Of a stretch of 64,000 nucleotides of DNA, positions 1 to 64,000 are shown piece by piece. The stretch covers positions 3,367,741-3,431,740 of the forward strand of contig NZ_CP110848.1 of the NCBI RefSeq assembly GCF_026240635.1, written 5' to 3'. The position numbers and the translations under genes are program-made. The DNA comes from Trichothermofontia sichuanensis B231 (lineage in GTDB: Bacteria; Cyanobacteriota; Cyanobacteriia; B231). How positions within the stretch are numbered: the stretch's first letter is position 1; each line of letters starts with the position of its first letter. Under the pieces are notes generated by a model. It was not told where the DNA came from. It worked only from the letters and a program-made list of their open reading frames with translations, and made no database searches.

Positions 1-975
1 GTGCTCAGTTCACCGAAAACTCTGGAAATTGGGTCGAGTAAACCGTTTCCGATCGACCGTCTGTATCAGGCAGCGGGCATTGAGGGGGTGGAGCGCGTGA
101 TGCCCCTTTACTTGGGAATCTCCCTCTGGCGCAATGCCGAAACGCGCAAGATGCGGGCGATTTTTATCTATGCCTTTAACCCCAATGATCCGGTTTTTCT
201 GCTACCGGAACTGGCAACGCCGGAACTTCAGGCTGCCCTGCGCCGCCCCAATACGGTTCTCATTGATCAACGATCGCGCCCGGAATATGGTCCCCGCGAC
301 ATTGGGATAGAGACGGAACTCAATCGCCGTGCTGCCACGATCGGGGGGCACTACGAACTGGGGGGCGGCTTTTCTGCGGATGGTACCCTCATCATGAGTG
401 ACCAGAATTTTCGGCGTTACTTTGACCCTCGCCCCCTGAATCTCATTGACTTTGGTCTGATCCAACTGACGCCAGGAACCGATACTGACGCGGTGGCAGC
501 AAAACTGCGGCAGGTTCTACCCGCCGATGTGCGCGTCTTTACCCGCCAGGAAATTATGGATCGCGATCGCACGTTCTGGATTCAAACCACCTCCACCGGC
601 TTCATCTTCGGTATGGGCGTTGTCGTTGCCTTGATTGTCGGTACGGTCATCGTTTATCAAATCCTCTATACCGACATCACCCAACACCGTGTCCAGTACG
701 CTACCCTCAAGGCAATGGGATACCCCAGTACTTTTCTGTTTAGTCTCGTGCTGCAAGAGGCCCTGATCCTGGCCTGTCTGGGGTATATTCCTGGGTTTGC
801 CATCTCCCTTGGTCTCTACGATATGGCCTATAAAGCCACAGCGGGAACGCTCCTCATCATGATGGATGCCCAACGGGCGATTCTCGTTTTTTGTCTCACC
901 CTGGGCATGTGTACCGTATCAGGTCTGATTTCAGTACGAAAGGCCGTTGTCGCTGATCCGGCGGAGGTTTATTAG
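1..975 (+). CDS. devC: DevC-family ABC exporter permease, 5'-truncated by window edge
   Basis: This is the C-terminal 324 residues of a DevC-type inner-membrane permease, the MacB-like subunit that works with a DevB membrane-fusion protein and a DevA ATPase to export substrates across the envelope (heterocyst glycolipids in the best-known case). The reading frame is open at base 1, and the protein lacks the N-terminal transmembrane helix seen at the start of its neighbour, so the true start lies outside the window. Visible are the periplasmic domain (about residues 1-190, with the MSDQNFRRYF motif) and the C-terminal FtsX-like three-helix block (about 195-320) ending DPAEVY. It is a close paralogue of the next gene, which starts 5 bp after its stop. 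Family assignment is firm; the substrate is unknown. Confidence 0.9.
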   Translation: MLSSPKTLEIGSSKPFPIDRLYQAAGIEGVERVMPLYLGISLWRNAETRKMRAIFIYAFNPNDPVFLLPELATPELQAALRRPNTVLIDQRSRPEYGPRDIGIETELNRRAATIGGHYELGGGFSADGTLIMSDQNFRRYFDPRPLNLIDFGLIQLTPGTDTDAVAAKLRQVLPADVRVFTRQEIMDRDRTFWIQTTSTGFIFGMGVVVALIVGTVIVYQILYTDITQHRVQYATLKAMGYPSTFLFSLVLQEALILACLGYIPGFAISLGLYDMAYKATAGTLLIMMDAQRAILVFCLTLGMCTVSGLISVRKAVVADPAEVY

Positions 976-980
976 CCGTT

Positions 981-2150
981 ATGTTACCGCCTCGTTACAC
1001 CTTTCTCGCCTGGTTTAATCTCACCCACGAACCCCGTCGGTTGGTGACCGCGTTGGCGGGGGTAGCGTTTGCCGTATTGTTAATGTTTATTTTTCTAGGG
1101 TTTAAGAATGCGCTGTACGATAGCCAGGTACAACTGATTAAGATCCTGAATGCGGATATCGTGATTATCAATAGCATTAAGGACAATATGTTTGTGCCGG
1201 AGCAATTTGCCCTGCGGCGATTATATCAGGCCCGTGCATTTGAGGGGGTAGAGGCGGCTTATCCGCTCTATACCAATACAGCAGATTGGAAAAATCCCGT
1301 GACCAAGGAGACGCGCCCACTGCGGGTTCTAGCATTTAATCCCCATGATCCGGTGTTGTTAGTGCCAGAGGTACTGGAGAATGTATCGGCGCTCCAATTG
1401 CCGTGGACAGCATTGGTGGATGAAAAGGCGCGTCCGGAGATTGGCCCCATTCAACCTGGCATGGTGACTGAATTAATGAACCAACAGGTGCGAATTGTGG
1501 GGACCTTTCGTTTGGGGACGGATTTCGCAGCGGGAAATGGCAATGTGGTCATGAGTGATCAGAATTTCCTACGCTATTTTGCCCGTCTGGGGCCGGAGGT
1601 GGATAGCCGGACGTTGAATACGGTAGATGTGGGGTTGGTTAAGGTCAAGCCGGGGACGGATGTGGGGCTATTGGTGAAAACCCTGCGGGAACAATTGCCC
1701 AAGGATGTTCAGGTTTTAACGAAACGGGAGTTTGAGCAACAGGAACGTCGCTATTGGCAGGAGAATACGAACATTGGGTTTGTGTTTGGTCTGTTAACGT
1801 CGATGAGTTTTGTGGTGGGCATTATTCTGGTCTATCAAATCCTCTATACCGATGTGGCGGATCATTGGGCAGAATATGCCACGCTGAAGGCGATGGGCTA
1901 TTCGGGGTTGCATCTATTGGGGGTGGTGATGCAGGAGGCGGTGATTTTGGCAATTTTAGGGTTCGTGCCAGGGATGATTGTGAGTCTGGGGTTATATGAT
2001 CTCACCCAAAATACAACGGGGTTGTTGATGCAAATCACCCTAGAGCGATCGTTCAATATCTTTTTGATTACCCTATTAATGTGTTTAATTTCTGGCACGA
2101 TCGCGGTCCGTAAGGTGTTAGCGGCTGATCCAGCGGAGGTATTTGGATGA
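981..2150 (+). CDS. devC: DevC-family ABC exporter permease
   Basis: Complete 389-residue DevC-type permease. An N-terminal hydrophobic helix lies at about residues 22-45 (GVAFAVLLMFIFLGF), followed by a large periplasmic domain and three C-terminal helices from about residue 265 onward (FVFGLLTSMSFVVGIILV), ending DPAEVFG. The ATG at 981 follows the upstream permease stop by 5 bp, and the stop overlaps the devA start, so the three genes form one operon. The two tandem permeases are homologous and share the MSDQNF and ILYTD motifs, which suggests a heteromeric permease or a duplication. No devB is in the window; it may lie upstream. Substrate unknown. Confidence 0.92.
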   Translation: MLPPRYTFLAWFNLTHEPRRLVTALAGVAFAVLLMFIFLGFKNALYDSQVQLIKILNADIVIINSIKDNMFVPEQFALRRLYQARAFEGVEAAYPLYTNTADWKNPVTKETRPLRVLAFNPHDPVLLVPEVLENVSALQLPWTALVDEKARPEIGPIQPGMVTELMNQQVRIVGTFRLGTDFAAGNGNVVMSDQNFLRYFARLGPEVDSRTLNTVDVGLVKVKPGTDVGLLVKTLREQLPKDVQVLTKREFEQQERRYWQENTNIGFVFGLLTSMSFVVGIILVYQILYTDVADHWAEYATLKAMGYSGLHLLGVVMQEAVILAILGFVPGMIVSLGLYDLTQNTTGLLMQITLERSFNIFLITLLMCLISGTIAVRKVLAADPAEVFG

Positions 2151-2947
2151 TGACTCAGGTAATGTTAAGCGATGATGTCAGGCCCATCAGTGCGCCAACG
2201 CTGGCGATCGAGGAGCCTGTGGTTAAAATTCGCAATTTAAATCATTATTTTGGCCACGGTGATCTGGCAAAACAGGTGTTATATGACATCAATTTGGATC
2301 TACCCAGAGGCCAGATTGTGATCATGACGGGGCCATCGGGTTCTGGGAAAACGACGCTTCTCAGTTTAATCGGGGGGTTGCGCACGGCCCAAACGGGCAG
2401 TTTAAGGGTTTTGGGACGGGAACTCGTGGGCTTAAATAAGTCGCAATTGGTGGATATTCGCCGCAATATAGGCTTCATTTTCCAGATGCATAATTTGTTT
2501 GAGTCGCTGACGGCCTCTCAAAATGTAGAGATGGCGGTAGAACTCTTCAACCATTGGCGGGATAAACGCCAAAAGGCAGTGGCCGTGCTAACCCAAGTCG
2601 GTCTAGCGGAGCGGGTGGACTATAAACCGAAGCATCTCTCTGGGGGTCAAAAACAACGGGTGGCGATTGCCCGGGCGCTGGTAAACCAACCGACCTTGAT
2701 CCTGGCGGATGAACCGACGGCGGCGCTGGATAAGAAGTCGGGTCGGGATGTGGTGCTGTTGATGCAACGGCTGGCGAAGGAGGAGGGCCGCACGATCCTG
2801 ATGGTAACCCACGATAATCGCATTCTAGATGTGGCCGATCGCATTATCAATTTGGTGGATGGGCGTCTGGAATCAGATGAAACGTTGGCTCATTTTGTCG
2901 CTTCCCATGACCCCAAAAGTCTCGATCGGCGGATGTTTATGATGTAA
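2147..2947 (+). CDS. devA: DevA-family ABC transporter ATPase
   Basis: A 266-residue cytoplasmic ATP-binding subunit that powers the DevC permeases. Walker A GPSGSGKTTL is at about residues 62-71, the signature LSGGQKQRVAIARAL at about 164-178, Walker B LILADEPTAALD just after it, and the H-loop MVTHD at about 220. This order and spacing match the LolD/MacB/DevA group. The ATG overlaps the devC stop (ATGATG at 2147), implying translational coupling. Roughly 30 extra N-terminal residues precede the first ABC strand, which is usual for cyanobacterial DevA. It is the last gene of its operon and converges on the pilQ operon. Confidence 0.95.
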   Translation: MMTQVMLSDDVRPISAPTLAIEEPVVKIRNLNHYFGHGDLAKQVLYDINLDLPRGQIVIMTGPSGSGKTTLLSLIGGLRTAQTGSLRVLGRELVGLNKSQLVDIRRNIGFIFQMHNLFESLTASQNVEMAVELFNHWRDKRQKAVAVLTQVGLAERVDYKPKHLSGGQKQRVAIARALVNQPTLILADEPTAALDKKSGRDVVLLMQRLAKEEGRTILMVTHDNRILDVADRIINLVDGRLESDETLAHFVASHDPKSLDRRMFMM

Positions 2948-3030
2948 GGACCAAAAGCGATCAATCGCGATGCGGGTGTACTCCCCAGAAGGCAGCTTTT
3001 ATTCCAGGGTTTATTCATGGTTGAACTCAT

Positions 3031-3060
3031 AAAAAACATCCCCAGGTAAGCTGAGGATGT
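3031..3060 (-). terminator. Rho-independent terminator of the pilMNOQ operon
   Basis: Read on the minus strand, an ACATCC-CAG / CTG-GGATGT hairpin with one mismatch and a short loop is followed directly by six T residues. It lies about 55 bp beyond the pilQ stop codon, where the end of a pilMNOQ transcript would be expected. Confidence 0.75.
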
Positions 3061-3115
3061 GGGCGTAGTTATTCGCAAAGGCTGTGAGTAAGGTGAGGAA
3101 AGAGGCAGCGATCGC

Positions 3116-6100
3116 TTAACGGGCCTGACTGCGTTGCAGGACTTGCTGAACTTCGCGGCTAGGGGTGTAGTTATAACCAAAGTTGGCGCGATCGCTATCA
3201 TCCAGGATATGGGGCGTCAGGACAATCACAACCTCATTCCGGGATTTATCCGCCTGCCGACTGCGGAAAAGCGCACCGACAATTGGCAGATCACCCAAGA
3301 CAGGCACCTTCTTAACCAATTCGCGATCCTGTTCGCTGATAATCCCAGCCAGAATCAGGGTTTGACCATCGCGGATCCGGATTGAGCCAGAATTCAGTTC
3401 CCGACGTGCAACTCGTGCAACCGCGATCGTCCCAGAAGGTGTAGTTGACGTTGCAACTTCTTGTGAGCCAGTGGGCGTAGAGATGACCGGTCGCACATTG
3501 AGGGTGACAAACCCATTATCATCAATCTTCTGGACTTCCACACTCAAGGTTAAACCGACATCAGTAAACTCGTTATTGATGGCGACCGTGGCTGCAACTG
3601 TGGCCGTCGCCGGTGAGATGGTTTCGACGACATTAGTCAAAACGCGATCGGCCAAAATTACATTTGCGGTTTCCCCTTCCTGCACTGTCAGGGTTGGATC
3701 AGTCAAGATCTTCGCATTGCCAGTTTGAACACTGGCATCCAACTGGGCCAGGAATTGCCGAGGATACTGGAACACTTGTGGTAGCCGATAGGCAACTTGG
3801 GCCGCCTCACCAATAAATCCAGGCAATGCCTGAATAGCAGCCCTAGCTGGAATGGGCGCACCATTGGGATTTAATAGGGGTGCAAACGACCCACCGCCCA
3901 CGGTCAACTCCGAAAACAAACGGGGAATCCCATTGACATCAAAGAATTGGGGGGCAAGAGCTGCGGCTGTCGTTGCCACCAGATTGCCAGCCGGATTCCG
4001 GAAGGGTTCAAACGTCCCACCGCCAATCGTCAGTTCACTAAACCGCCGCGGCGTCCCATTCTTATCCAGGAATATCGCCACATTGTCTGTCGCTGTAATA
4101 GGGTTGCCCTGATCATCTAGACGCGCGGGGAAATTGCCACCCCCAATTGTTAATTCTTCAAAACGTCGAGGAGTCCCCGCCGTATCCAGGAAAAGGCTAT
4201 TTTCTGGTGCGGCGATCGGACTACTATCCGGACCCAACAATGGCTTGAATTTACCGCCACCCACGGTCAGTTCACTGAACAATCGAGCTACACCATTCTC
4301 ATCGTAGAACCGCTGTGGTCCTGTGCCTGCCGCAATCAGGTTATTGTCAGAACTCCGCAAGGGTTCATATCGACCCCCGCCCACCGTAAGTTCACTATAC
4401 GCTCGGGGGATACCATTGCGATCGAAGAACAGTTGGGGACTCCCCGTCGTAGCATCAGCAGGCAAGCGGGCTGGACTAACAATATCTGCACCCGGTTTAA
4501 GGGGATTGCCCCCAGGGCCAAAGATGGAACCGGGCTGATTAGGTCTAGCTCGCAGAAACTGTCCAGTCACTGGATCACGGACCAATTCAGTCCCTTCCGG
4601 GTTATCAAATGGCGTAATCCCGGCAACCGGATTATTCACAATTGGGCGTCCAAAGCGACCGCCCGGATTGAGGGCAGGGTTCAAATCATTGCTAGAGGCA
4701 GGAGCAAATTGGCCAAAGCGAGCCGTACCATTGCCATTGTCGACCACAAAAAAGGAGTCATTAATGCCAAAGGAAAAACTACTATTCCAGTTTTCTAAGG
4801 AACTGAGGTTAACGTCTACAACCTTAACATTGACGGCAACCTGGCGTTTGCGCAAATCTTGCTGTTTCAGCAAGGCCGAGGCAATTTGCACCTGACGGCT
4901 ATCTCCAATCAGTGTGACTTGGTTCAGCCGTTCATCCGTCACGACTGACAATCCTGTCAGCAAAAGGGGACCCGTTGAGAGTTGCTGACTAGCCGATAGC
5001 GGTTCGATCGTCGTTTGTGTTTCCTCCCGTTCCCGACGGTCAATCCCTGTCCCTTCTACGGTCCGCGTGGTTCGAGTCACCACCCGTTGCGTTTCTGCCC
5101 CTTGCGCACTTAAAAACGCCGCCGCCGCCGCGGCCTGCGCCTGATTCAGCCGTAAGGTCCGGGCCGCAATATCACGGGTTGCCAGCGGGAGCCGCTCACC
5201 CACAAAAATTGTGCGACCTATCCGGTTCGCCTGGAACCCACTGAGTTGGATAACATAATTAAAGACATCCTGGACTGGCTCATTTTCAATATCTAGGGTA
5301 ATGGTGCGTTGGGCTGCTGCTGCTGCTGCTTGCGTATTCTGACCCTCTGGCCCGCCGCCTGGAGAGGCCCCCGTCTGCGGGGAATCTGAAAACGCCAGGT
5401 TCAGCCCCGCTGCCCGTGCCAACAGGGCCAACACATCCCGCACTGGGGCCTCCCGCAACACAAGACGCGGCACAATCTCATTGGTACCCAGGTCAATCGT
5501 CGCAGGTGTCGCATCAATATTCGACACCGACATATCCCCTAACGGCGGCGCAATGGCACGGGGTAAAAACGGCGGCGGTACGCTGGAAGCGGGCACCGGT
5601 GGCGGCCCCCCCGTAATCTCCACCTGCGGATTTGGAATCAACACATCATACTTCGGTGGCGTCGCAGGGCTGGGACTGGGGGAGGGCACCACCGGCTTTG
5701 GGGCTGCCTGCTGACCAGAAGTCGGCGGCGGCAACAACTGGGCCAACTCCAGCCTGGGAGTCGCTAACTTGACATCTGTGGGTAACTCCTTTGTACCTTG
5801 GGCTGGGTCATACCTCCCATTGTCTGCCGCAAGCTGGCCCTCACCCGGATTCAGACTCAGTACGATACGATCGCGATCGCGGCTGACTACCTCACCCAGA
5901 GGCCGTGCCTCACTGCCTTCCACCGTAATTCGCACCCCAGCGCCAAGCTGGCTCACCGTCACCGCCGCAATGCCTGGCGCCGGATTACTTTGCCGAAACT
6001 CATTCCCCTTGGGGAGGCGTAGCTGGGCATTCGGGACATCTGCTATCCACTTCTTACCCTTGGGCACTGCAAACACCTGCGTCTGTTGGTGCTCCTCTCC

Positions 6101-6253
6101 GCTCATCTTCAGCACCAGCGACAAACCCGCTGCCGTGGGAGTTAGCTCAACCTCTGTTACCTCAGTCGCACTTGCCCACGCGGGCTGCACAAGGGTGAAT
6201 AAAGCTGTCGTCCCGCCCATCAAGGCGAGGGTTAAAGTCGGATGCAGTTTCAC
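3116..6253 (-). CDS. pilQ: Type IV pilus secretin PilQ with AMIN domain
   Basis: Outer-membrane secretin through which the type IV pilus fibre passes; in cyanobacteria it is needed for motility and competence. I chose the GTG at 6253 because a GAGGAGAGG ribosome site lies just upstream and the product then begins with a signal peptide ending PAWASA. Order: AMIN domain (about residues 35-150), a proline-rich linker, an STN/secretin-N module with LVLREAPVRDVLALLARAAG, N-domains, a 40-residue repeat block (about 605-800), and the C-terminal secretin domain with VPVLGDLPIVGALFRSR. At 1045 residues it is longer than typical cyanobacterial PilQ, largely because of the repeat block. Last gene of pilM-N-O-Q; as usual in cyanobacteria there is no pilP. 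Confidence 0.95.
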   Translation of the reverse strand: MKLHPTLTLALMGGTTALFTLVQPAWASATEVTEVELTPTAAGLSLVLKMSGEEHQQTQVFAVPKGKKWIADVPNAQLRLPKGNEFRQSNPAPGIAAVTVSQLGAGVRITVEGSEARPLGEVVSRDRDRIVLSLNPGEGQLAADNGRYDPAQGTKELPTDVKLATPRLELAQLLPPPTSGQQAAPKPVVPSPSPSPATPPKYDVLIPNPQVEITGGPPPVPASSVPPPFLPRAIAPPLGDMSVSNIDATPATIDLGTNEIVPRLVLREAPVRDVLALLARAAGLNLAFSDSPQTGASPGGGPEGQNTQAAAAAAQRTITLDIENEPVQDVFNYVIQLSGFQANRIGRTIFVGERLPLATRDIAARTLRLNQAQAAAAAAFLSAQGAETQRVVTRTTRTVEGTGIDRREREETQTTIEPLSASQQLSTGPLLLTGLSVVTDERLNQVTLIGDSRQVQIASALLKQQDLRKRQVAVNVKVVDVNLSSLENWNSSFSFGINDSFFVVDNGNGTARFGQFAPASSNDLNPALNPGGRFGRPIVNNPVAGITPFDNPEGTELVRDPVTGQFLRARPNQPGSIFGPGGNPLKPGADIVSPARLPADATTGSPQLFFDRNGIPRAYSELTVGGGRYEPLRSSDNNLIAAGTGPQRFYDENGVARLFSELTVGGGKFKPLLGPDSSPIAAPENSLFLDTAGTPRRFEELTIGGGNFPARLDDQGNPITATDNVAIFLDKNGTPRRFSELTIGGGTFEPFRNPAGNLVATTAAALAPQFFDVNGIPRLFSELTVGGGSFAPLLNPNGAPIPARAAIQALPGFIGEAAQVAYRLPQVFQYPRQFLAQLDASVQTGNAKILTDPTLTVQEGETANVILADRVLTNVVETISPATATVAATVAINNEFTDVGLTLSVEVQKIDDNGFVTLNVRPVISTPTGSQEVATSTTPSGTIAVARVARRELNSGSIRIRDGQTLILAGIISEQDRELVKKVPVLGDLPIVGALFRSRQADKSRNEVVIVLTPHILDDSDRANFGYNYTPSREVQQVLQRSQAR
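3850..4440 (-). repeat. Five tandem ~40-residue repeats inside PilQ
   Basis: Five consecutive copies of a roughly 120-bp unit encode a pattern FFD.NG.PR.FSELTVGGG.F.PL..... in the middle of PilQ. The SELT(V/I)GGG cores lie near 3895, 4020, 4140, 4260 and 4380, giving an almost constant 118-126 bp period. Copies differ at synonymous and non-synonymous sites, so the array is old rather than a fresh slippage product. Confidence 0.85.
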
Positions 6254-6366
6254 GGTCCTCTCCTCACTCAATTCGGACAATACTGGCACGTCATGCCGCT
6301 ACAGTCTAACCAAAGAAATTGAATTCAACTACTGATCGATGACATCCTGTTAACAAAAGCGATCGC

Positions 6367-7119
6367 CTACTGTGGCTTCGCTGCCTTTTCTGCCTCATAC
6401 GCCGCAATTTCCTCAGGTGAAAGGGCACGGATGGCTTGTAAGGTAAACGTCGTCTTGAGGGTGGGTTCCTGCGCCGTCGTCCTTAAAATTGGCTGATTCG
6501 AGGCTAAACCCGCTGGGGTTTGCGCCAAAGAAACCTCCAGTTGTGGCGCAGGGCGATCAGACTCTGCCGATAGACCTTGAATCAACAACAACGGCTCTAA
6601 TCGCTCAATACTCCGCAGCACCGATTGTATAGCCCGAAAGTTCCCCTCCAACTCGATCGTAAAATTCGTCCGCTCTAACTTACCCTTGACCCCTGGTCCC
6701 AAGGAGTCATCCTCCACCACCTCCGTTTTCCCAGGCGCAAACTGGTTGATTTTGACATCCCGCTCCTGCGCAATCTGATTCAAAGTCAGCAGCAGCGTGT
6801 CCAGATTCCGGCTTTGGGAAAAGAACTTTGTCACCGTCTCCTGGCGTTGCAGCGCCTTCTCCAGATTCGCCTGGGCTTCAGCCACTGCGGCCTTACTGGC
6901 CTGCTTCTGCTCCACCTCTAGCCGCTTGGCCTGCACCTGACTATTGAGATCTTGGACCTGTTGCCATGCCGGGAGAACCTGCGTTGCTAACACATAAACC
7001 CCACCGGCTAGCCCCAGCACCGCAATAATTACCCCCCCAATGAGCGGTGTAAACGTAATCCCAAAAGCCGAGGGATATTGTTGGGGTTCAGTCCCCGTTG
7101 TTTGGATGGCTGTGGTCAT
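6367..7119 (-). CDS. pilO: Type IV pilus inner-membrane assembly protein PilO
   Basis: A 250-residue bitopic membrane protein that pairs with PilN to link the cytoplasmic PilM ring to the secretin. One transmembrane helix (about residues 26-48, PLIGGVIIAVLGLAGGVYVL) is followed by a periplasmic coiled coil rich in Q/E/A (about 50-105) and a ferredoxin-like fold. The ATG overlaps the pilN stop by 4 bp, so the two are translationally coupled. The gap of about 110 bp to pilQ has no visible promoter. Identification rests on topology and gene order; the primary sequence of this family is poorly conserved. Confidence 0.9.
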   Translation of the reverse strand: MTTAIQTTGTEPQQYPSAFGITFTPLIGGVIIAVLGLAGGVYVLATQVLPAWQQVQDLNSQVQAKRLEVEQKQASKAAVAEAQANLEKALQRQETVTKFFSQSRNLDTLLLTLNQIAQERDVKINQFAPGKTEVVEDDSLGPGVKGKLERTNFTIELEGNFRAIQSVLRSIERLEPLLLIQGLSAESDRPAPQLEVSLAQTPAGLASNQPILRTTAQEPTLKTTFTLQAIRALSPEEIAAYEAEKAAKPQ

Positions 7120-7871
7120 GGCTGAAGTACTCCTGAGTCACGTAATGCCTCAATCCGAGCCACCAAACCGACGGCTCCATTACTGTCTAATTCTTTCAAG
7201 ATTTCTGATGCCCCCACAGTGGTAAAGTTAGCGCTAATGGTGTACTCCACCACTTGCGGTAATTGCACTTCTACAATCGGCGGTTCCTGCGTCTGACCCC
7301 CCTCTCGGACTTCTGGCTCTTGCAGCGTCACTTGCGTCGGGTTATTCACCAGCTTAGATTCCGTTAGGGTCACTGCCTTCGCATCAAAGAGGGGCGATCG
7401 CTGAAGTGAGAGGATAAAATCATTAACCTGATCATGGGACTGGGCTAATCCGCTAATGGTTAACCCAGTTTCGGTCTCTTGAATCGTGTTGAACTGCACC
7501 CCAGTCGGTACCCGATCACTGAGGGACTGAAGCACCGCCGACCAAGGCTTGATCAGATTAAACACATTAATAAAGTCCGTCGTGACGCTGTTAACTGCCT
7601 CCACCTGTTGATTGATGGCTGCTGCCTCCTCCTGGCTTTTTTGTAAATCCGCCAGGGTTGCATCTAGGGTTGCCGATTCAGCCGTTAACGTCGCATTTTG
7701 GTTCTGGAGGAAAAACAGACCGCCAAAGGCAGCCGCTACGGGAATTACCCCCACCAGTAATCCCAAGATTAATGGTAGTGTGCCGGTAGTGGCAGCTCCC
7801 CGTCGGGAGACTGCCTCTGCCGCACCATATTCAGGGCGATCCTTGAGAAAGTTAATCTCTAATGAATACAT
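7116..7871 (-). CDS. pilN: Type IV pilus inner-membrane assembly protein PilN
   Basis: A 251-residue PilN. The N-terminus MYSLEINFLKDRPEY carries the INFL motif by which PilN tails bind the PilM cleft. One transmembrane helix (about residues 32-55, LPLILGLLVGVIPVAAAFGG) is followed by a coiled coil and a periplasmic alpha/beta domain. It starts 6 bp after the pilM stop and overlaps pilO by 4 bp, so pilM-N-O are almost certainly cotranscribed. The region near residue 150-190 contains QEPEVREGGQTQEPP, a loop probably specific to this lineage. Confidence 0.92.
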   Translation of the reverse strand: MYSLEINFLKDRPEYGAAEAVSRRGAATTGTLPLILGLLVGVIPVAAAFGGLFFLQNQNATLTAESATLDATLADLQKSQEEAAAINQQVEAVNSVTTDFINVFNLIKPWSAVLQSLSDRVPTGVQFNTIQETETGLTISGLAQSHDQVNDFILSLQRSPLFDAKAVTLTESKLVNNPTQVTLQEPEVREGGQTQEPPIVEVQLPQVVEYTISANFTTVGASEILKELDSNGAVGLVARIEALRDSGVLQP

Positions 7872-7877
7872 CTGCGT

Positions 7878-8987
7878 TCAAGCCTCCCTCACGGCCAAAC
7901 CTAAGACAATACCCAGCCCCGATCGTCGGGTTACTTCAATGTCCTCCGACCCTTCAATCCCCAGAACCTCAATCGGATCAATCTGAGTACTCGGCAAACT
8001 CAAGCGCTGGGAGAAAAATTCATCAATTTGCCCCAGGCCACCGCCCGGCCCCGCAATCAGCAATTGGGTAACTTCAACATTCTCACCCTGGCTGACGTAA
8101 AAATCGACCGATCGCCGCAACTCATCAGCTAGTTCACCCAATACGCGCAGCATCGCTGCCGCACTGGGGTTGGCCCCGGCTGCAGTTTTTCCAGACCCTA
8201 GCCCTTCCGGCGACCCCAACGGTACTGTCATCCCCTGCAACAGGTCAGTATTGCGAGATGGGGGTAGGTTCATCGCCCGATTTAACGCACTCTGAATCTG
8301 GTAGGTCCCAATCGGGACACTGCGCGAAAACTGCGGAACGCCTTCTACCACGATCGAAATTTCGGTCGCATCAAACTCAATATCAATTACTGCGATCGCC
8401 TCTTGGGGTGAAAATTGCCGCAGTTGATCCCGAATCGATCGCAACAAAGCAAAACTGGTAACATCGATCGTGTCAATTTTCAAGTCAGCTTCACGGAAAG
8501 TGCTAATGTAGGTATCGGTTACTTCCTTACGCACCGCAACCAGTAAAACCTGAACCTTCTCAATCCCATCTTCATCGACAAAAAAGCCGAGTTTTTGATA
8601 GTCCACATCCGCTTCCTCGCGCGGGAAGGGGAGATATAACCCCGCTTCCTGATTCAGGACCATTTCCCGTAACTCGGGGTCAGACAGTTCCGCCGGCACC
8701 GGAATTAAGCGAGTGACCACCTCCCGACCAGGCAGAGCTGTCGCTACCTTCCGTGCCTTAATGCGATTCTCGACCAGCACCGTTTGCAACAATTGAGCAA
8801 TTTCTGGCGGATCAACAATGATGCCATCCTGATAGGCCCCTTCTGGCATCTCAATAGTGGCAAACGACTGCAAGGTGTAATGTTGCCCCTTGCGACGTAG
8901 TTGCGCCACATTGATGCGATCAGCGGTGAGTTCAACACCAATGCCCTTTGATTGCTTTGAAAATAGGCCCTTGAGGGAGTTAATCAC
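7878..8987 (-). CDS. pilM: Type IV pilus actin-like ATPase PilM
   Basis: Cytoplasmic actin-fold protein that binds ATP and the PilN tail. I start it at the GTG at 8987, which has AGGTGAAG a few bases upstream; an in-frame TTG 24 bp further up is less likely. The product begins with the family pattern VINSLKGLFSKQSKGIGVELT. An internal IAVIDIEFDATEISIVVEG segment corresponds to the phosphate-2 strand and LLIAGPGGGLGQIDEFF to the adenosine motif. Length 369 is normal. First gene of the pilMNOQ operon, so the promoter should lie in the 9.0-9.4 kb intergenic stretch. Confidence 0.93.
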   Translation of the reverse strand: MINSLKGLFSKQSKGIGVELTADRINVAQLRRKGQHYTLQSFATIEMPEGAYQDGIIVDPPEIAQLLQTVLVENRIKARKVATALPGREVVTRLIPVPAELSDPELREMVLNQEAGLYLPFPREEADVDYQKLGFFVDEDGIEKVQVLLVAVRKEVTDTYISTFREADLKIDTIDVTSFALLRSIRDQLRQFSPQEAIAVIDIEFDATEISIVVEGVPQFSRSVPIGTYQIQSALNRAMNLPPSRNTDLLQGMTVPLGSPEGLGSGKTAAGANPSAAAMLRVLGELADELRRSVDFYVSQGENVEVTQLLIAGPGGGLGQIDEFFSQRLSLPSTQIDPIEVLGIEGSEDIEVTRRSGLGIVLGLAVREA

Positions 8988-9427
8988 AGCTTCACCTACA
9001 AAACTGCCCAAGTATTGTGGAACCTCAATGTTACGATTCCTTCAGCCTGACCAGCCTGACCAGCCTGAACCATCGCCCTTAGCACTAGCCGGGATGCCCC
9101 GACAGGATAGCCGCCCCTAAAATAATCCATCTCTGCAGAATTAGCCACTGGTTACCGTGGATTTACCGTAAGATTTATCCCCATTTATCCTCATACCCTC
9201 GCGATCAGTTTTCACGATTGTGCTTCTTAACGATCGTGCCCCCTGTGTGCTGCCTCTCCATCTGCGTAACTAGCCGCTGCCAACACGGCAGCTACTCCTG
9301 TGGGGAACCCTCGCTACCTGTGGGGAACCCCCACTAATTGACAACGTATGCTAGCGAATTTGACCAGCGATCGCCACTTTTAATTGCCAGGCTCAATGTA
9401 AATGGGTAGGCTCTCCTGAGTTTAGTG

Positions 9428-9534
9428 TATAGTCATTGCAATTTAGGCTGAAACAGCCCCCTCACCCTCAGCCCCCCTCCCAGAGCGGGAAAGGGCAGTG
9501 AAAAACTGTATCGTTCTTATTTGGATTGATCACA
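9428..9534 (+). repeat. Class A MITE-like element, copy 1 (107 bp)
   Basis: Begins TATAGTCATTGCAATTTAGG and ends GTATCGTTCTTATTTGGATT plus a degraded terminus. The ends form an imperfect inverted repeat of about 29 bp around a GC-rich centre (CCCTCACCCTCAGCCCCCC / GAGCGGGAAAGGG). It has the same length as the copies at 16062, 24047 and 57361. It contains no ORF. Confidence 0.8.
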
Positions 9535-9537
9535 GTT

Positions 9538-9573
9538 GCTGATACTGTCTACCCCAAAATCCCAGAAGAGCCA
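9538..9573 (+). repeat. 36-bp dispersed repeat, copy 1
   Basis: GCTGATACTGTCTACCCCAA followed by AATCCCAGAAGAGCC recurs nearly identically at 40381-40416 beside the hicBA insertion. It directly abuts the class A element here. Function unknown. Confidence 0.6.
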
Positions 9574-9606
9574 ATGGGTAGTCATACTGGCTCCAGAGAA
9601 AGTTGG

Positions 9607-10351
9607 CTAGCGGGCGATCGCTTCATCCGCTGCTGAAGGGAGGATGACCCTAAAGTTACCGGCACCCACGGCCTTAGTCAGGGTATCGACAACGGCTTGA
9701 GGATGATCGTAGGGGCCGCAGAAGAAGAGGGGATTACCTTCCTTATCCCCACAGGCAATGCGGTTGTTGGGATCCCATTCACCCAGAAAATCACGGACCG
9801 GTTCAAAATCGGCATGGGGCGAAAAGCCAAGTTTTTCAGCATACTCCAGCGCACTGAAGACGATCGCTTGGGCTTGTTCCAAGCTAATTGCCTGGGGTGG
9901 CTCCTCAAATGCCTGATAAATCCTTGCCAGGAATTGTTCACACTCGCTGCCATTCACCTGCTAGGGACCCTGGGCATCCTTCACCCCTAAACACCCTAAA
10001 TCCACTAGATAGACTGCCAACGTAAAGCGGTTATAGCCCCGTTTCCGTATAACGGAGACCACGGCTAATCCCCCCTCTGCCCACTCGCGATCGGCCTGGG
10101 CCTGCTCTGACTCAGGGTCGATAGTCCCCCATGGGGCGAAATAGTGGCGATAAATTTCGGCATTGACAAAACAGCGATCAATGGGATCAAGCCCACCTTG
10201 CCTGTTGCCGCTCGCCGGTCGCTTGCTCTGCTTGCTGTCGTAGGAAGTTCGCCACGTCAGCCGTCTTGAGACCTAGTTTACGAGCAATTTGTTTGGGCAT
10301 AAGGTTAAGTGCTCGCAGATTCAGAATTTCCTGGCGTTGGGTTAAGGGCAT
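9607..10351 (-). pseudogene. Decayed HTH-domain protein gene (frameshift plus amber stop)
   Basis: Read on the minus strand from an ATG at 10351 (GGAG about 8 bp upstream), the protein opens with a helix-turn-helix segment MPLTQRQEILNLRALNLMPK. It runs to TGA at 10187-10189. One base out of frame, the sequence continues LDPIDRCFVNAEIYRHYFAP and VSVIRKRGYNRFTLAVYLVD, LGCLGVKDAQGP, then an in-frame TAG at 9961-9963. Beyond it the same frame resumes QVNGSECEQFLARIYQAF and runs to 9607. With the frameshift and stop repaired, one protein of about 245 residues results. I recognise the layout from conserved hypothetical proteins but cannot name the family. The 116-residue 3' part could in principle be made from a GTG at 9957, but no ribosome site supports that. 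Confidence 0.7.
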
Positions 10352-10481
10352 GGGACATACTCCATCAAACCGTCGCAATCCCTGGTCGCAATATTGCAAT
10401 TCTAGATCGCAATTCTAGATCACGAATTCAGCCTTCTCCTTTCACCGTGGTAGCCTCCTGAATCCCCTATCCTCCTATGCC

Positions 10482-10757
10482 TCAACCAGCTGAGCACTCA
10501 GACTGCCTCTCCCTCAAAAGCTGCTGGTGACTTTGCCGCAGTTGCTCCCACAGAGTTTCAAGTTGGGCATACGCCTCTTCACAGGCTAACTTGCCATTGG
10601 TTTGTAGATTGCTTACCAGACTGACCTGCTGGGCAAATCGCTGCAACGCCGCATCGAAGCGGACATTGGCTGGCGACGGATCACCCTGATAGGTAAACAA
10701 TGGATACAGGAACGGATTGCTGTGGTGCACCTGCGATGTTGCAAACTGGTTAGCCAT
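10482..10757 (-). CDS. Small conserved cyanobacterial protein (DUF7219-like)
   Basis: A 91-residue soluble protein beginning MANQFATSQVHHSNPFLYPL. The N-terminal third is aromatic/proline-rich (FTYQGDPSPANVRFDAALQR), and the rest is predicted helical with heptad-like spacing (LVSNLQTNGKLACEEAYAQL, LWEQLRQSHQQL). Small proteins with the pattern F...R.HP...Y.G.F.P.NL.FD..L..FA occur widely in cyanobacteria and are sometimes mislabelled as isopropylmalate dehydrogenase-like. Its role is unknown. It stands alone, facing away from the intergenic region at 10758. Confidence 0.7.
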   Translation of the reverse strand: MANQFATSQVHHSNPFLYPLFTYQGDPSPANVRFDAALQRFAQQVSLVSNLQTNGKLACEEAYAQLETLWEQLRQSHQQLLRERQSECSAG

Positions 10758-11287
10758 AATGCCACCTCTTGTCGATGTTAATTACGTTAATTACTCGGCG
10801 CGATCGTGGTTCGCCACCCCAATAGGGGCTAGCCTGAGGCCGTTGGGCCAGACAAGGGTGCTTACTGCTCACCCCATTGGCTTGTCCTATCTTTATCCTA
10901 TCCTTGCCCTATCCCTTGGCCCTTGGGGAGGTGCAGCGATCCAGTGTCATTTTTAAGTTAACCTGACATTGGCATTCCCTTAAACTAACCTTAACAGAAA
11001 CCCCCTTGATGGGCCAGCGCAAGTTTACCGAGAGACCAACAGCGGCAGACCGGGCTACATCCGTAGCAGTACCGACTGCCCCAGAGCGCGGGGCAGCCGC
11101 AGCCTTGTCTACGCAATTTCCCGGATAGGGACTACCGGGTCCACCCAAGCAAATCAGTTATATTGGTGAGGTCAGAAAGGGGGAAAATCCTTATCCTAAA
11201 GGTTAGGGAAAGACATAGAACACCTCAAAAGTCCCCCCAGCACCTAGGGGGCTTTTTCTTGGGCGATGCTGGGGTGGTCCACCTTCC
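10758..11287. other. Intergenic region with terminator and possible small RNA
   Basis: No convincing protein gene in 530 bp; the ORFs present lack ribosome sites and family resemblance. Features seen are a GC-rich inverted segment near 11080-11100 (TGCCCCAGAGCGCGGGGCA), a smaller stem near 11189-11210, and a strong hairpin with T tract at 11227-11258. A short plus-strand RNA ending at that hairpin is possible. Confidence 0.4.
11227..11258. terminator. Bidirectional Rho-independent terminator
   Basis: AAAAG(T)CCCCC pairs with GGGGGCTTTT across a loop of about 9 bases, with one bulged T. T runs follow the stem on both strands. It lies about 30 bp beyond the minus-strand gene at 11288 and could equally end a plus-strand transcript from the 10.8-11.2 kb region. 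Confidence 0.7.
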
Positions 11288-11617
11288 CTAATCGCTGGGA
11301 GGAGCGATCGCAGCCACAACTTCGTAAATGGTCAGGGTGGGTGGCTGGGTAAACAGGGGAGCCATTTTTTTGAGGATGGCCTGGTGGACAGCCTCAGTTT
11401 CGCTGGCGTCCATGTCTTCGACACTTTCCCAAAAGACAACTGACAGGCCCCGATCGCTGTCGGGTTCGCGTAGCAGGTAAGCCCCTTTGAAGCCAGCTTT
11501 GTAGGTGGCGATCGCCTCTTCGTACAACTGCTGGGCTGCCGCAAACTTGCCCGGCTTAAACTCCCCCACCGCGACATGGGCAAACTGGCGTTTGAGAAAG
11601 TCCTGAAAATCACTCAT
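11288..11617 (-). CDS. ABM-like dimeric alpha/beta-barrel protein
   Basis: A 109-residue soluble protein. The pattern KPGKFAAAQQLYEEAIATYK ... LLREPDSDRGLSVVFWESVE resembles the antibiotic-biosynthesis-monooxygenase / stress-responsive A-B-barrel fold: a strand, a long helix, two strands (GAYLLRE and LSVVFWES), then a second helix and a strand LTIYEVVA. No catalytic or cofactor residues can be assigned, and the family covers heme monooxygenases as well as proteins of unknown role. Monocistronic, with a terminator 30 bp downstream. Confidence 0.6.
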   Translation of the reverse strand: MSDFQDFLKRQFAHVAVGEFKPGKFAAAQQLYEEAIATYKAGFKGAYLLREPDSDRGLSVVFWESVEDMDASETEAVHQAILKKMAPLFTQPPTLTIYEVVAAIAPPSD

Positions 11618-11772
11618 GGTTTATGGCTCCATCGCTCAACTCCTCCCTACCTAGTGTTAGGCGAGAAGGGGCAAAAGCAGCAAAAATTCAACAAATTATC
11701 GGGATTCTCCAGCGGCGCACCTAGGTGCGATCGCGGTAGTAGAGGGCCAACCGGTGGGCACCTGGATGGGCC

Positions 11773-12723
11773 TTAGGACTTGATCGCCTTGTATAAGATC
11801 TGCACCAATAGCAGCAGTTGTTTTTTATTAAAGGCTTTAATCAACACCTCAGCCGCCGCCCTGGGTTCAAGGGGAACGGTGATGTATTGCGGTTGAACCG
11901 GTTCCAGGGTGGGCTGTACGGCTAGCTTTTGCAGACTAGGGCTGGCAGCAATCTCAGCCGCACGGCCCGCTTGTAGGAGATCGCCTCCCTGTTTCAAATC
12001 TTTAACCACTAGGGGAGCCAGGGTTGCATAGGCATTATCAGGATTCGCGATCGCAACTTTAGCGGTTTGGATTAGAGTTTGCCAGGTGCTGGTATTGGCT
12101 GCCACCTGGGATAAGCGATCACACAAGCCCACTAACTGCTGACGGGTTTTGGGGGTTGCCGTTTGCTTAAACAGGGGCAGCATTTCCCGCAACAAGGCCG
12201 TGACCGCGATCGCATAATTACTCCCTGATTGAGGCGCGGGTGCCGGCACGGTTGCGGGCGCTGGGGGCGGCGCCGAAGCAGCCGGCGCCGGTGCCGGCGT
12301 CCTCCCCCTCACCAAGGCGTCCAGGTATGCCTGAAGCCGCGTAAAGGTTGGCTCTATTGCCTGCACCGCCTGTTCGCCCTCCTCTTCCCGGAGGCCAAAG
12401 GGACCCTGGAGTTTATCCACCAAATCTTTGAGGGTGTCAAAGCCACTGAGAAACAGAGTTTCGACCTGCTGATCCACACTCACCGGGGTTTCCTTGAGCA
12501 CCTTAAGGCAATCCTCCAACCGGTGGGCCGTTTTCTGGATACTGGTAAAGCCCAGCATCGCCGCCCCGCCCTTGATCGAGTGGGCGGCCCGGAAGACCTC
12601 ATTCACCCGTTCGGCATCTTCTACGGTGGCCTGCAAACTCAACAGTCCTTGCTCCAGGGTTTCGAGGTGCTCCTTGGCCTCCTCCAGAAAGTAACCGATA
12701 ATTTTTTGCTTATCGTCCGACAC
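11773..12723 (-). CDS. Hpt-domain phosphotransfer protein
   Basis: The GTG at 12723 is preferred: GGGAGGA sits about 9 bp upstream, and the protein then begins directly at the domain (SDDKQKIIGYFLEEAKEHLE). This gives 316 residues. Residues 5-110 form a histidine phosphotransfer domain with the motif FRAAHSIKGGAAMLGF; His48 is the predicted phosphorylation site. A proline/alanine-rich linker (about 140-175) leads to a helical C-terminal region of unknown function. There is no CheA catalytic or CheW domain, so it should relay phosphate between other kinases and receivers; CheA/PilL-like systems controlling type IV pili are one candidate, but no partner gene is adjacent. Confidence 0.82.
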   Translation of the reverse strand: MSDDKQKIIGYFLEEAKEHLETLEQGLLSLQATVEDAERVNEVFRAAHSIKGGAAMLGFTSIQKTAHRLEDCLKVLKETPVSVDQQVETLFLSGFDTLKDLVDKLQGPFGLREEEGEQAVQAIEPTFTRLQAYLDALVRGRTPAPAPAASAPPPAPATVPAPAPQSGSNYAIAVTALLREMLPLFKQTATPKTRQQLVGLCDRLSQVAANTSTWQTLIQTAKVAIANPDNAYATLAPLVVKDLKQGGDLLQAGRAAEIAASPSLQKLAVQPTLEPVQPQYITVPLEPRAAAEVLIKAFNKKQLLLLVQILYKAIKS

Positions 12724-13131
12724 TGCCCTATTCCTCCCAATAACCGGACTCTCTGCCCTAGTCCCAATGCCTACCGCTAGTAACGGGTACGGCCCTATGA
12801 GCATAGCCAATGATCGCAGCCAAGCCTATCCGTCAAACACTGCCATCACGGCGACTCCATCACGACAACTGCCGCGTGAGTATGCCCAGCGGTGCTGACC
12901 AACCTGACAAGGCTGATCAGTTTTGATGACCAGCTTAACCAAGTTTGCTGGCAAATACCCAGAGTCAGGACAAAAATGCAGGGAACCCGGCGCTGAATGA
13001 CTCAGCTACGCCCATCCTAGAGCGATCGCCCCAGCGGCAAATGAACGGGGCGTGAGGCAGGCACAACGTTATGTCATAATTTGTAACGTGTACTTTAAGG
13101 AAAATAGCCCCGACACGGTTAAGTGGGAGTC
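12724..13131. other. Intergenic region between the Hpt gene and rubA
   Basis: About 400 bp without a recognisable gene. It should contain the divergent promoters for the Hpt gene and for the rubA-ycf48-psb cluster. AT-rich sequence at 13069-13095 (TTATGTCATAATTTGTAACG) is the most promoter-like part, but no clear -35/-10 pair can be fixed. Confidence 0.4.
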
Positions 13132-13467
13132 ATGACCTCTGAGACGGTAGAGAGAGCCACCCCCGATCGGTACGAATGCCGATCCTGCGGGTACGTATAT
13201 GAACCCAGCGCAGGAGACAGTAGCCAGCAGGTGTCACCCCATACCTTATTTACCGATCTGCCAGCCAATTGGCGATGTCCCGTATGCGGTGCCCGTAAGA
13301 ATGCCTTTAAGAACATCGGCCCCCAGGGCGCCCCTTCGGGCTTCCAGGAAAACCTTAACTATGGGTTGGGGGTCAATGCTCTGACCCCTGGCCAGAAAAA
13401 CCTGTTGATTTTTGGGGGGCTGGCCCTTGTCTTTTTCCTAATGCTGAGCCTGTATGGCCTCCAATAA
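13132..13467 (+). CDS. rubA: Rubredoxin RubA, membrane-anchored
   Basis: A 111-residue thylakoid rubredoxin required in cyanobacteria and plastids for assembly of photosystem II (and reported to affect photosystem I). The iron site is the pair CRSCG (about residue 17) and CPVCG (about 53), with the usual GYVYEPSAGD between them. A flexible linker leads to one C-terminal transmembrane helix (LLIFGGLALVFFLMLSLYGL). I use the ATG at 13132, preceded by GGGAG at short spacing; an in-frame GTG 9 bp earlier has no ribosome site. It is followed 45 bp later by ycf48 and then psbEFLJ, the classic photosystem II assembly cluster. Confidence 0.95.
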   Translation: MTSETVERATPDRYECRSCGYVYEPSAGDSSQQVSPHTLFTDLPANWRCPVCGARKNAFKNIGPQGAPSGFQENLNYGLGVNALTPGQKNLLIFGGLALVFFLMLSLYGLQ

Positions 13468-13512
13468 GGGCCGGTCAAGGTCACATTTAATGATCTGTCC
13501 AGGAGTACGGTC

Positions 13513-14496
13513 GTGAGAAACCTGTTAAGAATCGTAATATTTGGTCTGAGCTTGCTGTTATGTGTGGCGTGTAATCCTGCCTACCTCCCGCCGCTGGATA
13601 ACAACCCCTGGCAAGTGATTCAACTCCCTACAGACATGACGCCCCAGGATATCAGCTTTACTGGTGATCCCCAGCATGGTTGGTTGGTGGGGAGTAAGAC
13701 CTCCCTGTTTGAAACTGTGGATGGGGGACAGACCTGGCAGGAACGGCGTTTAGATTTAGATGAAAAGTTTACCTTCACCTCGGTGAGCTTTGCGGGTAAC
13801 GAAGGCTGGATTGTTGGGGAGCCGTCGATCCTCCTGCATACGGGGGATGGCGGGCAGTCCTGGACACAGATCAGTTTGAGTAGTCGTTTGCCCGGATCGC
13901 CTAGCAAGATTCAGGCATTGGGACCGGGGAAAGCAGAAATGACCACCGATGTGGGGGCTATTTATCAAACCACTGATGGGGGCCAAACGTGGCAGGCCCT
14001 TGTTCAGGAAGCCGTGGGGGTATTCCGCAATCTGGCGCGATCGCCGGATGGTCGGTATATTGCGGTCTCGTCGCGGGGGAGTTTCTACTCCATGTGGGAA
14101 CCTGGGCAGCAACGGTGGCAACCCTACAACCGCAGTTCGTCGCGGCGGGTCCAAAATATGGGCTTTACCCAGGATGGAGGGCTGTGGTTATTAGCCCGGG
14201 GTGGGCAAATCCAATTTAGCCCAACGGGGGAAGAAGGGTCCTGGACGGATCCGCTGACCCCTGAGTTTGCTACCAGTTGGGGGCTACTCGACTTAGCCTA
14301 TCGGACACCGGAGGAACTTTGGATCGTGGGAGGCAGTGGCAATCTCCTGTGCAGCCAAGACGGGGGTAAGACTTGGAAGAAGGATACGGCGGTTGAAGAT
14401 GTCCCCTCAAACTTTAACCGGATTCTGTTCATGAATGCTAATCAGGGCTTTATCTTGGGGCAGCGGGGAATTATCCTGCGCTACCAGGCCGCCTAA
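13513..14496 (+). CDS. ycf48: Photosystem II assembly factor Ycf48 (HCF136)
   Basis: A 327-residue lumenal beta-propeller that binds the D1 precursor and photosystem II reaction-centre intermediates. It starts at GTG 13513 with AGGAG 7 bp upstream. The N-terminus is a lipoprotein signal (IVIFGLSLLLCVAC), with the lipobox LCVAC placing the lipidated Cys near residue 20. The rest is seven-bladed-propeller repeat sequence with recurring (T/S).DGG.(T/S)W motifs (VDGGQTWQE, GDGGQSWTQ, TDGGQTWQA, QDGGKTWKK). The position between rubA and psbE is conserved in cyanobacteria. Confidence 0.96.
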   Translation: MRNLLRIVIFGLSLLLCVACNPAYLPPLDNNPWQVIQLPTDMTPQDISFTGDPQHGWLVGSKTSLFETVDGGQTWQERRLDLDEKFTFTSVSFAGNEGWIVGEPSILLHTGDGGQSWTQISLSSRLPGSPSKIQALGPGKAEMTTDVGAIYQTTDGGQTWQALVQEAVGVFRNLARSPDGRYIAVSSRGSFYSMWEPGQQRWQPYNRSSSRRVQNMGFTQDGGLWLLARGGQIQFSPTGEEGSWTDPLTPEFATSWGLLDLAYRTPEELWIVGGSGNLLCSQDGGKTWKKDTAVEDVPSNFNRILFMNANQGFILGQRGIILRYQAA

Positions 14497-14596
14497 ATCG
14501 GGAGACGGATGTTGCCAGAGGGAGGCTAAAGAGTAACGAGAGTATTAGATAATGGAATGTGAATTCTTATAAAACCTGAAGAGAGGAGGTTTTGAC

Positions 14597-14842
14597 ATGG
14601 CTGGTACAACGGGTGAACGACCCTTTTCGGACATTATTACGAGTATCCGCTACTGGGTGATTCACAGCATTACGATCCCTGCCTTATTCATTGCCGGTTG
14701 GCTGTTTGTCAGCACGGGGTTAGCCTATGATGTCTTTGGCACTCCCCGTCCGGATGAATATTTCACCCAAACGCGTCAGGAGCTACCGATCGTTTCCGAT
14801 CGCTTTGAGAGCAAGAAGCAAATTGAGCAGTTCATGAAGTAG
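14597..14842 (+). CDS. psbE: Photosystem II cytochrome b559 alpha subunit PsbE
   Basis: An 81-residue thylakoid protein that, with PsbF, binds the cytochrome b559 heme and is essential for photosystem II assembly. The heme-ligand His lies in [20 protein letters not shown]; the single membrane helix follows and the lumenal tail ends [10 protein letters not shown] strong AGAGGAGGT ribosome site is at 14582-14590. An AT-rich stretch at 14540-14575 (TATTAGATAATGG) may hold a promoter between ycf48 and psbE, but this is not proven. Confidence 0.98.
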
Positions 14843-14910
14843 TCGGCTACGGGTCGCTGCTAATGATACTGAATACTAAGCGTTGATCTGTCCTTATTGT
14901 GTATATAACT

Positions 14911-15045
14911 ATGGTCAGCAATAATCCGAATCAACCCACGTCCTATCCAATTTTTACGGTTCGCTGGCTAGCGGTGCATACCCTGGCCATTCCCACGGTT
15001 TTCTTCCTCGGCGCGATCGCCGCAATGCAGTTTATTCAACGGTAA
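14911..15045 (+). CDS. psbF: Photosystem II cytochrome b559 beta subunit PsbF
   Basis: A 44-residue protein, the normal length. The motif [20 protein letters not shown] contains the second heme-ligand histidine and the single transmembrane helix, and the protein ends AMQFIQR. It lies 68 bp downstream of psbE and 11 bp before psbL, in the conserved psbEFLJ order. Confidence 0.98.
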
Positions 15046-15056
15046 CCAAGGAACTC

Positions 15057-15179
15057 ATGGCAGAACGGACTCCGAACCCTAATCGGCAACCCGTGGAGCT
15101 AAACCGGACTTCGCTCTATTTGGGTTTGCTCTTGATCTTTGTGCTAGGGATTTTATTCTCCAGCTATTTCTTTAACTAA
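15057..15179 (+). CDS. psbL: Photosystem II protein PsbL
   Basis: A 40-residue single-helix subunit at the photosystem II dimer interface, needed for plastoquinone QA function. Sequence pattern [20 protein letters not shown] ... SSYFFN is diagnostic. AAGGAACTC just upstream of the ATG serves as ribosome site. psbF lies 11 bp upstream; downstream the operon is interrupted by an unusually long gap before psbJ. Confidence 0.98.
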
Positions 15180-15483
15180 TGCTGGCACAGGGGTGGGCCT
15201 ACTGTGATGGCGGGATACTGATGCACTGGCGATTTCGGCATCCTAGTTGTAATAGGATCTCGCTAAACGGGAGTCGTCCATAGTGCTCGTCAGTGGCCCT
15301 CATCCCCCAATTCCTTACGCTCAAGTGGTCCCCTTCCGGTTCTGGTAGGGGGATATGGGGTGAGGGTTATCAATGTTGGGATGCCCCCCCTAAACAGCAG
15401 TCTTGAAAATGGAGTATCCTCCTGATATTGAGGGGATGCTGAGCAGTTAAGTTGGTTTTAGATTCTGTTAGGAGGTCAATGCA
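15180..15483 (+). other. Unusual 304-bp spacer between psbL and psbJ
   Basis: In most cyanobacteria psbL and psbJ are separated by a few tens of bases. Here the spacer contains no ORF of note. It has a palindromic repeat-like core at about 15298-15367 (CCCTCATCCCCCAATTCCTT ... GATATGGGGTGAGGG, arms complementary), resembling the C-rich dispersed repeats elsewhere in the window. The last 25 bp provide the psbJ ribosome site TAGGAGGT. Confidence 0.75.
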
Positions 15484-15603
15484 ATGCTTGAGTCAGGTAG
15501 AATTCCGCTCTGGTTGGTGGCCACGATCACGGGGTTGGGAGTGATCGCTATTGTTGGGCTGTTTTTCTACGGCGCGTATGCGGGTCTTGGTTCATCAATT
15601 TAG
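15484..15603 (+). CDS. psbJ: Photosystem II protein PsbJ
   Basis: A 39-residue single-helix thylakoid protein that affects electron flow around QA and assembly of the oxygen-evolving complex. The pattern [20 protein letters not shown] and the [14 protein letters not shown] tail are typical. A near-perfect TAGGAGGT lies 8 bp before the ATG. It is separated from psbL by 304 bp, so its expression may depend partly on a secondary promoter or on read-through past the spacer repeat. Confidence 0.98.
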
Positions 15604-15716
15604 CCATTACTTTTAGCGATATTGGCTGATCGCGCCCCACTGGTCCAATGCTATTTCCCATATCATTGGTTTTGAGGAGCACGTTCACCAAATCGTGATC
15701 CGATAGTTGATCAAAG

Positions 15717-15940
15717 TACAGCCTTTACCTCAATCATAAAGTACAGTTTTACAGGAGTAGGCTGGGTGCACCCCGCAGGTGCGGCCCTCACCCTTAATCT
15801 CTCTCCGGCTCTGGGAGAAAGATTGAGGGTGAGGATTTGCTTCTCCCGACTTGGGAGAAGGGGTTGGGGGATGAGGGCTGCCGGTCGGATCGAGTATCCC
15901 AGCCTTAACTGTGTACTGAGTAAATTAGGTAAAGGCTGTA
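15717..15940 (+). repeat. Class B MITE-like element (224 bp)
   Basis: Starts TACAGCCTTTACCTCAATCA and ends AATTAGGTAAAGGCTGTA. The ends are inverted repeats (TACAGCCTTTACCT perfect for 14 bp, weaker for another 15). The interior holds two C-rich/G-rich hairpins and the block GGATGAGGGCTGCCGGTCGG found in all copies. Related copies lie at 36514, 53769 and 57172. Confidence 0.82.
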
Positions 15941-15961
15941 GTTTCAGCTCGTTAAAGAGGG

Positions 15962-15985
15962 TGGGGCCTCCTAGCCCCATTTTTT
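15962..15985 (+). terminator. Rho-independent terminator after psbEFLJ
   Basis: TGGGGC / GCCCCA stem with a 6-base loop followed by six T residues. It is about 360 bp past psbJ, beyond the class B element, and is the first good terminator for the psb operon. Confidence 0.7.
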
Positions 15986-16061
15986 GTGGCCCCGCTTTTT
16001 ATGCAGATTGTCTGGGGCGGTGCTGCTAGCTTGCCCCGAGGCGATCGGGGGGTGAACGTTT

Positions 16062-16168
16062 TATAGTCATTGCCATTTAGGCTGAAACAACACCCTCACC
16101 CCCAGCCCCTCTCCCAGAACGGGAGAGGGGAGTGAAAGACTGTATCGTTCTTATTTGGATTGACCATA
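16062..16168 (+). repeat. Class A MITE-like element, copy 2 (107 bp)
   Basis: TATAGTCATTGCCATTTAGG at the left end and TTATTTGGATTGACCATA at the right end, with the C-rich/G-rich hairpin between. Same length and layout as the other full copies. It lies 51 bp past the pheT stop. Confidence 0.85.
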
Positions 16169-16219
16169 GAAGCGGGGCTGGCGGTCGCTCCCTGGGGACT
16201 GGTCCCCGCGTCCTGACCA

Positions 16220-18721
16220 TCAACTGCGCAGGATGACGCCAAACTTCTCAACTAGGGCATCGCGCACCGTTTGATGGATGGTTTCCACTTCCGCATCGGT
16301 CAAGGTGCGATCGCTAGCTCGATAGATCAGACGGAATGCCAAACTGCGTTGGAGGGCTGTTGGCTCTGAGGGTCCCGCGCTAGCTTTGCGTCGATATTCA
16401 TCGAACAATTCAATATCCGCCAGTAGGGGTTTACCCGCCTGTGCAATCACCCGTTCGAGATCCCGCACTGACACCTTGAGGGGGGCATAGAACGCAATAT
16501 CGCGAGCGGAGGCAGGATAGGTCGTATAGGGACGGAAACGGCGACTGAGCACATCGTCTGCACACAGGGCATTGAGCAAAACATCGAGATCTAGCTCAAA
16601 CACATACACGGCATCGGGCAGATCCCGTACCTGCCGAAACTGGGGATGGAGTTGGCCAAAAGTCCCCAGGCGTTCACCCCGAAGCCACAGGGAAGCGGTG
16701 CGACCGGGGTGGAGACGCGTATCTCGCTGGTCGGGCTGGTATTCGACCGACAGGCCCATATACTGAAAGACGCTTTCCAGGACCCCCTTCGCCTCAAACC
16801 AAGTGAGGGGCTGTTCCCGGCCTCCCCGCTGCCATTTTCCCTGGCTGGGATCGCCGCCCAGGATGCCTGCTAGCCGATCGGCTTCTTGCAGACCGTCTTC
16901 ATCGCGCCAAAAAATTCGCCCCAGTTCAAAGGCATTCAGGGGACCATTGCCCTGGGCCAAGTTGTACTGGAAGTTGTCAATTAATCCGGCCACCAGTTCG
17001 GTCCGCAGAGCGGAGTACTCTGCCAAGAGGGGATTGATGATGGCGATTTGATGGCCATCCGGCGTCAGGGCGAGATTGTGGGTATCCCCGGCTTTGACCA
17101 GGGAGTAGTTGACCACCTCCGTTAACCCGGTAGCCTGCAAAGCGGAGCGCAACTGGCGGATGACGGCAGCATCGATCGGTAAAAACCCGGCTTCAGTTTT
17201 ATCCGGCAAGGTTTCACCAAAGCGATCGTAGCCATAGAGACGGGCAATCTCTTCGATCAAATCAATCTCTCGCTCTAGGTCCCGGTAGCGATAGGGGGGT
17301 ACCGTCACGTGCCAGGTATCGGCGGTTTCCCCAGGGACAAGGGTACAGCCCAGCCGGGTCAGAATTCGCTCCACTTCATCGGCCTGGAGGTCGCGCATCT
17401 CGTCGTCCGCCTCCACCAACCCCAAAACTTGCTGTACCCGTGCCAGCCGCAGGGGAATGGGCGCAACGGTGGGGGGTCCCGATCGGGAGCTGGCGGTCAC
17501 CTGTGCCTGAATCTGGCCGGCAGCGATCGTCGTGAGTAAATCTAAAGCCCGCCGACAGGCGAGGGGTAATTCGACTTGGTTAACCCCCCGTTCATAGCGG
17601 GTGGAGGCTTCCGTGCGCAGGGCCTGGGTGCGGGCCGATCGCCGCACAGCCACGGGTTCAAACATGGCGGCTTCCAGCAGCAGGTTGCGGGTTCGGTCGT
17701 GGACTTCCGTTGCCGCGCCCCCCATGACCCCTGCCAGGGCTACCGGCTGATCCTGGGCAGTAATCAGCAGCGTTTGGGGTTGCAGGGAGCGCTCCTGGCC
17801 ATCCAGGGTGGTCAGGGTTTCGCCGGGGCGGGCATACCGCACCCCAATCGTGAGTGGAGTTGACGTGGCGTCGTCCCCCACGGTGGCCAAGAGGCGATCG
17901 TAGTCAAAGGCATGGAGCGGTTGGCCCCACTCCAGTAACACATAGTTAGTAATATCCACCACATTATTAATGGGCCGAACCCCGGCAGCCTGTAGGCGCT
18001 GTTGCAACCACAGGGGCGAGGGCGCAATGTGGACATCGGTGACTAGCGTGCCGATATAGAGGGGACAGGCGTCTGGCTCCGAGATTTTAATCTGGAGGCG
18101 ATCGCTAGTGGCGGTGGGGAACGCCGCCGGGACCGAGGGGAGGGTTAAGGGTGCCCCCGTCAAAGCCGCCACTTCCCGGGCAATGCCGATCATGCTGAGG
18201 GCATCGGCTCGGTTGGCCGTTGAGGTCAGGTCGAATACCACATCGTCCAGTCCCAGGAAAGGCCGTGCATCCGTTCCCACCGTGGGTGTTTCCCCCAGCA
18301 CCGCGGGATCAAAAATGTGAATCCCTGCCGACTCCTTACTGAGTCCCAGTTCGGCGAGGGAGCAGATCATGCCGTGGGAGGGGACCCCCCGTAGTTTCGT
18401 GGCCTTAATTTTCAGGTTGACCTGGGGCAGATAACTGCCGATCGTCGCCACCGGCACCAAAATATCGGCCCGCACATTGGGCGCACCACACACAATCCCC
18501 AGCGTTTCCGTGCCGATATCCACCTGACACACACTGAGTTTATCGGCATTGGGATGACGTTCACAATGGATCACCTTGCCCACGACCACTCCTGCCGCCC
18601 AAGCTCGACGGTCTTCGATCGCCTCCACCTCAAAACCTGCCATTGTCAGGGTTTCAGCCAATTCTGCCGGCGGGAGGGAGATATCCACAAATTCGCGTAA
18701 CCAGTTCAACGAAATACGCAT
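16220..18721 (-). CDS. pheT: Phenylalanine--tRNA ligase beta subunit
   Basis: An 833-residue beta chain of the (alpha-beta)2 enzyme that charges tRNA-Phe. Domains in order: the N-terminal [14 protein letters not shown] segment, an EMAP/OB tRNA-binding domain (about residues 40-155, [15 protein letters not shown]), the B3/B4 editing domain (about 215-410, with [22 protein letters not shown]), the B5 DNA-binding-like domain, the catalytic-core-like domain ([20 protein letters not shown] and [18 protein letters not shown]), and the C-terminal ferredoxin-fold anticodon-binding domain ([15 protein letters not shown]). It is slightly longer than the usual ~800. pheS is not adjacent, as is common in cyanobacteria. 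Confidence 0.97.
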
Positions 18722-19267
18722 AGCGAACCTGGGCCTGTTTGCTCTATGGGTTTTGGTCTATGGGTTTTGCTCTATTGAGCCTTTCCATTCTACCGTTGCT
18801 GGGATCTACCCCGGCTGCCTGGGGGAACCGCCCCTTGGCGTCCTGCCGACCGGTAGAACCCGGCAGCCAGGGGGTCAGGCAGAGGCGCCCTGTGGCACTC
18901 CCTAGTTGCCCAGAGAATCCCCTGCTCAAGGGCGATGCCCCTAGTGGGATCTTGGGGTACTCTAAAAGTAGAAGACTGTAGTCATTGGAAAGTTGCCCTC
19001 CGATCGCGTGTCTGGCGTTCATGCTTTCTTCAGACAACGGCGCAAGGGCTTTAAGAAGCCTTTACCCATTTTCCGCGGAATTACCCCAGACAAGTGGGGT
19101 GAAATATAGATAATGGGAGAGAGCGCGAAGACCTGACTGATTAGCTTTGTTTATCATTCCTCTAAAACTTTGCTTTAATCTTTGCTTTAAGACCTTATTT
19201 TGCGAAAACACCCCCCTGTGCAAAAATTGCCGAACGCCCAACAAACGCCCTAGGAGCGTGGTCGTGC
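18722..19267. other. Intergenic region between pheT and spkB
   Basis: 546 bp with no supported gene. The start has a direct repeat (TATGGGTTTTGCTCTATTGA-like units at 18742-18778), and the rest is unremarkable. Divergent promoters for pheT and spkB should be here. AT-rich sequence at 19140-19200, with CTTTGCTTTAATC-type repeats, precedes spkB. Confidence 0.4.
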
Positions 19268-20881
19268 ATGAGTTACTGTGTTAATCCAGTATGTCCCAAG
19301 CCAGAAAACCCAGCCAATGCGCTGACGTGTTTAGCTTGTGGTGCCAAGCTGCTCTTGCGCGATCGCTATCGGATGGAACAAATGCTGGGCCAAGGGGGCT
19401 TCGGAGCAACCTTCCTCGGTCGAGATGAGGCTCTACCGGGGCAACCCTACTGTGTGGTTAAGCAACTGCGGCCCACCTCCACGGCTCCTCATGTTTTGAA
19501 GATGGCCCGCGATCTATTCCGGCGGGAGGCCAAAACCCTGGGCAAAATAGGGAGCCATCCCCAAATTCCCCGCCTGCTGGACTATTTTGAGGCGACCACC
19601 GAGTTTTATCTGGTTCAGGAATATATCAGTGGTCTAACACTACAACAGGAAGTCAAGCAGTCGGGGCCGTTTTCTGAGCAAGGGGTGAAGCAGTTCCTCA
19701 GTGAATGCCTGCCGATTTTGCAATACATCCATTCCCAGGAAGTGATCCACCGGGATATCAAGCCCGCTAACCTGATCCGGCGGGAGCAGGATCGTCGCTT
19801 AGTGCTGATCGACTTTGGTGCTGTCAAAGATCAGGTGAATCCTGAAGCCGCCAGTCTGTCTGATCAGACAGCTCTAACCTCCTATGCGATCGGGACACCG
19901 GGCTATGCCCCCCCCGAGCAAATGGCTATGCGCCCGGTGTATGCCAGTGATATTTATGCGCTGGGGGTGACCTGTTTATTTCTGCTAACGGCCAAAACCC
20001 CCAAGGACATGAACTATAACCCGGCCACGGGGGAAACCATGTGGCGGGAGCATGTGCATGTCAGCGACCACTTTGCGGAAGTCTTGTCAAAGATGCTGGA
20101 GGTTTCAGTTCGTCATCGCTACCAATCGGCGGACGAAGTCCTGCGTGCCCTCGAATTGGAACCCTATCTGGACAGTTTGGCCCAGGGCATGATCAATACC
20201 GCTGTTTCGCCGCCCAATGGCAGTCTGGCGTTCTCCCGGTCGCTGGCTCGTGATGATACGCCCTCGGAAGGAGGTTCCCTCTCCCGCACTGCCCAGATGG
20301 CCAAAGCCATTCGGGAACGGCGGGCCAAAATGGAGCCAGCCGCCAGCCGCCTGAGCGGGGGGCGATTGGCGGTTTCGCGATCGATATCTGGGCCGCTGAC
20401 AACGGGCCAACCCAGTAGCGCGGGCAAGAAGGGCCACACCCCGCCCCGCAAGCTGACGGCGGAGGATGTACTCACTTACTACACTAAGGGACGCCGGGAC
20501 TTTGGGGCGCAAGACCTCTCTAACCTAAACTTGCAAGGGGCTAATCTAGAGAGTGCGATCTTTCACGACGCCAAATTGCTCAAGGTCAATTTGCAAGGGG
20601 CTTGCTTGTCAGAGACGAACTTCAGTCAAGCCAATTTGAATCAAGCCAATTTGCGGGATGCCATATTAACTAAAGCCTATTTGAACCACTCTGATTTGCA
20701 AGGGGCCGATCTGCGGGGAGCGGATTTAAGCGGGGCCTATCTCACCAATGCGAATTTACGGGGAGCGAATCTTTGTGGTGCTATCCTAACGGGTGCGAAG
20801 GTAACGGATGAACAGCTAGCCGTAGCTAAGACGAATTGGATGACGGTGCGCCCCGATGGTAAACGGGGGATCTTTAAGTAG
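19268..20881 (+). CDS. spkB: Serine/threonine protein kinase SpkB-like with pentapeptide repeats
   Basis: A 537-residue Hanks-type kinase. N-terminal Cys motif CVNPVCPKPENPANALTCLA (four cysteines, possible metal or redox site), then a kinase domain (about residues 33-300) with glycine loop LGQGGFGATF, catalytic HRDIKPANL, DFGAV in place of DFG-L, and GTPGYAPPEQ. A basic/serine-rich linker (about 310-400) leads to a C-terminal pentapeptide-repeat right-handed helix (A(N/D)L.. units, about 410-515). This architecture matches SpkB of Synechocystis, linked to oxidative-stress signalling. It is 11 bp upstream of the HAD gene and probably cotranscribed. Confidence 0.92.
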   Translation: MSYCVNPVCPKPENPANALTCLACGAKLLLRDRYRMEQMLGQGGFGATFLGRDEALPGQPYCVVKQLRPTSTAPHVLKMARDLFRREAKTLGKIGSHPQIPRLLDYFEATTEFYLVQEYISGLTLQQEVKQSGPFSEQGVKQFLSECLPILQYIHSQEVIHRDIKPANLIRREQDRRLVLIDFGAVKDQVNPEAASLSDQTALTSYAIGTPGYAPPEQMAMRPVYASDIYALGVTCLFLLTAKTPKDMNYNPATGETMWREHVHVSDHFAEVLSKMLEVSVRHRYQSADEVLRALELEPYLDSLAQGMINTAVSPPNGSLAFSRSLARDDTPSEGGSLSRTAQMAKAIRERRAKMEPAASRLSGGRLAVSRSISGPLTTGQPSSAGKKGHTPPRKLTAEDVLTYYTKGRRDFGAQDLSNLNLQGANLESAIFHDAKLLKVNLQGACLSETNFSQANLNQANLRDAILTKAYLNHSDLQGADLRGADLSGAYLTNANLRGANLCGAILTGAKVTDEQLAVAKTNWMTVRPDGKRGIFK

Positions 20882-20892
20882 TCCAGAAACCG

Positions 20893-21651
20893 ATGAGTCG
20901 TCCGCTTACACTTGACCATTTCGATGCGGTCTTATTCGATCTGGATGGAGTTCTCACCCCCACGGCTGATCTCCATGCCCTCTCCTGGCAGCGGGCGTTT
21001 GATCCCTTCCTCGAAGCGCGATCGCGCGCGACGGGGCAACCGTGGCAGCCCCTCGATATTGACCAGGACTACAAGCGATATTTAGATGGCAGAATTCGCT
21101 ACGAAGCTGTGGCTACCTTTCTGGCCGCTCGCCAGATCGATCTGCCCTACGGCAGTCCTACGGACCCACCAGGTAGTGACACAATTTGTGCTCTGGGTAA
21201 CCTGAAGGATAAATTATTTGAGGAAATTCTCCGGTCTGATGATCTACGAGCGTATCCAGGGTCGATCGCGCTGCTTGAGGCTTGTCGGGCGGCGGGGTTT
21301 AAAATCGCTGTGGTTTCCTCTAGCCGCAACTGTGAGCAGGTTCTCAGTCGCATTGGCATCCTGGATTGGTTCCCTGTACGAGTGGATGGCAAGGTGGCCG
21401 AGCGGTTGAACCTACCAGGGAAGCCAGCCCCTGACACCTACTTGGCTGCGGCTAAACAGTTGGGGGTGATGCCGCAGCGGGCAGTGGTGATTGAAGATGC
21501 GATCGCGGGGGTAAAGGCGGGGCGGGCCGGTGAGTTTGGGTTAGTGGTAGGGGTCGATCGTCATGGGGACCCCGATCGGCTGTGGCAACAGGGGGCGGAT
21601 CGGGTTATTCAGGATTTAGCGGAATTACTGCCCCTAATGCGTCCACCTTAG
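20893..21651 (+). CDS. HAD-family hydrolase, beta-phosphoglucomutase-like
   Basis: A 252-residue cytoplasmic phosphatase/phosphomutase of HAD subfamily IA. Motif I FDLDGVLTPTADLH has the nucleophile Asp and acid/base Asp; a helical cap (about residues 20-100) follows; motif II is VVSSS, motif III Lys is in GKPAPDTYL, and motif IV is VVIEDAIAGVKAG. Cap position and motif spacing fit beta-phosphoglucomutase-like enzymes (glucose-1-P / glucose-6-P interconversion), but substrate cannot be decided from sequence. It probably shares a transcript with spkB. Confidence 0.85.
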   Translation: MSRPLTLDHFDAVLFDLDGVLTPTADLHALSWQRAFDPFLEARSRATGQPWQPLDIDQDYKRYLDGRIRYEAVATFLAARQIDLPYGSPTDPPGSDTICALGNLKDKLFEEILRSDDLRAYPGSIALLEACRAAGFKIAVVSSSRNCEQVLSRIGILDWFPVRVDGKVAERLNLPGKPAPDTYLAAAKQLGVMPQRAVVIEDAIAGVKAGRAGEFGLVVGVDRHGDPDRLWQQGADRVIQDLAELLPLMRPP

Positions 21652-21936
21652 ACCGTGGTCGGTTCTGAATGGCTGTGGGGGTCATGGCTGGGCGCGCCAC
21701 AAGGCTGCTCACCCGATCGCCCAGGGAAATAGAGAGGGCATTAGGGATTCTTGCTAAATCCTACAGATGTTGTTAATCAAGGGCTGAAATAAGAAAACAG
21801 GCCACTCCAGTTCCCCTGAGTGGTTTGGTTGCGCACCCCGTTGTTCGATCTCCCTCAGGGAGAAGGGTGCCTGCCACCCCCTAATCCCTCACCGAATTCT
21901 TATTACCTCAGCCCTATCCCTCAGTCTCCCAACTCA

Positions 21937-24006
21937 ATGGCCCCTCAACTATCCCCAGTTTCCGCAACCCGATCCAGCTTCCCGCCGACTTGGGAGGCCC
22001 TCCACCTCACCCTCGTCAGTGGCAAAGGTGGGGTGGGTAAAACGACCTTAGCGTGTGGTCTTGCTCGCCATTGGGCGCAGCAATTTCCCCAACAGCAGCT
22101 TTTGTTGCTATCGACCGATCCGGCCCATTCCCTGGGGGATGTCCTACAGATGCCGGTTACGGCCCAGGCCCAAGCAGTTCCCGATCGCCCTAATCTCCAG
22201 GTACAAGCCCTTGACGCGAAACAACTCCTGGGGGCCTTCCGCGATCGCTACGGTGCCGTGTTGGAGTTGCTGGTGGAGCGGGGCAGTTTTGTTGAAGGGG
22301 AAGATCTGACCCCCGTTTGGGATCTGAATTGGCCAGGGGTCGATGAATTGATGGGCTTGTTGGAAATTCAACGGCTTTTGAACCAACGGGTGGTTGATCG
22401 CATTGTGGTCGATATGGCCCCCAGTGGTCATACGCTGAATTTATTCAAACTGATGGATTTTCTCGACACGATCCTGTCGGCATTGGAATTATTCCAGGAA
22501 AAACATCGCGTTATCAGTCGCAGCTTTACCGGACGCTACACCCCGGACGAGGCCGACACCTTTTTGCACGAACTCAAACAGGACCTTGCCCAGGGTCGCG
22601 CTTGGTTACAAGATCCGCAGCGGACGGCCTGCCTGGTGGTGGCGATCGCGGAACCCATGAGTTTGCTAGAAACCCAGCGCTTTGTTGCGGCCCTGGCAAC
22701 CCTGCGGATTCCCCTAGGTGGATTATTGCTGAACCGAATTTTACCGCTGCCGCCCCTCGCCCCTAGTCCAACGGCCTGGGACACGTTACCCTGGGAGCAG
22801 CGCGATCGTCTGAGTGAACAACAGCAACTTCTGGAGCAATTTACAACAATTGCTCCTGATAAACCTGTGTTAACGCTACCCCTGCTGGCCACCGAACCGA
22901 TCGGCGCTTTGGGGTTAGACACCTTAATGGCCCAAGTCGAGCGGCTGAGCCAAGTGGTGAGGGTGCCCCCCCCAGCGGTGCAGTGGCCAGACCCCATTCC
23001 ACCGGGCTTGACCGACTTCATCGCGACGGGGCGCAAGCTGATTCTGGTGGGGGGTAAAGGCGGGGTAGGGAAAACGACGGTGGCGGCGGCGATCGGATTG
23101 GCAATGGCCCAGCGCCACCGTGATCGGCGGATTCGATTGATCTCGATCGATCCGGCCCACTCCCTGGGAGATGCCTTTGGCCAAACCCTGGGCCATGAAC
23201 CCCGACCAATTCAGTTAGACGCACTCGCTGGTGATGCCGGTCCCCTGCACCTGAGCGGTCAGGAAGTCGATGCCGAGCAGGTCCTCCAGCAGTTTCGCGA
23301 GGATTATCTCTGGGAATTGGCGGAAATGATGAGCGGGGAACAGGCAGCCGATAGCCCCCTGCAACTCGCCTATGGGCCAGAAGCCTGGAAACAAATTGTC
23401 TCAGAAGCCTTACCGGGGATTGACGAGATGCTCTCCCTGGTGACGGTAATCGACCTGCTGGAGCGGGGGGAGCAGGACTTGATTATCCTGGATACCGCAC
23501 CCACGGGGCACCTGCTGCGCTTTCTAGAAATGCCCACGGCCCTGAGTGATTGGTTGGCCTGGATCTTTAAGCTTTGGATCAAGTACCAGGATGTCCTCGG
23601 TCGCACGGATCTGATCGGGCGGTTACGGGGATTGCGACAACAGGTGGTGCTGACCCAGAAAAAGCTTAAGGATCCCCAGCATACCGAGTTTATCGGCGTT
23701 GTCCAAGCCCAAGCCGCGATCGTCACCGAAGCCCAACGCCTCACGCAATCCCTGGCAGCCTTGGGCCTTCACCAGCACTACCTGGTCCACAATCGCTATA
23801 CCCCAGGGCAGGTATTAACCGGCGATTCTCTAGGCGATTCTCCAGGGGAAACCCAACGCAAACCGTTGGCTCAGGATAATCCGTTTGCACACCTGGAGAT
23901 TGTGCGGTTGCCACCCTTGCCGCGATCGGTCACACCCCTGGAGCGGGTTCAGGGAGCAGCCCACCTATTGTTTGCTGAGTTTGCTGATTCGCCTACGCAG
24001 ACGTGA
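21937..24006 (+). CDS. Tandem ArsA/GET3-type ATPase (two fused copies)
   Basis: A 689-residue cytoplasmic ATPase with two complete deviant-Walker P-loop halves. Half 1: SGKGGVGKTTLACGLA near residue 28, STDPAHSLGD, VVDMAPSGHTLN. Half 2: GGKGGVGKTTVAAAIG near residue 370, SIDPAHSLGD, LDTAPTGHLLRFLEMP. Both P-loops and both switch motifs are intact. Single-domain GET3 homologues work as dimers, so this gene encodes a covalent pseudo-dimer like E. coli ArsA. No ars genes are adjacent, so arsenite export is not implied; a tail-anchored-protein or chaperone-like role is equally possible. I take the ATG at 21937; an upstream TTG-type start at 21820 would add a proline-rich tail read from repeat-like DNA. 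Confidence 0.88.
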   Translation: MAPQLSPVSATRSSFPPTWEALHLTLVSGKGGVGKTTLACGLARHWAQQFPQQQLLLLSTDPAHSLGDVLQMPVTAQAQAVPDRPNLQVQALDAKQLLGAFRDRYGAVLELLVERGSFVEGEDLTPVWDLNWPGVDELMGLLEIQRLLNQRVVDRIVVDMAPSGHTLNLFKLMDFLDTILSALELFQEKHRVISRSFTGRYTPDEADTFLHELKQDLAQGRAWLQDPQRTACLVVAIAEPMSLLETQRFVAALATLRIPLGGLLLNRILPLPPLAPSPTAWDTLPWEQRDRLSEQQQLLEQFTTIAPDKPVLTLPLLATEPIGALGLDTLMAQVERLSQVVRVPPPAVQWPDPIPPGLTDFIATGRKLILVGGKGGVGKTTVAAAIGLAMAQRHRDRRIRLISIDPAHSLGDAFGQTLGHEPRPIQLDALAGDAGPLHLSGQEVDAEQVLQQFREDYLWELAEMMSGEQAADSPLQLAYGPEAWKQIVSEALPGIDEMLSLVTVIDLLERGEQDLIILDTAPTGHLLRFLEMPTALSDWLAWIFKLWIKYQDVLGRTDLIGRLRGLRQQVVLTQKKLKDPQHTEFIGVVQAQAAIVTEAQRLTQSLAALGLHQHYLVHNRYTPGQVLTGDSLGDSPGETQRKPLAQDNPFAHLEIVRLPPLPRSVTPLERVQGAAHLLFAEFADSPTQT

Positions 24007-24046
24007 CACGTATGCCTGCGAGGGGATGAGTCGGCTCTCCGCAGTT

Positions 24047-24153
24047 TATAGTCATTGCAATTTAGGCTGAAACAGTACCCCCACCCCCAGCTCCTCTCCC
24101 GCTCTGGGAAAGGAGAGTGAAAAGCTGTATCGTTCTTATTTGGATTGACTATA
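24047..24153 (+). repeat. Class A MITE-like element, copy 3 (107 bp)
   Basis: Ends TATAGTCATTGCAATTTAGG and CTTATTTGGATTGACTATA; this copy shows the terminal inverted repeat best (TATAGTCA / TGACTATA perfect, about 21 of 29 bp overall). It lies 40 bp past the ArsA-type gene. Confidence 0.88.
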
Positions 24154-24176
24154 ACTCGGGCATGGATCGAGGTGCA

Positions 24177-24275
24177 GGCTAGATTAACTGACAAAACTCG
24201 AACTGCCCTCACCCTAATGCCTCGCCCAGAGCAGAGGATAGAGAAGTGAGAAGTGAGGGCAACTGAGCGACTATC
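24177..24275 (+). repeat. Class D dispersed repeat, partial
   Basis: AGATTAACTGACAAAACTCG then GCCCTCACCC... and closing AGAAGTGAGGGCAACTGAGC. Related degenerate copies are at 27917, 57583 and 62879. The opening and closing GCCCTCAC / GTGAGGGC blocks are inverted. Confidence 0.5.
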
Positions 24276-24394
24276 GCCGTTCTCTTTTCTTTGTCCTCTC
24301 TCCTTGCGAAAGGGGAAAAGAGGGGTCAGTAACCCGGCGGCGCAGGCTAAGCTTGACTCTAGTTGTGAAATTTCCTGGGTGGTCTTGAGGGAAA

Positions 24395-24625
24395 ATGATG
24401 TCATCAGAGCATATCCGTTGGCTTGTGCCGATCGCGCCCTATGTTGCACCGGAGATTTTGCAGGTTCACCAACTTGCCTACGACCTCCGGTATGAGGTTG
24501 AGGCCCGCCGGGAGTTTCAACGCTATTGTCAGTGGTATTACGAAACGGCTAGCCGCAATCAACAAGAATTTCTCAAGATGCAGCAGGATATTAATATCCT
24601 AGGATGGTTTTATCGCTGTCGCTGA
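24395..24625 (+). CDS. Small conserved hypothetical protein
   Basis: A 76-residue protein, MMSSEHIRWLVPIAPYVAPE, with GAGGGAAA as ribosome site. It is rich in aromatic and charged residues and predicted helical (QLAYDLRYEVEARREFQRYC, QWYYETASRNQQEFLKMQQD). It has no signal or membrane helix. I recognise no domain; small proteins with this HxLAYDL..EV..RREFE..CQWY pattern are, as far as I know, confined to cyanobacteria. It ends 19 bp before the KaiB-domain gene and may be cotranscribed with it. Confidence 0.65.
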   Translation: MMSSEHIRWLVPIAPYVAPEILQVHQLAYDLRYEVEARREFQRYCQWYYETASRNQQEFLKMQQDINILGWFYRCR

Positions 24626-24644
24626 CTTCCCTAGCCTTGAATCC

Positions 24645-25463
24645 TTGACCCACTCAATCCTCTTGTCTTCTGTTCCTGTACCTGATCGTTTCAAAGGAAT
24701 TGCCCTGTTTACCCCTGGTGGGGATGCAGTGTATTGCATCGATCCTGCCAAGCAGAAACATTGGCACGTGCAACTCTGTACAGCCCTGCAAGCGATTCTG
24801 GATTTGCCTGAACCGCCCCACTTCCTCGTTCCTGCCTATACTGCGACGATCGATCGCTGGCGCGATCCCGATACCCAGGATCTACGGTGGGTCGCGGAGT
24901 TGTATCCCCCGGTGCGGCAGTATCAATTGTTGTTGAATGCCATGTTTCAGACCCCAGGGGTATCCTGGCAGGTCGTGCCGTGGCGGCAATCGGCTGGCAA
25001 CCCCATTCTCTTGGCTGCCTATCGGCAGCAATTCCCCCAACTGTGGGAGTATCACAACCTCCTTGTTCAGGTGGGACAGCCACAAGTGGCCAGGGTTCCC
25101 CTAGCTGCCCACCCCTGGACGAATCCCCTGGTAAACCGTTGGCCTCTCGGACTTACCCAATCCCAACCCGCTGGCCCGATCGCCGGCTATGCCCTGCGTC
25201 TCTTTGTCTCCGATTACGATGGTATGACCGAAAAAATCCTGCACAATCTACGGCAGGTCCTAGAACACTCCCTCGCCCATCCCTATACGCTTAAGGTCAT
25301 TAGTGTGGTCAAACATCCTGAACAGGCCGAGCAGGATCAAATTACGGCAACCCCCACCTTGGTGAAGTTATGGCCTCCCCCGGTGCGCAAAATAGTGGGT
25401 GATCTGGGGACACCCGAACAAATCCTGAGCCTTCTCAGCAGCCCTGTCCCCTATGATGGCTAG
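24645..25463 (+). CDS. Protein with C-terminal KaiB-like (thioredoxin-fold) domain
   Basis: A 272-residue cytoplasmic protein. Residues about 180-268 match the KaiB/SasA-N domain: YALRLFVSDYDGMTEKILHN, then YTLKVISVVKHPEQAEQDQI, then ATPTLVKLWPPPVRKIVGDL. The cis-proline region (ATPTL) and the RKIxGDL segment, central to KaiB fold switching and KaiC binding, are kept. Residues 1-175 are an unrecognised domain with many W/P residues. The only start in frame is a TTG at 24645 without a clear ribosome site, so translation may be coupled to the small gene upstream. This could be a KaiC-interacting output or modulator protein; stand-alone KaiB is ~100 residues, so this is a distinct architecture. 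Confidence 0.75.
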   Translation: MTHSILLSSVPVPDRFKGIALFTPGGDAVYCIDPAKQKHWHVQLCTALQAILDLPEPPHFLVPAYTATIDRWRDPDTQDLRWVAELYPPVRQYQLLLNAMFQTPGVSWQVVPWRQSAGNPILLAAYRQQFPQLWEYHNLLVQVGQPQVARVPLAAHPWTNPLVNRWPLGLTQSQPAGPIAGYALRLFVSDYDGMTEKILHNLRQVLEHSLAHPYTLKVISVVKHPEQAEQDQITATPTLVKLWPPPVRKIVGDLGTPEQILSLLSSPVPYDG

Positions 25464-25520
25464 GGGCTTGTCAGGGGAGTAGGCTGGGGGAGGGGCGATC
25501 GCTATTCGGTGTTGTTGAGG

Positions 25521-26078
25521 CTAGATGTTGTTGAGGCTAGATACTGTCTGGGATAACACTTGTTTTTGTTGCCGCTGCTGTTGACGACGTTGGGCAAACC
25601 AAGCTTGTAACTGTTGGCGACACTCGGTTTCCAGCACCTGACCCACAACCTTGAGCTTGTGGAAGGAGGCGGGACTATCGGGCAGATTCAGGACAGTGCG
25701 CACAGCTCCCGTTTTAGGATCACTGGCCCCGTACACCAGTAACCCTAACCGCGCTAGGACGATCGCCCCGGCACACATGGGGCAGGGTTCCAGGGTGACG
25801 TAAAGGATGCACTCGTTTAAGTGCCAGTTACCTAAGCGTTGGCCGGCTTGCCGCAGGGCCACAATTTCTGCATGGGCAGTTGGGTCACAGTCCCGTTCCC
25901 GTCGGTTTTCTGCTGCGGCCAGGACCTCTCCTTGGGGTCCCACAATAATAGCGCCGACAGGCACCTCTCCGGCTGCGCCAGCGGCGTCAGCCTGGGCGAT
26001 TGCCTGCGCCATCCAGTACCGATGGTCGGGATGGTTGGGATCGGCGATCGTCATCAGATGGGTCGTCAGATGGCTCAT
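25521..26078 (-). CDS. tadA: tRNA-specific adenosine deaminase TadA
   Basis: A 185-residue zinc deaminase that converts A34 to inosine in tRNA-Arg(ACG), allowing CGU/CGC/CGA decoding. The zinc and catalytic motif is TAHAEIVAL (His ligand, catalytic Glu), and PCPMCAGAI supplies the two Cys ligands. RRERDCDPTAH and the GASDPKTGAV loop are typical of TadA rather than cytidine deaminases. A glutamine-rich tail (QRRQQQRQQKQ) extends the C-terminus. Its start overlaps the glutaredoxin stop by 4 bp, so the two form an operon. Confidence 0.95.
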   Translation of the reverse strand: MSHLTTHLMTIADPNHPDHRYWMAQAIAQADAAGAAGEVPVGAIIVGPQGEVLAAAENRRERDCDPTAHAEIVALRQAGQRLGNWHLNECILYVTLEPCPMCAGAIVLARLGLLVYGASDPKTGAVRTVLNLPDSPASFHKLKVVGQVLETECRQQLQAWFAQRRQQQRQQKQVLSQTVSSLNNI

Positions 26079-26392
26079 ACACCCCTCGGTTGGGCCAATA
26101 GGGGATCTAATTTCCCCTCAGCATCAAGGGCGTAGAGATCGTCGCAGCCGCCAATGTGCTGATCGTTGATAAAAATCTGGGGCACGGTTTTGCGACCGTT
26201 GGCCCGTGCCGCCATGCGTACCCGTGCAGCGCCATCACCATCAATCTTATATTCCGTGAATTGAACGCCTTTCCACCAGAGCAACAGCTTGGCCCGAATG
26301 CAGTAGGGGCAGGTTTGCCAGGTGTAAATTTCGACATTCGCTTGGACTCGATCGGAGCGACGTCCAAGGAGCGCATTAATAAAACGTAACAT
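26075..26392 (-). CDS. grxC: Glutaredoxin 3
   Basis: A 105-residue GSH-dependent disulfide oxidoreductase with dithiol active site CPYC (IYTWQTCPYCIRAKLLL), the cis-proline TVPQIFIN motif, and the GSH-binding GGCDDLYALDA segment. I start it at the ATG at 26392 (MLRFINALL); an in-frame ATG 30 bp upstream gives a longer but less typical N-terminus. Compared with classic Grx3 (~85 residues), the N-terminus has about 18 extra residues. Overlaps tadA (ATGA). Confidence 0.92.
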   Translation of the reverse strand: MLRFINALLGRRSDRVQANVEIYTWQTCPYCIRAKLLLWWKGVQFTEYKIDGDGAARVRMAARANGRKTVPQIFINDQHIGGCDDLYALDAEGKLDPLLAQPRGV

Positions 26393-26805
26393 AGGGTTTA
26401 ACTGGCATAGGTGCGTCGGCAAGCGATCGCGTCACGCCTCAAATTTTGACCTAAATCCCAGCTCAAATCAAATGCTGTCCATGCCAAGACCGGCAGCGTG
26501 CTAAACCCAAGCCCCTCATCCCCTGACCCCCTGGTTGACTGACCAATCTTTTCCCCTGAGGGGAGGAGTGAGAAGAGAGGACAGGGAACAGGGGACAGGG
26601 TAGGCAGCATCATGATGATCAGGATAAATACTATTGAAAATTAATTTCAATAGTGTTGACTGGGATACCTCGCTACTATATTGTCAAAATTAGCTAAAAA
26701 TCCTGATATGGAAGGAGGCACAAGCGGCTGTCAAGTTGATTTTTTGTTAAAACTTCCTGATTGAGGTTCTTCCCACTCTAGCTTATTAGTAATTTTTTTA
26801 ATTTA
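26393..26805. other. Intergenic region grxC-futA with repeat and iron-regulatory palindrome
   Basis: Contains a degenerate C-rich dispersed repeat at about 26505-26600 (GCCCCTCATCCCCTGACCCC ... GGACAGGGAACAGGGGACAG), then the AT-rich futA promoter region from 26620. The Fur-box-like palindrome is listed separately. Confidence 0.5.
26631..26653 (+). promoter_or_regulatory. Candidate Fur box upstream of futA
   Basis: The core TGAAAATTAATTTCA (26635-26649) matches the 7-1-7 Fur consensus TGATAATnATTATCA at 12 of 14 positions. It sits in a 23-bp near-perfect palindrome (CTATTG ... CAATAG arms), about 160 bp before the futA start. This suits iron-responsive repression of an iron-binding protein gene. 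Confidence 0.65.
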
Positions 26806-26811
26806 GTGAGC

Positions 26812-27873
26812 ATGACGAAACTGACACGACGGATGTTTTTAGCGGGCGGGGCAGCAGTGACCGCCGTCACCCTGGGAGAGTTGGGCAAAAGTACCCCCAG
26901 TGTTGCCCAGGGGCGTGCCAATGGCCAGTTAAACCTCTACTCGGCCCGCCACTACGATACGGACGAGGCCATTTTTGCTAGTTTCACCCAGAAAACTGGT
27001 ATTCGGATCAACCTGGTGGAAGCAGAAGCTGATCAGCTGATCGAACGTCTTCAGAGTGAGGGCGTCAACAGTCCTGCGGATGTGTTGCTGACTGTTGATG
27101 CGGGCCGCCTCTGGCGGGCGCAGGCGGCTGGGTTGTTCCAACCGGTGCGATCGCCGATTCTGGAAGCGGCTATCCCTGCTAACCTGCGAGAACCGACGGG
27201 CCTCTGGTTTGGGTTTTCTCGACGGGCACGGGTCATCATGTACAATCGCGAAAAGGTCAACCCTGCCCAACTCTCAACATATGAGGACCTGGCGAATCCT
27301 CGTTGGCGCGGCAAAATTCTAGTGCGATCGTCCAATAATGTCTATAACCAATCCCTGACGGGGGCGATGTTAGCTGTGCACGGAGCTGCCAAAACTGAGG
27401 AATGGGCGCGGGGCCTGGTGGCCAACTTTGCTCGTCCTCCCGAAGGCAACGACACTGCTCAGATCAAAGCCGCTGCTGCGGGGGTAGGGGATATTGCGAT
27501 CGCCAATACCTACTACCTAGTCCGCTTAGCAGCATCTAAGAATCCTGAGGATCGGGTTGTGGCTGACAAGATGCGTATCTTTTTCCCCAACCAGCGCGAT
27601 CGTGGCACCCATGTCAACATCAGTGGCGGCGGCATGGCCAAGCATTCTCCCAATCCGGTGGCGGCACGGCAATTCCTCGAACATTTAGCCAGTCGGGAGG
27701 TACAGGAACTCTTTGCCAAGGGCAATTACGAATATCCTGTGGTTACGGACGTGCCTCTGCATCCCCTCCTCGCCCGCTATGGCAACTTCAAAGCTGATAC
27801 CGTCAGCGCCAGTGTTTTTGGCAAGAATAATGCCGAAGCCCTGCAAATTATGGATCGGGCCGGGTGGAAGTAG
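26812..27873 (+). CDS. futA: Ferric iron ABC transporter substrate-binding protein FutA
   Basis: A 353-residue iron-binding protein of the FutA/IdiA family. The N-terminus [20 protein letters not shown] carries an RR pair and hydrophobic stretch ending PSVAQ, consistent with a Tat signal as in FutA2. The mature protein starts [15 protein letters not shown]. The iron-binding tyrosine region [11 protein letters not shown] and the closing YEYPVV / DRAGWK segments match the family. An alternative GTG start is 6 bp upstream. It stands alone without futB/futC, as in many cyanobacteria. Candidate Fur box upstream. Confidence 0.93.
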
Positions 27874-27916
27874 GTATCGGCTGCCAGCAGTCGGGCACGA
27901 TCGGCTTTTGTGAGGA

Positions 27917-28102
27917 GAGAGGAGAGAGAACAGAGATAGTTGCTCAGTTGCCCTCACTTCTCATTTCTCTATCCTCACTCCTAAGTCCCTTCGCCCCTAG
28001 GGGGCGAAGGGACTTTAACCCAGAACCCTAACTCGATGAGCACCTCGCCCGCTACTCTGGCAGAGAGGTTGGGGTGAGGGCCGTTCAAGTTTTGTCAGGC
28101 AA
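27917..28102 (+). repeat. Class D dispersed repeat
   Basis: Opens GAGAACAGAGATAGTTGCTC and GCCCTCACTTCTC, and ends TGGGGTGAGGGCCGTTCAAG and TTTTGTCAGGC. It contains a perfect 15-bp hairpin (27983-27997 / 28001-28015, AAGTCCCTTCGCCCC with loop TAG), which could also end futA transcripts. Confidence 0.6.
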
Positions 28103-28199
28103 TCAGGTGTTAGCCCTCAGATTAGCCTCGCAATTTGGATTGGGAAGTAGCTGCCTTGGGTTGCATCTTTAGCAATCCCACGTTAGATTTCCACGTTAC

Positions 28200-28300
28200 T
28201 ATAGCAGTCCTAAATGAATTGTAAGGAGGAGCAATCCTGGAGCTATTGTATTCATGCAGCCTAGCGAAGGCTTACTCACAAATGACTTAGGATTGCTATA
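28200..28300 (+). repeat. Class C MITE-like element (101 bp)
   Basis: Left end TATAGCAGTCCTAAATGAAT, right end ATGACTTAGGATTGCTATA. These form an inverted repeat of about 23 bp with few mismatches. The TATA-type ends are like those of class A, suggesting TA target preference as in IS630/Tc1 elements. One copy in this window. Confidence 0.7.
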
Positions 28301-28547
28301 CTATATTAATTGTTTAATTGTTGATTCTTTAAAATCCCAGCATACTGGCTAAGTTTTGATTTTTATTAAGTTTTAATTAAGTTTTAATTGACAGGATTTT
28401 GAGTTGATCTGAGGCGGAAGGTTGCAGCGAGGACCCTGACACAATCGGGGGGTATATGCCCACACTCGTTACCTCCCCACTTGCCCACGATATGGATCTG
28501 TGCACTATACACCTATCAAGACGATATGCCCATTGGGATGACTAATC

Positions 28548-29351
28548 ATGGCTCCAACTGTTTTAATTACAGGTGCTTCCCAGGGGAGTGGTAAGGCCAC
28601 CGCCCTCCGCTTTGCCCGTGAAGGCTATGATGTTGTCCTTGCGGCTCGTCAGGCGGAACGTTTAGAAATGGTGGCCCAAGCCGTCGAAGCCCTAGGGCGC
28701 AAGGCTCTAGCGATTCCTACTGATGTCAGTGACCCGGATCAGGTTCAAATTCTAGTCGGGCGGGCACTGGATGTCTATGTGCAGATTGATGTCCTGGTCA
28801 ATAATGCCGGGATTTGTCTTTCGGGGCCGATCGACCAAACTTCCCTGAATGATTGGCAACGGATTATGGCGATCAATTTTTTCGGTTATGTGCATACGAT
28901 CGCGGCCCTGTTACCCCATTTTCTGGCTAGGGGGGCGGGTACAATCGTCAATGTCGGGTCTTTTGGCGGCAAAATGCCCCTACCCCACATGAGTGCCTAC
29001 TGTGCCAGCAAATATGCGGTGGTGGGGTTGACGGAATCGATGCGCTTAGAACTGGCCCCCCGTGGCATCCATGTGGCGATCGTGCATCCGGGGGTGGTCA
29101 ATAGCAGCTTTATGGAGCGAGCTATTTTTGTCGGGAAGGATGAATCCCATATTGAAGCCCGACGGCGACAGATGCGCCAGAGTCTAAAATCCATCTGGGT
29201 TAGTCAACCGGAGGACATTGCCAACGCTGTTTGGCAGGCGGTGCACGATCGGCGATCGGAAATTATTGTGGGTCCTGCCCTGCTGGCTACCGAAGCCTAT
29301 CGCCTCTTTCCCGATTTGGTTAAGGGCGTCATGGGTTGGGGATTTAGTTAA
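28548..29351 (+). CDS. SDR-family NAD(P)-dependent oxidoreductase
   Basis: A 267-residue classical short-chain dehydrogenase. Cofactor motif TGASQGSGKATA (residues about 8-19), NNAG at about 86-89, and catalytic SFGG...YCASK (Ser-Tyr-Lys). LAARQ after strand 2, with an Arg rather than an acidic residue at the usual NAD-selecting position, hints at NADPH preference. Substrate cannot be inferred. The C-terminus ends LVKGVMGWGFS, and the DNA just past the stop repeats the GTTAAGGG..GTCATGGGTTGGG segment as a short tandem duplication. Monocistronic. Confidence 0.88.
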   Translation: MAPTVLITGASQGSGKATALRFAREGYDVVLAARQAERLEMVAQAVEALGRKALAIPTDVSDPDQVQILVGRALDVYVQIDVLVNNAGICLSGPIDQTSLNDWQRIMAINFFGYVHTIAALLPHFLARGAGTIVNVGSFGGKMPLPHMSAYCASKYAVVGLTESMRLELAPRGIHVAIVHPGVVNSSFMERAIFVGKDESHIEARRRQMRQSLKSIWVSQPEDIANAVWQAVHDRRSEIIVGPALLATEAYRLFPDLVKGVMGWGFS

Positions 29352-29399
29352 GGGGGTTATGGGTTGGGTGAAATCATCATTTGGTCTGAGACTTGAAAT

Positions 29400-29680
29400 G
29401 CAGTGGCAGTTAGGCTAACTCTAGGTGTGTAACGGCAAAACGCAGTGGCGGCAGATAACCTGGAACTCAGCACCAAGATCGCTTGCCCGTCCACCTGGAA
29501 AATATGGGCAGATACGTTTTCATTGCCAGCCAACCGACAGAGGCAGTGCAAAGCTTGTAAAATCGAGGTTTTCCCTGAGCTATTTTGACCAACGAGGGCA
29601 TAGAGTCGAGAGCCGTCCAGGGCTAGCTGGGTGGAGCGATGGCTTTTAAGGTTTTGGAGTGCAATACAGCCTTTCCCTTC
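29400..29680 (-). pseudogene. AAA-ATPase (SMC/RecF-like) gene fragment
   Basis: On the minus strand, CIALQNLKSHRSTQLALDGS and LYALVGQNSSGKTSILQALH give the N-terminal strand and Walker A of an OLD/RecF-like AAA ATPase. After about 90 residues the frame degenerates and no Walker B or signature motif follows. The 5' end abuts the inverted repeat of the IS630 remnant, so the gene was probably cut by the insertion and later deleted at its 3' end. Confidence 0.7.
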
Positions 29681-29684
29681 CTGA

Positions 29685-30659
29685 TGAGGTACAATACCAA
29701 TCAAAGACTTGTATGCCAAGGTAGCACGCCATGAAGCCCTATGCCATTGAATTTCGTCAGAAGATTATTGATGTCTATGAATCTGAGCCGATCTCGCAAA
29801 GAAACTTAGCAGAACGCTTTTGTGTTGCCAAGAGCTTTGTCCAGAAATTATTGAAACAACGTCGTGAAACTGGCTCAATCGCGCCCAAGATTCGGACCAA
29901 ACAAATGCCAACTAAACTCAATGAGGAACAGTTGGCAGTGCTTGCCCGCATCCTGGAAGAACATAATGATGCCACCTTAGACGAGTTACGTCAATTATTG
30001 CTAGACGAGACCGGTGTCAGCGTCAGCCGCTCGACCATTGACCGGATGCTCAAGAAACTGGCAATCACATTAAAAAAAACGCTCCATGCCGATGAAAAGG
30101 AGAGTGAAGCCGTCCAGGAAAAACGGTTCCAATTTTGGCAGTTAGTGCAAGGCATTCTCGCTCAAGACATGATTTCCATCGATGAATCTGGCATTAACCT
30201 AGCCTTAACTCGTTGACGTGCCCAATCACCTAAAGGTAAACGTGCTCAGAAGCGGGATCAAAATGTGTCCGTGTTGGCGCCATTGGCTTCCAGGGGATGA
30301 TTACTCATGTTGCGGTGATGGGCAGCGTTGATAAGTTGACTTTTGCAGCCTTTATTGCCTGTAAGTTAGTGTCGAAACTATGGGCCGGAGCTTGCGTCTT
30401 TGTTGATAATTGCTCCATTCATATTAATGAGGAGATTACCAAAATGATCACGGCGGCAGGTGCCCAGTTGATTTATTTACCACCCTATTCACCTGATTGC
30501 TCACCCATTGAGAATTTCTGGTCTAAGATCAAGGCCATATTACGTGCGCTTCAGGCGCGTTCATATCCCGACCTTGCTGAGGCGCTTGAGACAGCTTTTA
30601 GTCAAGTTTCTGATGCGGATATTGAACACTGGTATACTCATTGTTGTTATTGTACCTCA
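29685..30659 (+). mobile_element. IS630-family insertion sequence, degenerate
   Basis: Inverted termini TGAGGTACAATA at 29685 and its complement TATTGTACCTCA ending at 30659, with further partial matches inside, bound a 975-bp unit containing a broken IS630 transposase. No clear TA target duplication was seen at the edges. The transposase frame runs 9 bp past the right terminus, so the right boundary may have been altered. Confidence 0.7.
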
Positions 30660-30668
30660 CCAGACTAG
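29731..30668 (+). pseudogene. IS630-family transposase, broken by stop and frameshift
   Basis: Residues 1-161 (MKPYAIEFRQKIIDVYESEP) contain the N-terminal HTH and linker (RSTIDRMLKKLAITLKKTLH) and the first catalytic Asp in SIDESGI. An in-frame TGA at 30214-30216 interrupts LALTR*RAQS. About 80 bp later a frame change leads into ITHVAVMGSVDKLTFAAFIA, with the second Asp in VFVDNCSIH and the Glu in SPDCSPIENFWSKIK. All three DDE residues survive, but at least two lesions prevent a full product. Some IS630 members use frameshifting, but the extra TGA argues that this copy is dead. Confidence 0.85.
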
Positions 30669-30682
30669 GAAATGCTGTAACA

Positions 30683-30889
30683 CTACTGGCCACGTCCTGG
30701 TTTGCAATCAGCAAAACCCAGCGCTTCCGTATCCAAAAAACTAGCGATCGCCATCTCCACGACTGCTTCAATGGGATATTCGATCTCAGCAGCACGCGCA
30801 ACTAGGGCAGCACGAATTCGTGCAGGTAAACGTTCTAAAATTACCTCTGCATCCGATGGGGAAAGTTGCTCCTGTAGTTTGGCTTGCAT
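30683..30889 (-). CDS. Small conserved hypothetical protein
   Basis: A 68-residue acidic helical protein starting MQAKLQEQLSPSDAEVILER, with RIRAALVARAAEIEYPIEAV and ASFLDTEALGF. It could be a small antitoxin-like or regulatory helical protein, but no family is recognised. It starts 4 bp after the stop of the upstream GIY-YIG gene, so the two are likely cotranscribed. No signal or membrane segment. Confidence 0.6.
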   Translation of the reverse strand: MQAKLQEQLSPSDAEVILERLPARIRAALVARAAEIEYPIEAVVEMAIASFLDTEALGFADCKPGRGQ

Positions 30890-30893
30890 GGCT

Positions 30894-31184
30894 TTACATC
30901 TCCGTTGGGATCTGTACGTTGTAAGGGGGTTCAGTCGCTCTGAGAATAATTGCTTCTAGCTCCAATAGTAACGCAGGGTTTCTCCAATGCGAAATGACCT
31001 GCACTGCAATGCGAACGTCCTCATCATCGTATTTGTCAAGCCATGCCCAAAGAAAAGCTTTGTGTCCACCACTGAACCAACCTCGCAAGCTTTTTGTCTT
31101 GCCGATGTAGAGTAATCCATCGTTTTTGTGTCGGACTGCATAGATGCCGGGGCGAGGAGGAATGCTCTCAAACTCACGGGTCAA
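30894..31184 (-). CDS. GIY-YIG domain protein
   Basis: A 96-residue protein consisting mostly of a GIY-YIG nuclease domain: PRPGIYAVRHKNDGLLYIGK (GIY and YIG motifs), the catalytic Arg region SLRGWFSGG, and a Glu in LLLELEAIILRATEPPYN. The only in-frame start is a TTG at 31184; the open frame extends further upstream (FIPFGQCQP) without an ATG or GTG, so the N-terminus is uncertain and the gene may be slightly truncated. Stand-alone GIY-YIG proteins of this size are usually uncharacterised. Upstream partner of the small protein at 30683. Confidence 0.75.
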   Translation of the reverse strand: MTREFESIPPRPGIYAVRHKNDGLLYIGKTKSLRGWFSGGHKAFLWAWLDKYDDEDVRIAVQVISHWRNPALLLELEAIILRATEPPYNVQIPTEM

Positions 31185-31437
31185 AGGTTGGCATTGCCCA
31201 AAGGGGATGAACGCGATCGCGTCAAGATCCTTCGAGCTTGAATTTGCAGGTCAGAATCATCGGTTGGCATAAGAGCAATATCATTGAACAGAAATCATGA
31301 TCCCACAAATCCTGTTACTGTCCTGGATACCTCTAGAGAAAAGCTGCCATCTCCTCTTTCCAGAGTCATAGCTGATTGATGAGTCGCTTTGCCAAGCTCT
31401 CTGCTCATAAACCAAGGCTTTGCGGTCTAACTACTCC

Positions 31438-32586
31438 CTAATACCCCCCATCCTCATACTCAGGAGCCGGGGCCTTTTGCTTCTTCGGTAAATTCAGCGG
31501 TTGCGCCGAGTGCGGGGGTTCCTCCTCATCCGCCCAGGCATCCCCTTCCAGGTCTTCGTATTCATCGGCACGCGAGTCTACGGCTGGGGATTCAGATTCG
31601 CGGACAGTACGGGCCGTGTAGCCATGCCGATCGCGCTCATCATAGCTTTCATAATCCTCATACTCGCGATCGTACTCGTCATCCTCGGCATCATCCCAAT
31701 TGCCCGCCTCTTCCTCATACTCATCCTCATAGCGGCGTGACTCTGGGTAGCGACTGGGTTCCTCATAGCGCTTTGCCTCCCCATAGCGCACTGGCTCTTC
31801 ATAGGGCGGCTCCTCATAGCGCATCGCCCGGGCCTCCGCCTGCCGTAGAGTTCGCCGCATGGGTTCCGGTTCTTCCTCCCAATCGTCCTCACTCCAGGCA
31901 CTTTCCACCGCCCGTGTCGTTCGTGCGGGTGGATAGGCCGTTGAAGTTGCCCGCACCGGGGTACCCGTTCCTAACTGATTCGCTGCCGGTGTCGTCGGGA
32001 TCACATACTCTTCCTCTTCATCCCGCTCCCAGGGCGGCGCACCAAGCCCCAGCCGCTCCATCACACCTACACTGACTTGATTCAGGCGTTCCTCTGCCCC
32101 CTCAAACACAATGATGCGATCGGGGCCACTGCTGACAATCTCGGTCACCGGTAGCTCATAGGTGCTGACAAGCTGCTCTGGGATGGCCGGAATCCCCAAG
32201 GCGTCAATCAGCAACGACTCCAGCTTGCCCGTTTCCACATTGAACTTAAAACCACGCACTTGGCCCAGCAGTTCCCCGGCTTCCGTGATCACCTCACTGC
32301 GGATCACCCGGCTCAGGCCATCGATATCAATATCCGCGATCGCATTCTCATCATCCACCAGGATCACATCCCCAATCTGGCGAATACTCGTCAGCAGCAT
32401 ATAGTTGGGGACCCCTGGAATCATCCGGGCGAGGGCATTGTCGCGCAGGCCCAGCGCCACTACCTCCCGGCGATCGACATCGACCAACACTTCACTCACC
32501 ACCCCTAAGCGTTTGCCCGTTGTGCGGGTAATCACCTGGGTGCCAAGCAGATCAGAACGTTGCCAGATTCTATCGGAGATCATCAT
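31438..32586 (-). CDS. PRC-barrel domain protein with long acidic tail
   Basis: A 382-residue protein. Two PRC-barrel domains (about residues 8-85, DLLGTQVITRTTGKRLGVVS, and 88-165, VIRSEVITEAGELLGQVRGF) resemble the RimM C-terminal barrel. The remaining ~200 residues are low-complexity, rich in E/D/Y/R (YDREYEDYESYDERDRHGYT), likely disordered. PRC-barrel proteins bind partners such as ribosomal proteins or photosynthetic complexes. It lies 205 bp downstream of smc on the same strand, a neighbourhood that may be meaningful for chromosome organisation, but that is inference. No signal peptide. Confidence 0.85.
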   Translation of the reverse strand: MMISDRIWQRSDLLGTQVITRTTGKRLGVVSEVLVDVDRREVVALGLRDNALARMIPGVPNYMLLTSIRQIGDVILVDDENAIADIDIDGLSRVIRSEVITEAGELLGQVRGFKFNVETGKLESLLIDALGIPAIPEQLVSTYELPVTEIVSSGPDRIIVFEGAEERLNQVSVGVMERLGLGAPPWERDEEEEYVIPTTPAANQLGTGTPVRATSTAYPPARTTRAVESAWSEDDWEEEPEPMRRTLRQAEARAMRYEEPPYEEPVRYGEAKRYEEPSRYPESRRYEDEYEEEAGNWDDAEDDEYDREYEDYESYDERDRHGYTARTVRESESPAVDSRADEYEDLEGDAWADEEEPPHSAQPLNLPKKQKAPAPEYEDGGY

Positions 32587-32651
32587 TAGGGGGAGGGTGT
32601 GACTAAACGCAAAACACCGATACGGAACTTAACATAGCAGAGAATAGAGGG

Positions 32652-32740
32652 GCATACAGTCAAAAGACGGGCGGGTTTATCACTCCTTCCCCGCATAAGC
32701 CTGAGGCATACGGTCAGCAGATGGGCGGGTTTACCACCCC
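32652..32740. repeat. Imperfect direct repeat between smc and the PRC-barrel gene
   Basis: GCATACAGTCAAAAGACGGG (32652) and GCATACGGTCAGCAGATGGG (32706) begin two copies of a roughly 35-bp unit, both continuing GCGGGTTTAYCACYCC. AACCCGCCCCT follows at 32769. The GGGCGGGTTTA/AACCCGCCC pair resembles a short cyanobacterial dispersed hairpin repeat. Confidence 0.55.
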
Positions 32741-32791
32741 CTACGATTCTTGCACAGACAGACTGCCAACCCGCCCCTAGCCAACCCGCTC

Positions 32792-35700
32792 CTACTGGGA
32801 CGCCCGCTTCGGCTCTAGGGTAATCCCCAACACTTGGGTATGTGCCCCACGGGCCTGGGTCACCCCGATCGTCCGTTCCGACGCCTCAATCATCGGACGC
32901 CGCAGACTGACAACAATAAATTGCGCCTGCTGTGCCTGCTGTCTGATCATTCTAGCTAATCGCTCCACGTTTGCTCCATCCAGAAACATATCCACCTCAT
33001 CAAAGGAGTAAAACGGTGAGGGTCGATAGCGTTGCAGGGCAAAGATAAAACTCAGGGCCGTTAGCGACTTTTCCCCCCCCGACATCGATGCTAGCCGCCG
33101 CACGGGTTTTCCCTTGGGGTGGGCTACTAGGTTCAAGCCGCCATTAAACGGATCATCGGGATCATCCAGTTGCAAATGGCCGTCTCCCTCCGACAGTTCC
33201 GCAAAAATCGCCCGGAAGTTCGCATCCACAGCGTTATAGGCTTCCATAAAAGCCCGTTGCCGTAAGGTCGTAAAGTTCTCCACCCGCAGCAACAACTCCG
33301 TCCGCTCCGACTCCAGGGTCGCCAGCTTCTCGCTCAATTCCGCTAGCCGGGTTTCTACGCGATCGTACTCCTCTAGGGCTAGCATATTCACCGGCTCCAT
33401 CGCCTGGATGCGCTTTTGCAGGCTGCGTAATTCTTGTTGCAGTTGCTCTAATCCTAGATCCGTCGGAACCTCCGGCAAGGGATCGGGCAGATTGGCCGCC
33501 AGCGCCTCCCGCTGTTCCTGCACGGTTGCCAATTCGGCTTGCCGCGCTTGTTGGGTTTCCAGGAGTTTCTGGATTTGCCATTCCTGCTGTTGCTGCTGGG
33601 TTTGCAGTTCCCGCAATTGCCGCTCTAGGCGATCGCGGTTGGCCCGTTCCGCCCCCAGCCGTTGCTCCAATTGGGCCAGGGCCGCCTGGGTTTGCTGAAT
33701 TTGCGCCGACAGTGCCGCCTGCTGTTCGCTGAGGGTTGCTCCCTGATTCAATAATTGCGTTTGTTGTTCCCGGAGTTCCTGTTGCCGCTGTTGGGTTTGT
33801 TGTCCCTTAGCCTGCAACCGCTGCTGCTGAAGCGCCAGATCCTGAAGCCGCTGTTCTGCCACCCGCAGGGCCAACTCCCGCTGTTGCAGATCGGCCTCCT
33901 GGGTTTTGACCATCGCCTGCCGTTCCTGCCACTCGCGATGGGTTTGGGAGGTTTCCAGCACCGAGAGTTCATGCTGCCGCTCTTGTAGACGGGCCACCAG
34001 TTTGGGGATTTCCTGATCCAGAGTGTGTAACCGTTCCTGGGCTGTGGCCTGCTCCTGGCGATATTGGGCGAGTTGGGCCTCGAGTTGTTGGCGCTGTTGC
34101 TCTAGGTGATCGCTAATGGTTTGGGCCTGCTGTTGACGTAATTCCAATTCCCGCACCTGCTGCCGTGCTTCGGTCAGGCTGCGTTCCTGTGCTTGCACCT
34201 GCTGTTGCAACCGTTCGCCGTTACGCCAAGCCTGGTTGAGAATGCGATCGATTTCCCCCAGCCGTTCCCGCAATTCCAGCACTTCCACCGACTCTGCCGC
34301 CTCCACTGTGCCAAAGTGTAAGCCGCTGCCCCGCTGGCTCTGGCTGCCCCCGGTCATCGCGCCACTGGTTTCTAGCAGCTCCCCATCCAGGGTGACCATA
34401 CGCAACCGCCCTAGGTGCCGACGGGCTGTCTCCAGATCCGCAAACACCACCGTCTGGCCAAACACATAGGCAAACACCGTGGCATAACGGCGATCGTAGT
34501 CAATCAAATTCACCGCATAGTCGATCGCGCCTTCCGCCCGTAGGGGCGAGAGTTGGGTCGCGGGCACCGACAGCTTATTGAGGGGCAAAAACGTTGCCCG
34601 CCCCGCCCGCCGTTCCTTCAGCAGGGCGATCGCCGCCGCCGCCACCGCGTCATCCTCCACCACCAGATGGCCCAGCCGCGCCCCCGCCGCCGTCTCCAGC
34701 GCCAACTGATAGCGGGCATCAACGCGCCCCAATTGCGCCACCAAGCCACATAATCCCGGTAACCCCGATTGCAGGATCACCTGGCTGGCATGGGTCCCCT
34801 GGGTTTCGCGCAACGCCTGGGTTTGCGCTTCGAGTTTATCCAGTTGGCGTTGTTTCTCCCGTTGCTCGCGCAGGAGGCGAGCCTGGGTTTCCTGTTGCAA
34901 CTGCCATTCCTGCTGATCGGCACTGAGGCGGGCCGCGATCGTCCGCACCTGCTCCTGAAGCGGGGCCAATTGCTGATGAAGGTGCTGCCGTTCCCGTTCC
35001 TGCGCCGCGATTTCCTGCTCGATCGTCTGTAAACGGGGCATTTGTTCCTGAATCTGACGTGCTAACTGATTGGCCCGTTCTTGCAAAAATGCCTGCTCCT
35101 GACGCTGGGGACCCAAGCTAGCCTGCAAACTTTCGACCTGATGATAGAGCGTCGTCTGGCGTTCCACCCAGGCTTCCGACTGGGCGGCAATTTGGGCGAC
35201 GCCTTCACGGCTACGGCTAAGCTGGGCCTGGGCACGATCGCGTTGCTCCTGTAACGTTGCCAGTTCCGCCGTCAAACTGGCCGTTTCAGCCTCCAACCGC
35301 GCCTGCTCCTGTTGACACTCCTGTAATTCCTGCTGGGTGCGGGTGAGTTGCTCCTGGAGCGTGGCCTCCGCCGTAGCCAGATCGTGCTGTTGCCGTTGGA
35401 GTTGGCGCTGTTCCGCTTCTTGGGTGGCCAGGGTCGATTGCAGGGCCAGTAATTCCTCCTCACCCAGGGCCTTGACTTGGGCATTGAGTTGCTCCAGGTT
35501 TTCGCTGGTCTGGCGGATGGTTTCGTGGAGCGCCGCTAAGTGTTCCCGCAGATCGAGCAAGGCGCGATCGCCCTGGGCAATTTGTTCCGTCAGCCGCTGG
35601 TGCAATTGCTGCAAATGGCGGTGGTGGATCACCCCTTCCCACTGCTCCTTGGTCTGGAGTTCCTGGCGTAATTGCTGATACTTCTCGGCCTTGAGCCGAT

Positions 35701-36448
35701 CCTGGGCGAGGCGATCGCGGCTCTGGATCAACTCCCGTTCAATAATCCGACAGCGATCCTCCCGTTCCTTGACTGCATCCAGCTTGCTGCGGGCCTGGTC
35801 AATTTTGCGATCGAAGGCAGCGACCCCGGCCAGTTCATCAATAATTTGGCGGCGATCGCGGGGATTCATGGAAATAATCCCAGTCACATCCCCTTGTAGG
35901 ACAACGTTATAGCCTTCCGGGTAGATGCGCAGGCGGTTGAGTTGCTCGTGCAGTTGGCTGAGGGTGCAGGGTTCACCGTTGATGTAGTAGGTGGAGGTAT
36001 AGGTTCCCTGCTGCGTCACGCGCAGTTTCCGAGTGACGCTCCATTCATTACTGGTCGTGGCTGCTGGCGGCGGTTCCACCGACTGGGCTGAGGTTGCCGG
36101 CGGATCAAGATCCCCGTTATCGGCGTCAGTCGCGATCGCAGCCTGTTCCACCGCCACCTGGGTACTGGGCAAAACTTCCCCCTCCAGGTCAAACGTCACC
36201 GTCACACTGGCCTCCACCGTCGCCCGTCCCCGCGTACTGTGGGTTTGGTTCACTAGGTCCGGCAACCGTTCTGCCCGCATCCCCTTAGAACTGGAAAGAC
36301 CCAGGGCAAAGAGCAGCGCATCGAGGATATTGGACTTGCCCGAACCATTGGGACCAGAAATCACAGTAAATCCGGGCAGCAACGGAATCTGGGTCGTGCC
36401 GCCAAAGGATTTGAAGTGGGACAGCTCAATGCGCTTGATGTAGACCAT
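32792..36448 (-). CDS. smc: Chromosome segregation protein SMC
   Basis: A 1218-residue condensin ATPase. N-terminal head [20 protein letters not shown] with Walker A [9 protein letters not shown], about 1000 residues of Q/E/L-rich coiled coil, and a central hinge (about residues 535-690, [34 protein letters not shown]). The C-terminal head has signature [20 protein letters not shown] and Walker B [16 protein letters not shown]. A Pro/Ser/Thr-rich insertion (about residues 88-140, [13 protein letters not shown]) lies in the N-head, typical of some cyanobacteria. Together with ScpA/ScpB (not in window) it organises the origin region; oriC itself is 13 kb away. Confidence 0.97.
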   Translation of the reverse strand: [1218 protein letters not shown]

Positions 36449-36513
36449 GCCGGCCTAGGGGGCACCTAGAATTGCGTACAAATTTACTGTATCTCTGGAG
36501 AAATCGCAAGTGA

Positions 36514-36765
36514 TACAGCGTTTATCTGAATCATAAAGTACAGCTTTGCCTAGGCAGGATGGGGGTATCCCCCTGGGGCGGCCCTCACCCTAAATCCCTC
36601 TCCCAGAGCGGGCGAGAGACTTCAAAAGCCGGCTCTCCTTCGCCCTTGGTGGTAGAAGGGGTTGGGGGATGAGGGGGGCCGATCAGAGCAAGATCCATAG
36701 TAGTTTACTGAGTAAATGAGGTAAAGACTGTAACTGTTTAGTGAGTAAATTAGGTAAAGGTTGTA
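36514..36765 (+). repeat. Class B MITE-like element with duplicated right end
   Basis: Left end TACAGCGTTTATCTGAATCA. The right end GTAAATGAGGTAAAGACTGTA at 36732 is followed by a second copy AGTAAATTAGGTAAAGGTTG ending at 36765. The interior carries the two hairpins typical of class B. It lies between the divergent smc and methyltransferase genes, in a 537-bp intergenic region with no other gene. Confidence 0.75.
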
Positions 36766-36985
36766 ATCGTTATGTCAATAGTTCTTAAATAGAGTTCTTA
36801 AATAGTTCTGTGCTTCAGTGCTTAGTGCAGGCAATAACCTGTTTTTATTGATTAAGTATCAAAGGATGTGTGTTGGTTTATGGCTTGAAAATAGCTGTGG
36901 TTTGATGTCAGCAGTTGCTGATGTGGTTTCAACATCGAGCTAGGGGTTATGCTGATGAAAAGCTCTTGATTTGGGTCAGTTCTTT

Positions 36986-38968
36986 ATGTCTGCTGTGGAT
37001 TTACAAGCCGTTATTTCTGGAACTCAAGCAAGCCGAGTTGAGGCGTTGCGGCAAATTCTGGGCTATCCCCTGAAGCAGCGTGACCCGGAAGGCTCGCGGT
37101 TTTGGTTTTTGCGATCGGGGGCGGATGCCGCAGAAGCGGAAGATACCTGCCCGATCGCGGTTGGTTTCTACGCTGAACTGAATGGATTAACCGATGCCGA
37201 AATCAAGCAGTTTTTGACATCAGAGGCGCAGCAGCGCGAAATTTACGGACACTACACCGGACGCATTGTTCCGAATCAGCCAGTGATGTACTTACTCTTA
37301 CCAGACTCTCCCCTCTCCCAAGTTGGGAGAGGGGCTGGGGGTGAGGGCGGCAGGATGGCAATGATTCTCCCCACCGAAGGGAAGCTACGGCAACGGCAGA
37401 TCCAGACCTTCTCCTGGTCAGATGAGGATTTACAGGCACGGTTGAATCGACTCAGGCAAGATACGCTGGTTCGAACGAACCGGATCAAGGATGCGGCTTT
37501 GTCTGTGATTCCGCTGGTGGAGTGGGCGTTTTACCCGCCGATCGAGACGGCTAGGGCACTGGCTGAGCAGTTGGCGCGGGTTTCGCAGCGGATTGAAGCG
37601 GTGATTCCGCTGGTTTATGAGGCTGAGTCGGCTTCAGGCTATTTGCATCAACTCCTCAAGGGCTTTCAGCAGGAAATTGTGCCGGATCTGAAGCTAACGG
37701 CTAAGACGGATAAGGACTACAGTTTTGCGGATATTTATGCCCAGACGCTGGCCTATGGTTTGTTTACGGCGCGGGTGTTTAGCTATACGCAGGACCCCCA
37801 GGCTGACTTTAACCGTGTGACGGCGTGGGAGCAGTTACCACAGACGAATCCGTTTTTGCGGCAGCTTTTTAAGGATTTATCCCAGCAGGCGGAAGCACTG
37901 GGGGATGACTTGCTGGATGCGATTGCAGAGATTGTTAGCCTGTTACGGGCGGCCAAGATGGATGCGATCTTGGCGGATTTCCAGGCCAAGATGAACCGTG
38001 AGGATATTGTGGTGCGGTTCTATGAGGATTTTTTAAGGGCCTATAAACCGAAGATGCGCGAACACCGGGGGGTGTACTATACGCCGGAGCCGGTGGTGTC
38101 CTATATGGTGCGATCGGTCGATATTCTGTTAAAGGAGAAGTTCAACAAGCCGTTGGGGTTGGCTGACCCTGGGGTGATGATTCTGGACCCAGCCTGCGGG
38201 ACGGGGACGTTTTTGTTGTGGATCTGCCAACTCATCTACCAGCGGTTTCAGGAGAATCCTGATGCTTTGACGGCGGGGCTAGCGGATCGAACGTGGTCAG
38301 GCTATGTGCAGGAGCGATTGTTACCCCGAATTTTTGGGTTTGAGTTGCTGATGGCTCCCTATGCCATTTGCCATCTCAAGCTGGGATTGTTTTTAGAAGA
38401 AACGGGCTATCGGTTCGACAGTGGCAGGCGGCTGGGGGTGTATCTCACCAATACGCTGGATGAAGCCTTGCAGAAATCAGAATCGTTGTTTGAAGAGTTT
38501 ATTGCCGAAGAGTCGCATCAGGCAGCAGCCATTAAGCGCGATAAGCCGATTATGATCGTGGTGGGTAATCCTCCGTATTCAGGACACTCTGCCAATAAGA
38601 ACTCCTGGATTGAGCAATTAGTGAAAGATTATTACAAAGTGGATGGGCAACCGTTAGGTGAAAAGAATCCGAAGTGGTTACAGGATGATTATGTGAAATT
38701 CATTCGATTTGGCCAGTGGCGGATCGATCGAACCCAACAAGGAATCCTGGCGTTTATTACCAATCATGGCTATCTAGATAACCCCACCTTTCGAGGAATG
38801 CGCCGCAGCTTAGAGCAAAGTTTTGATGAGATGTATGTGATGGATTTACACGGTAACACGAAGAAAAAGGAGGTGGCACCGGATGGCTCCAAGGATGAAA
38901 ATGTATTTGATATTCAGCAGGGTGTTTCGGTTTGTTTACTCTTAAAGACACAGGAGATAGGAAAATGA
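36986..38968 (+). CDS. N6-adenine DNA methyltransferase, N-terminal part (type-ISP-like), gene split
   Basis: 660 residues from ATG 36986 (a TTG 15 bp earlier is possible). Residues 1-340 are an N-terminal region found in type-ISP/Eco57I-like enzymes (KDYSFADIYAQTLAYGLFTA, VVRFYEDFLRAYKPKMREHR). The methyltransferase core follows: GVYYTPEPVVSYMV, motif I DPACGTGTFL (about residue 402) for S-adenosylmethionine, and motif IV IMIVVGNPPYSG (about 530), the NPPY of N6-adenine enzymes. The frame stops after QQGVSVCLLLKTQEIGK; the missing target-recognition part is found 1.5 kb downstream at 40444. The TGA overlaps the ATG of the inserted DUF2281 gene. A 41-bp repeat is read in frame near residue 110. 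No nuclease motif was identified. Confidence 0.85.
   Translation: MSAVDLQAVISGTQASRVEALRQILGYPLKQRDPEGSRFWFLRSGADAAEAEDTCPIAVGFYAELNGLTDAEIKQFLTSEAQQREIYGHYTGRIVPNQPVMYLLLPDSPLSQVGRGAGGEGGRMAMILPTEGKLRQRQIQTFSWSDEDLQARLNRLRQDTLVRTNRIKDAALSVIPLVEWAFYPPIETARALAEQLARVSQRIEAVIPLVYEAESASGYLHQLLKGFQQEIVPDLKLTAKTDKDYSFADIYAQTLAYGLFTARVFSYTQDPQADFNRVTAWEQLPQTNPFLRQLFKDLSQQAEALGDDLLDAIAEIVSLLRAAKMDAILADFQAKMNREDIVVRFYEDFLRAYKPKMREHRGVYYTPEPVVSYMVRSVDILLKEKFNKPLGLADPGVMILDPACGTGTFLLWICQLIYQRFQENPDALTAGLADRTWSGYVQERLLPRIFGFELLMAPYAICHLKLGLFLEETGYRFDSGRRLGVYLTNTLDEALQKSESLFEEFIAEESHQAAAIKRDKPIMIVVGNPPYSGHSANKNSWIEQLVKDYYKVDGQPLGEKNPKWLQDDYVKFIRFGQWRIDRTQQGILAFITNHGYLDNPTFRGMRRSLEQSFDEMYVMDLHGNTKKKEVAPDGSKDENVFDIQQGVSVCLLLKTQEIGK
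37308..37348 (+). repeat. 41-bp palindromic repeat read in frame in the methyltransferase
   Basis: CTCCCCTCTCCCAAGTTGGG followed by AGAGGGGCTGGGGGTGAGGGC. The first 25 bp form a perfect 12-bp-arm inverted repeat. It translates as PLSQVGRGAGGEG within an otherwise alignable protein. An identical copy is at 46048-46088, in the same frame. Confidence 0.9.
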
Positions 38969-39186
38969 CAACAATGAATAATCTACGGGAGCAGTTAATT
39001 CAAAAAATTCAAGAAACTCCAGATGATTTACTCCAAGAATTTCTGGATTTTCTGATGTTTATCAACTATAGGAAAGCACGCCTTTCTCATAAGGTTGATT
39101 CTTCCTATCCCCTGCGAGGCTTGCCAGTGGAATATGTCAATCCCACCGACCCGGTTGCCATTGATGATTGGGATATTTTGTCATGA
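38965..39186 (+). CDS. DUF2281-family small protein, antitoxin-like
   Basis: A 73-residue protein, MTTMNNLREQLIQKIQETPD, with the LLQEFLDFLMFI pattern of DUF2281 proteins, which often pair with PIN-domain (VapC-type) toxins. Ribosome site GGAGATAGGAAA. Its ATG overlaps the methyltransferase-fragment stop, and its own stop overlaps an ATG that begins a PIN-toxin-like stub. The C-terminal PTDPVAIDDWDIL resembles the toxin-binding tail of such antitoxins. The intact toxin is missing. Confidence 0.7.
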   Translation: MTTMNNLREQLIQKIQETPDDLLQEFLDFLMFINYRKARLSHKVDSSYPLRGLPVEYVNPTDPVAIDDWDILS

Positions 39187-39293
39187 TTATTTTAGATTTA
39201 AATAGAGAATCAATGATGACATCACAACCGATCGGTTTAGCAAGCAGCAAAATTAAGGAGATTATTTTTGTCGTCGAGGAGGATGCTGAATAG
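39183..39293 (+). pseudogene. Chimeric stub: vapC-like start fused to hicB 5' fragment
   Basis: A 36-codon frame starts MIILDLNRES, like the first strand and catalytic Asp of a PIN toxin (MIILDTN-type). After 10 codons it continues in frame as MMTSQPIGLASSKIKEIIFV and VEEDAE before a stop. The second part (39213-39290) copies the first 78 bp of hicB at 39830 with three differences. A toxin gene seems to have been cut and joined to a hicB fragment. Confidence 0.65.
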
Positions 39294-39335
39294 TTTAGGT
39301 AATCAATTAGCAAAGATGCAGGAGGTAAATTACTT

Positions 39336-39638
39336 ATGGTAGCCGCCGTTATCGACATTGGAACTTTAATTGTTCGTAGTCCTGAAATTTGTGGTAATCG
39401 TCCCCGCCTTGCGGGAACACGGATCACTGTTGGGCGTATTGCTACGCTATGGAAACAGGGGCTTAGTGCTGAAGACATTCAAAATGAATATCCCCATTTA
39501 GAACTGGCAAAAATTTATGCTGCCCTAGCTTACTATCATGCCAATCGAGAAGAAATCGAGCAGCTTCTAGCTCAAGATCAGGCAGATTACGAGCGATATA
39601 GTCAATTGTACTCGCAGCAGCAAGACTCCCATGTATGA
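39336..39638 (+). CDS. DUF433-family protein, antitoxin-like
   Basis: A 100-residue DUF433 protein (winged-helix-like), MVAAVIDIGTLIVRSPEICG, with the diagnostic GNRPRLAGTRITVGRIATLW and LSAEDIQNEYPHLELAKIYA, followed by a helical tail (ALAYYHANREEIEQLLAQDQ). Ribosome site AGGAGGT at about 12 bp. DUF433 proteins commonly sit upstream of DUF5615 PIN-like toxins. Here the stop overlaps an ATG (ATGACTCAACCC), but that frame (MTQPKLFSLIML) closes after 14 codons, so the toxin has probably been lost. Confidence 0.82.
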   Translation: MVAAVIDIGTLIVRSPEICGNRPRLAGTRITVGRIATLWKQGLSAEDIQNEYPHLELAKIYAALAYYHANREEIEQLLAQDQADYERYSQLYSQQQDSHV

Positions 39639-39719
39639 CTCAACCCAAGCTTTTTTCCCTCATCATGCTGAGTCCGTAATCAATCAGATTTACTTTTTAA
39701 GTCATTTCTTGAAATCCCT

Positions 39720-39794
39720 ATGACTCAAATTTACCACGTCCACCTTTATGGAACTCGCGACAGCAAGTATGACTGGCTGCTGACACATCGTTAA
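39720..39794 (+). pseudogene. Duplicated fragment of the methyltransferase 3' part
   Basis: MTQIYHVHLYGTRDSKYDWL then LTHR and stop. Bases 39720-39782 match 40444-40506 with three differences. This is the start of the methyltransferase's C-terminal part, present a second time before the hicBA pair and cut after 63 bp. Confidence 0.85.
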
Positions 39795-39829
39795 AGAAAT
39801 ATATCTTGAATGGAGAAGATGGAGAATAA

Positions 39830-40078
39830 ATGATGACATCACAACCGATCGGTTTGGCAAGTAGCAAAATTAAGGAGATTATTTTTGTCGTTGAGGAGGA
39901 TGCTGAAGGTGGCTATATTGCTCAGGCATTGGGCGAGTCTATTTTTACTCAAGCAGATGATCTAGATTCTCTGCGATCGATGATCAAAGATGCTCTAGAG
40001 TGCCATTTTCCTAATCCAGAGGAACGTCCTCAACTCATTCGTCTGCACATTGTCCGAGATGAGGTTTTTGCTCTATGA
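39830..40078 (+). CDS. hicB: HicB-family antitoxin
   Basis: An 82-residue partial-RNase-H-fold protein: IKEIIFVVEEDAEGGYIAQA, LGESIFTQADDLDSLRSMIK, DALECHF. This is the compact HicB type without a DNA-binding tail. Ribosome site GGAGAATAA just upstream. The stop overlaps the hicA ATG (ATGA), antitoxin first. A 78-bp copy of its 5' end lies 617 bp upstream. Confidence 0.85.
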   Translation: MMTSQPIGLASSKIKEIIFVVEEDAEGGYIAQALGESIFTQADDLDSLRSMIKDALECHFPNPEERPQLIRLHIVRDEVFAL

Positions 40079-40350
40079 AACTGCCTCGTGACATCACAGG
40101 TGCAGCATTGGCAAACACTCTCAAGCAATTAGGATATGAAACAGTCCGACAAACAGGCAGCCATATCCGCCTGACAACTCAGCGAGGAGGAGAACACCAC
40201 ATTACCATCCCTAATCACTCACCACTCAAGACGGGGACACTCAGCGCCATTCTTAAAGATGTCGCAACTCATTTCAAAATGAGCCGTGATGACCTAGTGA
40301 AACAGGCTCTTCTGAGTTTATGGTGGGGGCGCTACGCGCCCCCACCATAA
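40075..40350 (+). CDS. hicA: HicA-family mRNA interferase toxin
   Basis: A 91-residue HicA with dsRBD-like fold: MKLPRDITGAALANTLKQLG, YETVRQTGSHIRLTTQRGGE, HHITIPNHSPLKTGTLSAIL. The catalytic His is in GSHIRL. Normal HicA would end near VKQAL; here the frame runs on as LSLWWGRYAPPP because a perfect 21-bp-arm inverted repeat covers the 3' end. The tail is probably harmless. Paired with hicB (overlap 4 bp). Confidence 0.9.
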   Translation: MKLPRDITGAALANTLKQLGYETVRQTGSHIRLTTQRGGEHHITIPNHSPLKTGTLSAILKDVATHFKMSRDDLVKQALLSLWWGRYAPPP

Positions 40351-40356
40351 ACTCAG
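40312..40356. repeat. Perfect 21-bp inverted repeat over the hicA stop
   Basis: Arms CTGAGTTTATGGTGGGGGCG(C) and its exact complement, loop TAC. It covers the last 13 codons of hicA. No T tract follows on the plus strand, so it is not a standard terminator. Confidence 0.95.
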
Positions 40357-40380
40357 CATTTGCGATCGTTTATTTGTAGC

Positions 40381-40416
40381 TGCTGATACTGCTTACCCCA
40401 AAATCCCAGAAGAACC
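40381..40416 (+). repeat. 36-bp dispersed repeat, copy 2
   Basis: TGCTGATACTGCTTACCCCA then AAATCCCAGAAGAACC nearly matches 9538-9573. It lies between the hicA palindrome and the resumed methyltransferase gene. Confidence 0.6.
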
Positions 40417-40443
40417 GTGAAACAATTATTTGACTAGCATACA

Positions 40444-41763
40444 ATGACTCAAATTTACCACGCCCATCTCTATGGAACTCGCGACAGCAAGTATGACTGG
40501 CTGCTGAACCATGATGTGCAGTCAACGGCTTGGCAGGAACTTCACCCCCAGGCACCGTTTTATTTGCTGATTCCCCAGAATACGGATCTGTTGGGTGAGT
40601 ATGAGCAGGGGTGGAAAATTACGGAGGTGATGCCGGTTAATGTTTTAGGCTTTCAAAGTCATCGGGATCATTTCACAATTGATTTTGATTATAACAAGTT
40701 GAAACACAGAATCTCTGAAATGAGAGATGTTAATATTTCTGATTCAGATTATTGTCAAAAATATAATTTGAAAAACACTAGGGATTGGAAAATTGAGGAA
40801 GCTAGGAAAATTATTCGTAACGATTCAGAATGGGAAAGAAATCTGATTCAGTGCGCCTACCGTCCTTTTGACAACCGTCCCTGTTACTTCGGTTATGTAA
40901 CAATGGATTGCCCTCGGCGGGAGTTGCTAGATCATGTTGCTGGTAAAGAAAATCTTTGCCTCAACACTATTAGACAGACTAAATCTCCTACCTGGCAGCA
41001 CATACTTATTTCAAGTAATCCAGCACCAGCCATCTATGTGGAGATCAAGGATGGCTCTAATATATTCCCCCTCTACCTTTACCCTGTTGGCGAAGCCACT
41101 CCTCTGGAGTATCGCACTGAAATCACCCAAGAGCGCCGCGCCAACTTTTCCCCTGAGTTCCTCAAGGCTCTCACTACCAAACTGGGGTATACTCCAACCC
41201 CCGAAGCCATCTTTTACTACATCTACGCCGTTTTCCACTCCCCCACCTACCGCCGTCGCTACGCTGAGTTTCTCAAAATCGACTTTCCCCGCGTGCCCCT
41301 CACGGCTAGTCCCGCACTATTCCGGCAACTCGCCACCTACGGTGAAGCCCTCGTTGCCCTGCACCTGCTGAAATCTCCCCAGTTAGATGAGTTCATCACC
41401 CAGTACACCGGCAACCCCAACCCGGTTGTGGATGCTGGACACCCTAAATATGTCCCTCATCCCCTAACAGGGGGACAAGACGGTTCGGCTCCCCTCGCCC
41501 GTTCTGGAACAGCGACGGGGGATGAGAATGGCCAAGTTATCCTGAATAAAAAAGGCGATCGCTTTACCGGCGTACCGGACAACGTCTGGAACTTCTATGT
41601 CGGGGGCTACCAGGTCTGCCACAAATGGCTCAAAGACCGCAAAGGCCGCACCCTCAGCCCCGAAGACCTCACCCACTACCAGCGCATCGTCGTTGCCCTG
41701 CAAGAAACCATCCGGTTGATGCAGCAAATCGATGCCGCCATTCCCCGTTGGCCCCTAGAGTGA
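40444..41763 (+). CDS. DNA methyltransferase, C-terminal target-recognition part (split gene)
   Basis: 439 residues that complete the methyltransferase begun at 36986. MTQIYHAHLYGTRDSKYDWL is the block that normally follows the NPPY domain in type-ISP-like enzymes. It continues LLGEYEQGWKITEVMPVNVL, WERNLIQCAYRPFDNRPCYF, and a C-terminal helical region GVPDNVWNFYVGGYQVCHKW near the end. A non-conserved patch (PHPLTGGQDGSAPLARSGTA) looks like repeat DNA read in frame. No ribosome site precedes the ATG, so independent translation is doubtful. If expressed, it might complement the N-terminal part as a split enzyme; more likely the gene is inactive. Confidence 0.8.
   Translation: MTQIYHAHLYGTRDSKYDWLLNHDVQSTAWQELHPQAPFYLLIPQNTDLLGEYEQGWKITEVMPVNVLGFQSHRDHFTIDFDYNKLKHRISEMRDVNISDSDYCQKYNLKNTRDWKIEEARKIIRNDSEWERNLIQCAYRPFDNRPCYFGYVTMDCPRRELLDHVAGKENLCLNTIRQTKSPTWQHILISSNPAPAIYVEIKDGSNIFPLYLYPVGEATPLEYRTEITQERRANFSPEFLKALTTKLGYTPTPEAIFYYIYAVFHSPTYRRRYAEFLKIDFPRVPLTASPALFRQLATYGEALVALHLLKSPQLDEFITQYTGNPNPVVDAGHPKYVPHPLTGGQDGSAPLARSGTATGDENGQVILNKKGDRFTGVPDNVWNFYVGGYQVCHKWLKDRKGRTLSPEDLTHYQRIVVALQETIRLMQQIDAAIPRWPLE
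41454..41527 (+). repeat. C-rich dispersed repeat read in frame in the methyltransferase C-part
   Basis: CCCTCATCCCCTAACAGGGG ... CCGTTCTGGAACAGCGACGG and a closing GGGGATGAGA. The CCCTCATCCCC / GGGGATGAG ends are inverted, as in the intergenic repeats. It translates PHPLTGGQDGSAPLARSGTA and TGDE between otherwise family-like sequence. Confidence 0.6.
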
Positions 41764-41771
41764 GGTGAACG

Positions 41772-42107
41772 ATGAAGTTACCCAATGGCGATCGGGTTCA
41801 ACTCGGTGACAAACTCGAACGTTATGTCCTCGATCCTCAACATCCCAAAGGCAAAGACAAAGCTGCTCTCTTCAAAAATCGGTTAGGTATCACCTTAGAA
41901 AACAAGGAGGTTTTAGAAAAAGCACTTCTGGATGCTGCGATAAGCCAGGAAGCAATTATCTACAAGCAAGATCAATATGGAACTCAATACGACATTAAAT
42001 TTCTCATAGAAACTGAAGTTGGTACATCCTTGGTCATCTCATGCTGGATTATTCGCACTGGAGAAGCGTTTCCCCGATTAACCAATGTTTATCCTGTTAA
42101 CAAATAA
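41772..42107 (+). CDS. DUF6883-family protein
   Basis: A 111-residue protein: MKLPNGDRVQLGDKLERYVL, DPQHPKGKDKAALFKNRLGI, WIIRTGEAFPRLTNVYPV. The LNPEHP.GK.KA..F...LGI start and W.IR.GE..PRL.T end are the DUF6883 signature. Such genes are often next to DUF4926 genes, as here, and are suspected of toxin-antitoxin-like or polymorphic-toxin roles; function is not established. AGGTGAACG is the ribosome site. It starts 8 bp after the methyltransferase stop. Confidence 0.78.
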   Translation: MKLPNGDRVQLGDKLERYVLDPQHPKGKDKAALFKNRLGITLENKEVLEKALLDAAISQEAIIYKQDQYGTQYDIKFLIETEVGTSLVISCWIIRTGEAFPRLTNVYPVNK

Positions 42108-42117
42108 GGAGTCAAAA

Positions 42118-42357
42118 ATGCCGTTCAAAGAATATGACGTTGTTGCCATTAAGTCAGAGATCCAAGCTATGCATAAAGAGAGCCGACAACCGATTGTGCT
42201 CCAAGCCGGACAGGTCGGAACAGTGGTGATGACTTTCAATAATGAGGCTTGTTTAATTGACTTTTCTGATGCCCAAGGGGTGACTTACGCGATGGAAACT
42301 GTTCCTCAAGAGCAGCTCATGCTGCTTCACTATGAACCCAAATTAATTGCTGCTTAA
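42118..42357 (+). CDS. DUF4926-family protein
   Basis: A 79-residue SH3-like beta-barrel protein: MPFKEYDVVAIKSEIQAMHK, LQAGQVGTVVMTFNNEACLI, DFSDAQGVTYAMETVPQEQL. The KE.DVV.L....... L..G..GTVV pattern defines DUF4926. Ribosome site AAGGAG 7 bp before the ATG. It is 10 bp downstream of DUF6883, its frequent neighbour, so the pair probably acts together. Confidence 0.8.
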   Translation: MPFKEYDVVAIKSEIQAMHKESRQPIVLQAGQVGTVVMTFNNEACLIDFSDAQGVTYAMETVPQEQLMLLHYEPKLIAA

Positions 42358-42378
42358 CTTCAATAAAAGGCGAAAGTC

Positions 42379-42499
42379 ATGACCCCAATTGAACCCAGAC
42401 CAAAGGGATACCATTGTTGAGTCGTTAGTCGATGCCCTAGGCATTATTGATGCGATTCGGTTTACTGGGAAATTGAGCCAAGGAGAAATATCCCTATGA
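42379..42499 (+). pseudogene. Frameshifted small antitoxin-like gene
   Basis: After an ATG at 42379 (MTPIE), a one-base shift opens the frame NPDQRDTIVESLVDALGIID and AIRFTGKLSQGEISL, which ends at a TGA overlapping the ATG of the next gene. The layout (small acidic helical protein coupled to a downstream nuclease-like gene) resembles an antitoxin. With the shift it would be about 40 residues. Confidence 0.5.
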
Positions 42500-43110
42500 C
42501 CAAGCCCGCCATTCTTCAACCCGGACAGTCTTATACCTTTAGGCAATACTTTGAGATGGCCTATGAGCCAGAAGATATTCTGGCAGAGTTTGGCTATACC
42601 CTACAGCGATCGGTTCTCTCCCTGCCCCAATCTACCGCAGACCTCGATCGCCTCGATGATTTGAAAAGCCGCATCCAAGAAAGCCTCCCCTACATCAGCC
42701 TTACCAGCGAAGCCGCCCGCCGTGAACTGCTCATTGCTCCCCTCTTACTCGATGTGGTGCATTACACCCGCGCCCAACTCCGCATCGAATATCCCCTCAC
42801 CGTTACCGAACAGCTTAAAGGCTCCCTCGACTATTACCTTTATTCAGTGGGCAAACTGCTAGTAGTTGAGGCCAAAAACGCAGACTTAGCTAGAGGCTTT
42901 ACCCAACTTGCTGTTGAACTCATCGCCCTCGACCAATGGACAGACAGCGAGCAACCGATTCTGCAAGGAGCCGTTTCTACAGGCGACATCTGGCAATTGG
43001 GTATCTTACACCGAGAGCGAAAGCAAATTCAACAAGGATTAACGCTATACCGAGTGCCAGACGATCTAGAAAGTTTGATGCGTATTCTCGTTAAGATTTT
43101 AGAACCGTAG
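42496..43110 (+). CDS. PD-(D/E)XK-like protein, putative nuclease
   Basis: A 204-residue protein. An N-terminal helical part (LDRLDDLKSRIQESLPYISL, EAARRELLIAPLLLDVVHYT) leads to a core GSLDYYLYSVGKLLVVEAKN. Asp at SLDYYL, then Glu and Lys in VVEAKNAD, fits the D...(E)xK metal site of the PD-(D/E)XK superfamily; FTQLAVELIALDQW is a typical following helix. It is coupled (ATGA) to the small fragment upstream and lies between the methyltransferase and the helicase, so it is a plausible cutting subunit of the locus. Direct biochemical assignment is not possible from sequence. Confidence 0.7.
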   Translation: MTKPAILQPGQSYTFRQYFEMAYEPEDILAEFGYTLQRSVLSLPQSTADLDRLDDLKSRIQESLPYISLTSEAARRELLIAPLLLDVVHYTRAQLRIEYPLTVTEQLKGSLDYYLYSVGKLLVVEAKNADLARGFTQLAVELIALDQWTDSEQPILQGAVSTGDIWQLGILHRERKQIQQGLTLYRVPDDLESLMRILVKILEP

Positions 43111-43117
43111 GCTCGCC

Positions 43118-43228
43118 ATGCTTAGAACCCAGATCATCCACTGCAAAGTAACTCAAGATATTAATCTCTACCATGTTCCTGCCGATTTGGAAGACCTGTT
43201 GCGAATTTTAGTCAGCATTCTTATTTAA
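43118..43228 (+). pseudogene. Duplicated 3' fragment of the PD-(D/E)XK-like gene
   Basis: A 36-codon frame, MLRTQIIHCKVTQDINLYHV and PADLEDLLRILVSILI, mirrors the end of the preceding gene (LTLYRVPDDLESLMRILVKI). It is probably the remnant of a second paralogue whose 5' part was deleted. Confidence 0.7.
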
Positions 43229-43249
43229 GTACCTGAAAGGAAGTGAACG

Positions 43250-43474
43250 ATGAACTACCGCGAAAGAATCACGATCGAACCGGGTAAACGTAGTGGCAAA
43301 CCTTGCATTCGCGGAATGCGAATTACAGTCTATGACGTACTTTCCTATCTTGCTTCTGGCATGACCTATCAAGAAATTCTTAACGATTTTCCTTATCTCA
43401 CTCAAGAAGATATTCTGGCTTGCTTGAGCTATGCCGCTGATCGAGAACGTCAGACTCTGTTGGTTCAGGCATGA
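43250..43474 (+). CDS. DUF433-family protein, antitoxin-like
   Basis: A 74-residue DUF433 protein: RITIEPGKRSGKPCIRGMRI, TVYDVLSYLASGMTYQEILN, DFPYLTQEDILACLSYAADR. Ribosome site AAGGAAG. Its stop overlaps an ATG (ATGAAGCCACTG) whose frame is not toxin-like, so the usual DUF5615 partner is absent; only the helicase follows. Second orphan DUF433 in the island. Confidence 0.85.
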   Translation: MNYRERITIEPGKRSGKPCIRGMRITVYDVLSYLASGMTYQEILNDFPYLTQEDILACLSYAADRERQTLLVQA

Positions 43475-43535
43475 AGCCACTGCGACTCAACCCTTGGAAT
43501 TTTGACCCTCTACTAAAGCTGCAAATTTCCTCCCC

Positions 43536-46500
43536 ATGCTCGATGCCGTCATCCAAGACCTCATCCGTCAACAACGCCCCTACTACCTGCCCCAAAGCAA
43601 CCCCATCAAGGGCGTTGGCAGTCAATACTGGCTCACGTTTCAGCATCGCGATGCTGATAAGGGAGGCAACTTCCTAAAAAATATCGTCGCCCTCCTGGGT
43701 TTCAAAGACAAAGCCGTTCCCCACAAGGTGATTCGGATTGACCCCAGCACCGCCAAAATTTACACCTACCATCCTCGCACCCCAGGGGATCTGCCTTCGC
43801 CTGCGCTGCTCCGTACCGGTAACCTCAAGGTCATTGAAAAGTTTCTGCTGTTAGAGCGCACTACTAAAGAACCCGCCCTGCTCAGTGGCAGCTTCCGCGA
43901 AATTAAAGGCATCAAGCGCCGCTACACCCTCCCCGATCAACTTGATGCCTACAACACAATAACGGCTCAAATGCTGGAGCGCAGCCGTCTCTATCGCCGC
44001 TCCACTGCCTACTTCGATAGTGGTGTACTCAAACTGTACGAAGAACCGCTGCAAACCATTGTCCAAACCGAAGGCCAGATCCGGCTGCTCATGGACTGGC
44101 AGGGCTTCACCAAACGCGCTGATGTGGCCGAACTGGAAAAACTGCACAATCCTGACTACCGCGCCCAATTTATTCAGCGCTCCTTGCAAGAGTTTCTTCA
44201 GGGGCTAGAGGACAGCGCCTTCAACGGCACTCAAATTATGGCGGAATTAGTACGCCTAGGGTTCTTGCAAATCAAGCTGATCAAAATGAGCCAGGGCCGA
44301 TCGCTCTACCACAAGAAGACGGGGATCTATAGCGATCGCCTCGATAATCACATCCTGCACGAAGGTTCCGACAACTTCACCCGTGCTGCCCACTCCCGCA
44401 ATGCGGAAAGCGTCACCTTCCTCTGGTCGTGGAATTCACTGGAGGATCAGGAAACGATTGACCAAAGCATTCAGGAATTCGATCGCGAATGGCAGCATCC
44501 AGATCTGGCCTATGACCTGACTCAAGAATTTCTCCAGCAGGTGTTGCAGGAATACGATCGTCGCACCCAGCAACGGCAACCCCGCATCGAGGCAATCACC
44601 CCTGACGAACTTCCCCCCGGCGAGACCACCGAGGTCAAAATTACCGGCGACAACCTGGATCAAGTCGATACCATTACCATCCGCGATAACCCACTGGTAG
44701 AAGTCAACATCACCGAACAAACCTCAAAGGAAATCACCGCCGATGTCACCGTCTCGCCCGACCACCCGCCCCAACCAATTACCGATTTTTGCGTCAAAGA
44801 TAGCACGGGTGGTGAGTACACGATTCAACCCCAGAAAACGCCCAAAATTGCCCAGGTTGAAGAACTCCCCCCCTTCGATGAAATTGTAGGCTTCCAGGAG
44901 GCCGTCGAACTGATTCTGTCTGGCCAGCATGGCACGCCCAATGACTTCCTCTACTGGTTAGCCCAGCAACGCCCCCGCCAATTCCGGGTTGAGCAAAGCG
45001 ATCTGCTGGATGAACTGGTGAACCAAGGAACGCTGTTTGAACACCAGAAATCCGGCGCACAACACTGCCTGCGGGTCATGCAAGATTTTGGTGTTGCCGT
45101 CTGTGCCGATGCCGTGGGGTTAGGGAAAACCCGGCTGGCCGCAGCCGTAGCTCGTCTCTATCGCCAACAGCATGGGCAGGCAAAAATCGCGATCATTGCG
45201 GCTCGCAAACTGCACGATAACTGGAAGCGCGAGATGGATGAACTGGGTTTTCGGGACAGCGACTACGAGCTATACAACAAAAACCTGATGAGCCGCAAGG
45301 GAACAGGCTTTATTGATGACTTCAACCGTTACGGTGGCCCCGACTTAGTCATTATCGATGAGGCTCACGAAGGCATCCGCAACTATCAGAATCGGATTCA
45401 CAAGCTCTGTCTGCAAATTCGCGATCGCGATCGTGCCTCTGGACGACAGCGACACTTCCTGTTGCTGACGGCAACCCCCTGGAACAACCGCCGTGAGGAC
45501 ATCTACAACATCCTCCAGCCCTTTCTAACTCGACCAGAAGGCTTCACCGAGGCTGGGTTTCCGCCAGAAGTCGCCCAGTGGTTCCAGAATCGGGAAACGG
45601 GCGTAGAGCAATTCACCGACGATTCCGCCTTGTTCCGTCGCACCTATCGCGAACTGTTTTTGCAACGCACCCGCCAAATGCTCCGCGATGCCATGCCCGA
45701 TCTCAATGTGTATGCCCAGCGTCAGGCAGAATGGCTCCCTGTGCACTTTGAAGACAGCACGGAACAGGCCCTAGAGCAAATCTTCACCCAGTTTGAAACC
45801 CAACTCTATATCCCCTTTGCTGACCCGGTACGTTACCTAACCGGCAGTGTGGAACAACGCGCCCTGCTGCAAAATCAACGCCGTTTTTTCCTGCAACGGG
45901 CCGAGTCCAGTATGTATGCGCTGAAACGCACGATCGTTAACTTTCGTGCCCGGATCGCACAAATGCGATCGCGCCTGAGCAACGTTACCCCAGATGCCGA
46001 TGGCTTAAAGCAGTTTCTCTTGCTCCACTACGGCTTTGAGTCCGATACTCCCCTCTCCCAAGTTGGGAGAGGGGCTGGGGGTGAGGGCTTCTTGGACGAT
46101 CACGCCCCCTACGATGAAGATTACGGAGATGACGAAGATTATGAAGAGGAAGACGCAGCAGATGAAGAAACCGCCGCTGCTGAACAGCAGGAGAAGCGAC
46201 AACAACTCCGCCGCACCATCGATCGGGCGATCGAGCGTCTACAGTCCGATCCAACTGAAGCCGACCGCATTTATCACCTGATGCAGTCCGCCTGTGACCA
46301 TGATTTACAGCAATTGCAAGCCATTCAAGACCTGTTAGCCGATGAATTCGTTAAAGACCACAAACGGGAACAGGTCACAGCCAAGGTACGAGAACTGGTC
46401 AGCCAAGGGCACAAAGTCCTGCTGATTTCCACTTTCGCAGATACCGTTCTCGATTACTACCGCTATATGGCCCAAGACCCAACAATTGTGAGTCAGGGTA

Positions 46501-46817
46501 TTGGCATGGCGATCGGGGGAACCAAACGCTACTTCCCTGATTCTGATAGTCGTGCCGTTCAAGTCGCACCGCATAATGTGGCCAAATCAGGACGGCAACG
46601 TACAGGGATTAAACGGTTAGAGCTTTTGCGGTTATTTGCCCCCGTGGCAACCTGTCGGCATCCCAGTGAGCGTCCCAGTGCCGACGAAGAGATTCAAGTG
46701 CTGCTTGGTTCAGAAACCCTCTCTGTAGGGCAAAACCTCCAAGATGCCGACTATTTGATCAACATTGACTTGCCCTGGGAACCCGATGACGCTCGAACAA
46801 CGCATTGGCCGCATTGA
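43536..46817 (+). CDS. PLD-like / TIG-like / SNF2 helicase, main part (frameshifted)
   Basis: 1093 residues. Residues about 150-340 form a phospholipase-D-like domain with HKKTGIYSD and EGSDNFTRAA (HKD-like and GSxNFT motifs). Residues about 348-432 have an IPT/TIG-like pattern (ITPDELPPGETTEVKITGDN). A SNF2 motor follows: ADAVGLGKTRLAAAVARL (motif I, about 525-540), VIIDEAHEG (II), LLTATPWNN (III), VLLISTFADTVLDYYRYM (IV), SETLSVGQNLQDADYLINID (V). In motif VI an extra G at 46777-46779 changes DLPWNPMTLEQR to DLPWEPDDARTT and ends the frame at 46817. A 41-bp repeat is read in frame near residue 840, followed by an acidic stretch (YDEDYGDDEDYEEEDAADEE). Likely a DNA translocase/nuclease of the methyltransferase locus. 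Confidence 0.82.
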   Translation: MLDAVIQDLIRQQRPYYLPQSNPIKGVGSQYWLTFQHRDADKGGNFLKNIVALLGFKDKAVPHKVIRIDPSTAKIYTYHPRTPGDLPSPALLRTGNLKVIEKFLLLERTTKEPALLSGSFREIKGIKRRYTLPDQLDAYNTITAQMLERSRLYRRSTAYFDSGVLKLYEEPLQTIVQTEGQIRLLMDWQGFTKRADVAELEKLHNPDYRAQFIQRSLQEFLQGLEDSAFNGTQIMAELVRLGFLQIKLIKMSQGRSLYHKKTGIYSDRLDNHILHEGSDNFTRAAHSRNAESVTFLWSWNSLEDQETIDQSIQEFDREWQHPDLAYDLTQEFLQQVLQEYDRRTQQRQPRIEAITPDELPPGETTEVKITGDNLDQVDTITIRDNPLVEVNITEQTSKEITADVTVSPDHPPQPITDFCVKDSTGGEYTIQPQKTPKIAQVEELPPFDEIVGFQEAVELILSGQHGTPNDFLYWLAQQRPRQFRVEQSDLLDELVNQGTLFEHQKSGAQHCLRVMQDFGVAVCADAVGLGKTRLAAAVARLYRQQHGQAKIAIIAARKLHDNWKREMDELGFRDSDYELYNKNLMSRKGTGFIDDFNRYGGPDLVIIDEAHEGIRNYQNRIHKLCLQIRDRDRASGRQRHFLLLTATPWNNRREDIYNILQPFLTRPEGFTEAGFPPEVAQWFQNRETGVEQFTDDSALFRRTYRELFLQRTRQMLRDAMPDLNVYAQRQAEWLPVHFEDSTEQALEQIFTQFETQLYIPFADPVRYLTGSVEQRALLQNQRRFFLQRAESSMYALKRTIVNFRARIAQMRSRLSNVTPDADGLKQFLLLHYGFESDTPLSQVGRGAGGEGFLDDHAPYDEDYGDDEDYEEEDAADEETAAAEQQEKRQQLRRTIDRAIERLQSDPTEADRIYHLMQSACDHDLQQLQAIQDLLADEFVKDHKREQVTAKVRELVSQGHKVLLISTFADTVLDYYRYMAQDPTIVSQGIGMAIGGTKRYFPDSDSRAVQVAPHNVAKSGRQRTGIKRLELLRLFAPVATCRHPSERPSADEEIQVLLGSETLSVGQNLQDADYLINIDLPWEPDDARTTHWPH
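46048..46088 (+). repeat. 41-bp palindromic repeat read in frame in the helicase
   Basis: Identical to 37308-37348 and also read as PLSQVGRGAGGEG. It interrupts the helicase between FLLLHYGFESDT and FLDDHAPYDE. Confidence 0.9.
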
Positions 46818-47829
46818 CCGACCCAAGCAGCACCGGGCCGAAAATATCTACATCTATTACGCGAATAGCGAAAGTCAGTTGCTGCGCCAAGCCAGCCGCC
46901 TTGCCAACCTGAACAAAAAGCTCATTGGCACAGGGGCGACGCAACCGGATGGAACCTTACAAGCGGTTCCCAATGTGAATGATTTAGGTGCTTCTATCTA
47001 TGGCGACACGCTCTTCGACGACACCATCCTGCCGGGGTATGTCGATTTTATTCGCAGCCTGGTGGCGACCAGACGGCAGACCCAGGAGAGTTTTCAGGAA
47101 AAGCAATACTGTCAGCAAGAAACCGCACGCGACCTCTACACCCAACAAGAAATCCTCTTTTCCGAAGACATTAGCCAACGGCTCAAGGCTCTAGGGGATG
47201 ATTACCCGGCCAACCCCATCGCTCTGGGCAGACGTACCGGCGAGCCAGGCGAGGCGATCGGCTTAGCCGCCCTCTTAATCGAATACTTCGGCCCTAACGG
47301 CGAACCCATCCCCGATCGGCAAGAGCGAGTGTTCTGGAATGATCAGACTGGGGAGCGGGATGCCTATGGCATTGCCATCTCCACGGCTGTTAAAACACCG
47401 GAAGCTGGCGATGTCTTCTCGGCTAAGCATCTTCGCGCCATGGCGCAAACCGTCTACACACAACTGGTTGCCCTAAAGACGCAACGAGCACAACAACTCA
47501 GCCAGATGGAAACGATCGAGAATGTTACCCTAACCTCAGAGCGACTCAATCAGATTCAGCAGCGAATTAGCACGTTAGAAAGCCTTCCCGCTGGCCTCGA
47601 TCGCCAGACCGTCAAAGACACACTCAAAAAGTTGAACACCTGGAAGGGTATTAAATCCGTTCAGAAACTCTTGCGAGACTATACTGATGGCACCAAAGCT
47701 CAGCTAGAGACATCCACCTTTATTACAGAACTGGTCAAAGACACTGACGAAAAGAACTTGATTTTGAGTGACGGGGTTAGACCAACAACACTCTCGGTCA
47801 AGCTACTAGCAATGCTTTTGCGAGCATGA
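46780..47829 (+). pseudogene. SNF2 helicase 3' part, out of frame with the main part
   Basis: Starting from NPMTLEQRIGRIDRPKQHRA (helicase motif VI with both arginines), this frame encodes the remaining ~350 residues: IYIYYANSESQLLRQASRLA and a long helical C-terminal domain ending LSVKLLAMLLRA. It has no start of its own with a ribosome site (an ATG at 46765 is in coding overlap). Deleting one G from TGGGAACCCG at 46776-46785 fuses it to the upstream frame and restores a standard SNF2 protein of about 1440 residues. Confidence 0.85.
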
Positions 47830-47839
47830 ATTCTCAGTC

Positions 47840-48994
47840 TCACCCCCGAATCTGCACCGGCATCACCAAATAGGTCATCTTCATCGCCCCCAAGGGCGTC
47901 ACGATCGCGGGCATATTCGGCTGGTTACACTGGAGTTGGATTGCTGCCGAGGAGATGGCCTTGAGCGCATCCTGTAAATACTTCACGTTGAAAGCAATTT
48001 CTAAATCCTCTCCCAACACCTGGACCGGGATCTGCTCTTCCCCACTGCCCACATCCGGCGCTTCCACCGATAGGGCGATCGCCTGGTTCACGCTGTCGAT
48101 CGTCACCTTCACCACATTGTTCTTCTGCTCGGCAATGACCGCGATCCGATCCAATGCCCCGGCCAACAGCTTCCGCTCCACCGTCACCTGGGTGCTAAAT
48201 TCACGCGGGATCAACTGGCAATAGTTGGGATATTGCCCATCCAAGGTCCGTGTCGTTAGGTATTGATCCCCCCACTGGAACACCGTCTGGCCCTGATCAA
48301 AATACAGTGCGATCGCCTCCCCAGTATTACTGGTGCCAATCATCCGCTCCAGATCGCGCAACGCCTTAGCCGGGACCGTCACCGCAAACCCAGCCGCCGG
48401 CGGCTGGGAAACCGCCGCATCTTCCGGGGGATTTTCCGTCTCCACCACCGCCAACCGGTGCCCATCCGTCGCCGCAAATTCCAACCCATCCGGCAACACC
48501 TTCAGATGCACCCCCGTCAGAATCTGCTTGGTCTCATCCGAACTCGCCGCAAACAGTGTCCCCTGTACCCCCTGCACCAACGACTCCGCCGCCAACTTCA
48601 CTGGCTCCGCTGTCTGCATCAAGGGCAACTCTGGAAAATCCGCCGCCGCCAACCCTCGCACCTCATAGTGCCCAAACCGGGAAGCCAGCCGCGCCGTCGT
48701 CGGCTGGTCAGGGTCAATTGCCAGGGCAATTTCACTATCCCCAGGCAGCCGCGACACAATGTCACTCAACAACCGCGCCGGTAACGTAATCTCCCCAGGG
48801 GCTTGCACCTGAGCCGCAAAACTCGTCTGGATCCCCAGGCTCAGGTCAAAGGCCGTCAAACTCACCCGCTGGGTAGCCATATCCGCCGCCAGCAGCACAT
48901 TCGCCAATACCGGGTGGGTAGGCCGCGTCGGCACCGCCCGACTCACAAGCGACAGATGGGTGCTGAGGTCACTTTGGGAACAAACCAGTTTCAT
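47840..48994 (-). CDS. dnaN: DNA polymerase III sliding clamp (beta subunit)
   Basis: A 384-residue clamp that encircles DNA and tethers the replicative polymerase. Three topologically equal domains: MKLVCSQSDLSTHLSLVSRA (1), FAASSDETKQILTGVHLKVL and FAATDGHRLAVVE (2), and ALDRIAVIAEQKNNVVKVTI (3). The C-terminus ends in TYLVMPVQIRG, close to the usual YLVMPM. The MPV(Q)IRG variant is common in cyanobacteria. It converges on the helicase with a 10-bp gap, and the oriC candidate lies directly upstream. Confidence 0.97.
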   Translation of the reverse strand: MKLVCSQSDLSTHLSLVSRAVPTRPTHPVLANVLLAADMATQRVSLTAFDLSLGIQTSFAAQVQAPGEITLPARLLSDIVSRLPGDSEIALAIDPDQPTTARLASRFGHYEVRGLAAADFPELPLMQTAEPVKLAAESLVQGVQGTLFAASSDETKQILTGVHLKVLPDGLEFAATDGHRLAVVETENPPEDAAVSQPPAAGFAVTVPAKALRDLERMIGTSNTGEAIALYFDQGQTVFQWGDQYLTTRTLDGQYPNYCQLIPREFSTQVTVERKLLAGALDRIAVIAEQKNNVVKVTIDSVNQAIALSVEAPDVGSGEEQIPVQVLGEDLEIAFNVKYLQDALKAISSAAIQLQCNQPNMPAIVTPLGAMKMTYLVMPVQIRG

Positions 48995-49628
48995 GGAGAC
49001 CTTGCCTAGTTCAACAGGTTGAGCGAAAGGGGCTTGATAAACGGGATTTGGGAAAAGGCTGGGGAAATTGGGGAAAACGCGCCGCGCGGGCGGGCGGAAT
49101 GTTTAGTCGTCGTCTTAGTGGAATTGGTGCTGATCGTCTAACTCGTTAGAAAGAACTGGACTGAGATCCTAGCATCCTGACTTGCTTCAATCCAACCGTT
49201 GCCAGATGCCATTGGTTCATTGATCCCATTTGAATTTTGCTCTTACGCGTTTAAACGATCCCTTCTATTTTTTAAAAAATTAATTTAGTAGTAGTAGGGC
49301 CTGTGGAAATTGTGGATAAAATTTTAAAACCCTTATCCCACAAAGGTTACAGGCGCTCCAAGCCTGTGGAAAAACTGTGGAAAACTAAACGACTTTTCCA
49401 CAGAGTATTTATACCTAGGTCAGATTTCCCACAGGTTGGGGCGGTTTTCCACAAGATTCTCCACAGGGTTTTCCACAGAAAAAGGGGGTTTTTCCACAGG
49501 CCGATCGGCCCTTTACATCTCTTTACGATAAATTGTCACAAGATTTAACTTGAGGCTGGGGGGGGAATCAGGGTGGGTTAAGCTGGATGCGCTAGGCCCA
49601 TTTTGCTGAGGGGGAGGTGTTCATCCCC
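48995..49628. other. Intergenic region upstream of dnaN containing the oriC candidate
   Basis: No gene in 634 bp. From dnaN outward: a GC-rich patch (ACGCGCCGCGCGGGCGGGCG near 49077), moderately AT-rich DNA, a strongly AT-rich run at 49260-49290 (TATTTTTTAAAAAATTAATT), then the DnaA-box cluster at 49302-49498. Confidence 0.8.
49302..49498. other. oriC: Candidate chromosomal replication origin (oriC), DnaA-box cluster
   Basis: Six perfect TTTTCCACA boxes: plus strand at 49394, 49445, 49469 and 49490; minus strand at 49365 and 49376. There is one TTATCCACA (minus, 49311), plus near matches at 49302, 49333, 49425 and 49457. Eleven boxes in about 200 bp next to an AT-rich stretch (49260-49290, likely unwinding element) and dnaN is the layout described for cyanobacterial origins. 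Confidence 0.88.
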
Positions 49629-50825
49629 ATGCGCGATCGTGATCCAGACGGCGTGGATACAGCAGCCTTATTTGAGGCGGTGAAGCAGGAAGATTTGCAC
49701 CGGGTGCGGGCCTGTGTGGCGGCAGGAGTGCCGGTCAATGCCACCGACTCGAAGGGCACTACCCCTCTCCTGTTGGCAGCGCAGCAGGGGAATTTAGCCA
49801 TCGCGCAGGTCTTGATTGCGGCTGGTGCGGAGGTGAACCAGGTGCGATCGACCTTTGGCCTGACGGCCTTGATGTTGGCTGCTGCGAATTATCAGCCCCA
49901 GATGGTACGGTTGCTGCTGGATAAGGGGGCTGAGGTAAATGCCCAAAGTCAGGATGGCAGTACGGCGGTGATGATAGCGGCGTTGCGGGGGGATGCGGCG
50001 TCGGTGCGGTTGCTCGTGGCGGCGGGGGCCAAGGTCAATAGCTGGGATCATCAGGGGAATACGGCTCTGAATCTGGCGATCGCCAAAGGCCATACTGCTG
50101 TGGTTTCCCTGCTCCTAGCGGCGGGGGCGGACCCGCATCAATTGAGTGCCCAGGGGTTACCGTTGAATTTGGCAGTGGAGATGGGGCATTTGGACTGTGT
50201 ACGCCTTTTGTTAGATGCGGGGGCGGATCCCAATGCGACCGATGAAGAGGGGGAAACAGCGCTCCATGTGGCGGCGCTGGAGGGACAAACGGCGAGTGTG
50301 GAATTACTCTTGAATCGCGGTGCGCATCTCCATTGCCGCAGCTATTTGGGGGATACCCCCCTGCTGTTGGCGGCACTTCAGGCGCATCGGGGGGTGATGA
50401 CGTTGTTATTGAGCCGGGGAGCCAATGCCAATGACCACAATTTGGGTGAGTCGGTGCTGGCGATCGTGGCGATGCAGGGCCACTTGGATTTAGTCCAACT
50501 GCTGCTGGAGCATGGGGCTGATCCCAATTTGCGTCTCAAGCAGGGAAAGACCGTGTTGATGCAGGTGGCGGATTTGGGGGATGAGGAGATGGCGGCCTTG
50601 CTCCTGGCCCACGGGGCTGATCCCAATCTTCAGGATGAGGCGGGGGCAACGGCGTTGATGTGGGGAGCGCATCGAGGGCACGTGGCGGTGGTCAAAAAAC
50701 TGTTGGCGGCCAAGGCCAATGTGGCGCTGCGCAATCGAGTTGGCTATACGGCGTTGAAGTTGGCGGAGTTTAATGGTTATGAGGAAGTTGTGCAGGTATT
50801 AAAAGCCTTTGGGGCTACTGGGTGA
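49629..50825 (+). CDS. Ankyrin-repeat protein
   Basis: A 398-residue protein made almost wholly of about 11 ankyrin repeats of 33 residues (pattern G.T.L..A...G....V..LL..GAD.N). It starts AALFEAVKQEDLHRVRACVA and ends YEEVVQVLKAFGATG. I chose ATG 49629, 11 bp after the AGGGGGAGG site; a GTG at 49617 overlaps that site. No signal peptide or membrane helix, so it is a cytoplasmic protein-binding scaffold; partners are unknown. Its promoter must lie within or next to the oriC candidate. Confidence 0.92.
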   Translation: MRDRDPDGVDTAALFEAVKQEDLHRVRACVAAGVPVNATDSKGTTPLLLAAQQGNLAIAQVLIAAGAEVNQVRSTFGLTALMLAAANYQPQMVRLLLDKGAEVNAQSQDGSTAVMIAALRGDAASVRLLVAAGAKVNSWDHQGNTALNLAIAKGHTAVVSLLLAAGADPHQLSAQGLPLNLAVEMGHLDCVRLLLDAGADPNATDEEGETALHVAALEGQTASVELLLNRGAHLHCRSYLGDTPLLLAALQAHRGVMTLLLSRGANANDHNLGESVLAIVAMQGHLDLVQLLLEHGADPNLRLKQGKTVLMQVADLGDEEMAALLLAHGADPNLQDEAGATALMWGAHRGHVAVVKKLLAAKANVALRNRVGYTALKLAEFNGYEEVVQVLKAFGATG

Positions 50826-50881
50826 TGTTTGACGATCGCTCGTAAGAACTTGCTGATATTTTGTACTCTCCATGCCTACCG

Positions 50882-51094
50882 ATGTCTCCCATTACTGCTG
50901 TTAGTAAAGCGATTACCAATCTGAACGAAGCTGAGCGTCAGTTTAATATGATGGCTAATCCCCAACCCGATCGTCCCATTTTTGCTCTGGTGACGACGGG
51001 GGAAGATTTCCTTTTCCTGAAACGGCAAGGTCAGTACTATGCTCAATCCTATAAATTTACGCTGCTGTCAGATGCACACAATTGCACACAATAA
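50882..51094 (+). pseudogene. Internally deleted HsdR-N-like protein gene
   Basis: The start MSPITAVSKAITNLNEAERQ / FN resembles the N-terminus of cyanobacterial HsdR-N/type-I-R-like proteins. After 21 residues it jumps to MMANPQPDRPIFALVTTGED and FLFLKRQGQYYAQSYKFTLL, which normally lies ~100 residues later. The middle, containing the nuclease residues, is missing. Probably a remnant. Confidence 0.6.
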
Positions 51095-51169
51095 TCTATG
51101 GCGTGTCTTGCAGGTTCTGAAACGCATTACAGCTTGTTTCTGCTGAGCGAGAGATAGAAACTGTGGCCC

Positions 51170-51327
51170 TCACCCTTGTATCTTAAGGCCAGAGGGGGAG
51201 AGGGACTTGAAAATCCAGCTCCCCTTCGCCCCACCTGGGAGAAGGGGTTGGGGGATGAGGGGCAAAGCAAAGTCCCTTCTCCCACCAAGGGAGAAGGGAT
51301 TTAGGGATGAGGGGAAAAGATTTATCA
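51170..51327 (+). repeat. C-rich dispersed repeats, compound
   Basis: GCCCTCACCCTTGTATCTTA ... GGGAGAGGGACTTGAAAATC and GAGAAGGGGTTGGGGGATGA (class B interior), followed by a second unit AAAGTCCCTTCTCCCACCAA / GGGAGAAGGGATTTAGGGAT. The class B terminal repeats are absent. Located between the HsdR-like remnant and the Uma2 gene. Confidence 0.6.
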
Positions 51328-51351
51328 GAGAACTAGGGCAGGTGATTAATA

Positions 51352-51933
51352 ATGATGAGTGTCTATACGATTAACATGAGTCCGATCGTGCATCTTGATG
51401 ATGCCCAATTTGAGACACTATGCGCAGCGAATCCTGAGATTAAACTTGAACGAACGCCAACTGGTGAACTGGTGATTATGTCCCCCACTGGTGGCGAAAC
51501 GGGTCGAAATAATGCGGAACTGGTGGCTGACTTTGTGATCTGGAACCGGCAAACAAAATTGGGATTTGTCTTTGACTCCTCCACCTGCTTTAAATTACCA
51601 GGCGGGGGCGATCGTTCTCCCGATGTGGCCTGGGTGGAAAAGTCCCGTTGGGAAGCGCTGTCCGCTGAACAGCAACGCCAATTTCCACCGCTGTGTCCAG
51701 ACTTTGTTTTAGAGTTGGTTTCTCCAAGTGATAGTCTGCCGATGGTTCGCGCCAAGATGCAGGAATATCTCAACAGCGGTCTGCGATTAGGATGGTTGCT
51801 CAATCCCCACGATCGTCAAGCCGAAGTCTACCGTCCCCAACAGCCGCCAGAAGTGCTATTAGCGCCTGATGTGCTAAGCGGCGCGCCGGTTCTCCCTGGC
51901 TTTACCCTGAATCTGGCTTGGCTCTGGGGTTAA
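51352..51933 (+). CDS. Uma2-family endonuclease-like protein (DUF820)
   Basis: A 193-residue Uma2 (DUF820) protein with PD-(D/E)XK fold. LVIMSPTGGETGRNNAELVA begins the core, RSPDVAWVEKSRW carries the Asp, and CPDFVLELVSPSDSLPMVRA the acidic residue and conserved SPSD block; EYLNSGLRLGWLLNPHDRQA and the V.(F).P closing strand follow. The family is hugely expanded in cyanobacteria, is often near mobile DNA, and its biological role is unresolved. Confidence 0.9.
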   Translation: MMSVYTINMSPIVHLDDAQFETLCAANPEIKLERTPTGELVIMSPTGGETGRNNAELVADFVIWNRQTKLGFVFDSSTCFKLPGGGDRSPDVAWVEKSRWEALSAEQQRQFPPLCPDFVLELVSPSDSLPMVRAKMQEYLNSGLRLGWLLNPHDRQAEVYRPQQPPEVLLAPDVLSGAPVLPGFTLNLAWLWG

Positions 51934-52024
51934 TCTGGCCATCCTGCGCCAACCTGGCGTTAAAGTCCACTCGATATACTACGGATAAGCCGACCTTCGG
52001 TGGTGTTATTGCAACGGTACGAGC

Positions 52025-53758
52025 ATGACAACGCGATCGACCCCCCAGAATCCTGGTGCCTCAGTGCCAGGAGCGATGTCTCCTGCGGCCAATGGTCGGG
52101 GGCTACCTGCGGTCTTTAGCTTTCCCGGTGCCCGCGAACGGGAAATTATTCAGATATTAGCCCGTAATGGCTGGCTGTATATGCAGCAGTTGCTCACGGT
52201 GGGCAAGGCGGATCAGGAAACTATCCCACCACCAGCGTTACTGTGTCAAATCCTGGTGGAGTTAGGGCCTGTCTACGTCAAACTAGGGCAACTGTTGAGT
52301 ACCCGACCCGATTTATTAAGTCCGGCCTATGTAACCGCCTTAAGTCGCTTACAATCGGAAGTTCCACCGGTCAATTGGGCACAGATGGAGCGTCAGATTT
52401 GCCAGTATTTACCCCAAGCACCGTCAGAAATTTTTACCGAAATTGATCCCCAACCTCTCGCAGCGGGGTCGATCGCCCAAACCCATAAAGCAGTCCTTAA
52501 AAATGGACAACGGGTCGTACTCAAGGTACAGCGACCAGGTATTGAGCAGGTGGTAGCCAGTGATATGGCGGTGTTACAGCAGTTGGCTGATCGCTTGAGT
52601 GGAACGGATTTTGGGCGGCGTTATGGGGTGGCCAGTTTAGTCGAAGAATTTAACCTGGCGTTGACGAATGAACTGGATTTTACCCAGGAGGCAATGTATA
52701 CCGATCAACTACGCCATAATCTAGCCAAATCCAGTTGGTTTGATCCTCAGAAAATTTGTATTCCAATCATTTTCTCAGAATATTCCAGTAGCCAAGTTCT
52801 GGTGATGGAATACTTAGATGGGGTGCCAATTCTGCAAGCGGAATTGACGGGACAGGGCTATGGCGGCAATGTTAAGGCAGAGCGGGATGCGATTACCAGT
52901 TTAGTGTTTCGGGCTTTTATTCAACAGTATTTAGTCGATGGGTTTTTCCACGCTGATCCCCACCCTGGCAATTTGTTTTATCTCAAAGATGGTCGAGTAG
53001 CGGTGCTCGACTGCGGCATGATGGGCAGTATGGACCCACGTTTGAAGTCGCTGTTGGTGGAATTGATGCTGGCGATCGTGGAGGTGGATTCGGAGCGGTG
53101 TACGCAACTAACGACCCAGATTACCTCACCCCTTGATCCGTCGGTGCCCATCAACCTCAAGCAATTACAGGAAGACTACGATCGCTTGCTGCGGCGCTAT
53201 TACAACCTGCGCTTAGAAAATGTGGATATGGGGGAAGCCCTAAATGCCGTCCTCCAGGCCGCACGACGGAATAATTTAGCGTTTCCAAGTAATATTGGTC
53301 TCTTGTCAAAATCGGTGACCAATTTGGAAGGAACGGGTTTATTATTCAATCCCGATCTCAACCTCTTAGCAGAAATGAAACCCCTCTTGCCGGATATGAT
53401 CTGGCAGCAGTTACGGGGATCGAATATGGCCTTACTACGCAGTGCCCTGGAGTTGAAAGGGTTATCCCTGGAGTCACCGCGTCAGTTTAGCTTTTTGCTC
53501 AGTCGCCTCAGTTCCCAAACGTTGCAAGTTAATCTAATGATCCAGGGCTTAGATGGGTTGCGACGCACGATCGATGATGCCGCCAGTCGTCTTTCCTTTA
53601 GCGTGATTCTGGGATCATTGATTATGGGGGCGGCCTTTATTTCCAGCGGCCAGCAAACACCCCAGTTGCAATTGATTACCAATATTTTCTTTGCTGTAGC
53701 CAGTATTTTGGGCCTGTGGGTGGTGATTAGCACCCTGCGATCGGGGGGAATGCATTAA
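52025..53758 (+). CDS. AarF/ABC1/UbiB-family atypical kinase
   Basis: A 577-residue protein. Kinase-like core: [20 protein letters not shown] (KxGQ motif), [20 protein letters not shown] (A-rich loop in place of the glycine loop), [12 protein letters not shown] (ATP-binding Lys), [27 protein letters not shown] (catalytic-loop equivalent), and [13 protein letters not shown] (DxG metal site). Two hydrophobic helices at the C-terminus ([17 protein letters not shown] and [15 protein letters not shown]) anchor it in membrane. Family members support ubiquinone/plastoquinone or lipid metabolism; cyanobacteria carry several and the specific role here is unknown. Confidence 0.92.
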
Positions 53759-53768
53759 TGCTAGTGAA

Positions 53769-53969
53769 AAAGATGCGTACAGAATCTAAATTGGGTGCAT
53801 CTCACTTGTGCCGCCCTCACCCTAAATCCCTCTGCCAGAGCGGGAGAGGGACTTGAAAATTCGGCTCCCCTTCTCCCCACTTGGGAGAAGGGGTTGGGGG
53901 ATGAGGGCTGCCGGTCGGATCGAGATCCAAGCCTTAACTGTGTACTGAGTAAATCAGGTAAAAGCTGTA
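53769..53969 (+). repeat. Class B MITE-like element, left end lost
   Basis: The interior GCCCTCACCCTAAATCCCTC, GCTCCCCTTCTCCCCACTTG, GGATGAGGGCTGCCGGTCGG, and the right end GTAAATCAGGTAAAAGCTGTA, are kept. The left TACAGCC end is not recognisable. It starts about 10 bp after the AarF/UbiB gene. Confidence 0.75.
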
Positions 53970-54110
53970 CGTCTAGGTTGATTGAATCTTGCTAGCAAGA
54001 TTCAGAAATTATCCCGATCGTGTGTAGGGGCAGGTTGCACCAAAAAATTGGGTTAGGAACGATAATCTATATGAACCTGCCCTCCTAGATGTCTAGCACA
54101 TAACCCTGGG

Positions 54111-54267
54111 ACTGGGCGGGCCTATTGGGATTTATGAATTCACCAAACATTTTTGGAAGACCCGCCTCTACGATCGCAATAGGGTTATGCTTAAAGTTCT
54201 GACTAGGCAGATCTATTGAGATTATGAATTTCACCAAATATTTTTTGGAAAATCGCCCCTACGATTA
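54111..54267 (+). repeat. Imperfect tandem copy of a hairpin repeat
   Basis: Two units (about 54111-54176 and 54203-54267) share YTATTGRGATTTATGAATT, CACCAAAYATTTTT and GGAARAYCGCC(T/C)CTACGAT. In the first, GGGCGGGC and CCCGCC ends are inverted. Intergenic 53759-54292 has no other content. Confidence 0.6.
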
Positions 54268-54292
54268 AATTTTAGGTGTGATATGTTGTTCC

Positions 54293-55063
54293 CTAAGATG
54301 GCGTTTCTGGATCAAGGTTATCCACTGCATTGGTCAAGAAAATTTGGACCTCTGAGCCTGATCCCTGTACCTGGAATTGCGGCATTCTCCCTAGCAACTC
54401 TATCAAGCGGGTATTTGGACAGTACTGTCTCAAAATGGATCGAATGGGAGTTTTATAATTAGCCAGAAAATATCGGGCTAATTGATTGATAGGAACACCA
54501 TTCTCGATGTTGTCACTGCTTAAATACTTCACAATTAGAACGAGTGCCCGTTCTAGGTCGCTGCTTGAACCAATTTGAGCTGGCAAACTTGGAATAAAAG
54601 ATTGATCTCGCAAGTGATCTTTGCGTGTAGGCTGGTGGCTACACCTATCCTTGGGAGTAGGAGAATGGACTCGTGATTGCCCAAATTCCGTTCGGAGTAT
54701 TTTAGCAATGTGATAGTCAACCTTCCAGCGACGTTTGACTCGATAGGACGGTATCCTCTTCTTGGGTGTAGGCAATGGATAAGAGGCAACCTGATGCCCT
54801 AGGGCAATGTAAAAGTCTGTGGGATCGGGCTTTTGATAAATCGAAAACATTCGACTCTCTCGTAGAAATCGTTTGATGTCTGTACAGTAAAAGCTTGTAC
54901 GCAAGCAGTCTTCGAGAGATCGTCCAACTTCCCGTGAGAATTCTTGCTCAACTCTCTCCCAATTGATCCAGGGAGTACCCGATCGCTCAATAATTTCAAT
55001 CAGTTTTTCCAGAATCTCGTCAGTTGACAAGCGAGCAAATCGGCCTGAACTGTCGTCTTCCAT
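54293..55063 (-). CDS. Protein with two winged-helix (possible OST-HTH/LOTUS-like) domains
   Basis: A 256-residue soluble protein, not recognised as a named family. Residues about 12-95 (LSTDEILEKLIEIIERSGTP, WINWERVEQEF, SLEDCLR, FLRESRMFSIYQ) and about 170-250 (LERALVLIVKYLSSDNIENG, VPINQLARYFLANY, LIELLGRMPQFQVQGSGSEV) both look like helix-rich winged domains ending in a beta hairpin. The second resembles OST-HTH/LOTUS domains, which bind RNA (G-quadruplexes in some cases). A basic linker (KKRIPSYRVKRRWK) joins them. It is 227 bp downstream of the HerA-like gene on the same strand; a shared transcript is possible. Confidence 0.55.
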   Translation of the reverse strand: MEDDSSGRFARLSTDEILEKLIEIIERSGTPWINWERVEQEFSREVGRSLEDCLRTSFYCTDIKRFLRESRMFSIYQKPDPTDFYIALGHQVASYPLPTPKKRIPSYRVKRRWKVDYHIAKILRTEFGQSRVHSPTPKDRCSHQPTRKDHLRDQSFIPSLPAQIGSSSDLERALVLIVKYLSSDNIENGVPINQLARYFLANYKTPIRSILRQYCPNTRLIELLGRMPQFQVQGSGSEVQIFLTNAVDNLDPETPS

Positions 55064-55290
55064 TGTAGGTTGAAACCTGAAATCAATATCGAGACTAATC
55101 CATCAACTCAACCCAATGAATTAGCTCTTGAGTACCGATCATAAGCAAGTCAGGCGCTAGGTGGAAGTGAGTTGTAGGGGGGCTTACCTCACCGGAAAAA
55201 TACGGAATTAGGCCGATCGCGATCGCCCCAACTGCTGGTGCAACAAATCACACAGCCTAATGTTCGGTTCTTACTCCCTCAACCGAATGA

Positions 55291-57036
55291 TCAAAAGCCT
55301 AAATCAGCCTTGGCTGACTCCGCCGCCTTCAATACCGCTGTCGTTGGCATCTCCTCCCAGGGCACATCGCCAATTTCTGCGTAGAAGGTTTCATCGTAGG
55401 GACGGGTTTGCACCACCACCGGCATGGGGACCGCATGACCTAGAACCAGGGCTTGCTGCTTCGAGTCCAGTTTCGCTAGGACCGATCGCAGGTTCTGCCC
55501 CCCCGACACCCCCGTAAAAATCGCCTCGATATCCTTTTCATCGTTCAACAATGCCGTAATCCGTGTCCCCACCTGGGACATCACCTCCGCGTCAATGCCC
55601 GATGGTCGCTGATCCACCACCAACAGCGTTACGAAATACTTGCGCATCTCACGGGCGATTGTGCCGAAAATGGTTTGCCGGACCGTGGCCGGGTCCAGGA
55701 ACCGATGCGCTTCCTCGATCGTGATCACCAATTGTCGGGGGCGATCGCTGGGATTTTTGGTTTGCAGGAATCGCTCACTTTTGCGCACATAGGCATGGTG
55801 AATCCGGCGGGCGATCACATTGGTTGCCAGCATATAGGAGAGCAGATTGGACTGGGAACCAAACTCGATCACCACGTGCTTACCCGCTTCCAAACTTTCT
55901 AAAATTTGACCAATATAGTTTTGGGTACTGGTATTGCGAATATATTTCAAATCATCCAGACGATTGAGCTTGCGTTGCAGCGCCATAATCGATGATTTAC
56001 TGCCCATCTTGGTTTCGCAAAACTCCTGGATTTCCCCATTGGTCATGGCGAGGAGGCGCGTGATCCAGTTTTTCCCAAACTCATTGCGCAGGATAATGGC
56101 GTTTTCCAAGCTGGCTTCCGAGAGATTAAGTTCATCCCGGACTAGCATCAAATCTTCGACCTCAAATTGGTCATAGCTGATATACAACTCCTGGGCATCG
56201 CGTACTCCCCGCCGTTGGGTGGATTCAGGATCCAGGGTGTAGATTTGCACCTGACCAGGGAAAAGTTGCCGTAACCCTTTGACGGTGCTGAACTGTTTAC
56301 CCTCGCTGGCGGCCTCCCAACCGTATTCCGAGTGCATATCGAAAATGAGATTCACCGCTGCCTGTTTGCGAATAATGCCGGAGAGTAACAGGCGGGTTAA
56401 AAAGGATTTGCCAGTACCGGATTTCCCAAAGATACCATTGCTGCGTTCGACAAACCGATCGAGATCTAAACACACCGGCACATCCATATCAATCGGTTTC
56501 CCGATCGCGAAATTGCGCCGGTAGGGATCATCCTCCCAGCCAAAGACAATCCGAAAATCCTGTTCGCTGGCCTCGAAGACCTCGCTGAAGTGGCTGGGAA
56601 TCGTTTTGACTGGCATTAACTCGACTTCAATATTCGTTTGGGCTTTATAGGCAGCAAGGCTAGCTTGATTTTGTTTGACGGTTTTCTTTTGGCTTTTTTT
56701 GGGGGCAATCGCGGCTTCAATGGCGGTATCTGTGGCGATCGTATTCGAGAGCATCAGCATCGGAGCCAGGGTAATAGTGCCGTAGGTGCCCGTCCCAGCC
56801 AGCACCTCCCGCAGAAAACTATTGTGCGGATCGGGCGGATTGGCCAGAATTCGTTGGCTCGTCGTCCCTAGGGCGACATCCGTCATCAGGCAAAAGAAGC
56901 GCGATCGCGTCCCCTGGACGACAAGAAATTTACCGACCCGCACATCTTCGACGGAAACATCAGCATGAAGACGGACTTCTAACCCCTGACTCAGGGAACC
57001 TTGAACGACTAACCCCAGTGGCTTGTCTGCTTTCAT
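55291..57036 (-). CDS. HerA-like ATPase (HAS-barrel, DUF87)
   Basis: A 581-residue FtsK/HerA-superfamily ATPase. N-terminal HAS-barrel (about residues 1-100, LGLVVQGSLSQGLEVRLHAD, VGKFLVVQG), a KKSQKKTVKQNQ-rich linker, then the motor: Walker A GIFGKSGTGKSFLTRLLL (about 215-230), Walker B QLVITIEEAHRFLDP, and the conserved VVDQRPSGIDAEVMSQVGTR segment with arginine-finger and sensor residues. HerA forms hexamers and usually works with the NurA nuclease in end processing; NurA is not in the window. HerA homologues are widespread in cyanobacterial chromosomes, and related HerA proteins occur in defence systems, so housekeeping is likely but not certain. Confidence 0.88.
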   Translation of the reverse strand: MKADKPLGLVVQGSLSQGLEVRLHADVSVEDVRVGKFLVVQGTRSRFFCLMTDVALGTTSQRILANPPDPHNSFLREVLAGTGTYGTITLAPMLMLSNTIATDTAIEAAIAPKKSQKKTVKQNQASLAAYKAQTNIEVELMPVKTIPSHFSEVFEASEQDFRIVFGWEDDPYRRNFAIGKPIDMDVPVCLDLDRFVERSNGIFGKSGTGKSFLTRLLLSGIIRKQAAVNLIFDMHSEYGWEAASEGKQFSTVKGLRQLFPGQVQIYTLDPESTQRRGVRDAQELYISYDQFEVEDLMLVRDELNLSEASLENAIILRNEFGKNWITRLLAMTNGEIQEFCETKMGSKSSIMALQRKLNRLDDLKYIRNTSTQNYIGQILESLEAGKHVVIEFGSQSNLLSYMLATNVIARRIHHAYVRKSERFLQTKNPSDRPRQLVITIEEAHRFLDPATVRQTIFGTIAREMRKYFVTLLVVDQRPSGIDAEVMSQVGTRITALLNDEKDIEAIFTGVSGGQNLRSVLAKLDSKQQALVLGHAVPMPVVVQTRPYDETFYAEIGDVPWEEMPTTAVLKAAESAKADLGF

Positions 57037-57191
57037 AATCGCTAGCCTAGCAGGTTTTTAGGTCAATTGTGCTAGTTTCGCTTGATAGTTCCTAGAGGTT
57101 AGCTGGGCAATGGTTGCTCAATTAAGTCAAGGTGTAGCAAAGGGTGTAGCAAAAATTAAAGAGAACGGAGATACAGCCTTTACCTCAATCA

Positions 57192-57287
57192 TAAAGTCAT
57201 GGCAATTTAGACTGAAACAGCACCCTCACCCCTCTCCCAGAGCAGGAGAGGGGCTTAGACATCTCTTTCTAATCTGAAGTAACTATA
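57192..57287 (+). repeat. Class A MITE-like element, degenerate
   Basis: TAAAGTCATGGCAATTTAGA and CTGAAACAGCACCCTCACCC at the left, AATCTGAAGTAACTATA at the right; about 96 bp. More diverged than the four 107-bp copies. Confidence 0.65.
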
Positions 57288-57360
57288 TTGGGGTAGGCTG
57301 AGTGCAGCCCACGGGTGCGGCCCTCACCCTAAATCCCTCTCCCAGAGCGGGAGAAGGATT

Positions 57361-57467
57361 TATAGTCATTGCAATTTAGGCTGAAACAGTACCCTCACCC
57401 CCAGCCCCTCTCCCAGAGCGGGAGAGGGGAGTAAAAAACTGTATCGTTCCTATTGGGATTGATTATA
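57361..57467 (+). repeat. Class A MITE-like element, copy 4 (107 bp), nested in class B
   Basis: TATAGTCATTGCAATTTAGG to TATTGGGATTGATTATA. Inserted between GAGAAGGATT and GGTGAGGGGT of the host class B element; the uninterrupted copy at 15717 reads GAAAGATTGAGGGTGAGG at this point. Confidence 0.88.
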
Positions 57468-57582
57468 GGTGAGGGGTTGCTTCTCCCCACTTGGGAGAAG
57501 GGGCTGGGGGATGAGGGCTGCCGGTCGGATCCAGATCTAAACCTGAACGGTGTACTGAGGCAATTAGGTGAAGGCTGTAGTC

Positions 57583-57712
57583 GCTCAGTTTCCCTCACTT
57601 CTCACTCCTCTATCCTCACGCCTAAACCCCTGGCTCAACGAGCGCCTCACGGTGCTCCCGCCCTAGGGGAGGGGGTGGGGTGAGAGGGCTTCAGGTTTTA
57701 TCAATCAATCAG
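57583..57712 (+). repeat. Class D dispersed repeat
   Basis: GCTCAGTTTCCCTCACTTCT ... GGTGGGGTGAGAGGGCTTCA with CAGGTTTTATCAATCAATCA; similar to the 27917 unit in both ends. Ends 29 bp before the acs stop. Confidence 0.5.
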
Positions 57713-57740
57713 CCTTGCCCCCAGTGACGCTGTCTTACAC

Positions 57741-59705
57741 CTAGGCACCGCCGCGTAGCTTATCAAGGACCGATCGATCTTCCAAGGTTGAGGTATCCCC
57801 CAACGCTGTTTCACCCGCTGCCATCGATCGCAGCAACCGGCGCATGATTTTGCCCGATCGCGTCTTGGGTAATGCCTCGGTGAACTGAATTTCCGCCGGA
57901 CGGGCAATCACTCCGATTTCCTGAACCACGTGTTGCTTTAACTCCTTAACCAGGGCCTCGCTGGGTTCGTAACTGTTTTCGAGGGTCACAAAGGCAACGA
58001 TTTCTTCCCCCTTGATCTCGCTGGGTTTGCCCACAACGGCTGCCTCCGCCACTGCCGGGTGGGATACTAGGGCTGACTCAATTTCCATCGTCCCCAGACG
58101 GTGCCCCGCCACACTGATCACATCATCCACCCGGCCCATTACCCAGAAATAGCCATCGGCATCCTTGCGGGCACCATCCCCAGTGAAATAGGTGTATTGG
58201 CCGTCTTTGGGGGGAATCGGGTTCCAGTAGGTGCTGATAAAGCGATCGGGATTACCGTAGACCGTGCGGATCATGCTGGGCCAAGGGGACTTAATCACCA
58301 GATAGCCGCCCGCATTGGTTTCGACCGGATTGCCGTCGAGATCGACCACATCGGCAACAATGCCAGGGAAGGGTAATGTCGCCGAACCCGGTTTGGTGGG
58401 AATTGCCCCCGCCAGTGGTGTAATCATGATGCCGCCGGTTTCCGTTTGCCACCAAGTATCAACGATCGGACAGCGTTCACCGCCAATCACCCGGTAATAC
58501 CACATCCAGGCTGACGGGTTAATCGGTTCCCCGACACTGCCCAGCAACCGTAGCGACGACAGATCCCGTGCCTTGGGCAGGTCTTCCCCCATTTTGATGA
58601 ACATCCGGATCGCCGTGGGCGCTGTGTAGAACACCGTCACCCGATATTTCTGGATAATGTCCCAGAAACAACCCGGATTCGACGATCGCGGTGCCCCTTC
58701 ATACATCAACATCGTCGTCCCATTGGACAGGGGACCGTAGACGATATAACTGTGACCCGTAATCCAACCGATGTCTGCTGTACACCAGAAAATGTCATCC
58801 GGTTGCAGGTCAAACACCCATTTTGTGGTCAGGTGAGTATAGAGGTTATAGCCACCGGTGGTATGGACAACGCCCTTGGGTTTGCCCGTAGTGCCGGAGG
58901 TATAGAGGATAAACAGCATATCTTCACTGTCCATTGGTTCGGCAGGACAGTCGTCAGCCACCGTTGCCTTCTGGTCATGCCACCAAACATCGCGATCGGG
59001 CACCATCTGGATGTCCTGCCCTGTGCGTTGCACCACCAACACGTGCTTGACACTGGGCACTTCATGCTCCGCTAGGGCGCGATCGACCTGAGCCTTAAGC
59101 GGGTTAATCACATCCTTGCGCCAACTGCCATCCGCCGTCACCACCAGCTTCGCTTGAGCATCCTGGAGCCGTCCTGCCAATGCCTCGGCACTGAAGCCCC
59201 CAAAAACCACCGTGTGGGGCGCGCCAATCCGGGCACAGGCCAGCATCGCGATCGCCGCCTCCGGCAGCATGGGCATATAAATCCCGACGCGATCGCCCTT
59301 TTGCACTCCCAGTTGCTTAAATACATTCGCCATCTTGCACACTTCCCGGTGCAGATCGGCATAGGTCAAAAGGCGCGCATCCCCCGGTTCCCCTTCCCAG
59401 ATCAGGGCCGGTTGGTTGCCCTTGCCCGCTGCTAGGTGGCGATCCAAACAGTTATAGGACACATTCAATTGCCCATTCACAAACCACTTCGCAAACGGCG
59501 GCTGCCAATCCAGCACCTTATCCCAAGGTTTAAACCAATGCAATTCCTGCTGCGCCATCCGCCCCCAAAATCCCTCCGGATCGGTTTTCGCCTCCTCATA
59601 GAGTTGTTGATACTGTTCCATACTCTTAATATGGGCACGTTGCGAAAATTCCGGCGGCGGGGGAAATACGCGAGTTTCTTGCAGGGTAGATTCGATCGTG
59701 GCCAT
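57741..59705 (-). CDS. acs: Acetyl-CoA synthetase (AMP-forming)
   Basis: A 654-residue enzyme converting acetate, ATP and CoA to acetyl-CoA via acetyl-AMP. I use the ATG at 59705 ([20 protein letters not shown]), with GAAGG about 8 bp upstream; the frame extends 96 bp further without support. Key parts: the [20 protein letters not shown] region, AMP-binding [36 protein letters not shown], the hinge Asp in [20 protein letters not shown], and C-terminal [11 protein letters not shown]. Lys619 in that motif is the residue acetylated by Pat-type enzymes to switch Acs off. The putative acetyltransferase is the gene immediately upstream (92 bp), so acs and its regulator likely share a transcript. 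Confidence 0.96.
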
Positions 59706-59797
59706 AGGATTAACCTTCAATGCGATAGGAGAGAGGGAATAGGTGACAGGTGATAGGGATCGGTACAAAGACACAAAGGCACGAAGACACAAAGAAT

Positions 59798-62665
59798 TCA
59801 CAACTCGATCACCGCTTCCACTAAATCCGGTTTGCGACTGAGTTTGAAGCCGAGCTTTTCACAGACTCGTTGCATCGCTTTGTTTTCTGCTAGGATATCG
59901 GCACTGATACGACTCAGTCCTTCATCACGACCGATTTGCACCAATTGCCGCAGGAGTTCCGTGCCCAAACCCTTGCCCTGGTAAGGATCACTAACGAGCA
60001 TCGCGAATTCACCTTCATTGATGCCGTGGAGTTTGCTCAGACGACCAGCGGCGAGGATTTCATGTTGGCCCGTGTTGGGATTTTTGTAGTCGACAACAAG
60101 GGCCATTTCCCGATCGTAATCGATAAAACAAATCCGCGTCAGGCGCTCGTGGGCGACGCGGTGGCTCAGGGTCATCAGGTGGAAATAGCGGAAATAGACA
60201 CTTTGCTCGGATAAGGTGCGATGGAATTGGGCAATCAGCGGTTCATCTTCGGGCCGAATCGGGCGGATCGTGACCGGGGTGCCATCCGTCATCGTCCACT
60301 GGGTGATGTACTGCACCGGATAGGGCCGGATCGCTAGTTTGGGCAGATCCGCCTCGCTCAGGTCAGCCGGATGCAGGACAATGCGGGCATCTAGGGCCAG
60401 CAGCGGTGGCGTGGTATGCACAGCACTGGCGCGACCCTTGTGTTTTTTCTGGGTGCGCCGTTGCGCAGTGTGGTTCTGGTGGTATTGGTGCCAGTCGGGT
60501 TGGATCAGTAGCGGGTTGATGTCGATTTCTTTGATCCAGCGTTGTTCCACCACCAATTGGCTGAACCGGACCAGCAGGTTTTCCAGGGCGACAAAGTCCA
60601 CCGGCGGACGCCCCCGAATCCCCTTGAGGGCCTGGTAGATCTTGGTGCGCTCGATCATGCGCTTGGCCAAGGTTGTGTTCAGAGGCGGTAGGGCGATCGC
60701 CTGATCGCTAAAGACATCAATCAATTGGCCACCCGGACCAAATAGCAGAATCGGGCCAAACTGTGGGTCAATACTACTGCCGAGAATCAATTCATAACCC
60801 TCATCTCGGATGATCATGGGCTGGACCGTCACCCCCAGGAAATCGTCCATCGAGACAGTCCCATGCTCTTCGGCTTCCTCCTGAAGATTTTCAAGGATTG
60901 TCTGGTAGGCTTGCCGGACCGCATCCGGGGTACTCAGGTTGAGTTGAACACCCCCCACATCTGTCTTGTGGGTAATGGTTTTCGAGTAGAGTTTCAGGAC
61001 CACGGGATAGCCAATCTGTGCCGCCAGAGCCACCGCCTCATCCTCGCTACGGGCAATCTCGGTCGCTACCACCGGAATCCTATAGGCCGCCAACAGTTGT
61101 TTCGACTCCGGCTCCGTCAGGATCGTGCGGTTTTGTTGACGGACCTGCTGGATCAATTGCTCAGCCACGGCGCGATCGGGTCCTCCTTCCTCCCAATCGG
61201 GTGACAGGACTGGGGTTTCATAGATGCCGCGCAGGCTGTAGCTGTACTGCCACATCAGGTTAAACAGCCGCGCCGCCGAGTCGGGATAGCGGTAGGTCGG
61301 GATCTGGTGGCGGTTGAGGATGTTTTCGCCGGTGGTGACTTCGGTCCCCCCCATCCAACTGGCCAGGATCGGTTTATGACGGAGTGGGGTTTCTTGCAAC
61401 TTATCAACCGTGAGCTTTAACTGCTCCGCCGTGCGGGTGGGGTCGGTCATCCCCTGGGGCGTTAGGATTACCAGGAGGCCATCCGTATTAGGATCGGCGA
61501 TCGCAATCTCGATCGCCTGGGTATAGCGTTCCGGCGTTGCATCGCCCAGAATGTCGATCGGGTTGCCACAACTCCAGTGCAGGGGCAGTACCTCATTGAG
61601 TTTGACTAAGGTATCTCCCTCTAGTTCGGCTAGCTGTCCCCCCGTCGCAATCAGGGCATCGGTCGCCAGGACGCCTGGCCCGCCCGCGTTGGTAATAATC
61701 GTCAAGCGGGGACCGGGCGGACGGTAACTGCGTTTAGCCAACACTTCCGCCATGTTGAACAGTTCCGAAATCCGCGTCACTCGCAACACCCCACACCGTC
61801 GGAAGGCAGCCTCCAACACCGCATCACTCCCCGCCAAGGCACCCGTGTGCGAGGTGGCCGCTTTGGCAGCCGCTTCGGTCCGTCCGGCTTTGATCAAAAT
61901 AATTGGCTTGGTGAGGGCCACTTCCCGCGCTGCCGAGAGGAACGATCGCGCATCCCCGATCGACTCCATATAGATCACAATACTGTGGGTATGTGGATCA
62001 TCACCCAGATAATAAATTAAATCCCCCCAGCCAATATCCAACATTGACCCGATCGAAATGAAGGCACTAAAGCCCACATTTTCCGGAAAACTCCAGTCCA
62101 GCACGGCAGTACACAGAGCACCACTCTGGCTAATAAAGCCCACATTCCCCGGTCGTGCCATCGTACTGGCAAAAGTAGCATTCAAACCCCGCCGGGGATT
62201 CATTAACCCCAGACAATTGGGACCTAGTAACCGTAATTGGCTCGATCGCAAATGCTCAACAATTTGGCGCTCCAGCGCTATCCCCGCTTCCCCCGCTTCC
62301 CGAAAGCCCGCCGAAATCACGATCGCACTTTTCACGCCGATATCGACGCAATCACGAATGATATCGGGAATCGTCGGGGCTGGTGTCGCAATCACGGCTA
62401 GATCAATCGGTTCGGGAATGGCGCGTAAATTGGGATACGCTTTAATCCCCAAAATGTTGTTGCGCTTCGGATTAACCGGAAAAACGGTTCCCCCAAAGGG
62501 ACTACTAATCAAATTCCAAATCAGGGTACGACCCACACTCCCCGGACGATCGGTCGCACCGACCACGGCAACGGTTTCAGGTGCGAAGAGCGATCGCAAG
62601 GGCTGATGTTCCGATCGCAAAATGTCATAGGCCGGATCGGTCGTCGGTTTCAGTGGTTTCAGCAT
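59798..62665 (-). CDS. ADP-forming acyl-CoA synthetase-like / GNAT fusion (Pat-type protein acetyltransferase)
   Basis: A 955-residue fusion. CoA-binding Rossmann domain (about residues 25-125, [20 protein letters not shown]), two succinyl-CoA-ligase-like domains ([38 protein letters not shown]), an ATP-grasp domain (about 490-720, [40 protein letters not shown]), and a C-terminal GNAT domain (about 785-955, [40 protein letters not shown]) with the QGKGLG acetyl-CoA site. This is the Salmonella Pat / E. coli PatZ arrangement. His273 in [10 protein letters not shown], the residue phosphorylated in active ADP-forming synthetases, is present. Adjacent to acs, its expected target. The ATG at 62665 has AGGG upstream. 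Confidence 0.92.
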
Positions 62666-63085
62666 GGGATAACCCTCGCACTGTTGGACGTGTTAAGTTT
62701 TGCGTTCAATCCGTTAAATCCATGCAAAATGCTTCGTCTTGGCCTGTTGTTGAGCGAGGCTACCAACGCTATCGCTGATCCCATCATCCGACGAAAGCCA
62801 GACCGTTGTTACCGATCGATAAAAAACAATGCAAAAATCAAAGAAGTGCAATATAGGGAAGCCTGACTACCTATACCTGATTGACTGAGCAAACTCAAAC
62901 TGCCCTCACCCCCACCCTGCTCTCCCACTCTGGGAAAGGGGCCTGCGAGCCAGGTTTTTGGGTTAAAGTCCCGTTGCCCCTGGTAGGAGAAGGCATTTAG
63001 GAGTGGGGATAGAGCAGTGAGAAGCGAGGGAAATCGTAGCGGTTCCACCTACCGTCGGTCTGCGCGCATTCCCGCTCGCCAATCA
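62666..63085. other. Intergenic region between the Pat-type gene and pilD
   Basis: 420 bp, no gene. Contains a class D-type repeat (62879-63032) and otherwise unremarkable sequence; the promoter of the pat-acs transcription unit should be in 62666-62860. Confidence 0.5.
62879..63032 (+). repeat. Class D dispersed repeat
   Basis: CTGATTGACTGAGCAAACTC and AAACTGCCCTCACCCCCACC at the left; GAGCAGTGAGAAGCGAGGGA at the right. An internal hairpin-like pair (GCTCTCCCACTCTGGGAAAG) is present. Confidence 0.5.
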
Positions 63086-63937
63086 TTATCCTCCCATTGC
63101 AGGAAAAAAGAAGCGCACGTATAGATTCACTAGGGCCTCTCCCCAAATCAGGGTAATCAGTCCCCCCACGGCCAGAAATGGTCCAAACGGGATCGGTTGA
63201 CCCCGTTCTACCCAACCCAGTGCGATCGCGGCGCTACCCACAAACGCCCCCAGTACACAGGCTAGAAATGCCGCCAGCAACAAATGTTGCCAGCCCAACC
63301 AGGCCCCTAACATCGCTGCCAGCTTGGCATCGCCCCCCCCCATGACGGCCTGTTGAAAAACGATGGATCCCAAGTTCGTGATCGTGTCAAATAGCCAGAT
63401 CCCGACCACCATACCGATAATCCCTCCCATAACCGGTTGAATGATCGGGGCCAGCGCCATCTTACCCACCCCCACCTGGGCACCCAGCAAGCCCTGGAAG
63501 CCTAAGCCCACCAGCAGTCCCGACTGGGTCAGGGCATTGGGGAGAGTCAGAGTGTCCAAATCAATTACACTTAAGGCAATCAGCCAACTGGCAAAGGTCC
63601 AAGCGGCTACAGTTTGCCAGGAGTAGCCAAATTGCCAGAATAAAATCAGAAAGACCAAACCAGTCAGGGCTTCTACCATCGGATAGCGGGCAGCGATCGG
63701 GGCATGACAGTAGCGACACCGCCCCCGTAACCACAGCCAACCCAACACCGGAACATTATCGAGCGCACTCAGTCGATGCAAACAGTGGGGACAGCGTGAC
63801 GGCGGCCACAGGAGCGATTGGCCTGCCGGTAAGCGATAAATCACCACATTCAAAAAACTGCCGATCGCGGCTCCTATAGCCAATATAACCAGGGTATAGA
63901 GGATCGCAATCGCGAGATCCAGCAAGGAAACAAGCAT
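63086..63937 (-). CDS. pilD: Prepilin peptidase / N-methyltransferase PilD
   Basis: A 283-residue inner-membrane aspartyl protease (family A24) that cleaves and N-methylates type IV prepilins. An N-terminal helix and GSFLNVVIYRLPAGQSLLWP motif precede the zinc-binding cytoplasmic loop with CPHC and CRYC pairs (about residues 48-78). Catalytic Asp residues lie in SVIDLDTLTLPN and MGGGDAKLAAMLGAWLGWQH. About eight hydrophobic segments fit the family topology. It processes the pilins assembled by the PilMNOQ apparatus encoded at 3-9 kb. ATG 63937. Confidence 0.96.
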   Translation of the reverse strand: MLVSLLDLAIAILYTLVILAIGAAIGSFLNVVIYRLPAGQSLLWPPSRCPHCLHRLSALDNVPVLGWLWLRGRCRYCHAPIAARYPMVEALTGLVFLILFWQFGYSWQTVAAWTFASWLIALSVIDLDTLTLPNALTQSGLLVGLGFQGLLGAQVGVGKMALAPIIQPVMGGIIGMVVGIWLFDTITNLGSIVFQQAVMGGGDAKLAAMLGAWLGWQHLLLAAFLACVLGAFVGSAAIALGWVERGQPIPFGPFLAVGGLITLIWGEALVNLYVRFFFPAMGG

Positions 63938-64000
63938 GGACTGGACAGACTAAACAGAGCAAGGTAAATCCAGTGTGAGGAGAACAGGGCCTCGGATAGG

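Follow-up and report, generated by a model that had tools for sequence, protein, structure and literature searches.

In cyanobacteria, genes of the elongated KaiB family, also named KaiB-4, lie almost always directly behind pilT2, the gene for a predicted second PilT, which points to a link between a clock-protein family and cell movement. The family itself was already known and had been left unexplained, and its linkage to pilT2 is new here, no paper linking KaiB-4 to pilT2 having been found in the literature that could be searched. The linkage supplies a specific hypothesis on the family that can be put to the test, and it could account both for the role of KaiB-4 and for the retention of a second PilT in many cyanobacteria. 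Should the link prove physical, the Kai clock, or a KaiB fold, would have a molecular motor as a direct output.

The gene at positions 24645-25463 (+ strand) of the window, i.e. the whole 64,000-nucleotide stretch of Trichothermofontia sichuanensis B231 DNA that was analysed, is an ordinary member of this family and is present as a single copy in its genome. Its 272-codon ORF with a TTG start encodes a protein of 272 aa in which a novel N-terminal domain (residues 16-146, KGIALFTPGGD to QQFPQLWE, positions 24690-25082 (+)), known only from cyanobacteria, is followed by a linker whose length varies in the family alignment (residues 147-180, positions 25083-25184 (+)) and by a KaiB domain (residues 181-266, positions 25185-25442 (+)) deprived of the canonical C-terminal tail, G89 and D91. 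An earlier note on this DNA had claimed a KaiB domain as part of a larger protein whose N-terminal domain is new, and this was confirmed by the Pfam KaiB match of residues 185-263 (82.9 bits against a cut-off of 27 bits; E=1.3e-23), which is far beyond chance; the best PDB sequence matches of the protein are KaiB chains, 8UBH among them. Residues 1-175, which that note did not recognise, indeed gave no match in Pfam, NCBIfam or PHROGs by profile search, the unknown domain proper being restricted to residues 16-146. The protein terminates where the C-terminal tail of canonical KaiB would begin.

Proteins of this kind were described by Schmelling et al. 2017 (PMC5520375) as 'elongated KaiB', about 250 aa long, with roughly 150 additional N-terminal residues whose conservation is limited to cyanobacteria, and their KaiB domain was named KaiB-4 by Wayment-Steele et al. 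2023 (PMC10808063). The window protein agrees with them in architecture, length, restriction to cyanobacteria and type of KaiB-domain sequence; it differs in being encoded apart from pilT2 and at two positions, where D and S replace the usual G16 and D46. The isolated KaiB-4 domain of Thermosynechococcus (T. elongatus vestitus) is monomeric and stably fold-switched by NMR (PDB 8UBH), this thioredoxin-like state being the form that canonical KaiB takes to bind KaiC (PMC10808063).

The distribution of the family was established with a profile of the N-terminal domain, which scores the window protein at 4.4e-66, searched against the phylum sample, 117 genomes of which belong to the window's class. 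The domain is present in single copy in 69 of these 117 genomes, with one marginal match (E=4.9e-4) in the sample outside the class, and every intact gene at the loci that were read encodes it together with a KaiB domain. Absence of the family from KaiABC genomes, the finding by which the earlier note was ready to abandon its reading, was not observed, as kaiABC and a sasA-type gene accompany KaiB-4 in the window genome and KaiA and KaiC both score above cut-offs in 68/69 KaiB-4 genomes, the exception (G038) being a 220-contig draft. KaiA and KaiC are near-universal in the class.

Throughout 40 KaiB-4 neighbourhoods a single gene family recurs besides KaiB-4 itself, the next commonest real neighbour, a WecB-type epimerase identified by eye, being found at 14/40 loci. 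The recurrent neighbour encodes an ATPase of the PilT/PilU family (472 bits with TIGR01420, cut-off 319) bearing a long proline-rich N-terminus, which is the mark of cyanobacterial PilT2 as opposed to PilT1 of the pilBTC locus (PMC12288463). By these sequence features it is PilT2, a paralogue of the type IV pilus retraction ATPase, and it stands as a genomic partner of the KaiB-4 family, not fused to it. Profile searches placed pilT2 directly upstream of KaiB-4 and on the same strand in 57 of the 63 unique loci, with a median of 167 nt between the pilT2 stop codon and the conserved KGIALFTPGG motif. Genome-wide, PilT2 is present in 65/69 KaiB-4 genomes, and in 62 of the 65 genomes with both, spread over 19 families, KaiB-4 follows pilT2 immediately on the same strand; the window genome and two others (G185 and G179) are the unlinked exceptions. 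Co-occurrence of both genes gives p=0.001 by Fisher's test with phylogeny ignored, and the case for the link is founded on the retained adjacency rather than on this value.

Genomes in which the pair is incomplete were also considered. PilT2 occurs without the full KaiB-4 family in 34 genomes, and an intact KaiB-4 occurs without PilT2 in three (G046, G227 and G177). In G191, pilT2 is followed by a 151-aa ORF (L145:2837-3289 (-)) containing a KaiB domain without the N-terminal domain. The pair is therefore usually inherited together and strongly, not absolutely, linked. It is intact in G137, and two genomes closely related to this one, G141 and G177, are both devoid of PilT2 and of nearly all PilT-family signal; the KaiB-4 reading frame is still open in G177, and in G141 the gene is broken into pieces (loci L102 and L124), the pseudogene being located in a 2,794,318-base contig with kaiA and kaiC and without PilT2.

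Comparison of 66 KaiB-4, 22 KaiB and 20 SasA domains (T. elongatus numbering) at the KaiB-KaiC contact positions named in a review suggests that the KaiB-4 domain is a pre-switched KaiB whose KaiA/CikA strand is kept and whose KaiC-facing helix is altered. Y40 is found in 100% of KaiB-4 domains, R74 remains KaiB-like, and position 43, at which K is required for rhythm and for the binding of KaiA (PMC6378743), has K in 96% of them and Q in 90% of SasA. KaiB-4 clearly departs from a residue common to KaiB and SasA in two columns: K58, stressed in the published structure of KaiB with the KaiC CI ring, is invariably K in KaiB, K/R in SasA and Q/H in 96% of KaiB-4, and L53, where KaiB and SasA agree, is Q in 90% of KaiB-4. 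Since both are replaced, contact with KaiC may be lost. Replacement of the ground-state residues G89 and D91 is known to push canonical KaiB into the fold-switched form, and the non-conservation of both residues in KaiB-4 together with the missing tail is consistent with the NMR result.

In the window genome, kaiA, kaiB and kaiC are clustered at C1:4424263-4426991, with canonical kaiB at C1:4426306, and the one sasA-type gene is at C1:2559945. The window protein scores 72.1 bits with the KaiB equivalog model, below its cut-off of 145.3, and 25.6 bits with the SasA model (cut-off 342), the latter match being confined to the KaiB region. With canonical KaiB (KaiB1), a protein of about 100 aa, it shares a homologous domain comprising the beta2 strand YxLKVIxV with K43, ATPTL and PPxR-R/K; KaiB-4, on the other hand, has the extra N-terminal domain, K58Q and L53Q, lacks G89/D91 and the C-tail, and lies outside the kaiABC locus. 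SasA likewise carries a KaiB-like fold on a larger protein; this domain, however, is N-terminal and accompanied by a histidine kinase in SasA, whereas in KaiB-4 it is C-terminal with no histidine kinase, retains K43 and has lost K58.

The reading preferred here, with a probability of roughly 45%, is that KaiB-4 is a KaiB-fold adaptor acting with PilT2 and possibly carrying clock information. Either the N-terminal domain or the pre-switched thioredoxin-like KaiB domain would dock on PilT2 or on the pilus base, and the KaiB domain, by its conserved KaiA-contact strand and K43, would still touch a clock partner, which could be KaiA or CikA through strand beta2 or, more weakly or in altered form, KaiC. 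Pili retract through PilT ATPases, and the pair might let the time of day, or the KaiC/KaiA state, set PilT2-driven retraction, for instance in phototaxis; the window genome would have retained the same protein encoded apart from pilT2. The adjacency to pilT2 over 19 families, which no other neighbour approaches, argues for such an adaptor, as do the broken KaiB-4 of G141, which has no PilT2 and keeps kaiA and kaiC, and the fold-switched domain with Y40 and with K43 where SasA has Q. A precedent for pilus function as a clock output is given by S. elongatus, in which the KaiC state times pilus-dependent competence (PMC7125226). Adjacency is nevertheless no proof of contact, the window copy is unlinked, each partner occurs without the other in some genomes, and the replaced K58 and L53 may have cost the protein its KaiC contact. 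A further point against the adaptor is that the negative phototaxis of a Synechocystis pilT2 mutant was reported from a single uncomplemented clone (PMC12288463). It is conceivable, if doubtful, that KaiB-4 either binds the PilT2 hexamer and a Kai protein, one per domain, so that the clock would act on motility directly and not through transcription, or represents a KaiB fold that has passed from the ring of KaiC to that of PilT2.

The most probable alternative, though an unlikely one, is that KaiB-4 has left the clock, its KaiB fold having exchanged one hexameric ATPase that it once bound, KaiC, for another, PilT2, with no role left for KaiC. The same replacements of K58 and L53, the pilT2 linkage and the decay of the gene alongside PilT loss while kaiA and kaiC stay would all fit this proposal, which is countered by the KaiB-like K43, Y40 and R74 and by the restriction of the family, bar one draft, to genomes with KaiA and KaiC, a restriction to be read against the presence of both in nearly all genomes of the class.

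The earlier note had proposed that a KaiB fold borne on a larger protein could compete with KaiB or SasA for KaiC; in the form weighed here, a constitutively fold-switched KaiB would contend with both for the CI ring of KaiC and adjust the period or the output. What stands of this model is that the KaiB domain of the family adopts the KaiC-binding fold according to the published NMR, in agreement with its unconserved G89 and D91, and that KaiC is encoded in the same genomes. It is weakened by the Q/H that occupies K58 in nearly all members, by a location outside the kai locus next to pilT2 and by the breakage of the gene in G141 with kaiA and kaiC still present. Because K58 and L53 are replaced and G89/D91 and the C-tail missing, simple competition for KaiC, although possible, is not favoured, and the model as a whole appears improbable. 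The conserved neighbour being pilT2, not a clock gene, points instead to a pilus-linked role. Equally improbable is a mere sharing of the transcript with KaiB-4 acting elsewhere, e.g. as the thioredoxin-fold binding domain of an unrelated pathway, which would suit the three unlinked genomes (the window's included) and the three with an intact KaiB-4 and no PilT2, but not a gene pair that has stayed together across 19 families as the genes around it changed.

The N-terminal domain, through which the adaptor could dock, was analysed by sequence and by model. The window protein is 47-56% identical to 20 relatives, and 20 aligned members of the domain gave no meaningful Pfam match. PDB sequence searches returned weak matches to coiled-coil proteins, and those to stathmin were rejected as they look like helix-composition matches. 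The possibility of two fused KaiB copies was ruled out by the lack of any KaiB match in the N-terminal domain, in agreement with Schmelling et al. 2017. The full-length AF2 model of the window protein is poor (pLDDT 55, with a low-confidence KaiB region), but the isolated N-terminal domain of a homologue (L004, 20 sequences) was modelled with pLDDT 83 and pTM 0.75 as what would be a small alpha/beta domain. Foldseek with this model gave no match at E<=0.001, and the best VIA matches reached a Z of 4.0 with gelsolin/ADF-cofilin (ADF-H) domains (rmsd roughly 3.4-5 over ~80 residues), Stay-Green also being matched at a Z of about 4. Therefore, the fold was left without a name.

Regarding the start codon, the TTG start of the earlier note was right in kind, its exact position being either 24645 or 24663, both TTG. 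In 34 of 58 distinct KaiB-4 genes no ATG is found in the 30 codons that precede the conserved motif, and a TTG recurs family-wide precisely 12 codons ahead of it, which suggests a conserved weak start of KaiB-4 genes, perhaps tied to translation behind pilT2.

The window KaiB-4 is not downstream of pilT2, its neighbours being an ArsA-type gene, a 76-aa ORF and tadA. The pilT2 of this genome is intact at C1:4112182-4113240, about 0.7 Mb away, with a divergent WecB-type gene upstream as in other genomes and no KaiB-4 downstream, and the KaiB-4 gene has probably been relocated. An IS630-type transposase remnant, split into two ORFs and apparently decayed, lies 4.3 kb downstream of KaiB-4 (window 29731-30668); its position alone is noted, and no causal tie to the relocation is claimed. 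The 76-aa ORF (24395-24625 (+)), 19 bp upstream of KaiB-4, has no Pfam family match and is a real cyanobacterial gene, as had been proposed, with matches in 20 of the 39 genomes searched, the window genome included. Its homologues, common as they are, lie far from KaiB-4, none being near it in 40 other neighbourhoods or, outside the window genome, wherever both positions are known; therefore, the coupled two-gene unit put forward with it is not conserved, the adjacency is local to the window genome, and the ORF was ruled out as a KaiB-4 partner. Elsewhere in the window, positions 19268-20881 encode a serine/threonine kinase fused to pentapeptide repeats.

Finally, the primers published for Cyanothece 51142 cce_0435, 'kaiB3', translate to KaiB-4-type motifs (HHLLET, VSATPT). 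These motifs make it probable that this kaiB3, for which oscillation in constant light has been reported, belongs to KaiB-4.
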